IMG/VR virus record: IMGVR_UViG_3300045999_000957
Span: 1 to 32,388 of that record
Source: a virus
Direction: 5' to 3' (one strand)
DNA length: 32,388 nucleotides
Part shown: positions 1 through 32,388 of the stretch, piece by piece
Numbering within the stretch: position 1 is the stretch's first letter
Layout of the letters: every line of letters starts with the position of its first letter
The notes under the pieces: model-generated
Told to the model about the DNA's origin: nothing
The model's database searches: none
What the model saw: only the letters and a program-made list of their open reading frames with translations
Translations under genes and position numbers: made by a program

Positions 1-167
1 GTTATGATGCGTACAACGTCCTCCAAGCCAGCAACTTGCACACCTTCAGGTGGAATGATCTGGTCAGATTGAGCGTCTTGTAGTGCTGATTCTTCCGCAG
101 TAGGGGTAGGTGCGCCTACATCAGACATCATTGCCGTTAATCGGTCTTCTAATGGGGCGATAGCCAT
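1..167 (-). CDS. Large virion protein, N-terminal part (gene continues at the right end of the window)
   Basis: This holds the first 55 codons of the large protein whose remaining part lies at 29426-32388. It begins MAIAPLEDRLTAMMSDVGAP. The ATG at 165-167 shares one base with the stop of the gene before it (TAATG), which is the usual junction in this operon. Joining across the 126-bp overlap gives 1000 residues. Base 1 (g) breaks the frame agreement only in the last partial codon. See the right-hand entry for function. Confidence 0.85.
   Translation of the reverse strand, partial: MAIAPLEDRLTAMMSDVGAPTPTAEESALQDAQSDQIIPPEGVQVAGLEDVVRII
2..127. repeat. Terminal direct repeat, left copy (126 bp)
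   Basis: Bases 2-127 are identical to 32263-32388. The match breaks at base 1 (g here, t at 32262). A protein reads through the repeat into both flanks in one frame, so this is the overlap of a circularised or terminally redundant genome. A length near 127 is typical of an assembler k-mer overlap, so it does not by itself prove that the packaged DNA has 126-bp direct terminal repeats. Confidence 0.93.
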
Positions 168-958
168 TATTTAGGCTCCTGCGGAAATAGTGGCATTGTG
201 CCAGATTTTATTGATTTACCAGCCTTTTTTGCAGTGCCAACAGCGGCCTCTACAACACCGGCAGTTCCAGTACCAGCAGGGATTAAACCAGCCGCATCCA
301 ACACATCCCACATATCAGGCAAGTTACCAGTGCCAAGAGCCTCAGCGATCCTAGCAACACCACGCAGGCCGATAACCTCAGATACAGGGGTAGCCTTCAG
401 CAAGTCTCCAACAGTGACTTCTACGGGCTTTAAACCCATTGTGGCAGGCACTTCCTCACCAGTAGCAGGATTGATTTGTCTAGGAGTTGGCTTTAAGTCA
501 GTAGGGATTGTCAGCTTTGTGTCTGGGTCAAACCCGCCCGGTATGATCAACTGCATGGTGTCGTACAAAGTAGCACCCTTGTCTACCTGATCTGCCATCC
601 AATTAGCGCCTTTTGATATCACTCTTGCAAATGGATTCATGTCTGGCTCAAGTCCGACATTAGGTTTACGTTTAACAATAGCTTTTGGATACATGCCAAA
701 TGCCGCACCAGCATCAGACGTTACCGGTGAAGGACCAGCGGCAACTTGAACTTCCGGCATAGGCGCATCACGCATTCCAAGAAAATAACGCAGGCCAGCC
801 TCTGACTCATAAAACACAGATTCTTTGCCATTACCATCATCATCAAATTCATAACGCTTGTCAGTAGCATCAGCGCCTTCTAGCAAAGCGCCAGCCACAC
901 CTTCTGTAGACATATAGAAATCTGCGTGATACAAGTCTGAAATAGTAGGTTGCTTCAT
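167..958 (-). CDS. Probable internal virion protein, 263 aa
   Basis: I do not recognise this family. It sits between a gp15-like internal protein (ends 2 bases upstream) and the 1000-residue virion protein (TAATG overlap), so a role in the ejected internal core is likely from position. The first 60 residues are acidic (YEFDDDGNGKES). The middle is proline-rich with repeated DP/TP. The last 60 residues form a glycine/alanine-rich hydrophobic stretch (AAGLIPAGTGTAGVVEAAVG) followed by lysines, which could be an amphipathic or membrane-active segment. The ribosome site AGAGG lies inside the end of the upstream gene. The structural role is inference; the coding status is well supported by frame, start signal and packing. 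Confidence 0.8.
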   Translation of the reverse strand: MKQPTISDLYHADFYMSTEGVAGALLEGADATDKRYEFDDDGNGKESVFYESEAGLRYFLGMRDAPMPEVQVAAGPSPVTSDAGAAFGMYPKAIVKRKPNVGLEPDMNPFARVISKGANWMADQVDKGATLYDTMQLIIPGGFDPDTKLTIPTDLKPTPRQINPATGEEVPATMGLKPVEVTVGDLLKATPVSEVIGLRGVARIAEALGTGNLPDMWDVLDAAGLIPAGTGTAGVVEAAVGTAKKAGKSIKSGTMPLFPQEPK

Positions 959-960
959 GC

Positions 961-2682
961 TTATTCCTCTACTTGCTTTTTGGCTTTTCGAAGGTTTTGT
1001 ATACCAATCTTGACCGCACTAATACTTGCTTCATTAGCCTTGTTTTTGACTGCTAAAGCAATTGCCGCATTAACTGCCGCATCATCATCTAAGTTAACGC
1101 CATTCAATTCTTTTAATTGCAAGCGCACACCTTCAGCCAATTTTTCATTTGCAGTTAATAAATATGGCCTGATTAATGTCTTAGCGTTATCTCTAATATC
1201 TGAGGCTTTTTTTCTTATTTGCTCTGAAGTTGGATATTTACCGTCTGCATCTGGTGTAGATGCAAACTTACGCAAATCAAGTTCACCAGTATTCTTGGTG
1301 TTAATCGCAATTGACTTACCTTCTTTTGAATTAATCTCAGGTGGCAACATAGAGTTCTGGATGTTTAGAGCCAATTCAATTTGCTTAACACCCCACGTCA
1401 CATCATCGCTTGGATTGGCAATGTTTACTACAAATGTTTTGGCAGTGTCGTTCTTTAACAAACCAGATTTCTTAGCGGAAATGACATCCTCTACTGTGGC
1501 AGTACCAGCAGATATATTGCGTTGAATTGTTGCCAATGTCTGCAAGTCATCCTGCTTTGCACCCTGCGTGTTGTAGTTATCAAGCCACTCACGGGCAGAT
1601 TTCAGCGTAGAAGGATCAACAGCCAATGTTTGCAATTGCTTAAAGTACTGGCTTGGATTGCTAGACATGTACATCTTGCGTAAGATGTCATTAGCATCAA
1701 ATTGCTCTGCCGCCAAGAATGAATCTCTTGAATTCTTTTGGAAGTTAAATTGTTCAATGATGGACTGTCTTGTCAGCTTTTTCTGATCACTACCCATGCT
1801 GTCCCAGATAGGTTGCATCTTTCCAAAGTCACCAGCAAGAATCTTGTTTAACTTGTCAACACGGTTAGCGCCAAAGTCTTTAGATGTAGCGTAATCAGAG
1901 ATGACGTTCTTCTTTGCTGATTCAGCAATGATCATTGCCTTTTCCCAAATCTCATTGTTACCACCCAAGATACCAACAGAGTCTGCATACTTTTGCAGTT
2001 TGCTGTTTAGCATCTTTGTAATATCAATTGGTTTTTGTGTCTCAGGATCAATAGAATCAATCTGATACGTCATTATGTCTTCTAGTTGCTTACCCAATGT
2101 AGGCAACATAGCGGTGTACTCAGCCTTCTTTTGACCAAGGAACGTCTTTAACTCTAACTCTGAAATCTTTTTATACGATGTGCTGGCAACGCTGGCCAAA
2201 GAAGCACGATGCTTCAATGAGTACTCAGGACTGACAGCAATCATTGCGGCAGACTGGCCATCCATCAGGTCTGCCAGACGTTGCTGTGCTTGCACCTTTG
2301 TAATCTGACCCATCTGGAAATTACGCTCAATCGTGTCAGCCTCTGCGTCTGCCTTTAAAAGCAATTCAGAAGATAAGCGTTGGGCAACTACACTTTGATA
2401 TGTCTCTTGGAATACAGCGCCAGCACCCTTTACTTTGAGCGCGGCAGGATTAGAGATAGCCTCATTTAACTGAGCATTTGTTGGAGGATTCTCAACAGCG
2501 TATTTGATAGCCTGTTTCTTGGCTTCAGTAGTAGCAGACTCTTCTGCATACGCAAACATGCGATCTAGATTCTGACTTAACTGCGACAAACCCTGTGCCT
2601 GCACTTGTTGTGCAACTGGGTTGATGCGCGGCATATCAGCGTACTGAACGCCTAGATTTTGATAGCGTGGTAGATCAGCCAT
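961..2682 (-). CDS. Internal virion protein, T7 gp15-like position, 573 aa
   Basis: A long, mostly helical, Gln/Ala/Lys-rich protein starting MADLPRYQNLGVQYADMPR, an opening I know from internal virion proteins of environmental T7-like phages. In T7 the equivalent place holds gp15, which with gp14 and gp16 builds the core ejected into the cell envelope during infection. It is a little shorter than T7 gp15 (747 aa). No enzymatic motif is visible. Its ATG follows the stop of the gp14-like gene directly (TAAATG), so translation is coupled. Assignment rests on order, size and the N-terminal pattern rather than a catalytic signature. Confidence 0.75.
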   Translation of the reverse strand: MADLPRYQNLGVQYADMPRINPVAQQVQAQGLSQLSQNLDRMFAYAEESATTEAKKQAIKYAVENPPTNAQLNEAISNPAALKVKGAGAVFQETYQSVVAQRLSSELLLKADAEADTIERNFQMGQITKVQAQQRLADLMDGQSAAMIAVSPEYSLKHRASLASVASTSYKKISELELKTFLGQKKAEYTAMLPTLGKQLEDIMTYQIDSIDPETQKPIDITKMLNSKLQKYADSVGILGGNNEIWEKAMIIAESAKKNVISDYATSKDFGANRVDKLNKILAGDFGKMQPIWDSMGSDQKKLTRQSIIEQFNFQKNSRDSFLAAEQFDANDILRKMYMSSNPSQYFKQLQTLAVDPSTLKSAREWLDNYNTQGAKQDDLQTLATIQRNISAGTATVEDVISAKKSGLLKNDTAKTFVVNIANPSDDVTWGVKQIELALNIQNSMLPPEINSKEGKSIAINTKNTGELDLRKFASTPDADGKYPTSEQIRKKASDIRDNAKTLIRPYLLTANEKLAEGVRLQLKELNGVNLDDDAAVNAAIALAVKNKANEASISAVKIGIQNLRKAKKQVEE

Positions 2683-3150
2683 TTAACTCCACCAATCATC
2701 TTTAGCAGGAGTAGCAACTCTCTGCGATCTGTAGTACCCAGTGCCGGCAGTGGCAAGAGCATTCATAGTTCCAAGCGCCTCAGCCGCTCTAGCACCAGAT
2801 TGCAGACTTTGCGACTGTGCCAAGCCACCATAGATAGCCAACTCAGCATTCTCTTTTGCCATACCAAACTCAACACCAGCCTTTTCAGCACTGATCTCTT
2901 GCAATGTCATTGGACTGCCGGTATCAGGGTTTACACCACCAGCGGCCGCACGGGCGCGTATAGCACCGCGAATTTGTTCTTGTCTATCAAGTACAGCAAT
3001 TGCCTGTTTGTTGTAATTCAAAGCACCTTGTCGGCCTTGTAATTCAGCCTGCTGTGCTTGTATTCTCATACCAATAGCCTGCTGTTGGGCAGACAATAGC
3101 GTACTGGTAGTAGATACAACAGCGGCCGCAATCATTACAGCTTCTGCCAT
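2683..3150 (-). CDS. Internal virion protein, T7 gp14-like, 155 aa
   Basis: A small Ala/Gln-rich helical protein. The first 25 residues (AEAVMIAAAVVSTTSTLLSA) are hydrophobic, then comes a long helical region with many Gln and Ala, a short PDTGSP turn, and a Trp-rich end (DDWWS). This is the layout of podoviral internal core protein gp14, which forms the outermost part of the ejection channel. It starts on a TAATG overlap with the tail-tube B gene and is followed at once by the gp15-like gene, matching the T7 order gp12-(13)-14-15-16. Confidence 0.75.
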   Translation of the reverse strand: MAEAVMIAAAVVSTTSTLLSAQQQAIGMRIQAQQAELQGRQGALNYNKQAIAVLDRQEQIRGAIRARAAAGGVNPDTGSPMTLQEISAEKAGVEFGMAKENAELAIYGGLAQSQSLQSGARAAEALGTMNALATAGTGYYRSQRVATPAKDDWWS

Positions 3151-5132
3151 TATGTGCCTCCGTATATAGAAAGTTTGTATTCAAGACCTAGCAACGTCAT
3201 TTTTAACGGCAAGTCTTGGCCAATTGTAATTTGTGCATCTTGGTCATATCCCAAAATTCCACCAACTTTCTTAGTACCAGTAAAAGATGGCATAGCATTA
3301 TCAAGAATGTCAACAGTGTCTAGCGTCCTGATAGGCACTAGATTGCCATTGATTTTTAAATGCTGAGTTTCATACAGCAAGGCATTAACCTCAATGATGC
3401 GCTTAACAAAGCCAGTACGCACACCAGCCGCCAAGCGTGGCTCTACCGGCAATGTCTTGATAGACACGGTAAATGGCAATCCAACCTCGTAACTGGTTGT
3501 GCTGGCGCGATCAAAGGTTACTGATCCACCGCCACTTACCACCTCATCAGACAACACGCTTCCATCACAGATGACGTTTAGTGTTTTACCAATGTGAGGA
3601 AGACTGGTTGCAGTAGCTGAAGCACCACCAGAGAACGCACAATCTGTAAACTTGGTAGAGTCAAACACCTCAACATAGTATTTATCTACGCTGTTAAATG
3701 TGCGCTTGACAACAACATAGATGTCTTCAATGTCAACACCAACGTCTTTAAACAAGCCGTCAGTAGTAATCCTGCTTGGTGCTACCACCTCTTGCTGGCG
3801 CAGGATTGAGTAAGCCGCCATCGTGCCATCGCCATTTAGCAAGTACAGCGTGTCAGACTCTTCCGTAGAAGTAGCCTTACGCAATGCCAACTCTTGTGGG
3901 CTGATGATCAAATGGCTAGACAACAAGCTAATGCTTGTGCTTATGTATGACAGCGTTGTATCGCTGAAAGTAAACTCATTAAGTGCTTTGCCTTGGCGCT
4001 GTATATACAAAGTACCAGACTGCAAGATTTGAACTCGTATGCCTTCTCTAGAACCACTACGGCTCACAGAGCGAACAAAGAAATTTGCAGGCGTAATAGG
4101 TTCTAGTCCATTTTGTGGAACATAGAACTCGCCACCAGTAGTAAACACTTGCAGATCACGGCCAGAAATTATGTCCGTAATGATGTTCAAACTGTTGGTG
4201 TCTAGCGTTGCCTCAATCGCATCATCATCGTAGGCTTGATCTGGGGTAAAGTCAAAAAACAAGTTAACTTTGCTACCCCAAACGGTAGATGGACGTGACT
4301 TAGAGCCGCCAAAGTACAAGCGTCCCTCATGGAATGTGCAAGTACGTGGCCAGCCCTTGGTAGAACTCCACACATCTTCATAGCCAGACTCATACTCCCA
4401 TCCACCAGAAGCCATTGCACTGGTATCAAAGAACGGAACTTCAGTTACAGCAGACACAACAGTACCGCTGGTATAACCAACAATGCGCGCACGTCCCTGC
4501 ACACCACCATTGACATACTGGCCAACACTGCCAGCCGTAAACACACTACTTCCTGCCGTTAACGTAATGCTTCCAGATACAGCAGACGGTGTCAAAGTAG
4601 ACGCTGGGTTGCTAGAAGTTATCGTATAAGCATACTTAGGAATGCTAGTAAAAGAGATGTTGCTAACAGTCCAACTTGCATCAGTTCCGCCACGCACGAT
4701 CTTGACAGGGTTAATGTCTTTGTGCGTAATGATCAACGTATCAGCAGATTGCGTCCAGCACATGGTAGACAAGATGCTACTGGTAACAGCAGTAACCACC
4801 AGATATGGGTTGCCAGTGCCATTGATGTTTGTAATCAGGGTCTTGTCTTTAAATATGTACATACGCTGATTGACAAATATCAGCATGTAACTGTCGTCTA
4901 CGTTAAATTCAAATGGCACAGACCTAGTACCACTAGCAGGACTAGCCGCACTTGGAATCTCAACTATGTATTTCAGGCCACCACGACGACGAACACCGCC
5001 TTGTGGTTGGACAAGAACATTGGTTAAAGTCTCAGCACCATTTTGATATTGCTTTAAATCAACACGCGCTCTTAACAGCGGATCAATCTCACCACTGCTA
5101 AAGTTTGTCTGAATGCTGACAAGTCTTGTCAT
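3150..5132 (-). CDS. Tail tubular protein B (nozzle), T7 gp12-like, 660 aa
   Basis: Forms the tail nozzle below the adaptor ring and carries the fibre attachment sites. The N-terminus (TRLVSIQTNFSSGEIDPLLR, then Q-YQNG-ETLTNVLV and GG-RRRGGLKYI) is the very conserved start of this family, and the rest is beta-rich as expected. Length is somewhat below T7 gp12 (794 aa). It overlaps the gp11-like gene by ATGA and the gp14-like gene by TAATG. Confidence is high from sequence pattern and order. Confidence 0.92.
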   Translation of the reverse strand: MTRLVSIQTNFSSGEIDPLLRARVDLKQYQNGAETLTNVLVQPQGGVRRRGGLKYIVEIPSAASPASGTRSVPFEFNVDDSYMLIFVNQRMYIFKDKTLITNINGTGNPYLVVTAVTSSILSTMCWTQSADTLIITHKDINPVKIVRGGTDASWTVSNISFTSIPKYAYTITSSNPASTLTPSAVSGSITLTAGSSVFTAGSVGQYVNGGVQGRARIVGYTSGTVVSAVTEVPFFDTSAMASGGWEYESGYEDVWSSTKGWPRTCTFHEGRLYFGGSKSRPSTVWGSKVNLFFDFTPDQAYDDDAIEATLDTNSLNIITDIISGRDLQVFTTGGEFYVPQNGLEPITPANFFVRSVSRSGSREGIRVQILQSGTLYIQRQGKALNEFTFSDTTLSYISTSISLLSSHLIISPQELALRKATSTEESDTLYLLNGDGTMAAYSILRQQEVVAPSRITTDGLFKDVGVDIEDIYVVVKRTFNSVDKYYVEVFDSTKFTDCAFSGGASATATSLPHIGKTLNVICDGSVLSDEVVSGGGSVTFDRASTTSYEVGLPFTVSIKTLPVEPRLAAGVRTGFVKRIIEVNALLYETQHLKINGNLVPIRTLDTVDILDNAMPSFTGTKKVGGILGYDQDAQITIGQDLPLKMTLLGLEYKLSIYGGT

Positions 5133-5746
5133 CAGTTTCTCACAGCAATCAGGGTAAAGTCTTCAAATGCAACAGTTGTATTGCCTTGTCCATCAATAAC
5201 CATAGCAGTGCGGAAGTAACCACCGCGGCCGTTCTCGCCCGGTGTCCCAATCGCAGTAATCTGCCACTGCTGTGTCTTTGTAATCTGGTCAGTAATAGGA
5301 TCAGCCAAGTGCCAAGCCACCATGTACTTGAGCAACTGGATGAAGTACGAAGGCATCTCAGCCTCAGTAGGAAGATATTGGTAATCAATAACCACAGTCT
5401 CTTGGTTTGTCAGTAACTTATCACCTTGGATAACCCACTCAGTATAAGTACCAGCACCGACAGCAGTAGAGTTATACACACGACGAACAGTACCAAGTCT
5501 GTCAGACGGTAATTGATATTCGTATTTATATTGGTTAACAGGCGTATTAATAGTGCGCGCTAATTGGACTTTCTTAAAGGAGAAAGACCAAGGAAAAGAT
5601 TGCAAGGTAGATTTCTTAATGTCAGGGTAGAGTCGATCACAGACGTTTGCTCCATCCGTACCCTCATTAAAAGATGAGATAGGAGCCGCGCCAAGCAAAA
5701 GCAAGGCATCAGAACATACTTTTAGATCGGTGTCACCACTTGCCAT
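5132..5746 (-). CDS. Tail tubular protein A (adaptor/gatekeeper), T7 gp11-like, 204 aa
   Basis: Forms the ring between portal and nozzle. The start (DLKVCSDALLLLGAAPISSF, then DGANVCDRLYP and FPWSFSFKKVQLAR) is the characteristic N-terminal helical domain of this family, and the 204-residue length matches T7 gp11 (196 aa). The ribosome site GAGGTGAT sits just before the ATG. The gene is the first after the terminator at 5769-5800, so it is read by leak-through or by a promoter I could not identify. Confidence 0.92.
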   Translation of the reverse strand: MASGDTDLKVCSDALLLLGAAPISSFNEGTDGANVCDRLYPDIKKSTLQSFPWSFSFKKVQLARTINTPVNQYKYEYQLPSDRLGTVRRVYNSTAVGAGTYTEWVIQGDKLLTNQETVVIDYQYLPTEAEMPSYFIQLLKYMVAWHLADPITDQITKTQQWQITAIGTPGENGRGGYFRTAMVIDGQGNTTVAFEDFTLIAVRN

Positions 5747-5768
5747 ATATCACCTCAAAATGTGAGAA

Positions 5769-5800
5769 AGGCCAACCTCCAGATAACTAGAAGTTGGCCT
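5769..5800 (-). terminator. Terminator-like hairpin closing the capsid unit
   Basis: An 11-bp stem with a 10-base loop (AGGCCAACTTC ... GAGGTTGGCCT on the minus strand) followed by TTCTCACATTTT. One pair is U-G only on the minus strand (A-C on plus), which supports function in leftward RNA. The U-tract is interrupted, so it is probably a partial terminator. T7 has its main terminator at the same place, just after the capsid gene. Confidence 0.7.
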
Positions 5801-5817
5801 GTTCACTTAACTACTGA

Positions 5818-6099
5818 TTAATCAGTATCAGTTGCTGTAACTGTCACACCGTCAGTGATGTCAACCACGCCAGAAGCGTTGCTGACCACATAAGCAGTAG
5901 ACATAACTGGTGTACCACCAGTAGCGCTGTAGCAGAAAACGATGTCACCGACTTTCAACACTGATGAGACAGAGTTGAAGTAGCCAGAAACACGAATTAC
6001 TGATTGAGCGTCAGTGCTGGAATAAGACCAAATTGATGGTCCGTTGCCAGATTTAGACTGACCACCGATAGCGTTAAAGCCTGTTGCTGAGAATGCCAT
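5818..6099 (-). CDS. Small capsid-associated (probable decoration) protein, 93 aa
   Basis: A short Ser/Gly/Thr/Val-rich, beta-type protein (MAFSATGFNAIGGQSKSGNG; later VGDIVFCYSATGGTP and AYVVSNASGVVDITDG). It lies 12 bases downstream of the major capsid gene, has a strong ribosome site (AAGGAG), and shares the capsid promoter and terminator, so it should be made in large amounts. That context and its composition suggest a head decoration or stabilising protein. No residue-level signature proves this. It could also be a head fibre or completion protein. Confidence 0.75.
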   Translation of the reverse strand: MAFSATGFNAIGGQSKSGNGPSIWSYSSTDAQSVIRVSGYFNSVSSVLKVGDIVFCYSATGGTPVMSTAYVVSNASGVVDITDGVTVTATDTD

Positions 6100-6111
6100 G
6101 ATTAGTTCTCC

Positions 6112-6954
6112 TTATTCTGTACAAGTGATGTCAACGCAACCACCAGCATCAATAGCAACAGCGCCAGCACTGAACATTGAGCTAACTAACCAAGAGGTTT
6201 TCTCTGGGATGTAGTTGATCTCACTGCGAATTGCCATGCTCTCAGCCATGCCGACTGCCATTTTGTGATAGGCATACACCTTACGGGTAGAACCAGAGCC
6301 ACCACCAGTTAAACCGCCTTCAGTGCGGTCACCAATAGTGATGAAGTTAAAACCCATAAAGCTGGTGATGTCACCTTGCACTAATGCTTTGACGCTGTTG
6401 AAGTCAGAACTTGTGACAGCAGTCTCAGACAAAAGGCTTGATAACTGTGATGCATGGATCAATATATAGCGATCTTCTGCGGGTACGTTTGAAGTATTTA
6501 GCAAACGTGATGCCTCACGCAATTTAGCCATATTCAAGTTTGTACCAGCGCCACCAATGCTAGTAGCAACTGTCAAGCTAGTGCTTGATGCCGCTAATGC
6601 GTCAATGATCATCTGGTCTGAACGACGACCAATCGCCTTAGCAACAACTTGCACCAACTCTTGGCGCTCGTCAAAGTTGACTTTAGCTTGATTGAATATA
6701 TCACTGTATTCAGCCGCAATGTAGTCAGTTAACGTGACAGTTGCTTGTGAATAAGTGACATTGAGTGGGGTAACGTCAGTCTGTGGTACACGAACTTGTG
6801 CAACGCCAGAGCCGATCTTTGGGAACTTATGTGTGCTTGCAGTAACGCCAGTACGTAGACGAACAGTATTACGCAAGACAGCATCAGCTTGATACGCTTG
6901 TTTTACTTCCGTGTCGAACAGCGTGACGAAAGCATTGGAAATGCTAATAGCCAT
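6112..6954 (-). CDS. Major capsid protein, 280 aa
   Basis: Forms the icosahedral shell. The N-terminus (ISNAFVTLFDTEVKQAYQAD) followed by the segment with LRTGVTASTHKFPKIG, the TLTDYIAAEYSDIFNQAKVNFDE region and the C-terminal YHKMAVGMAESM are typical of the HK97-fold capsids of T7-like environmental phages. It lies after portal and scaffold, as in T7 gene order. The ribosome site AGGAG is 7 bases before the ATG. It has a dedicated promoter (7094-7124), a 130-nt leader and a downstream terminator hairpin, consistent with its high copy need. Confidence 0.9.
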   Translation of the reverse strand: MAISISNAFVTLFDTEVKQAYQADAVLRNTVRLRTGVTASTHKFPKIGSGVAQVRVPQTDVTPLNVTYSQATVTLTDYIAAEYSDIFNQAKVNFDERQELVQVVAKAIGRRSDQMIIDALAASSTSLTVATSIGGAGTNLNMAKLREASRLLNTSNVPAEDRYILIHASQLSSLLSETAVTSSDFNSVKALVQGDITSFMGFNFITIGDRTEGGLTGGGSGSTRKVYAYHKMAVGMAESMAIRSEINYIPEKTSWLVSSMFSAGAVAIDAGGCVDITCTE

Positions 6955-7093
6955 GTGTTTTCTCCTAGAAAACGGTTGATGAAATGTTTATCGCCAACGG
7001 TTGTCCAGAAAACTCTGGGCCAAGACTTGTGCCTTACAGCGCACCCCTGAATAGACTACTATCATTACTGGCCTTGCGGTTGTCAGTGTTTGC

Positions 7094-7124
7094 ATTCTAA
7101 ACCATATTTTTCTACTTGTGTCAA
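7094..7124 (-). promoter_or_regulatory. Sigma-70-like promoter of the capsid unit
   Basis: On the minus strand a perfect -35 TTGACA (7119-7124) is followed after 17 bases by TTTAGA (7096-7101) or after 19 bases by TAGAAT (7094-7099). The start would be near 7088, giving a leader of about 130 nt before the capsid ATG. The leader contains a small perfect hairpin (CCAGA-GTTT-TCTGG) and two AACCGTT motifs, one just before the AGGAG ribosome site. Confidence 0.75.
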
Positions 7125-7139
7125 CTATTTTCTGGCATA

Positions 7140-7420
7140 GCTTCCCCAAGGGTGGATAGCCAAGGTATCCAGCCCTACCCGAAGGGTCATGCTTTAAGGG
7201 GTAGTTATTCAATTAACTCCCCCCTCATAACCAATCCAGTAAACCCATGAGGTAGCGATTCATCCGACATACGCTTGGTCCCACCCATGTACGTATATCT
7301 ACCCTAGTCCCTCGCTAACAGGCTAGTCGGAAGGCTTGGGGGTGTATCCAAGTCCGGTGTTTATTGGGTTCAGTCCATGCAGACCATCAGCTAACGCGCC
7401 CTGACGGTTGATATCGAGAC
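7140..7420 (-). ncRNA. Candidate structured RNA between scaffold and capsid
   Basis: No convincing gene lies here, yet the minus strand folds densely. Stems seen: ACCGTCAG/CTGATGGT (7383-7408, with a G-U pair that would be A-C on plus); CGGA+CTTGG/CCAAG+TCCG with a 3-base bulge (7328-7356); AGGGG+AGTTA/TAACT+CCCCT (7197-7225); an alternative CCTCAT/ATGAGG (7223-7252); GGG+GGATA/TATCC+CCC (7150-7175). This density in 280 bases is far above the rest of the window by eye. It does not match a family I know (no group I intron core, no tRNA). It could be a cis leader, a packaging-related RNA or a stand-alone RNA. An open frame at 6988-7212 overlaps part of it but lacks a recognisable ribosome site and composition, so I do not call it. 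Confidence 0.5.
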
Positions 7421-7423
7421 AAT

Positions 7424-7516
7424 AAAAAAACCGTTACTACTGCACTGGGTCGTTCCCTCCACTAGGGAGGCCAATGCATGAGTAACGGTTCTCTACTGTT
7501 GTGAACGACTACAACG
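7424..7516 (-). ncRNA. Candidate small RNA of about 93 nt with its own terminator
   Basis: Downstream of a TATAAT (7523-7528) the minus strand reads a short hairpin (GTTGT-8 nt-ACAAC), a linker, then a long stem CCGTTACT/AGTAACGG (7431-7438 with 7481-7488) continued by TGCA/TGCA and CCTCC/GGAGG, and ends in seven U (7424-7430). That is the layout of a terminator-ended small RNA. The 3' arm ends AACGGTTTTTTT and is complementary to AACCGTT sites in the capsid leader. The start point is inferred from the -10 box. It could instead be a second terminator of the scaffold transcript. Confidence 0.5.
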
Positions 7517-7522
7517 GTTTAG

Positions 7523-7550
7523 ATTATACATAAAAAAAGCCCCCGCGCAA
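7523..7550 (-). promoter_or_regulatory. Possible promoter of the small RNA, overlapping the terminator
   Basis: A consensus -10 TATAAT (7523-7528, minus strand) lies 16 bases after a weak -35 TTGCGC (7545-7550) that is part of the scaffold terminator stem. The start would be near 7516. The -10 is perfect but the -35 matches only half of the consensus. Confidence 0.45.
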
Positions 7551-7559
7551 GCAGGGGCT
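7532..7559 (-). terminator. Rho-independent terminator after the scaffold gene
   Basis: Minus strand AGCCCCTGC-TTGC-GCGGGGGCT: a 9-bp stem with one U-G pair, a 4-base loop and a following run of T. It lies 45 bases after the scaffold stop and should end the terminase-portal-scaffold transcript before the capsid gene. Confidence 0.88.
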
Positions 7560-7603
7560 AAGTCTAGAAGGAATATCCATGAAAACTGACTTACGCCAGC
7601 CCC

Positions 7604-8380
7604 CTAACCATACCTCTTTTCAAAGAGTTTTTCAACCTTTGCACGGTATCCAGCATCAACTTTATATTTAGGATCGGCAACCATGCTGGACAATTCCTCA
7701 TCAGACATAGCAGTTTCCCCACTATTCTTCAAAGTTTCTACTGGTACACGGCCTTCATAAGTCTGGCGTAACTTCATCAAAGCCTTCATGCCCTGTGCTG
7801 TGCCGCCCCAGACCTTGTATTCCTCAAAGTCATCTCCTGACCAGATACCCTTTTGCACCATGCCACGCGCCCAAGAGGTCATATTGCCAATGATGGCATC
7901 TGCATTAGGACCAAGGGCTTCCCGTTCTTTCTTGGCTGATAACTGGGCTTGCTGGTTATTACTAGCCCCCATAGTGGTGATCTCTTTGGCTAAGTCTTCA
8001 AAAGCTTGCTGGCTGATGCCATACTTTTGCGCCCATCCAAGGTAAGACTGGACAACTGGATCGTCCTGATTTAGTCCTTCAAGGGCTTCTAAGTTGTACT
8101 TTCCGCCTTCAGGAGCCTTGTGGCCGCCTGCCCTGAACTTCTTTTCTAGTTCTACGTAGGATTTACTAATTCCCTCTAGATCAGGCTCCGCTTTGTCTTT
8201 GTTCCAGAATTTCTCTGGCCAGAAGTCTGGTCTGTCTAGGGGTGTATCGTCTTCAGTGCCGGCTGGTTTCTGAAGGTGTTCGATAGTGGATTGCTCTTGG
8301 CTACTGGTTGTCGGCTGACTGGGGTCTTCAACAGACACGCCATCTAGCAGGCCAGAGTTGTCATTTGCTTCTTCACTCAT
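7604..8380 (-). CDS. Capsid assembly scaffolding protein, T7 gp9-like, 258 aa
   Basis: An acidic, low-complexity N-terminus (EEANDNSGLLDGVSVEDPSQ) leads into the conserved PDFWPEKFWNKDKAEPDLEG region with SY-ELEKKF, followed by helical segments and a basic C-terminus (KVEKLFEKRYG). This is the usual scaffold pattern in T7-like phages: the basic tail binds capsid and the acidic part is disordered. It starts on a TAATG overlap with the Bbp19-like gene and lies between portal and capsid as in T7. Confidence 0.88.
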   Translation of the reverse strand: MSEEANDNSGLLDGVSVEDPSQPTTSSQEQSTIEHLQKPAGTEDDTPLDRPDFWPEKFWNKDKAEPDLEGISKSYVELEKKFRAGGHKAPEGGKYNLEALEGLNQDDPVVQSYLGWAQKYGISQQAFEDLAKEITTMGASNNQQAQLSAKKEREALGPNADAIIGNMTSWARGMVQKGIWSGDDFEEYKVWGGTAQGMKALMKLRQTYEGRVPVETLKNSGETAMSDEELSSMVADPKYKVDAGYRAKVEKLFEKRYG

Positions 8381-8634
8381 TAGGTTTTTGCTCTCTTAAT
8401 ACGGGCTTCAATTTCACGGATGACAGTGTTCTGTCCAGACCTCCAATGCCCAAAGGAGTCCTCCGCACCGGGTTGCCAAGTCGGTTGTTCAAGAAATGTC
8501 TGTCTCAACCAACTCAGCACCTTCTGTCCCTCATCCGTAGCAAATGTTCTTGCTATCAAGAGGTTTATATCAATATGCTTCTGATCTAACTCAATGGCTT
8601 CTGTGTCGCCTTCTAAGTCTTCCCACCCGCTCAT
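8380..8634 (-). CDS. Bbp19-like small phage protein, 84 aa
   Basis: A short helical protein with the pattern LLIARTFATDEGQKVLSWLR followed by a Trp/Pro-rich link and a C-terminal helix (GQNTVIREIEARIKRAK). This fits the family named after Bordetella phage Bbp19, commonly found between portal and scaffold genes, function unknown. It overlaps the portal stop by ATGA and the scaffold start by TAATG. Family recognition is from memory of the ARTF-EGQ-VL motif. Confidence 0.8.
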   Translation of the reverse strand: MSGWEDLEGDTEAIELDQKHIDINLLIARTFATDEGQKVLSWLRQTFLEQPTWQPGAEDSFGHWRSGQNTVIREIEARIKRAKT

Positions 8635-10208
8635 GCTGGCGCTCCCATCTCAGGCGCTGGCAAAGCAGGCTGGCCACCGCCCTGTTGCGTTTGTTGCACT
8701 TGTTGAGCCATCTGAGCCATGTTTTGCATCATTGCCGCACGTTCCTCTGCGCTGGCGCGTACTGCCGCAGGCACACCAAGTTTGTCAGCAATGTAATCAA
8801 TAGCCGCACCAGCCTTAATAGCCATCTGACCTTCTGGTCCAAGCCCTTGAGCAATCTGCATAAACTGCATGATGTTGTTGATCTCATCCATGTTCTGCGC
8901 CATAGCAAGCGGAGATACAGGAGCAACTCTCACTTCCAAGCCATTGACCTTTAATGGCAGATCAATCATGCCATCATCATCCATGACTTCCAATATCTTG
9001 GTTACCAATGGAATCATGGTTTCATTGATCAAGCGGCCAAAGGCAGAGCCTAAGTTCTGAGCCAACTCCTTCATGCGCTCAACCACTTCAGTGGCTGATC
9101 TAGCACTCATGTTGTCTGGCGGCAGGCTCTCATCTAACAAGGTACGCTTAATGGATTGCACCAAGTCATTGATGACCAACTGAGAGATGTTGAAGTCACC
9201 AGCACGGGGTAGAGGTTTCAAAGCCTCGCCTTGTGGACCACCGTTACGGGCAACGGGGATGATCGCTCCGGGCGTGATCTTGATGGTGGCTGGGTTTAGT
9301 ACCCCATCATCAGCCGCGGTGTAGACACCAGTGATAGCAAGGGAAGCGTTTTTCAACAGCAACTCTTTGGTTTTGTTTAGCGTCTTGATGTCTGGCAATG
9401 CAGTCAGCACTGGGCCACGTCCGTATATCTCGCCTGCCACCTTCATGTATCGAGACACTACCCACGGGCTAGTCTTTTTCTTACGATAGACAAGCATGGA
9501 CTTAGACTTCTCATGGAGAACGTAGTAACCAAAGTCACCTCTGTCATAGTTGTATACAGTAGCTTCAATTAGATCAACTTCTTCTGTTGGCTTATCCATG
9601 ATTTGTCTTTGCAAATCAGCAGGGATATCAGCATCTTTCCACTGTTGCTGGATAGATTCGCCCTTGATACGCATCTTGCGATATACGTTATCAACTTGGC
9701 CATTAGCGCCTTCTTCAAAAGCCACCAAGTACTGCGGCACAGGAATGAAGTTAATTGGATTAACAGCATCACCCTTTTGCACCAGCATCACGGCTGTACC
9801 AACGGACAAGTCCAGCAAGAACTCACCCATAGCAATGTCAAAGTTGGATTGCTTCAATACGGCAAACATCTTGTCGCTGTACATATCCAGTATGTTTTGC
9901 GCTTGTGATCTGCGCTCCATTGGTATTTCAGAACCCGGCTCCAGTCTGCACCACTTGCGCTGTGGCGGGAAGATGCCAGACTGCAAACGGTTAGCAAAAC
10001 GCTGTGTAGAGTTGATGGCCGTTGAGTCAAACACACGACTCATCTTCTTCTTGCCGCCTACTTTGCCCTCGTATTCTCCACCGTATAAGTTACGTTGCGG
10101 AAGAGCAAACTCCATAGCATCTTCATAGAGACTACGGAAGTCATCTTTACGTGCCTGAGCAATTTTGTGTCTTTGTAAGATTTGCTCTACTGTCATTTTT
10201 TCAGCCAT
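8631..10208 (-). CDS. Portal (head-tail connector) protein, T7 gp8-like, 525 aa
   Basis: Forms the dodecameric ring through which DNA enters and leaves the head. Family marks are RFANRLQSGIFPPQRKWCRLEPG near residues 80-100, DLSVGTAVMLVQ, GRGPVLTALPDIKTLNK, and LLDESLPPDNMSARSATEVVERM. The C-terminus is Gln/Met/Ala-rich (MAQMAQQVQQTQQGGG). I start it at 10208 (MAEKMTVEQ), which has AAGGA 5 bases upstream, rather than at a further upstream ATG inside the preceding gene. Length agrees with T7 gp8 (536 aa). Confidence 0.94.
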   Translation of the reverse strand: MAEKMTVEQILQRHKIAQARKDDFRSLYEDAMEFALPQRNLYGGEYEGKVGGKKKMSRVFDSTAINSTQRFANRLQSGIFPPQRKWCRLEPGSEIPMERRSQAQNILDMYSDKMFAVLKQSNFDIAMGEFLLDLSVGTAVMLVQKGDAVNPINFIPVPQYLVAFEEGANGQVDNVYRKMRIKGESIQQQWKDADIPADLQRQIMDKPTEEVDLIEATVYNYDRGDFGYYVLHEKSKSMLVYRKKKTSPWVVSRYMKVAGEIYGRGPVLTALPDIKTLNKTKELLLKNASLAITGVYTAADDGVLNPATIKITPGAIIPVARNGGPQGEALKPLPRAGDFNISQLVINDLVQSIKRTLLDESLPPDNMSARSATEVVERMKELAQNLGSAFGRLINETMIPLVTKILEVMDDDGMIDLPLKVNGLEVRVAPVSPLAMAQNMDEINNIMQFMQIAQGLGPEGQMAIKAGAAIDYIADKLGVPAAVRASAEERAAMMQNMAQMAQQVQQTQQGGGQPALPAPEMGAPA

Positions 10209-10209
10209 A

Positions 10210-10656
10210 TCAATCCTTTTCCATATCATCAGTTATCGGACCACCGACTAACCATGCATCACACGTCCTAGTGCCTGCACACTTGAAGTGGAATAGTTCG
10301 CAAAATCCTAGTTGTGCTGTCTCAATTACATCTTCGTCGTAGCCAGATTCCTCTTCTGGATTCTTGGCTTCTATGCCTGCCTTGATGCAATCAAGCATTT
10401 GAGTTGTTTGTATAAATGCCGCACAGTTACCACAGCGCATTCCCTTGGCTTCGTCTATGTTTGTTGCCCAGATAACAGATTTTCTAAGCCAGAATGTTTC
10501 GTTGTTTTTTTCATCATTTGGATTTGCTGGACCGTATCCAACATTTGCAAATGCCCAGTCTCTGTTTTCCAAATTGGTCAGGATATCGCGTGTGGCCAAT
10601 GGACATTGATATGTTTCTTCAATGTCTTCGCTTTCAATCATGTTTCTTGTTGCCAT
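10210..10656 (-). CDS. Cys-rich conserved phage protein, 148 aa
   Basis: I recognise the pattern YGPANPN-(N)-FW-KS-IW then RCGNCAAF and GFCELFHFKCAGTRTCDAW as a conserved small protein of podoviruses, without known function. Six cysteines in two clusters (CxxC near 80, then one, then C-x7-C-x5-C) suggest a bound metal or iron-sulfur group. It starts on a TAATG overlap at 10656 and ends 2 bases before the portal start, so it belongs to the head-gene operon. It may be a virion component or an assembly factor. The function is open. Confidence 0.8.
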   Translation of the reverse strand: MATRNMIESEDIEETYQCPLATRDILTNLENRDWAFANVGYGPANPNDEKNNETFWLRKSVIWATNIDEAKGMRCGNCAAFIQTTQMLDCIKAGIEAKNPEEESGYDEDVIETAQLGFCELFHFKCAGTRTCDAWLVGGPITDDMEKD

Positions 10657-11249
10657 TATTCGTACCACTCCAATTGCAAAGATGCCGCATGGGCTGTGCC
10701 ATTGACATTGGTTAATCTAAATAAATAATTAGTTAATGGCTTTAGCACATACTCTAGTGATACAGCAGTACCGCCACCAGACTTCTTGCCAACACCGCCC
10801 GGAATAATCTGTGCGTCAATCTCAGTACCGACAGACGTTACTGTTGGATTGATCACCATCGCAACTTCACTTACATTGCTTACAGCATAGTTACGGTTTC
10901 TGTTAACTGGAGTAAACGCTGTGCCACCAGTGGTAACAGTGCCTTCGTAAATGTACAACTCTGCATCACCTAAACACATACCGTCAACAGTAATGTGTGG
11001 ATATACACCAGACGGTGATGCCAAAACAATGTTAATGCTGGCTCCATGTGCAAGTGGGGCAGTGTCTGGGGCAATCTTGTATGCATAGTACGCACGTCCA
11101 TCATGGTTGCGTTGATGATTTACATCAACAACAATCATTGGTGCGTCAGCTCCAGCAATGGCAAACGTGCCATCATTTCGTTTTTGAACTGGAGTTACAA
11201 AGCGTGACTTAGTTGTAAACGACTCTAGTTCTATAGGCGTGATGGCCAT
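10656..11249 (-). CDS. Conserved structural protein, 197 aa
   Basis: A beta-rich protein with no enzymatic motif. The C-terminal part (LKPLTNYLFRLTNVNGTAHAASLQLEWYE) and the central ELYIYEGTVTTGGTAF plus NRNRN are patterns I know from small head or tail proteins of environmental podoviruses, usually annotated as structural or hypothetical. It starts on TAATG with the DUF6496-like gene and ends on TAATG with the Cys-rich gene. A virion role (head surface or tail) is likely from context but unproven. Confidence 0.75.
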   Translation of the reverse strand: MAITPIELESFTTKSRFVTPVQKRNDGTFAIAGADAPMIVVDVNHQRNHDGRAYYAYKIAPDTAPLAHGASINIVLASPSGVYPHITVDGMCLGDAELYIYEGTVTTGGTAFTPVNRNRNYAVSNVSEVAMVINPTVTSVGTEIDAQIIPGGVGKKSGGGTAVSLEYVLKPLTNYLFRLTNVNGTAHAASLQLEWYE

Positions 11250-11407
11250 TATTTCTTCGCGGCTCTACGCGCCTCGCTTAAAGAAATAGCAATGGCTTGT
11301 TTCTCACTCTTGACAACAGGACCGCCTTTTCCAGAATGCAATGTGCCAGACTTGTACTCGCGCATGACCTTGCCAACTTTCTTTTGGAACTTGTCTTTTT
11401 TTTCCAT
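11249..11407 (-). CDS. DUF6496-like small basic protein, 52 aa
   Basis: A very basic short protein: MEKKDKFQKKVGKVMREYKS, then GTLHSGKGG and KQAIAISLSEARRAAKK. The VM-E-K-GTLHSG-GG plus KQAIAIALSEAR pattern is that of small proteins annotated DUF6496, common in phages. Function is unknown; the charge suggests DNA or scaffold contact. It sits 2 bases after the coiled-coil gene and overlaps the next gene by TAATG. The ribosome site is weak, so expression is probably coupled. Confidence 0.8.
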   Translation of the reverse strand: MEKKDKFQKKVGKVMREYKSGTLHSGKGGPVVKSEKQAIAISLSEARRAAKK

Positions 11408-11409
11408 GA

Positions 11410-11649
11410 TCAGCCGCCCAAGGTAGTTTGAATTCCAAGTTCAGAGTCGGCACGTTCAGTAGACAGCAACATACGCTGGCCACCACCACGTCTTTGGATG
11501 ATGCGCTCTTGTGTCTTTTTAGCAAGATCACTTTCTTGCACTTTTACCTTAGCTTCTTGTTCAGCAACTTTGGCTTCTGCCTGAGCAATCTTTGCGCGGG
11601 TAGATGCACCATCATCTATACCAACCGCTTTGCGAACCACATTGGTCAT
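11410..11649 (-). CDS. Small coiled-coil phage protein, 79 aa
   Basis: Residues 18-50 form a charged heptad-like helix (RAKIAQAEAKVAEQEAKVKV), followed by an Arg/Gly turn (IIQRRGGGQRMLLS) and a short LGG end. I do not recognise a named family, but small genes ending LLS...LGG are frequent beside gp13-like and head genes in podoviruses. It has a good ribosome site (AAGGA) and tight spacing to both neighbours. A virion or assembly accessory role is inferred from position only. Confidence 0.75.
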   Translation of the reverse strand: MTNVVRKAVGIDDGASTRAKIAQAEAKVAEQEAKVKVQESDLAKKTQERIIQRRGGGQRMLLSTERADSELGIQTTLGG

Positions 11650-11650
11650 A

Positions 11651-12121
11651 TCACGTCCTTGACATTAAATAGTAGTCAGAACCGTCCGGACCGTATGATT
11701 TCATCATTCCATCAATAGTGAAACCAAGCACAGTCCCCCATCTAACGGCTCTTATGTCCGCGCATCTTACAGTAATCTGGACACGATGCAAGTTTTGTGA
11801 TATCACTCTGAAATCAATGTAGTTCATGGCGGCACGGGTAAGCGTTTTCTTGTATTCACGCCCTCGCTCCTCCATGTACAGCCATATTTCCTCTACCCCA
11901 TTCCAGATATGTACTGCACCAAAGCAGGCAACTGGACGGCTATGTTGTATCGCTGTGAAAGCATCTCCATGTTTGGCCTGCATGAGCATCATCTGGTTGA
12001 CGGTCAGCCCCTTGGAGACTATTTGATCGCCACTTTGCGTGGTTCGCAGGCTCATCAGGTGAGCCTCATGGAATGGAACGAAAGATATTGCTGGATGTAT
12101 GGGGAAACTAGGCAAAGACAT
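11651..12121 (-). CDS. GNAT-fold protein, T7 gp13-like (DUF2833), 156 aa
   Basis: The order of motifs (ISFVPFHEAHLMSLRTTQSG; RPVACFGAVHIWNGVEEIWLY; the LTRAAMNYID helix; VQITVRCADIRAVRWGTVLGF) follows the acetyltransferase fold with the late V-ADIRAVRWG-LGF helix-strand. T7 gp13 and its relatives share this fold, are needed for infectious particles, and are annotated as internal virion protein A although no acetylated target is known. The ATG at 12121 lies 14 bases inside the terminase gene and has no clear ribosome site, implying coupled translation. A start further in at MSLRTT cannot be excluded. Confidence 0.75.
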   Translation of the reverse strand: MSLPSFPIHPAISFVPFHEAHLMSLRTTQSGDQIVSKGLTVNQMMLMQAKHGDAFTAIQHSRPVACFGAVHIWNGVEEIWLYMEERGREYKKTLTRAAMNYIDFRVISQNLHRVQITVRCADIRAVRWGTVLGFTIDGMMKSYGPDGSDYYLMSRT

Positions 12122-13646
12122 CAAAATCTGAGTTTGTGATGGTGCTGGCTATGAATGGCAGGCCACTTGGCTTGGTTGAACCTCTAGTTAGATGGCGATA
12201 TTCACCGCCACCGCACATCAAATAGCCAAAAGCGTCGCCAACGTGGCTATGCTCATTTTTATTTGGGGTGTCTCTAAAGCGTTCATGGCCTGCACCTACG
12301 GCAATGCGCTTAAAGTGGTAGCCACCAGAGAGGGATTTGCGTAAAAGCTTGCAAGATTTGTTGACCAGCAGGCCGGGCTTGCCCTGCACCATCCGATTCA
12401 TTGGACTTGCGGCCGCCTCTCTACGTGCTTTGAAGTCATTGGTTGCCGTAGGCTCTGCCCTTAGTCCCAAAGAGCGCAGATACTCAAACGCTGTAGTCTC
12501 ATAAATGGCATCGCGTTGCATACCAGCGGGGTCACCCCAGATGCGGACATCGTATTTGGGAAACCTAGTCTGTAATTCAGCCATTAGGGTTTGCCCGAAT
12601 CGCTCTAATCCCATATCAAAGGTGACGATCTCATGCAGAACACGCCATTGGCCGGACATTGTGCGCTGGCCAAACACTGCGGCAGGGGTTAAACCAAAGT
12701 CAAGACCTACCTGAATAGACAGATTTGGGTCTGGTTCGAGTTCAGCGGACATGATGTTGTCGTCGTACTCTGGCCAGACGGACTTACCATCTTGCACAAA
12801 GGTGTATTTGCCTTCTGCGTAGCACCGAATCCAGTCTAGGGTTTTACCGGCCAACTGCTGGAGGTAGTAGCCAGCGGGTAGGTTCTTAATGTTTTCGGCT
12901 TTGGGGTTGATCTTCCACCATTTGCCAGATGCAAATATGTGATCGTTTGCTTCAGGATTTTCTGGTAGTTCATCGCTATTGACTTCGAGGACACCGCCTG
13001 CCTGTTTAAAGAATTTCCAAGCATACTTTCCTGTTATCGGTTCTTTCTCTGCGATCCTGTGCCACCAGTGATCGTCGTCCATTGGGTTAGTGTCCATCCA
13101 GATGCCGTGCCATGTGGCTCCGCCATCACGCTTTGTTGGATACCGGCCAACGCGGTGGGTAAGTCCGTCGATAACTGCTTTGGGTAGTTCTTTGGCTTCG
13201 TTAACCCAAGCGCCTGTGAGTTCAAGCGAAAGCAACTTGCGGACATCTTTAGGCTGGTCAAGAGCCAGAAATATAACTTCGCAGTCAATCCCTGCCGCGT
13301 CACCTCTGGGTGGAAGTTTGATGTGATGTGTGATAGGTGGCGTGTGTAGGATTGGTCCATAGACGTTCTCCGGAAACAGATCAGCCCAAGTTTTGAGCGT
13401 GGTAGTTTTTAATTCAGGGTAGCTGTTACGCACAATGACAAACCGGCTATACCGGATGCCATCTACTGGGCTAGGCTTTTGTTGTACAGCTTTGACCATG
13501 ATCTTGGCGGCACTGACAAATGACTTGCCAGAACCTACTGGCCCCATGATGCCGGTTACGAAGGCATTGCTTTGCAGGAACTTGAAGGCTATGGGGCTAG
13601 AGCGTAGATCAATGTTCAGGTTTGACAGGGCAAATTCATTACTCAT
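12108..13646 (-). CDS. terL: Terminase large subunit, 512 aa
   Basis: The ATP-driven DNA packaging motor and nuclease. The Walker A motif GPVGSGKS is at residues 35-42, a Walker B-like strand VIFLALD at 124-130, VNEAKE at 148-153 and the coupling motif MDTNP at 184-188. The RNase H-like nuclease shows its three acidic residues: D316 in VGLDFG, D372 in WGDPAG and D471 in HVGDAFGY. I start at 13646 (MSNEFALSN): the ATG overlaps the small-terminase stop by 8 bases and has GGAG 7 bases upstream. A start at 13688 would overlap much more. Packaging mode (repeat, pac or cos) cannot be read from the protein. Confidence 0.95.
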   Translation of the reverse strand: MSNEFALSNLNIDLRSSPIAFKFLQSNAFVTGIMGPVGSGKSFVSAAKIMVKAVQQKPSPVDGIRYSRFVIVRNSYPELKTTTLKTWADLFPENVYGPILHTPPITHHIKLPPRGDAAGIDCEVIFLALDQPKDVRKLLSLELTGAWVNEAKELPKAVIDGLTHRVGRYPTKRDGGATWHGIWMDTNPMDDDHWWHRIAEKEPITGKYAWKFFKQAGGVLEVNSDELPENPEANDHIFASGKWWKINPKAENIKNLPAGYYLQQLAGKTLDWIRCYAEGKYTFVQDGKSVWPEYDDNIMSAELEPDPNLSIQVGLDFGLTPAAVFGQRTMSGQWRVLHEIVTFDMGLERFGQTLMAELQTRFPKYDVRIWGDPAGMQRDAIYETTAFEYLRSLGLRAEPTATNDFKARREAAASPMNRMVQGKPGLLVNKSCKLLRKSLSGGYHFKRIAVGAGHERFRDTPNKNEHSHVGDAFGYLMCGGGEYRHLTRGSTKPSGLPFIASTITNSDFDVFA

Positions 13647-14076
13647 ACTTTGGCTCCGCATCTTCTGGTGCTTGGATGTTGATGCCAATCACACTAGGTT
13701 TCTGTCCGTCATCAGGAGTATCAAGTAGGCCACTGGCCTTGGCCAATATACGCAGTACTTGTACTTTGTCAAACAGTTCAATGTCTATGGTGGCGTTTCC
13801 CTCTTTGTCTACGCGCTGGCTGATCTTCTTAATAGATTGCAGGGCGTGTTCAGGAATCTTGTTGCTGGCCTTGACACGGACATTACCCATGTCATCCCAC
13901 TCCATGATGTCAGTGATCTTGGTGTTAGCCATTGTGAGCAAGCTATAAGCGACTGCTTCACGGTTGGCAACAATAGTCTGGCTACGCTCAATACGCTGGA
14001 CAACATTACGAACTCCACCCCATCCGCGAACAGAGGGGTAAGAGCCGTTAGATTTCTTCTCTACTTTCTCAGTCAT
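13639..14076 (-). CDS. terS: Terminase small subunit (by position), 145 aa
   Basis: This mostly helical protein lies directly before the large terminase with an 8-base overlap. It has a basic N-terminus (TEKVEKKSNGSYPSVRGWGG) with a helical segment (VQRIERSQTIVANREAVAYSL), a central part that could oligomerise, and an acidic Pro-rich C-terminus (QAPEDAEPKYE). This agrees with a small terminase that binds DNA at its N-terminus and the large subunit at its C-terminus. I see no exact family motif, so the call rests mainly on location and size. It overlaps the SSB-tailed gene by ATGA. Confidence 0.75.
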   Translation of the reverse strand: MTEKVEKKSNGSYPSVRGWGGVRNVVQRIERSQTIVANREAVAYSLLTMANTKITDIMEWDDMGNVRVKASNKIPEHALQSIKKISQRVDKEGNATIDIELFDKVQVLRILAKASGLLDTPDDGQKPSVIGINIQAPEDAEPKYE

Positions 14077-14348
14077 CAGAAGGGAATGTCGTCATCAGGC
14101 ATTGGCTGATAGGCGTTAGCCTTTGCCGCACTGTGAGCGGGGACTGGCTTCATTGGAGCATCCCCACGTTCTTCAACGGGATTACCCAACTTCAGGCTGA
14201 AGTAGACATCACCAGTCTTTTGATCAACATTGCGCCATGCAGATAGCCAATATTGTTGTCCAGTGGCATCCGTCCACTTACCAGTTAAATCAGGATGAGA
14301 CTCTTTTTCTTTACGTGCGTTCTTACGCAAACTACCCTTGGCTTCCAT
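14076..14348 (-). CDS. Small protein with SSB-type DDDIPF tail, 90 aa
   Basis: The C-terminus PMPDDDIPF is the acidic tip by which bacterial single-strand DNA-binding proteins recruit repair and replication partners. The body has a basic start (EAKGSLRKNARKEKESHPDL), then TGKWTDATGQQYWLSAWRN and TGDVYFSLKLGNPVEERG, which reads as a short beta-barrel and resembles small phage proteins of the form TG...YWISAW...FSLK. A reduced OB-fold with an SSB tail is my inference; it is half the size of normal SSB. I start at 14348, where GGAG stands 6 bases upstream. It is the first gene of the terminase operon, controlled by the operator at 14477-14499. Confidence 0.8.
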   Translation of the reverse strand: MEAKGSLRKNARKEKESHPDLTGKWTDATGQQYWLSAWRNVDQKTGDVYFSLKLGNPVEERGDAPMKPVPAHSAAKANAYQPMPDDDIPF

Positions 14349-14476
14349 GTTTATCTCCTTTAAGAAAGCTGTTGAACAGGATGTTGAAGTTGGTACTTGA
14401 TGCCAGATTAAACGGATCACTTTACAGACGAAGTGAAAAGCGTACTAGACATTCACTTTCCCAACACCAACAAGTA

Positions 14477-14507
14477 AATGCTATCACAGTGAAAGTATTG
14501 CGTACAA
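14477..14507 (-). promoter_or_regulatory. Operator-containing promoter of the terminase operon
   Basis: On the minus strand TTGTAC (14502-14507) and TAGCAT (14478-14483) are 18 bases apart. The space between them is filled by a 23-bp imperfect palindrome (14477-14499) with core TTTCACTGTGATA. The same palindrome occurs at 19570-19592 and 19639-19661. Downstream, AAGTGAA and TTTCACTT (about 14431-14459) repeat half-sites 13 bases apart. Binding here should block late transcription. The -10 is only a 4/6 match. Confidence 0.6.
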
Positions 14508-15076
14508 CATTTATTTGTGGCATAGTGCAGTACATGGGGCCATCACTCAGCCCTCCAGAAGGCAGGCAACATACCGACTGGGATAAACGTATCGAACTCA
14601 TTGGTACTTCTAGTAGGAAACGAACGGGGACATACAGGTGAGGTTAGTGTCTGACCAGCACTAATAGATTAGATAAACAAGGTGTTGCAACGCTAATAGC
14701 GTTATCTCTCACTTTTTTTAGTGAGTGCCATAGTTCGTCTGCCAGCCGTCAGTGCTAACCAAGTTAAAGTTGTCCATCAGGCATGGATCGCCTGCGATAC
14801 ATCCGTGACTGTGGGCAACATGCTGGCTAATGTCCTCGTACTTTGTACTGCGGGTGGTCAACATGCTAGGCTAATCTTTGTTTATCAATAAGTAGCGGCA
14901 AGTACGATTTCTAGAAAAAAATTGTGTATGACACCCCTACGCACAAGGGGGTGGGTGGGGGGGCATAAGGTGCTCTCAGCGGAGCGTAGCGAAATAGGAT
15001 TACATGCACCCCTATCGATAATGGTACAAATATACCCACCGGCTACTTCATACAATGACCATTATGTAAAGTTACA
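14508..15076. other. 570-base stretch without genes
   Basis: No gene with a plausible start was found. It holds a perfect 15-bp palindrome AACGCTAATAGCGTT (14689-14703), an inverted repeat CTCACT-6 T-AGTGAG (14708-14725), and two near-identical direct repeats CAACATGCT(A)GGCTAAT (14816-14831 and 14859-14875). It also holds a GTACTTTGTAC hairpin between them, CACCCC/GGGGTG pairing around 14932-14953, and a G-rich run G5-T-G3-T-G7 (about 14947-14963) that could form a quadruplex. CACCCCTA recurs near 15007. Such clustering of repeats is compatible with an origin, packaging site or control region, but none is proven. Confidence 0.5.
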
Positions 15077-15739
15077 CTAGGCTAGTAACTCTTTTAACTT
15101 ACTTTGCACTTGTTCTAGCGTAGGGTTAGCGTCGCACTGGCTGATAACGTGAGCGAGTATGTCAGCGCCTACCGTTCGCTGTAACTGTAAGACTTGCTCT
15201 TCATTGATTCTCTCTATCAACTTGTTATCGTCGATAGTTTTCTCCTTTAGATTACTTAACGCGCTATCGTTTACAGTATTCTTAGTTAACAACTTACGTT
15301 TAGCCATAGTTTCCCCTTTATGTTGTTGATTGTTAAAGCTTTTTTCGTCGCCGGCTATTATGTACGGCGGCGGCTCTCCGGTTATGCTAACTATATCTTC
15401 AACCGATAGCGTAGCGTTATAGATAATCTGGCGGGTTTGTGCGCGCTCTCCGGCGAAACCTTTATATAAAACCCTTATGTAGCCTTTAGTTATGAGAGAG
15501 CGGGTTAAAAACGCGGCTCTAACCGTGCTAACGTTTAAATGCTTACCTATTTTCGCCAGTCCAACCCAAGTTAAGCCGCCGCGGTTTGTGTAGCTACAAA
15601 ACATCATTAAAACCCGTAATTCCATACCGGTCAACGTTCTATCAGTAATGGCGCGTATGGGTACAACGCTAAATTGTCGTTGATCCGGTTGTTGTTCTTT
15701 GTGTATAACTCTAGGTTTTTTAGGTAGCTTTATTTCCAT
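15077..15739 (-). CDS. Winged-helix replication-initiator-like protein, 220 aa
   Basis: Residues 22-95 (RQFSVVPIRAITDRTLTGME, then LRVLMMFCSYTNRGGLTWVG and LAKIGKHLNVSTVRAAFLTR with SLITKGYIRVL) form a winged helix with a GG-T-V-L-KIGK-L--S wing pattern. It is seen in plasmid Rep proteins and phage replication proteins that bind iterons. The C-terminal 80 residues are charged and helical. The start codon is only 18 bases after a perfect terminator (15757-15782) and has no good ribosome site, so expression may be attenuated. Base use is that of the transferred block. A plain transcription regulator remains possible. Confidence 0.6.
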   Translation of the reverse strand: MEIKLPKKPRVIHKEQQPDQRQFSVVPIRAITDRTLTGMELRVLMMFCSYTNRGGLTWVGLAKIGKHLNVSTVRAAFLTRSLITKGYIRVLYKGFAGERAQTRQIIYNATLSVEDIVSITGEPPPYIIAGDEKSFNNQQHKGETMAKRKLLTKNTVNDSALSNLKEKTIDDNKLIERINEEQVLQLQRTVGADILAHVISQCDANPTLEQVQSKLKELLA

Positions 15740-15756
15740 TAATAGTATTTTGCAAT

Positions 15757-15782
15757 AAAAAAGCCGCGCATGATAGCGCGGC
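15757..15782 (-). terminator. Rho-independent terminator just before rep
   Basis: Minus strand GCCGCGC-TATCAT-GCGCGGC followed by TTTTTTATT: a perfect 7-bp GC stem, 6-base loop and six U. It lies 20 bases after the stop of the KorA-like gene and 18 bases before the ATG of the replication-like gene, so most RNA of the block should end before that gene. Confidence 0.92.
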
Positions 15783-15802
15783 CTTATATGGGTTATTTAG
15801 GT

Positions 15803-16015
15803 TTAGTGTTGAGCGGCTCCTTTATTGGCCAACCGTTGGGCGTTTTTAATTCTCCGTACCGCATGGCTAACCGTTGATTGTCGACAACCTAGCGTTGTAG
15901 CGGCTCTGGTTTGTGTAAAGCCGTCGATTAAAACCAGATACGCGCCGCGTATGGCTACGCTATCGGGTTTAGCGCGTAATAGTTCAACCAAGGCTATAAA
16001 CTGATATTTATCCAA
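15803..16015 (-). CDS. KorA/TrfB-like DNA-binding regulator, 70 aa
   Basis: Residues 31-57 (DGFTQTRAATTLGCRQSTVS then HAVRRIKN) are a helix-turn-helix of the type in TrfB/KorA, the plasmid repressor family with G-TQ--AA--LG-S---VS-AV-R. It is shorter than RK2 KorA (about 100 aa), lacking most of the dimer part. It starts at TTG; AAGGGG lies 7 bases before, and no ATG is near. It probably represses its own operon through the palindrome in the promoter at 17498-17526, by analogy with KorA control of plasmid replication. Confidence 0.7.
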   Translation of the reverse strand: MDKYQFIALVELLRAKPDSVAIRGAYLVLIDGFTQTRAATTLGCRQSTVSHAVRRIKNAQRLANKGAAQH

Positions 16016-16026
16016 TGTTTAGCCCC

Positions 16027-16263
16027 TTAGATTGTGCAACAACCACAACACGGCGCGTCGATACAACGGCCGGCGGCGTTACGGGTAAAGGTTTTATAGG
16101 TCCCTTGGTTGTTTAGGGTTATAAACTCTACGCGGCTATCGCCCGGCTCCGTTAGATACGATTTTCTAGCTACGGTATCGTAAGTTATTTCGTCGCCTAC
16201 ATTTATAACCGCTCCGCTATCTGCACAACGGCCGCGGTATTTAGCTAGCATTGTTTTACGCAT
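16027..16263 (-). CDS. Small Cys-rich protein, 78 aa
   Basis: The start MRKTMLAKYRGRCADSGAVI with NVGDEITYD resembles the small zinc-ribbon unit K(Y)-GKC---G--I--GD-I in many phage proteins, but the second cysteine of the pair is replaced (CADSG). The C-terminus adds five cysteines in CIDAPCCGCCTI, enough for its own metal site. The function is unknown. I start at 16263: the ATG has AAAGGGG 6 bases upstream and overlaps the end of the GP88 gene by 8 bases. An upstream start would lie deeper in that gene. Confidence 0.75.
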   Translation of the reverse strand: MRKTMLAKYRGRCADSGAVINVGDEITYDTVARKSYLTEPGDSRVEFITLNNQGTYKTFTRNAAGRCIDAPCCGCCTI

Positions 16264-17014
16264 AGTTAACCCCTTTAATTTGTACAAAGCCGCCGGTATC
16301 GCGTTTAGCTTTACCTTTAGCGTATAAGGCTACAACAACGCCGCGCGGCTCTATATGTCGTACATCGGTATCGTCGCCGTCGACAACGGACCATGTTCTA
16401 AACGTTGTAGGTATATCTTCGCGTTTTTGAAATACAACCGCGGTACGTGCGTTGTGTGGGTTACTTAATCCCTTAATGCTTATAGGTTTAGGCGTAATAG
16501 CGCTAAAACTATACGTTAGATCATAGTTACCCGCGGTTTTACCGGCCAGATTACGCGCCGGGTGTTTTGTATAGTCATAAAACTGTACATCGGGAAATAG
16601 TTGAAATAGGTTTTTATTATCAACAATAGCGATGTTTTCGTAGGCGATATCCGATGTACCGTTAGGCCGTACCAAAGGACTAAAACCTAAACGTTTAGCG
16701 CGCCTAGCTAACGCCCATACATCGGCCGCCAGAGATAACATAAACGATTCTTTATGATCATAAAAAAACCTAGTTTTAGCGATCCTAGCGTTTTGTACGC
16801 TATTAAACGCGCCGCGGCCGGCCGATTCTAGACAACCGTTCATGCAACCGGCCAGAATAGCCATAGGGCATATAACGCTATCGGGTTTAAGATATACGAT
16901 ACCCGTTAGATATCCTATTTTCTCTCCCTTTACGGTTTTAGTACTTGCTTCACCTAAAATAGTTTTATAGGTTAGGCCGCGTTGTTGAATGATAGTTTTG
17001 TAGGGGTTTTTCAT
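16256..17014 (-). CDS. GP88-family phage protein, 252 aa
   Basis: This matches the family of mycobacteriophage gene 88 proteins, found in many unrelated phages and some plasmids. The hallmark lies in residues 49-85: ICPMAILAGCMNGCLESAGR, then GAFNSVQNARIAKTRFF and a following MLSLAADVWALARRA helix. Three cysteines (C49, C57, C61) suggest a metal or iron-sulfur site. A later PNGTSDIAYENI and the YDYTKHPAR strand fit an alpha/beta barrel-like core. The biochemical role is not known to me. Base use is typical of the transferred block. AAGGGG precedes the ATG. Confidence 0.82.
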   Translation of the reverse strand: MKNPYKTIIQQRGLTYKTILGEASTKTVKGEKIGYLTGIVYLKPDSVICPMAILAGCMNGCLESAGRGAFNSVQNARIAKTRFFYDHKESFMLSLAADVWALARRAKRLGFSPLVRPNGTSDIAYENIAIVDNKNLFQLFPDVQFYDYTKHPARNLAGKTAGNYDLTYSFSAITPKPISIKGLSNPHNARTAVVFQKREDIPTTFRTWSVVDGDDTDVRHIEPRGVVVALYAKGKAKRDTGGFVQIKGVNYA

Positions 17015-17024
17015 GTTTTACCCC

Positions 17025-17102
17025 TTATGCGGTTAGCCAGATTACGATTAACGCTACAAAACCTAGAACGTAGATTACTTTATCAAATAATTGAGTTTTC
17101 AT
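17025..17102 (-). CDS. Tiny single-pass membrane protein, 25 aa
   Basis: Reads MKTQLFDKVIYVLGFVALIV and ends IWLTA. About 16 residues from 9 to 24 form one hydrophobic helix after a charged N-terminus. It is supported by an AAGGGG ribosome site and by fitting exactly between the two flanking genes, each separated by the same TAAGGGG spacer. No homologue is known to me. It could be a membrane anchor or a toxic peptide controlling host functions. Too short for composition statistics. Confidence 0.6.
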   Translation of the reverse strand: MKTQLFDKVIYVLGFVALIVIWLTA

Positions 17103-17112
17103 GCGTAGCCCC

Positions 17113-17436
17113 TTAGATTGAATAACGGGCGCGGCCGTGCGTATTAATAAACTCTCTAAACTCTGGCCACTTCATAGCCTTAAACGCCGCCATAGCTTCA
17201 TACTGGCCTTTACTAGGTCCAAAGTAACCGCTATCGGCTTTTTCTATTTCGTCGCATAAAACGGCGCGTTTAGTTTCATCAAGAACTACTAACCCGTTTT
17301 TCTCTGGCCCGATTAGGCCGTAGGCGTTGTAAGCGCCGTAGATAGCTATGCGGTACGCGCCGCGGCCTTTAAACGTGCGTTTTATTTCGCACGATACCGA
17401 TGTATAGGGGCCGATGTTTTGGTTTGTGTTAAACAT
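17113..17436 (-). CDS. Hypothetical protein, first gene of the transferred block, 107 aa
   Basis: I do not recognise it. The N-terminal half is beta-like (YTSVSCEIKRTFKGRGAYRI then AIYGAYNAYGLIG), the C-terminal half helical (YEAMAAFKAMKWPEFREFIN). The start codon has GGAGAG 8 bases upstream and follows a leader with a CATCG/CGATG hairpin (17470-17491). It is the promoter-proximal gene of the block and shares its odd composition. A host-takeover or regulatory role is possible but not shown. Confidence 0.75.
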   Translation of the reverse strand: MFNTNQNIGPYTSVSCEIKRTFKGRGAYRIAIYGAYNAYGLIGPEKNGLVVLDETKRAVLCDEIEKADSGYFGPSKGQYEAMAAFKAMKWPEFREFINTHGRARYSI

Positions 17437-17497
17437 TGTTTACTCTCCATAAGTAGGTAGGTTGTAAAAACATCGATTATTTCTAACCGATGCACAA

Positions 17498-17526
17498 AAT
17501 ATAACGCCGTTAACTACGTTATGTAA
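17498..17526 (-). promoter_or_regulatory. Promoter with palindromic operator for the transferred block
   Basis: Minus strand TTACAT (17521-17526), a 17-base space, TATATT (17498-17503). The palindrome AACGTAGTTAACGGCGTT (17503-17520, 14 of 18 bases symmetric) fills the space between the two boxes exactly. The ends AACG...CGTT are shared with the palindrome at 14689-14703 on the other side of the block. A good candidate site for the KorA/TrfB-like protein. Confidence 0.55.
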
Positions 17527-17576
17527 TACGGATAAACCCTAGTTTTTAGAAATAATTCTATTTAGCGGTTGACAAT

Positions 17577-17670
17577 CGCCGGCTATGCATAAAACGCTAC
17601 AACGCTACGCACTAAACGCCGGCCAGATAGCCGGCTATAACCCGCGGCTTAACACTGGCCGCGGCTATGC
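17577..17670. repeat. Iteron-like repeats
   Basis: Four copies of a motif around (C/G)CGGCTAT: CGCCGGCTATGC (17577-17588), AGCCGGCTATAA (17629-17640), CCGCGGCTTAAC (17642-17653), CCGCGGCTATGC (17659-17670). They lie next to an AT-rich strip. Because the whole block is rich in CCGCGG and GCCGGC, part of this may be background. Confidence 0.4.
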
Positions 17671-17779
17671 GTTACCGGTTTTTGCATCGATAACACAAAA
17701 TCATTACACTGTAGTACCTTTGCACTACAAAGCATAGATATAGCAATACGCTGGTGTCGGGCGCTGGAAAATTCTCCAA

Positions 17780-18055
17780 CTACTGGCTATGTGCTGGAAA
17801 ATCCTCTTCTTGTATTTGCCGCATGTATTTCCTAATACGCTCAGGCGCGCCTACCCCATAGAACTTCTCAGTACGAGCCAGCGCGTCCCTTACCCACTCT
17901 TTATTTTTAAACCTTTCCCATGTGTGTAGCAAGTCTCTTGCCTCACCCATCTCAAGCATACGCTGGCCATGCGCTAGGTTATCCAACTGTTCTTGTGTTG
18001 GCTTTGGCCTGCGCTTGTAAGTGCCACCCCATCTAGACGGTACAGAGCGTTTCAT
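17780..18055 (-). CDS. Hypothetical phage protein, 91 aa
   Basis: A basic, helical protein: KRSVPSRWGGTYKRRPKPTQ, then LAHGQRMLEMGEARDLLHTW and PERIRKYMRQIQEEDF. I do not recognise the family; the first part may touch nucleic acid. I chose the ATG at 18055, overlapping the upstream gene by 23 bases. The ribosome site is weak, so coupling is likely. It is the last gene of the leftward early operon before the composition changes. Confidence 0.6.
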   Translation of the reverse strand: MKRSVPSRWGGTYKRRPKPTQEQLDNLAHGQRMLEMGEARDLLHTWERFKNKEWVRDALARTEKFYGVGAPERIRKYMRQIQEEDFPAHSQ

Positions 18056-18515
18056 CTTTGATTGACCTAGCACGGTGGTGTCTGATCTCGCGCTCGACAA
18101 TGCCAAGCGCCTCCTCTAATTGCTTGACAGTACAGTTTTCTAACTGGGCATCATGTATGTCCATGCCTAAGTTCATAGCCTGCATCTCAGGACCGGTAAA
18201 CACAAATCTACCCTTACTCAACCCGCGCCTGCCCATTGTGAAGATTGCATTTTGTGCAACCTTAATCTCTTCTAGCCAGTCTTCACCTACACCCAGCATG
18301 GCCAGCGCCTCAGACACATTCATGGCGGCCACCAAGATGTCTATGTTGGCTCTCGTACCATCGCCCTGCGTAATGCTGGTCAGTGCATCATGGTTCTTGA
18401 TCCTGAGCAAGATGCCAGCTTCAGGCAGACTGGCCACTACTTTCAGGCCAGCCTTCACCCACGACATCGTGTCTAGGCGTACACCTTTGGGTTTGTACTT
18501 GGATTTCTTTCTCAT
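18033..18515 (-). CDS. Conserved phage protein, 160 aa
   Basis: A helical protein with the pattern VKAGLKVVASL, LRIKNHDALTSITQGDGTRA, NIDILVAAMNVSEALAMLGV, GRFVFTGPEM and HDAQLENCTVKQLEEAL, which I know from many phage early regions without a known function. The motif NIDILI--N---AL followed by TG-E--A---LHDAQL is consistent. The ATG at 18515 has AAGGA upstream and overlaps the stop of the preceding 57-aa gene (TGATG); a GTG three bases earlier is less likely. Confidence 0.75.
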   Translation of the reverse strand: MRKKSKYKPKGVRLDTMSWVKAGLKVVASLPEAGILLRIKNHDALTSITQGDGTRANIDILVAAMNVSEALAMLGVGEDWLEEIKVAQNAIFTMGRRGLSKGRFVFTGPEMQAMNLGMDIHDAQLENCTVKQLEEALGIVEREIRHHRARSIKDETLCTV

Positions 18516-18688
18516 CACATCGTCCTTGGATTTGGTATTTCAATATCTAACTCATTGGATATATGCCGCAACTGTCTGGCCAGCATATGCACAACATGCG
18601 AGTGCTGTGCAAGTGACTCAGCCAGCAATATCACCTGACATTCCAGCCGCTCAATCCGTTGTTCAATAGTTGGTAACTCTTCATTCAT
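18515..18688 (-). CDS. Small coiled-coil protein, 57 aa
   Basis: Reads MNEELPTIEQRIERLECQVI then LLAESLAQHSHVVHMLARQL and ends IEIPNPRTM. The middle is a heptad-type helix. It has an excellent ribosome site (AGGAGG, 7 bases before ATG), overlaps the resolvase stop by 4 bases and hands over to the next gene through TGATG. The function is unknown; small helical proteins next to resolvases may be partners. Confidence 0.75.
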   Translation of the reverse strand: MNEELPTIEQRIERLECQVILLAESLAQHSHVVHMLARQLRHISNELDIEIPNPRTM

Positions 18689-19113
18689 TCAAGTTCCTCC
18701 TTGACCAGCACCTCGACACACGGCTCTGCACCGTATAACTTCTTGATGTGCGCGCTGACTATCTGGCAATCATCTAAATACACAATGCCATTGAGCGCGT
18801 CGGTGATCGCTTTGGCCACGTTGTCCCAGTCAGGCTTCTTTGTATGCTTCTCAATACCCGCTAAACAGTCGCTGGTGCGCTTCTTTGAGTAACTTTCTGG
18901 TATTGGCATACGGATATAGAGATAGATTGCTACAGCCGTTTCTAGTGGCTTTGTCTCACCCATCGCAAGTCTGGCTGACTCACGTACTACATCCTCGTAG
19001 TCCATCGTTTTCTTGGGGGTGTACGTGCGTACAAATGGCCCCCTGCTGGTGAAGCGCGGCCTGCCCTTGCCAATAGGCACTCCATCCACCACAAAGTTCA
19101 CCATGAATGTCAT
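18685..19113 (-). CDS. rusA: RusA-type Holliday junction resolvase, 142 aa
   Basis: Cuts four-way DNA junctions formed during phage recombination or before packaging. The start FVVDGVPIGKGRPRF and the catalytic block KPDWDNVAKAITDALNGIVY with LDDCQI (D95, D97, K101, D105, D114/115) fit RusA; length is close to E. coli RusA (120 aa). Together with the YqaJ-like and ERF proteins of the facing operon it gives a full break-anneal-resolve set. Its start lies well inside the preceding open frame. Confidence 0.93.
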   Translation of the reverse strand: MTFMVNFVVDGVPIGKGRPRFTSRGPFVRTYTPKKTMDYEDVVRESARLAMGETKPLETAVAIYLYIRMPIPESYSKKRTSDCLAGIEKHTKKPDWDNVAKAITDALNGIVYLDDCQIVSAHIKKLYGAEPCVEVLVKEELE

Positions 19114-19216
19114 CTAAATCCCCTGTTAAAGACAATGCTTGGTCAATCAAAGGCTGAGGCAGTCGATGCCCTTCCTTCACTTTGTCCAACCACCTATGCG
19201 CCTGTTCAATATTCAT
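18980..19216 (-). CDS. Small phage protein overlapping rusA, 78 aa
   Basis: The first 36 residues (MNIEQAHRWLDKVKEGHRLP then QPLIDQALSLTGDLDDI) look like a small phage family that usually ends soon after LTGDL. Here the frame runs on for 134 bases inside rusA, producing a tail with no clear sense (GRGCST-like end). Either a natural stop was lost or the overlap is real. The ATG overlaps the upstream gene stop by ATGA, which supports translation. Confidence 0.5.
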   Translation of the reverse strand: MNIEQAHRWLDKVKEGHRLPQPLIDQALSLTGDLDDIHGELCGGWSAYWQGQAALHQQGAICTHVHPQENDGLRGCST

Positions 19217-19374
19217 TTAAAAGCCCAGTACATCATGCCGGCAACCACTGCAAGCGCCAGCCCAACGCTATACCAGCGCGGTTCAGGCTTATGCTTTTCA
19301 AACCACTCAGGATAGTCCTTGGGAAAAGCTTCTTGCAAAGTACGTGGGTACTTACGAGTTGTTGGCGTTGGCAT
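19213..19374 (-). CDS. Small membrane protein, 53 aa
   Basis: Reads MPTPTTRKYPRTLQEAFPKD, continues YPEWFEKHKPEP and ends in one membrane helix (WYSVGLALAVVAGMMYWAF). The KYPRT-QEAF start plus a C-terminal membrane span is common in small early phage genes of proteobacterial phages. Function is unknown. It overlaps the end of the ribbon-helix-helix gene by 23 bases and the next gene by ATGA. Confidence 0.75.
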   Translation of the reverse strand: MPTPTTRKYPRTLQEAFPKDYPEWFEKHKPEPRWYSVGLALAVVAGMMYWAFK

Positions 19375-19558
19375 CTGTACTTCCCAGAAAACGAGTTAGC
19401 CTGTCATCAGTACTTGCATACTGGCGACTCAAGTTGTCAACAATAAGATATTCCACCACGCTGGCTTGCGATCTGCGCTGGTCTTTGGCCGCACGAATCA
19501 GCAACTCCTTGGACGATGGACGGATACGAACTAGAACTGGTACATTTTTAATCTTCAT
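19352..19558 (-). CDS. Ribbon-helix-helix DNA-binding protein (Arc/CopG-like), 68 aa
   Basis: MKIKNVPVLVRIRPSSKELL then RAAKDQRRSQASVVEYLI: a short beta-strand with alternating residues (VPVLVRIRP) followed by two helices, as in Arc/CopG repressors. RHH dimers bind short palindromic half-sites. The gene begins 12 bases from the operator at 19570-19592, whose core is TTTCACNGTGA, and a second copy lies in the opposing early promoter. I infer that this is the protein that reads those operators and the one at 14477-14499. Confidence 0.72.
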   Translation of the reverse strand: MKIKNVPVLVRIRPSSKELLIRAAKDQRRSQASVVEYLIVDNLSRQYASTDDRLTRFLGSTDANANNS

Positions 19559-19569
19559 GGCGACATTGT

Positions 19570-19592
19570 AATGCTATCACTGTGAAATCATG
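19570..19592. promoter_or_regulatory. Operator copy 2, at the ribbon-helix-helix gene start
   Basis: A 23-bp imperfect palindrome with core TATCACTGTGAAA (19575-19587), ending 12 bases upstream of the start of the minus-strand gene. It shares the flank AATGCT with the other two copies. A minus-strand -10-like TACAAT overlaps its outer edge, so binding would give autoregulation. Confidence 0.65.
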
Positions 19593-19612
19593 CAATTAGG
19601 GAATGTACTTAG

Positions 19613-19661
19613 CGGACAATTAAATTTGTATGTCCTATAATGCTTTCACCGTGAAATCATT
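19613..19661 (+). promoter_or_regulatory. Early rightward promoter with operator copy 3
   Basis: CGGACA (19613-19618), 17 bases, perfect TATAAT (19636-19641). The best copy of the operator (19639-19661, 21 of 23 positions symmetric apart from the centre; core TTTCACCGTGAAA) covers the start point. GGACA/TGTCC (19614-19618 and 19631-19635) form a further inverted repeat between the boxes. This drives the recombination operon. Confidence 0.72.
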
Positions 19662-19699
19662 TACGGCAACATCAACCTACCAATTATGGAGAGATGACT

Positions 19700-20005
19700 A
19701 TGAAGTTCGGTACTTTCTGGCAAACGCTAGTACGCAAAGATTCCCCTGTAACCAGCATTGAGGCGGCCGCATCTGTGGACACCCCAAAGATGGAGCAACT
19801 TGTCTATGAGGTTATTGCCTCATTTGACCAAGGCTGTATTCAGGACGATGTCTTAGCAAACCTCCCCCAATACCCTTACTCCAGCGTTACGGCACGTTTC
19901 CGTGGCTTGCTAGACAAAGGGTACATCATCGACACAGGACTCACCCGCGCTGGTAAGTCTGGCCGTCAACAACGCATCTTAAAAATCAAGGAAAACCATG
20001 CCTAA
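19700..20005 (+). CDS. Winged-helix phage protein, 101 aa
   Basis: Residues 28-95 (KMEQLVYEVIASFDQGCIQD, then YSSVTARFRGLLDKGYIIDT and GLTRAGKSGRQQRILKI) form a winged helix: the recognition helix S-T-R---L-DKG-I and the wing R-GKSGR-Q are typical of a small phage wHTH family. It is the first gene of the early operon. GGAGAG ends 6 bases before the ATG at 19700 and touches the ATG at 19694, so the second ATG is preferred. Likely a regulator or a DNA-binding partner of the recombination proteins. Confidence 0.8.
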   Translation: MKFGTFWQTLVRKDSPVTSIEAAASVDTPKMEQLVYEVIASFDQGCIQDDVLANLPQYPYSSVTARFRGLLDKGYIIDTGLTRAGKSGRQQRILKIKENHA

Positions 20006-20951
20006 ACTTACATCAGACACCATGCTGTCTTGCTCCCAACTGCCTGCCATCTTGGGTCATTCCAAGTGGGCAAGCGCCAATGACACCCTGAACTTCTGCA
20101 TGAAGTCTATCCAAGGTGAGTATGCCCGTACAGAAGCAGGCGAAGCCGCCAACTGGGGTAACGCACTAGAGGAATCCATCATCAAGGAGATAGCCAAGCG
20201 CCTTGGGATAGACAGCTACGTCATGCCAGACATTGCCTATAAACATCCTGAACTACCACTGGCCGCCAGCGCAGATGCCATTGCAACAGCACCTTTGCTA
20301 GGTCTTACCATCAAGCATGATCCATCGATAGGTATTTATGTAGTCGGTGCTGACGAGATAGTTCTTACCGGCCAAGGTGTACTTGAATCCAAGTTAACCA
20401 AGATGGCTCCTGAAGAAATCCTGCCCCTATACCGTGGTCCTATCCAAGTCCAAGGTGTGATGATGTGTACTGGCCTGAAGTGGGCGGCCATTGGCTGTCT
20501 GTACTCAGGCGTGGAATTACGCATCTACTTGTTTGCACCACATGAGCAAACGATGGACACCATCTGGAATGCGTCGATTGACTTTGAATCAAGGCTAGAG
20601 AACTTCCGCCAGACTGGTGAGACAGCATGGTATCCACCGTCAGATAGCAAAGATGCTGATCGCGTCTGGCCAAACGCCAAAGAAGAAGACATCGATCTTG
20701 GTAACCAAGCTGAAGGCATAGCCAGTGCAATCGTCGCGCTCAAGGCAGAGATCAAGAACATGGAAGAGGAAGTATCTAAAAAAGAAGCAGACCTCAAGAC
20801 GCAAATGCAAGAGTTCAGTACGGCTAAGTGTGGCAAATGGCATATCAAGTGGCCAATGCGTCACTTCAAAGCACAGCCTGCTAAATCTACACCAGCAAAA
20901 GAAGCCTATTCAATCCGTCAGTCAACTCTAACAATCAAGGAAGCCAAATGA
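19998..20951 (+). CDS. YqaJ-type viral exonuclease, 317 aa
   Basis: Digests double-stranded DNA ends to leave single strands for annealing, as lambda Exo does. Motifs: SQLPAILG start, GNALEES (54-60, Glu), ASADAI (D93), the LESK pair (E130, K132) and the QVQ helix (150-152), which together make the PD-(D/E)XK active site of this family. Residues 235-275 are a coiled coil (ALKAEIKNMEEEVSKKEADL). It overlaps the gene before by 8 bases and is coupled by ATGA to the ERF annealing gene, the usual pairing. Confidence 0.9.
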   Translation: MPKLTSDTMLSCSQLPAILGHSKWASANDTLNFCMKSIQGEYARTEAGEAANWGNALEESIIKEIAKRLGIDSYVMPDIAYKHPELPLAASADAIATAPLLGLTIKHDPSIGIYVVGADEIVLTGQGVLESKLTKMAPEEILPLYRGPIQVQGVMMCTGLKWAAIGCLYSGVELRIYLFAPHEQTMDTIWNASIDFESRLENFRQTGETAWYPPSDSKDADRVWPNAKEEDIDLGNQAEGIASAIVALKAEIKNMEEEVSKKEADLKTQMQEFSTAKCGKWHIKWPMRHFKAQPAKSTPAKEAYSIRQSTLTIKEAK

Positions 20952-21697
20952 AAGCCATCGCCACAGCACTGGTCAAAGCCCAACGTCAGTTCGGTCCAGC
21001 CCTCAAGACATCTACTAACCCACATTTCCGTAGCAAGTACGCTGATCTGTCAGCCTGCATAGAAGCTGTCATTGATGCACTAAATGACAATGGCATCTTT
21101 TTACTGCAAAAAAATTACGACTGCGATAACGGAATCATGTGCGAAACAGTATTTGTACACGAGTCTGGCGAGATGCTGGAGTGCGGCATCGTCCATTTCC
21201 CTGCTGTTAAACAAGACCCACAGGGTTACGCTGGTGCGTTGACTTATGCACGTAGGTATAGCCTTATGTCCGCCTGCGGCATTGCACCAGAAGACGACGA
21301 TGGTAATGTCGCTAGTCGAAAGTTAGCGCCAGCAGTTAACCCATTGGATGGCGTGAAGGCCGGCAGTATTGTGCAAGTAGAAAGCCCTAAGACTATAGAA
21401 ACTATTACCGCTGGTGGTCCTGTCTTCACAATGGCCATACCCAACAAAGAGCCACGCATATACGATTCATCAGAGTCTTACATGAAGGGTACGGTTGAGT
21501 TGCGCGAAAAGGTAGAGAAGTCAGCAATGGCGGCACGTACCAAGATGACTAAGTTACGTGAACTGAAAGAAGCCAATGAAGAGCAAACCAAGAAGTTAGA
21601 AATCCATCACATGACAGCATTGCTTTCTGATTACCAATTGCGTTTGAAGCGACTAGGCGCACAACTGGGTGAAGGAGAGTCAGATGGAGAGCAGTGA
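20948..21697 (+). CDS. erf: ERF-type single-strand annealing protein, 249 aa
   Basis: Pairs complementary single strands made by the exonuclease and may circularise the incoming genome. The first 130 residues are typical: LVKAQRQFGPALKTSTNPHF, RSKYADLSACIEAVIDALND, then GYAGALTYARRYSLMSACGI and APEDDDGN. The C-terminal part (MAARTKMTKLRELKEANEEQ) is charged and helical. It follows the exonuclease by ATGA with an AAGGA ribosome site. Confidence 0.93.
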   Translation: MKAIATALVKAQRQFGPALKTSTNPHFRSKYADLSACIEAVIDALNDNGIFLLQKNYDCDNGIMCETVFVHESGEMLECGIVHFPAVKQDPQGYAGALTYARRYSLMSACGIAPEDDDGNVASRKLAPAVNPLDGVKAGSIVQVESPKTIETITAGGPVFTMAIPNKEPRIYDSSESYMKGTVELREKVEKSAMAARTKMTKLRELKEANEEQTKKLEIHHMTALLSDYQLRLKRLGAQLGEGESDGEQ

Positions 21698-21800
21698 TTG
21701 GGCTGAGTTAGATATGCGCTACAGGGAGTATTGCCACCAGTGCCAAGTGGCTGGAAAAGTTCCTGTAGATTTTCATACTTGGTTACTTGGAAAGGACTAA
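21684..21800 (+). CDS. Small protein, 38 aa
   Basis: Reads MESSDWAELDMRYREYCHQC and ends VDFHTWLLGKD. A strong ribosome site (GGAG) lies within the end of the erf gene, which it overlaps by 14 bases. CHQC is a possible metal pair. I know no family. Support is its start signal and exact fit before the next gene. Confidence 0.55.
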   Translation: MESSDWAELDMRYREYCHQCQVAGKVPVDFHTWLLGKD

Positions 21801-21801
21801 G

Positions 21802-22371
21802 TTGAATAAGTTTGCACAACAATTATTACTTGAGAGAACTACTCTTGGGTTAAACCAACAGGAAGTTGCTGATGAAATTTCCATTAGTCAACAAGCTGTT
21901 GCAAGATGGGAGACTGGTGTTTCTTATCCAAGGATGGCTGTACTAAATAGGCTTTGTGATTTTTTTGAACATAAGTATTTAGAAAATGGCAATGAATCTT
22001 TTCTGCGAAATACTTCATCTGAAATTCCAAATGTATATTTAACGCAAAACAGTTTGTCTCATTGGATACGTCATGCAAGAAAGCGCAAGAATCTTAGACA
22101 GCAAGATGTTGCTGAAAAGCTTGGAATACTTAGATCAACAATAGCCCACTGGGAAACATCCAGAACGAAGCCAAGCAAAGAGATACTTGTAGAGTTTGAA
22201 AATCTTGTTGGGCAAACATACGAAGGAGATATTGAAAACAATAATTCTTCTTTTAAATCATTAAACAATGCTGACGTTGATGCAATATTGATTTGTTCTA
22301 GATTGCAAAAGACATCTACTTATGATCTTATTTTGCTAGTGCAATCTTTTTTGAAGGAGAAAAACGCATGA
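21802..22371 (+). CDS. Double helix-turn-helix (XRE-type) regulator, 189 aa
   Basis: Two XRE-type domains follow one another: LGLNQQEVADEISISQQAVA with RWETG (about residues 15-50) and KNLRQQDVAEKLGILRSTIA with HWETS (about 90-125). After them comes a short helical tail without a peptidase, so it is not a self-cleaving CI-type repressor. TTG at 21802 with AAGGA upstream is the likely start. It is clearly richer in AT than the recombination genes before it, suggesting later arrival. It may repress early genes or the host. Confidence 0.82.
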   Translation: MNKFAQQLLLERTTLGLNQQEVADEISISQQAVARWETGVSYPRMAVLNRLCDFFEHKYLENGNESFLRNTSSEIPNVYLTQNSLSHWIRHARKRKNLRQQDVAEKLGILRSTIAHWETSRTKPSKEILVEFENLVGQTYEGDIENNNSSFKSLNNADVDAILICSRLQKTSTYDLILLVQSFLKEKNA

Positions 22372-22395
22372 CACATATAAACTGTTGGAGGAACT

Positions 22396-22593
22396 ATGCG
22401 TAAACCAGTGGCAATAACAGCACCGTATAGAGTGTCTAAAGATGACTTCAACGATACGGAGAAGTTGTCTAGGGTGAAGCAGGAGATCATCAGTAACCCA
22501 TCCAAGGAGGCACAGTTAATCGCAGAGGTTACTGTGCTAACTGAGTTGGTGCGCGCTTTGTCTGACAGAGTTAGAGAACTGGAGAACAAATGA
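22396..22593 (+). CDS. Small helical protein, 65 aa
   Basis: Begins MRKPVAITAPYRVSKDDFND and ends in a coiled coil (TVLTELVRALSDRVRELENK). The ribosome site GGAGG is strong. The family is unknown to me. It is ATGA-coupled to the next small gene, so it belongs to the early operon. Confidence 0.7.
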   Translation: MRKPVAITAPYRVSKDDFNDTEKLSRVKQEIISNPSKEAQLIAEVTVLTELVRALSDRVRELENK

Positions 22594-22751
22594 CACCAGT
22601 TAAAACTCAGTGGGCTTCACCACCACCTTGGGCAAAGCCAGTTTCAAAGTGTGAAACTTTAGGTATCTGCCAGTCTTTGCCAAAAAAAGTATGCACCAAA
22701 TGTCCGCAAAGGAAAACATATGAACAAAGAAACTTTAAAAACACTGCATGA
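22590..22751 (+). CDS. Small Cys-rich protein, 53 aa
   Basis: MTPVKTQWASPPPWAKPVSK then CETLGIC and VCTKCPQRKTYE. Four cysteines arranged C-x5-C and CxxC can bind one zinc ion. GGAG precedes the ATG by 5 bases, and the start overlaps the previous stop by ATGA. The last 32 bases overlap the next gene. No named family is recognised. Confidence 0.6.
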   Translation: MTPVKTQWASPPPWAKPVSKCETLGICQSLPKKVCTKCPQRKTYEQRNFKNTA

Positions 22752-23025
22752 TGCTTTAAATGCCCTTGGAAATAGTAGAGACTTTATCTATTTTTCAAAT
22801 GCAAAAAAAATTCCTTGGAATGAAGATAAACAACTTCTTGAAAATACAAAAATAATATTGCGGTTACGAAAGTTAATTAAAGATATTGAAGATCAAGAAG
22901 AAAAACCATTTAAACCTTGGATTGGATTAACTGGTGATGAGATAGACCAAATCTATTTTGCAACTGATGACGAAGGCGAAGCGATTGAATTAACTGAAGC
23001 CAAACTCAAGGAGAAGAACACATGA
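22720..23025 (+). CDS. Hypothetical early protein, 101 aa
   Basis: Lys/Glu-rich helical N-terminus (MNKETLKTLHDALNALGNSR) and an acidic C-terminal motif (PWIGLTGDEIDQIYFATDDE), the latter common in small phage proteins as W-GLTDEEI. The function is unknown. The ribosome site AAGGA is good. AT-rich like the double-HTH gene. Confidence 0.72.
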   Translation: MNKETLKTLHDALNALGNSRDFIYFSNAKKIPWNEDKQLLENTKIILRLRKLIKDIEDQEEKPFKPWIGLTGDEIDQIYFATDDEGEAIELTEAKLKEKNT

Positions 23026-23126
23026 TTGAAAGCATCCTGACCATCATTGCTTTATTGTTGGTAGGTGCTTGTGTAGGGGTTGGCGTGATCATCGCCATCC
23101 TCTACTTCAGCATGGACAACGACTAA
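23022..23126 (+). CDS. Tiny membrane protein, 34 aa
   Basis: MIESILTIIALLLVGACVGV followed by GVIIAILYFSMDND: one hydrophobic helix with a short acidic end. ATGA-coupled to the gene before, with AAGGAG upstream. It ends 4 bases inside the facing endolysin gene. Role unknown; a small pore-type or anchor protein is possible. Confidence 0.62.
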   Translation: MIESILTIIALLLVGACVGVGVIIAILYFSMDND

Positions 23127-23722
23127 GCTATAACAGCAAGTGCCTCGCGCACATGCTTTTCTCTATCGGCCAGCCCGATGACACCGCCATTTATTATTTT
23201 GGTGACCTTAACAAAGTCAAGGGCATCCGCTGGTGAATTGAGATTATGTGTTGACCAGAACCAGCCTGCTGTGAGGGCGGCATATCTAGGGGTTGCCACA
23301 AGATCAGGCTCCATAACAAAATCCACACCAAGCGCCTTGCCTGCGTGGAAATGGTTTGAGTGTCCGGTAAGCTGAACCAGACCTTTTCCCCTGAACCGAT
23401 ACCCGTCACCAGATGCTTCATCTCTATTCCCCATACGGTCTGCGTAAACCTTGTTGGCAATAGCCCGTGCGTTGCCTGCGTACTGGTTGGCAACTTCAAT
23501 AGTAGGAAATCTCTTTGGCCATAACTTCATAAGCGTTGCCGCTTTGTAGTTCAGGTTCTCTTGCAACATCTTGAAGTTGCCACTCTCATGCGAACACTGG
23601 CCAATGAACATAGCCCGCTGGTTGCTGGTAACAATTCCAAATTTCTCAAATGTATTGTTCAGTGCATCTACCCACTCGACACCAATGTGTAAGCGTTTTA
23701 ATTGTTCAGCGTTTACTGCCAT
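23123..23722 (-). CDS. Endolysin, GH19 chitinase-like, 199 aa
   Basis: Cuts the glycan strands of peptidoglycan at the end of infection. GH19 marks are QCSHESGNFKMLQENLNY (catalytic acid E46, second Glu at 55), ANQYAGNARAIAN, YRFRGKGLVQLTG (108-120) and the helix WFWSTHNLNSPAD. It is a single-domain enzyme without signal peptide, so it needs a holin. The ribosome site GGAG is clear. It is the last gene of the late operon and meets the early operon head-on. Confidence 0.93.
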   Translation of the reverse strand: MAVNAEQLKRLHIGVEWVDALNNTFEKFGIVTSNQRAMFIGQCSHESGNFKMLQENLNYKAATLMKLWPKRFPTIEVANQYAGNARAIANKVYADRMGNRDEASGDGYRFRGKGLVQLTGHSNHFHAGKALGVDFVMEPDLVATPRYAALTAGWFWSTHNLNSPADALDFVKVTKIINGGVIGLADREKHVREALAVIA

Positions 23723-24173
23723 TTGCTTTCTCCATTACTTGTTGGTAGGCATCGATGCAGGCGTTGAGTTGGTTGATTGCTTTGTCTCCGTCTGCGACGA
23801 TTTGAGCAATAAGTCTGAGAGTCTCTGTGTCAGATTCGGTTGCCGCTTGACTGCTATTTCCGCTGGCAGGGGTGGGATTTCCATTGGTTTGTACGCAACT
23901 TGTGGACGGGAGGCGCACCCGACCAGCACGAATAGCACGATCAAGAGAAGACTGTTTTTCAGATATGGCATTGTTGGCCTCCAAAAGTTTTGATGATTGA
24001 TCATTAAGTTGTTTAGCAAGTTCTTGTTCTTTGGTACGAGACTCTTCATTCTTGATAGCAATCTCTGCCTGCATCTCAGCATCACGCTCTACCCATCCCT
24101 TATGGTGGCCATAGCCATAGAAGCCAGCCAAGGCCAGTAGAACACCAAGTATTACCCAAGGGTTTGGAATCAT
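23706..24173 (-). CDS. Rz: Inner-membrane spanin (Rz-like), 155 aa
   Basis: One N-terminal membrane anchor (PWVILGVLLALAGFYGYGHH) followed by a long charged helix (MQAEIAIKNEESRTKEQELA), as in Rz proteins that fuse inner and outer membranes after the wall is cut. An Rz1 lipoprotein is nested in another frame (23735-23971), the classic arrangement. It overlaps the endolysin start by 17 bases and the holin candidate by ATGA. Confidence 0.9.
   Translation of the reverse strand: MIPNPWVILGVLLALAGFYGYGHHKGWVERDAEMQAEIAIKNEESRTKEQELAKQLNDQSSKLLEANNAISEKQSSLDRAIRAGRVRLPSTSCVQTNGNPTPASGNSSQAATESDTETLRLIAQIVADGDKAINQLNACIDAYQQVMEKANGSKR
23735..23971 (-). CDS. Rz1: Outer-membrane spanin lipoprotein (Rz1-like), nested in Rz, 78 aa
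   Basis: MPYLKNSLLLIVLFVLVGCA is a lipoprotein signal with lipobox LVGC (lipid-carrying Cys19), followed by a proline-rich stretch (YKPMEIPPLPAEI) as usual for Rz1. The ATG at 23971 has a perfect GGAGG 6 bases upstream, although it lies inside Rz. The longer frame from 24085 lacks a signal at its start, so I reject that start. Confidence 0.92.
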   Translation of the reverse strand: MPYLKNSLLLIVLFVLVGCASRPQVAYKPMEIPPLPAEIAVKRQPNLTQRLSDLLLKSSQTETKQSTNSTPASMPTNK

Positions 24174-24679
24174 GTTTCAGCCCTCGCTAAGGCACGTTCC
24201 TGCGCTATCTCTTCCTTGGCAGGGTCAACGTAGTCAGGCGGTGTTGTTGGCGGTGGAGGCGCTCTCCAATCCTCATCCAAAGGAGGATTTACCCATACAG
24301 GCAAATCATTAGAAGTAACTGCTTGCGGTGCGCTTACAGGTACAGGCGTAGTCGGTGTTGTTGGTGGAGTAATAATAGAAGGAGCAATTTTTTCGGCAAT
24401 GGCTTTAGCACCTGCTTTAATGGCAAACATACCAATCAATGTAGTTACTGAGCCTGTCATCAAAAGCATCACATCGTTAAGCATTTTGGTAAATGCCGCA
24501 TCAATGGGAGCCATAGTCTTAATTGGCTGTTGAACATACATAAGCGAATAGACCATAGACATTACTGTTCCACCAAAAACAGTCATCAAAACTATGACCA
24601 CAAAAGACCATATAACAATTTGAATAAGAAGAACTAAATCCTCAACTGTTCTTATTTTGAATTCGTCAAATGCGCTCAT
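24170..24679 (-). CDS. Holin candidate, two membrane helices, 169 aa
   Basis: Two hydrophobic segments (about 17-48, LVLLIQIVIWSFVVIVLMTV and onward; about 71-90, VMLLMTGSVTTLIGMFAIKA) are followed by a Lys-containing helix and a proline-rich C-terminal tail (ITPPTTPTTPVPVSAP, PPPPTTPPDYVDP). Place just before Rz/Rz1 and endolysin favours a holin. The long tail is unusual for a holin, and several other membrane genes stand next to it, so the call is provisional. Confidence 0.65.
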   Translation of the reverse strand: MSAFDEFKIRTVEDLVLLIQIVIWSFVVIVLMTVFGGTVMSMVYSLMYVQQPIKTMAPIDAAFTKMLNDVMLLMTGSVTTLIGMFAIKAGAKAIAEKIAPSIITPPTTPTTPVPVSAPQAVTSNDLPVWVNPPLDEDWRAPPPPTTPPDYVDPAKEEIAQERALARAET

Positions 24680-24888
24680 TTTTGTGGCTCCGATGTGGTT
24701 TGCGCTGGTACTATGGCTTGCTTTTCAAGGATTGGGGCAACCAAGTAATCAGGACAATCTTGACTAAATTGACAATCAGGACGCTGACAACGCTTGGCAG
24801 AGAAGTTCTTAGGGTCTTGACAAAAATATCTCACACGTTCGTCACACGCATACAAAAACAGAAAAACTATACATATCAGGTATTTCAT
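24676..24888 (-). CDS. Small Cys-rich lipoprotein, 70 aa
   Basis: MKYLICIVFLFLYACDERVR carries a signal peptide with a lipobox-like LYAC, then FCQDPKNFSAKRCQRPDCQF and CPDYL with four more cysteines. The pattern C-PKNFSAKRCQRPDC is familiar to me from environmental phage lysis regions. Probably exported and lipid-anchored, perhaps disulfide-bonded; the function is unknown. ATGA overlaps on both sides. Confidence 0.7.
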   Translation of the reverse strand: MKYLICIVFLFLYACDERVRYFCQDPKNFSAKRCQRPDCQFSQDCPDYLVAPILEKQAIVPAQTTSEPQK

Positions 24889-25019
24889 TTTTGTTCTTTC
24901 AATTCTTGCTTTAACTTTCTCAATTCTTTAATCTCTTTCTTGAGTTGAGCTTTCATGTATAGCGTTTCAACGTACGCCATACTTGTTGCACCAACGACAA
25001 CGCATAGCATCACGCCCAT
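24885..25019 (-). CDS. Small membrane protein with charged tail, 44 aa
   Basis: MGVMLCVVVGATSMAYVETL forms a hydrophobic helix, followed by a highly charged helix (KAQLKKEIKELRKLKQELKE). It is coupled by TAATG to the gene before and ATGA to the gene after, so it is very likely translated. An Rz-like or antiholin-like accessory role is possible. Confidence 0.65.
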   Translation of the reverse strand: MGVMLCVVVGATSMAYVETLYMKAQLKKEIKELRKLKQELKEQK

Positions 25020-25750
25020 TAAAACCCATCCGACAAGTTTTGTAGTTGCCACATTAGCCACCCAAAAATTACAGAGATAAACATTATTGCAACCGCTCCA
25101 CTTGTTAACTCAACAAACCTAATCTCTTCTTGCTCCTTGCGCCACCTTGCAAGTCTAGCCCTGCGAATCATCTCAGACCTAGCCCACGCCTGCTCTTGTT
25201 CAATCCGTCCGTACATCACCAAAAATCTACTATACAAATCTTTCAACTCTGCTGGCGCATACACCATTGCTTCTCTGGTCTGCTCTAGCAACTTCTCCAT
25301 CTGCAACTCAACCAGTACACGTTCGATTGCTTTCTTGCTGGTGTTCTGACTTGGGTCATAGTTAGTCTTGCTTGTCTCTTCTAACTCTATGTAGTAGTTG
25401 TTAATCTGTTGTTGTGTGTCAAAAAGAATTCCAAGGTTGTCACCAATTTCTTTGATTAGTTTTAGTTCTAATTGTTCGTAGGATTGTGCGGAAGCTGTTG
25501 TTTTGGTTGCTGTTTTGGCTGGCGCTTTCGCCACAGGCTTTGTCGTATCACTTGCAGTCTTTTCTTTAGATGTGAACAGTCCAATGAACCAGCTAAAAAT
25601 ACCCTTGATTGCTTTAACGTCTGCCAAGACCCCTTCAACTGTTTTTTTAGCACCCTCCAACTCAAGCCTACCAGCGTGTAAATAATCGCAACCCTGTTTG
25701 ATAGCAGAAAAAGCACCCTGCGCCAAAAGTAGGAGAGAGAAAGGGTCCAC
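25019..25750 (-). CDS. Membrane-anchored phage protein, 243 aa
   Basis: MDPFSLLLLAQGAFSAIKQG and the following region resemble proteins of cyanophages and pelagiphages near their lysis genes. A Lys/Ala/Thr-rich linker (65-90) leads to a helical domain with YEQLELKLIKEIGDNLGILF and ends in basic WARSEMIRRARLARWRKEQE plus a C-terminal membrane helix (VAIMFISVIFGWLMW). Starts at GTG (25750); the ATG two bases earlier is in another frame. Function unknown, possibly in lysis timing. Confidence 0.72.
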   Translation of the reverse strand: MDPFSLLLLAQGAFSAIKQGCDYLHAGRLELEGAKKTVEGVLADVKAIKGIFSWFIGLFTSKEKTASDTTKPVAKAPAKTATKTTASAQSYEQLELKLIKEIGDNLGILFDTQQQINNYYIELEETSKTNYDPSQNTSKKAIERVLVELQMEKLLEQTREAMVYAPAELKDLYSRFLVMYGRIEQEQAWARSEMIRRARLARWRKEQEEIRFVELTSGAVAIMFISVIFGWLMWQLQNLSDGF

Positions 25751-25751
25751 A

Positions 25752-25949
25752 TCACAAGCCTAGCAACTTCTTAACAAAGTCTGCCGCCACGCCCGGTCCA
25801 AGCAGGACACACAGCATCACTGCATAAATCAGATATTCAATCTTGGCCATGCGCTTGTCGCCAACAGATAGAGATTCATCAATGCGCTTGTAACGCTCAC
25901 TACACAGAGCTTCATGCACGGCCAAGCGTGTCTCAGTATCTTCAAGCAT
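25752..25949 (-). CDS. Small membrane protein, 65 aa
   Basis: A charged helical N-terminus (LEDTETRLAVHEALCSERYK) is followed by one membrane helix (IEYLIYAVMLCVLLGPGVAA) and a short basic end. The layout resembles small haemolysin-like or holin-like phage proteins with E--RLA-HE-LC-ERYK. It overlaps the gene before by 8 bases. It is an alternative holin or antiholin candidate. Confidence 0.7.
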   Translation of the reverse strand: MLEDTETRLAVHEALCSERYKRIDESLSVGDKRMAKIEYLIYAVMLCVLLGPGVAADFVKKLLGL

Positions 25950-26304
25950 TTATCTCAACCCATGCCAATGTAGGCTCATCCCAAGAATAACGCTTGCCAT
26001 CCGTTGGCATTGATGTTGGTGCATACCATAGACAAGTCTCCTCGCTCATAGTCCATGATGGATATGGTTGTGGCGGTATGAAAGCATCACGCCCTGTGTC
26101 GTATGTGTAACCAATACTAGCGTAATTTTTGCGAATGTTGCCGTTGTACGAAGTCTGAACCCAAGTACCACCCAGCAAACTCTCCAGAAACGCCGCACCA
26201 ATGTATTCTTTTTCAACGCCAGACGCATCAGACGTGTCTTTGTTGTCAACAACCACAACCCGCAAAACGATGTTGTTGCTGTCAATTTGGGCAAAGTGTG
26301 CCAT
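25942..26304 (-). CDS. Conserved tail-region protein, 120 aa
   Basis: MAHFAQIDSNNIVLRVVVVD followed by GTWVQTSYNGNIRKNYASIG, YTYD---DAFIPPQPYPSW and W---P-AWVE: a beta-rich pattern common in cyanophages and other environmental phages, usually after tail fibre genes. Its role is unknown; it may be a small tail or chaperone protein. It begins 2 bases after the oxygenase stop. Confidence 0.82.
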   Translation of the reverse strand: MAHFAQIDSNNIVLRVVVVDNKDTSDASGVEKEYIGAAFLESLLGGTWVQTSYNGNIRKNYASIGYTYDTGRDAFIPPQPYPSWTMSEETCLWYAPTSMPTDGKRYSWDEPTLAWVEINA

Positions 26305-26306
26305 TT

Positions 26307-26909
26307 TTAAGCCTCTAATCTCAAACCAGTAAGGGACATTTCTTCCCCAACCACACCAACAGGGAACGTGTTAAACGACATCGAAATACGAACATCCTCA
26401 CCCTGCACATTTGGAACCATGTGTTGCAAGGACGACGGGAACAGGATCAAACGCCCTTTGATGGCCTCAAACCACCAAGACTCTGAGTTGTACAAGTTCC
26501 AATCCTTGGGCGGGAATTTGATCTGCTCAAACCCATCTTTGTAAAAATAAATGAGGTCTTTCGGATTGGTGTTGATGTAGAACACCCCGCTAACAAACGA
26601 GTTGGGGTGTGCGTGCTTGTGATGAAATTGCCCTTGCTCAGAGTAGTTGACCCAAGACTGCGTGATCCGCAGGTGAACATTATGGGCGGGGTTTGATGTG
26701 GCCTTGAAATACTCAGCAACACAATCTTCCATCCAGCCGCGCAGGGATGTCATGTTCTGGTGACGCAAGATGCAATTGTCCACACTGGTCGAGTTCCCAG
26801 TGTTGGGACGAACCTCCTGCCCACGGAAAAATAGCATTTCTTTCTCGGTCAGTTCCCGATCAAGATCAAACATCCCGATGGGGATAGGGAAAAGATTGTG
26901 CATGTTCAT
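26307..26909 (-). CDS. 2OG-Fe(II) oxygenase (TIGR02466-like), 200 aa
   Basis: Uses 2-oxoglutarate and O2 to hydroxylate a substrate. The iron ligands appear in FHHKHAHPNSFVSGVFYIN (H99, H101), with the distal His in SSLQHMVPN (H163) and the 2OG-binding Arg in VRISMSFN (R174). The spacing fits the phage family close to prolyl hydroxylases. It follows the glycine-rich tail-tip gene and precedes a tail-region protein, so a virion protein may be its target. Its start lacks a clear ribosome site; MHNLF at 26903 is an alternative. Confidence 0.88.
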   Translation of the reverse strand: MNMHNLFPIPIGMFDLDRELTEKEMLFFRGQEVRPNTGNSTSVDNCILRHQNMTSLRGWMEDCVAEYFKATSNPAHNVHLRITQSWVNYSEQGQFHHKHAHPNSFVSGVFYINTNPKDLIYFYKDGFEQIKFPPKDWNLYNSESWWFEAIKGRLILFPSSLQHMVPNVQGEDVRISMSFNTFPVGVVGEEMSLTGLRLEA

Positions 26910-26933
26910 TGTGCGGTAATGTCCATTTCAAAT

Positions 26934-27794
26934 TTAAAATGTTATTGAACCAGAACCTGTCCATTTGTAAATTCTGTAACCACCTGCAACTGTTATGGTT
27001 GGAGAACCTGTCGATGATGCGGCGGCAATGTAACTGTCGGCATATCGAATGATTACAATCCCAGACCCGCCTGCGCCTCCATTTCCGCCAATTGGCCCCC
27101 CTCCACCACCACCACCACCACCACCGCCAGTGTTTGCAGTTGCGGCAGTTGGTGTTGTCAAATAGTTGTTTGAACCATTAGCGCCTCCACCAGAGCCACC
27201 AGTGCCAGCGGTTCCAGAAGTATTTGCGCCGCCGCCACCGCCCCCCGCATATGTTACTGAGGAACCGGAGAGGCTGGATGCTGTACCATTTCCACCGTTA
27301 CCAGCTTTGTTAGGACTTGTAGTTGCAGTTGCTCCAACAGCGCCAGCGCCGCCGCCACCGCCACCGTTTCTTGGAGAAGAAACGCCAGAACCACCGTTAT
27401 TACCTTGAGATGGAGATACGGACGGCGTATTTCCAGTGCCACCAGCGTTTGCGCCGCCGCCGCCGCCCCCAGAGCCGCCGTTAGCACCACCCGCATCAAT
27501 TGCACCGCCGCCGCCTCCAGTAGAAGTGATGGTGCTAAAGACTGAGTTGTTCCCGTTGCCACCATTTGAAGACGGAGCCGATCCAGCAGTGCCACCACCG
27601 CCAACAGTGATTGTGTAAGTTACTCCAGCAGTTACAGATAAATTTGTGGCGGTTCTAAATCCTCCAGCACCGCCACCCCCAGCCTCGGGTCCACCACCTC
27701 CACCACCACCTGCGACAACAAGATATTCAATAGTTGGAGTTATATTAATAAAACTTCTTAAATTTTGATAAACAACTTGTAATGCGCCACTCAT
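26934..27794 (-). CDS. Glycine-rich tail-tip protein, 286 aa
   Basis: A low-complexity protein of glycine runs (VVAGGGGGGGPEAGGGGAGG) broken by short beta strands and ending GGAGGSGIVIIRYADSY plus a small Tyr/Trp-rich beta end. This resembles the polyglycine sandwich of phage adhesins and tail-tip proteins that contact receptors. It starts at 27794 by ATGA overlap with the tail fibre gene, with GGGAG upstream; a TTG 9 codons earlier is less likely. Receptor binding is inferred. Confidence 0.85.
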   Translation of the reverse strand: MSGALQVVYQNLRSFINITPTIEYLVVAGGGGGGGPEAGGGGAGGFRTATNLSVTAGVTYTITVGGGGTAGSAPSSNGGNGNNSVFSTITSTGGGGGAIDAGGANGGSGGGGGGANAGGTGNTPSVSPSQGNNGGSGVSSPRNGGGGGGAGAVGATATTSPNKAGNGGNGTASSLSGSSVTYAGGGGGGANTSGTAGTGGSGGGANGSNNYLTTPTAATANTGGGGGGGGGGGPIGGNGGAGGSGIVIIRYADSYIAAASSTGSPTITVAGGYRIYKWTGSGSITF

Positions 27795-29413
27795 GTTAAA
27801 CCACTCCCAGAAATCAACCAAGTTGTTGAAGTCATTTTGATTGCAGTTGCCGACCCATATTGAGCCAAACTGCGCGAGCCAGTCGTGCCAGCAGAAGACA
27901 GATACATGGTGTCAGTTGTAATAGCAATTGTCACCACTTGGCTTGTCATGTTTATAAAAGTTATTGCCGTGCCAATTGCATAAGCAACAGAACTGTTTGC
28001 AGGGATAGTAAAAGTCCTTGCATTAGCATCAGTTGATGGGTGAAAAATTACTTTCCCTGAGTCTTCTAGAACTGCCGTATAAGCCGCACTCTGACTATTA
28101 ACAGGAATATTTCTAAAACCTACTGCGTTAGTGCCATCAACTGTGCAAGATGACAATGTGCCACTAGCAGGAGTACCTAGTGCTGGTGTTGTCAGAGTCG
28201 GACTAGTTAAAGTCTTGTTAGTCAGCGTATCAGTTGTTGCACGACCCACCAAAGTGTCTGTGCTAGTCGGTAGGGTTAGCGTTCCAGTGTTACTAATGCT
28301 AGATATGACAGGAGTTGTCAACGTCTTGTTTGTTAGCGTCTGAGTATCGGTTGTGCCAACAATAGTCCCAGATGGGCCAGTCATTGTTGATGCTGTACCA
28401 AGACCTAAGTTTGTCCTTGCCGTACTTGCAGATGCAGTTAACTCAGACAAGTTGTTAGTTGTCAGCAAGTAACTAGCACCAGACACATAAGCCGCCACCC
28501 AAGCAGAGCCTGTGTACAAACGCATCTCTGGCACGGTAGTGTTGTAGTACAAAGCTCCAGCAAGCAGTGCGTTGCCATCATTGTCTACAGTTGGGTTGCT
28601 TGCTTTAGCGCCAAGGTAGCGATCATCAAAGCTGTCGTATGCCGCCAATGTTGCATCTCTAGCCGCCTCAGCCGCTGTCTGTGCAGTGGATGCATTACTA
28701 GCAGATGTTGCCGCATTGGTAGCATTGGTAGACGCATTCTGAATTGCAACAATATTTGTAGCATTTGTTGTAACTGCCGCAGATATACCAGCAACAGTTG
28801 TGACATTGCCAGATATGCCTGCAACCGTATTGATATTTGTATTATTTCCAGCAACCGTATTGACACTAGCAATGTTGGTGGCCACCGTATTGATGTTGGC
28901 AGACTGAGCGATCACCGTAGTCACAGAGTCTAACGCTGGACCATTGACAGGATCACCAGTAGTTTCATCAAATGCCAGCACCTTGCCTTTACGTGATGAC
29001 TTAACTGGCAATATCATATTGACATCAGTTGGATCAGTAATAGGCGCTTTTAATCCACGGCTGGCTTCTTCTTTAATCTGCTGTGAATAAATAACCAGAC
29101 TGTCAAACTCATCATTGAGTGTGTTGGCAAACAAGTCACCGCCAGTTACAAAGTCACTAGCGCGCTCAATTGCACGATTACCAACCAGTGTGATCTGATC
29201 AGCACCAGTTGCGGCAACTACAAGCGTTACAGAGCCAGTACCATTTGCATTGATAGTAACTGTGTAGTTAGTAGTCAATGTCAATAGAGTAGTGTTCTTG
29301 TAAACAGCAATGTCTGTATTGGTAAGAATCTCAAAACTAAAACTGTACGGACCAACCCCAGCCGAGCCAGAGTAAACAACTCTGCGGGTTACATTTGATA
29401 TTGGATAACTCAT
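27791..29413 (-). CDS. Tail fibre protein with T7 gp17-type N-terminus, 540 aa
   Basis: Residues 1-130 match the virion-attachment domain of T7 gp17: VTRRVVYSGSAGVGPYSFSF, FEILTNTDIAVYKNTTLLTL, DQITLVGNRAIERASDF, TGGDLFANTLNDEFDSL. Residues 170-255 are a coiled coil with repeats of NI-TVA and AA--A. The rest contains repeats of TDTLTNKTLTSPTLTTP type, as in fibre shafts. The C-terminal end lacks a chaperone-type domain. AAGGAG precedes the ATG. Confidence 0.93.
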   Translation of the reverse strand: MSYPISNVTRRVVYSGSAGVGPYSFSFEILTNTDIAVYKNTTLLTLTTNYTVTINANGTGSVTLVVAATGADQITLVGNRAIERASDFVTGGDLFANTLNDEFDSLVIYSQQIKEEASRGLKAPITDPTDVNMILPVKSSRKGKVLAFDETTGDPVNGPALDSVTTVIAQSANINTVATNIASVNTVAGNNTNINTVAGISGNVTTVAGISAAVTTNATNIVAIQNASTNATNAATSASNASTAQTAAEAARDATLAAYDSFDDRYLGAKASNPTVDNDGNALLAGALYYNTTVPEMRLYTGSAWVAAYVSGASYLLTTNNLSELTASASTARTNLGLGTASTMTGPSGTIVGTTDTQTLTNKTLTTPVISSISNTGTLTLPTSTDTLVGRATTDTLTNKTLTSPTLTTPALGTPASGTLSSCTVDGTNAVGFRNIPVNSQSAAYTAVLEDSGKVIFHPSTDANARTFTIPANSSVAYAIGTAITFINMTSQVVTIAITTDTMYLSSAGTTGSRSLAQYGSATAIKMTSTTWLISGSGLT

Positions 29414-29425
29414 TTATTTAACTCC

Positions 29426-32388
29426 TTAGTCTTTCGGCTCTCGTTTAATCATATCAATGTGCAAGTCTGCTTTTGCTTTGTTATTAGCAATGTTTCTTTG
29501 CATGTCTTGATATACCAGCATTGTTGGTGACTTGAGAGCTTCATCACGGTATGCACTTACTGTTTCAGATAGTTTTTCTGCAAGACCAGCAAACGCACCG
29601 GCCTTAGTCTCAGAACTAAATGCTGTCATATCGCTTGCCATTTGCTGGCGCAAAGATACGCCATTCAAGGAAACCTTATTCATTGATAGCAACAAGTCAG
29701 AATATTCATTGTCATTTAACTTGACATTATCAATAGTCTTACTTGGGTAATTTACGATCATCCGGCCACGCTTGTCAGACAATTCACGCAACTTTGTTGA
29801 CAAAGCATCGTTCTTCTCATCCTTCATAAAGCTGGCAGACTCAACCTCTGTTCCCCAAAGGTTGCGCTTTGGCTTTAGGTCTGTAGACATCAGCGGAGTG
29901 CCGGCCATCCAACTGCGAATGGCAAAGTCAAAGTATTTAACTTCTGATGGCAAACTTGGATCAAGCGTTACATCACGCTTGGTTGGATCAATAGTGCGCT
30001 CAATCTGTCTCAGCATGGCAGAGAATGGCATTGGCACTGGAGCAACGCCACCGGCTAGGTTTTGCGTATACGTGCCAAAGAATTTATTCATAATCTCGCC
30101 AGTTTTCTCACCACTAGTATCACGGGTTACTTCTTGAAAAGCGTCAAAGAACTTGCCAAGCCCATCCATCATTGGTAGTTGGCCAATGTATTTAAATGGC
30201 AATAGCGTTGAGTACAACAGAAGATCGCCAAATGATGCGTCATCGTCTTTTCCGTAGATAGAACCAAGTTCAGCAACAGTTGCGGCAGAACACAGCAAAC
30301 CACCAACAGGCTCAAGACCAGCGATAGAGTAATAAGTGCCATTCATTTTGACAGAGCATTCCTGCCAGCCTTCATTTTCTTTTAACCATTGACGCTTCTT
30401 AGGATCAGATGGTCCAAGGCCAGTAAGCATTCCTTCTGTTGTCATCCAATATGCCGTACCCATAATTGCAGAACCAGCATACATCTTGCCTAGAGCCATT
30501 TGACGACGAGCGCCACCGGCTTGCAATTCAGCACGAACTTCCGACATCACGGGAGCAAATGGTGTACGAGAAAGAATTTGTTTCTCAGCATTGATAACAG
30601 TCTTAACAAACGGTGCAAGCAAAGTACCTACTGGCAAACCAGTTGGATTGTCATCTAGCGCCTTGCGAGTAGCCATAACCCAGTTACCAAAGCCACCCAT
30701 GTCAGACTGGAGTGATGCTTCTTTTACAGCAAGATCAAGTCTTTCTAAAGTATCAACGCTTGGATTGGTAATCTCATCTGCCATCAACATCATGGCATCA
30801 TCTGAACTCATGCCATTTTTAATATTGACTGCGGCATCACGTCCAGCAATTCGACGCAGTTCCATGTTGGCCACAAGTGCCTTAGTACCCTCGTCAACAA
30901 ACAATGCACCACGGAAAGGCAGACGGATAGCTTTACCAGCAAAGTCTGTCATGTGGGCAATGGGGCTGTCTGGGTCTTTAAATAACTTTGAAGTAATGGC
31001 AGGGTCTGGCTGAGTATCAATATTTCTACCGACACCGTAGACAGGAGCATCATTCTTGAACGCTTTAGATGCGGCTCTTAATGCATCAATACTTCCAGTG
31101 AAGAAGTTTGCCAGTTCAATGGCTGACTCTGCTGTTGACACAAAGTCTTCAGTAACTTCGCCACGAGTTTTTGTCCAAGCAAAATCAGTAGCACGGCCAA
31201 GTGTTGAAGCAAATGCTGTATCAATTGGGCGCATAAATGACTGGAAAGCAGAACCAAAGAACATTCTTGTAAATGTTGCTGGAGAAGACATGATGGAAGA
31301 CATCCATACTTCTTTCCACACATTACCAATGACTTGCATTCTTCTGCCACCCTCTTGAATAAACTTTGCTTTTTCAGCATCGTTAAGCAAGTCCATCATA
31401 TTGACCATGTTCTTGATGTTCTTAGCACCACCAAGTTCAGCAATCATTGATGTCAATTGTTCTGCATCAATAGCGCCAGCATCATCCTTGTATACACGGG
31501 ATGCACGTAAGGCACGACCAGCCTCAGACTTTGCCGCTTTAAAATTCATTTGCATGGCGGCATGAACAGTTAGCTGATTGGTAAAGTCAACCAGCAATGC
31601 ATCATCATTTTTGCCTGTTTCAGCAAGCGTCTTAATTTGCTGGCGCATGTTTTCAATCTTCATTGCAGAAGATTTAATTACTATCTTAGATGCTTGTAAT
31701 TGTTCTGCGTTATATACAGTTCCTATTTGCCGCTTTAGCAAGTCAGGAGCCATATTCATCTGTGTGGCTAGATCGTTTAATTCATCATCGCTCATTACTC
31801 CACGCTTGGCGGCAGAGAACTCACTTGCAAATACTTCTTCAGTCTTGCGGATCACAAAGTCAATATCTTCCGGTGACTTCATGTTCTGGAAACTGATGTC
31901 TAGCGGTATATCATCTGGCGCTTCACCAGTAAAGTACGCCTTGATCTTGGCGGCATCCACAACAGGAATCAAATCAGGACGCTCTGTTGACGGTAGAACA
32001 TTGTCAACAACCATTGGCTCCATTTTGATTGCATCAGTCTGGCCTTCAGGCAGTACCGTTGTAGTCTCTGACTCTGGCATAACAGGGGCAACTTCTTGCT
32101 TGGCCGCTTTATTGGCCTCCCGTGTAGCCTTTGCTTTTCCAGCAGTGGCCGCCTTTTTCTTAGCCTCAGCCGCCATCGTTGCTTCTTCTTTAAGCATTTC
32201 AATGGCATTGGCATTGTCTTTTGCTACTTGTTTGAGTACATCAGCACCTTTAGTACCCTGTTTTATGATGCGTACAACGTCCTCCAAGCCAGCAACTTGC
32301 ACACCTTCAGGTGGAATGATCTGGTCAGATTGAGCGTCTTGTAGTGCTGATTCTTCCGCAGTAGGGGTAGGTGCGCCTACATCAGACA
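29426..32388 (-). CDS. Large virion protein, main part (1000 aa when joined), T7 gp16-like position
   Basis: Reads leftward from the window end; the first 42 residues lie on the left copy (see 1-167). The N-terminal 110 residues are Lys/Ala/Glu-rich and disordered. The remainder is helical, with VWMSSIMSSPATFTRMFFGS and AFQSFMRPIDTAFASTLGRA around residue 350, patterns I know from very large internal virion proteins of environmental podoviruses. No lysozyme or transglycosylase motif is visible, unlike T7 gp16. Place right after the gp14/gp15-like genes and before the fibre fits an ejected internal protein. Confidence 0.8.
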   Translation of the reverse strand, partial: SDVGAPTPTAEESALQDAQSDQIIPPEGVQVAGLEDVVRIIKQGTKGADVLKQVAKDNANAIEMLKEEATMAAEAKKKAATAGKAKATREANKAAKQEVAPVMPESETTTVLPEGQTDAIKMEPMVVDNVLPSTERPDLIPVVDAAKIKAYFTGEAPDDIPLDISFQNMKSPEDIDFVIRKTEEVFASEFSAAKRGVMSDDELNDLATQMNMAPDLLKRQIGTVYNAEQLQASKIVIKSSAMKIENMRQQIKTLAETGKNDDALLVDFTNQLTVHAAMQMNFKAAKSEAGRALRASRVYKDDAGAIDAEQLTSMIAELGGAKNIKNMVNMMDLLNDAEKAKFIQEGGRRMQVIGNVWKEVWMSSIMSSPATFTRMFFGSAFQSFMRPIDTAFASTLGRATDFAWTKTRGEVTEDFVSTAESAIELANFFTGSIDALRAASKAFKNDAPVYGVGRNIDTQPDPAITSKLFKDPDSPIAHMTDFAGKAIRLPFRGALFVDEGTKALVANMELRRIAGRDAAVNIKNGMSSDDAMMLMADEITNPSVDTLERLDLAVKEASLQSDMGGFGNWVMATRKALDDNPTGLPVGTLLAPFVKTVINAEKQILSRTPFAPVMSEVRAELQAGGARRQMALGKMYAGSAIMGTAYWMTTEGMLTGLGPSDPKKRQWLKENEGWQECSVKMNGTYYSIAGLEPVGGLLCSAATVAELGSIYGKDDDASFGDLLLYSTLLPFKYIGQLPMMDGLGKFFDAFQEVTRDTSGEKTGEIMNKFFGTYTQNLAGGVAPVPMPFSAMLRQIERTIDPTKRDVTLDPSLPSEVKYFDFAIRSWMAGTPLMSTDLKPKRNLWGTEVESASFMKDEKNDALSTKLRELSDKRGRMIVNYPSKTIDNVKLNDNEYSDLLLSMNKVSLNGVSLRQQMASDMTAFSSETKAGAFAGLAEKLSETVSAYRDEALKSPTMLVYQDMQRNIANNKAKADLHIDMIKREPKD
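32263..32388. repeat. Terminal direct repeat, right copy (126 bp)
   Basis: Identical to bases 2-127. Removing one copy gives a genome of about 32,261 bp with an unbroken 1000-residue reading frame over the join. Confidence 0.93.

Follow-up and report, generated by a model that had tools for sequence, protein, structure and literature searches.

A conserved phage RNA with covarying pseudoknots, closing at a start codon within an accessory cassette

Introduction

Pseudoknots that lie beside or over a ribosome-binding site and start codon occur in the S4 alpha operon, S15, preQ1-II and SAM-II elements. A phage-associated structured RNA, Betaproteobacteria-1 (RF02932), reportedly stems from a 2017 paper, and the HEARO/IscB omega RNA lies beside an ORF in an accessory element. 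GOLLD (RF02032) and ROOL are phage-encoded, pseudoknotted RNAs of unknown function that are often found near tRNA islands and sometimes carry tRNA or tRNA-like parts; ROOL measures ∼660 nt and GOLLD often exceeds 800 nt (PMC12286853).

The RNA described here, element A, resembles the pseudoknot operators and riboswitches in that its structure abuts a ribosome-binding site and start codon, but it is larger, bears a 5′ domain, follows a terminator-like RNA and is tied to no single gene or ligand. Like GOLLD and ROOL it is phage-encoded and contains many pseudoknots. Those two RNAs are, however, much larger than element A, whose relatives vary in length (242–305 nt, with flanks) and covary as RNA, and neither of them is known to close with a start codon or to lie behind an invariant small RNA.

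Element A was found in a virus record of 32,388 nucleotides (IMGVR_UViG_3300045999_000957), which was analysed whole and is called the window. An original prediction had placed a densely structured RNA of no described family on the minus strand at 7140–7420, between the scaffold and capsid genes, and had proposed that it acts in capsid expression, packaging or host control. The interval is indeed intergenic and its borders were almost exact. The position, the strand and the novelty of the RNA are borne out by the results below, which give no support to the proposed action in capsid expression or packaging.

Results

Layout of the scaffold–capsid gap

The gap between the scaffold ORF (7604–8380, minus strand) and the capsid ORF (6112–6954, minus strand) spans 649 nt, and the sole ORF touching 7140–7420 is a 74-aa frame with a TTG start (6988–7212). 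Read along the minus strand, the gap contains a terminator, a TATAAT box, element C, element A, a micro-ORF, the capsid promoter and leader B (Table 1). Elements C and A together occupy ∼380 nt. Element C (7515–7423) and leader B (about 7100–6990), a second and a third structured RNA, lie beyond the interval first predicted.

Table 1. Features of the scaffold–capsid gap in window coordinates.
Feature	Position	Strand	Basis or remark
Rho-independent terminator of scaffold operon	7531–7559	−	GC hairpin and T7; directly precedes cassette
Putative cassette promoter, −10 box TATAAT	7523–7528	−	7 nt ahead of element C
Element C, small RNA: 5′ hairpin, kissing loop, terminator-like stem with U-run	7423–7515	−	Covariance model R2
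C kissing-loop strand 1 (GTCGTTC)	7503–7509	−	Complementarity in dereplicated relatives
C kissing-loop strand 2 (GAACGAC)	7449–7455	−	Complementarity in dereplicated relatives
Element A, pseudoknotted RNA ending in start codon 7138–7136	7136–7408	−	Covariance model R1, alignments, covariation
A 5′ domain: P1 (7401–7399/7368–7366) enclosing P2 (7385–7382/7375–7372)	7366–7401	−	Paired variants
Hairpin H-alpha (7352–7348/7339–7335), conserved CACCC loop	7335–7352	−	Top covarying pairs, E<0.01
Helix H-beta (7326–7321 with 7311–7304)	7304–7326	−	6 pairs, covariation
Pseudoknot strand H-gamma 5′, within H-beta loop; partner 7258–7253	7312–7317	−	Covariation
Pseudoknot strand H-gamma 3′	7253–7258	−	Covariation
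Hairpin H-delta (7299–7292/7273–7266), loop with GGUGG and CCAAG	7266–7299	−	Covariation
3′ clamp: CCACC 7155–7151 with GGUGG 7285–7281; CUUGG 7150–7146 with CCAAG 7278–7274	7146–7155	−	Covariation
Start codon closing A and 5-codon micro-ORF MPENS*; stop overlaps capsid −35 box	7121–7138	−	Sequence
Capsid promoter TTGACA...TAGAAT	7094–7124	−	Also in relatives without cassette
Leader B, structured 5′ UTR of capsid gene, distinct from cassette	about 6990–7090	−	Pattern and some covariation

Element A folds into a covarying, pseudoknotted structure

Folding energies gave a divided answer. The minus strand of 7140–7420 folded no better than expected (z −1.25; 19 of 200 shuffles as good; not significant), and the plus strand gave a z of −0.67; for the whole gap the z was −4.46, with 0 of 20 shuffles as good. 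The excess folding implied by the original prediction is significant for the gap as a whole and not for the interval itself, and minimum-energy folding, not significant for element A alone, was dropped as a criterion for it.

Covariation among relatives was decisive and identifies minus-strand 7408–7136 (∼270 nt) as a conserved structured RNA. A covariance model (R1) detected the core at 7361–7243 with 101.7 bits (E 7.8e-26) as a single copy in the window record. In an L-INS-i core alignment of 64 dereplicated relatives, 16 column pairs were significant at E<0.05 when compared with 100 null alignments simulated on the tree, a null that is a GTR+G simulation rather than R-scape and is applied to related sequences that are not independent; an earlier alignment of 49 relatives, possibly also made with L-INS-i, gave 7 pairs below the same threshold, again with nulls simulated on a tree. 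Most of the 16 pairs fall in the proposed helices, and the few others involve positions of the 5′ domain at which its two versions differ; these positions are not base-paired to one another. Across the helices, 98.4% of the cells are paired, compared with 65.8% in shuffles and 24–40% when the partners are slid. The crossing helices H-beta and H-gamma (6 pairs each) are 100% paired, and two-sided changes occur at each of their 12 pairs; H-delta is 95.9% paired, likewise with two-sided changes at all 8 of its pairs (alignment A2). The 5′ domain occurs mostly in two versions; P1 is GGG/CCC in 43 sequences and CCA/UGG in 16–17, and P2 is found in GU, CG, AU and GC versions. In locus L088 the 5′ domain is duplicated in tandem, the second copy carrying compensatory changes in hairpin P2. 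The helices contain G-U pairs on one strand only, which supports an RNA of minus-strand sense.

Two more long-range pairings link the last 10 nt of element A ahead of the ribosome-binding site (CCACCCUUGG) to the H-delta loop. In the first pairing of this clamp (n=63), GGUGG/CCACC occurs 55 times and GGUGA/UCACC 8 times, with none discordant; in the second, CTAG goes with CTAG and CAAG with CTTG without exception. A resemblance to T-boxes (GGGUGGGACC) was dropped because the GGUGG strand pairs and covaries with the 3′ end of element A itself. A group I intron was also rejected, as there is no Rfam match and, on inspection, just 3–4 nt separate the H-beta and H-gamma 5′ strands, leaving no room for P4–P6.

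Element A ends in a start codon

A start codon follows CACCCUUG in 125 of 126 copies of element A (101 AUG, 14 GUG and ∼10 UUG), at a distance of 7–9 nt in all but one of the 125. A Shine-Dalgarno-like GGRG adjoins it in most copies; others have no Shine-Dalgarno, as with CTAAACCT in L006, L023 and L162. No terminator is visible at the 3′ end of the element. The start codon opens the next gene (at least 60 codons) in 19 of 64 dereplicated loci, and at ∼18 more a short leader ORF from element A stops within ∼15 nt of the start of the next gene, as in translational coupling. In the capsid clade, the window included, it opens just 2–13 codons. The genes that follow elsewhere encode a replication initiator, YbcO, PAPS reductase, Mom-like, DpdA-like and other proteins, and have no common function.

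The cassette comes and goes at a fixed site

Among 80 capsid relatives, elements C and A are both present in 14 and both absent from 65, and one has C alone. Comparison of the window with L207, L208, L210 and L218 shows that the insert follows the scaffold terminator, precedes the capsid promoter and ends near CTATG; in cassette-free relatives, three of which were checked in detail and have capsids 93–96% identical, the terminator is followed directly by the promoter. At the same site L215 carries a different RNA; this type also occurs in L228, there together with C and an HNH ORF. This presence and absence, together with other RNAs at one site, marks the promoter, C and A as an accessory, exchangeable cassette, judged from the aligned genomes. 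The small HNH endonuclease ORF of L228 (∼110 aa, ∼1990–2330) starts right after the C-linked RNA.

The leader B pattern was found ∼150 nt upstream of the capsid genes in 77 of the 80 relatives (L206–L285), and the base stem of this leader shows some covariation. By this comparison leader B and the capsid promoter form no part of the insert and are older than it. The proposal that element A regulates capsid synthesis or aids DNA packaging, which its position between scaffold and capsid genes had suggested, is hard to credit: most capsid relatives do without the cassette, the capsid gene has its own promoter and leader downstream of element A, and elsewhere the cassette lies ahead of genes for replication, nucleases or DNA modification and is thus not specific to capsids or packaging.

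An insert of this kind could also be a mobile element in which RNA and ORF act jointly, akin to HEARO or OMEGA, with the nuclease mostly lost or swapped. Such a reading would account for the patchy occurrence among close relatives, an RNA that ends where an ORF starts, the HNH ORF of L228 and the YbcO HNH genes after element A in other phages. It is nevertheless improbable, as there is no HEARO match, the L228 ORF is too small for IscB, the cargo genes are mostly non-nuclease, and neither a target-site duplication nor a guide was seen; in the window the next gene is the capsid gene.

Element C is a separate RNA that precedes several large RNAs

A covariance model (R2) identified element C in the window as a single copy (72 bits, E 1.9e-15) and found one C per phage record wherever it occurs; second matches are the same palindrome on the opposite strand. 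The loop of its 5′ hairpin is perfectly complementary over 7–9 nt to a 3′ bulge in all 42 dereplicated copies, and the kissing-loop sequences differ widely among them. On this pattern element C is a phage RNA in its own right, with a covarying kissing loop, and is absent from Rfam. A −35/−10 pair matching at least 9 of 12 positions precedes 74% of 88 dereplicated C loci, against 10% of shuffles, and the −10 box mostly lies 6–7 nt before C. These boxes are promoter-like, at a fixed distance from C, and would make the cassette promoter sigma-70-type.

The C pattern was matched at 141 or more loci (L092–L200 among them) and is commoner than element A, relatives of which were found by HMM at 136 of 201 collected loci (IMG/VR and one phage record). 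C also occurs behind other phage genes without A; L014, L036, L059 and L018 have A without a C recognisable to the covariance model. What follows C is A, A with an alternative 5′ domain, or one of several other large structured RNAs, which BLAST sorts into at least five multi-member groups besides A (L092–L200). The RNA directly behind C in L120 and L188 scores above the Betaproteobacteria-1 cut-off. In this position Betaproteobacteria-1 is like element A; the window and the A-bearing loci searched give no match to it at the gathering score.

The C-linked RNAs show further features. Between C and A, L009, L045, L047 and L072 have tRNA-like inserts with a T-arm-like hairpin, and L114, L116 and L117 also have tRNA-like inserts, either there or in peripheral helices of C-linked RNAs. 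The T-arm look in the first four was rejected as a tRNA beside A, being part of a larger insert between C and A. In L195, of another C-linked type, a hairpin bearing a T-run lies close to the 3′ end of the RNA. In yet another type (L129, L200, L094, L136 and L141) GTGGATAAC repeats resemble DnaA boxes; since they occur only there, the idea of DnaA boxes was dropped for element A.

It is highly improbable that conservation acts on the DNA, as a replication origin or packaging site that folds when single-stranded. The DnaA-box-like repeats of that other type and the frequent position beside replication-initiator genes would fit such a site. Against it stand the G-U pairs on one strand only, the promoter-like boxes and U-run at C, the location within structural genes in the window, and the loss in close relatives, which is hard to reconcile with an essential origin.

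The main competing explanation, which we hold to be possible though doubtful, is that element A and the other C-linked RNAs are ornate noncoding RNAs that become abundant during infection and act in trans, similar to GOLLD and ROOL, with a start codon that is incidental or serves coupling only. A single copy per genome, unrelated downstream genes, a promoter of its own, exchangeable large RNAs behind a constant C, the tRNA-like inserts in some and near-total absence from bacterial genomes would all suit an RNA of this kind, as would the likeness to GOLLD and ROOL, also pseudoknotted phage RNAs often near tRNA islands (PMC12286853). The conserved distance of the start codon and its coupling to the next gene speak against it, as do a length (∼270 nt) well below that of GOLLD and ROOL, a window free of tRNA and a 3′ end with no visible terminator.

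Element A matches no Rfam family and was found almost entirely in phages

Rfam 15 at the gathering score gave no match for the window or for 12 related loci, which together with the covariation agrees with the claim that the RNA belongs to no described family; the same search of the window and A-bearing loci assigns element A to none of RF02932, GOLLD, ROOL and HEARO. At E≤10, the matches in 6900–7650 were mostly terminator-hairpin lookalikes, suhB reaching 26.7 bits against a cut-off of 41. ARAGORN found no tRNA in the window or at the A loci tried, and neither ARAGORN nor Rfam places element A among tRNAs or tmRNAs. A search of the open-access literature found no paper describing this RNA.

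Comparison of the gap with phage records by BLAST returned one match, MW202484 from a spring-water podovirus (192 nt at 75% identity), where the genomic context is different. In that record (L001, 5038–5397) the annotation runs a 'hypothetical protein', UOF77725.1, through both C and A, which is probably a false gene call. For the C-linked loci L096, L113 and L166, BLAST against annotated phages gave either nothing or partial matches, to MW202484 and over 41 nt to MW202426. The conserved 5′-block pattern of element A was found in 84 IMG/VR stretches, to which looser patterns added few, and was absent from all 84,980 bacterial and archaeal genomes; searches for A in plasmids and E. coli genomes yielded nothing. 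Among bacterial genomes the C pattern matched two metagenome-assembled betaproteobacterial contigs, one with A (alternative 5′ domain), which hints at freshwater Burkholderiales as hosts; in 301 genomes of the family, the C model matched solely the metagenome-assembled genome that had supplied the query.

Discussion

The occurrence of an intricately folded RNA in many unrelated phages of fresh water, as an optional part placed right before a start codon, suggests a gene-expression switch passed among phages. We favour, with a probability of roughly 0.47, the reading that element A is a cis-acting leader controlling the translation start of whatever follows. The cassette would be an accessory unit of transcription, inserted with the scaffold terminator ahead of it and the capsid promoter behind it; C and then A would be transcribed from its own sigma-70-type promoter. 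C folds as a kissing-loop RNA, and its terminator-like final stem may limit read-through into A by attenuation. Element A forms a compact multi-pseudoknot RNA, the clamp tying its last 10 nt to loops of the core, and this fold would set, and probably switch in response to some signal, the access of ribosomes to the start codon. In most phages outside the capsid clade that codon opens the next gene or is translationally coupled to it; in the window the cargo gene would be missing, leaving the 5-codon micro-ORF.

The covarying pseudoknots, the fixed spacing of the start codon and its coupling to the gene that follows support the leader reading, as do the GGRG, the boxes at a fixed distance from C, the co-occurrence of C and A and the CTATG junction. 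Other observations weigh against it. Downstream genes without a shared function would be unusual for a ligand-specific regulator, and a general expression platform would not be expected in a single copy per genome. Within the capsid clade no more than 2–13 codons follow from the start codon, some copies have no Shine-Dalgarno, and the 3′ hairpin and T-run of L195 would better fit a free RNA.

A broader proposal extends the leader reading to the other C-linked RNAs. Lytic phages would share an exchangeable cassette in which a constant C, acting as promoter plus attenuator, is followed by one of several unrelated large RNAs, each delivering a start codon and controlling a plugged-in accessory gene, and element A would be a bacterial counterpart of an IRES-like translation module; on the present comparisons we consider this unlikely.

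The RNA family found here in phages of lake and river bacteria is large, statistically solid and apparently undescribed. Loci of the same type also harbour Betaproteobacteria-1, an RNA listed in Rfam without an assigned role. Should the leader reading hold, phages would trade ready-made expression units made of RNA, not protein.
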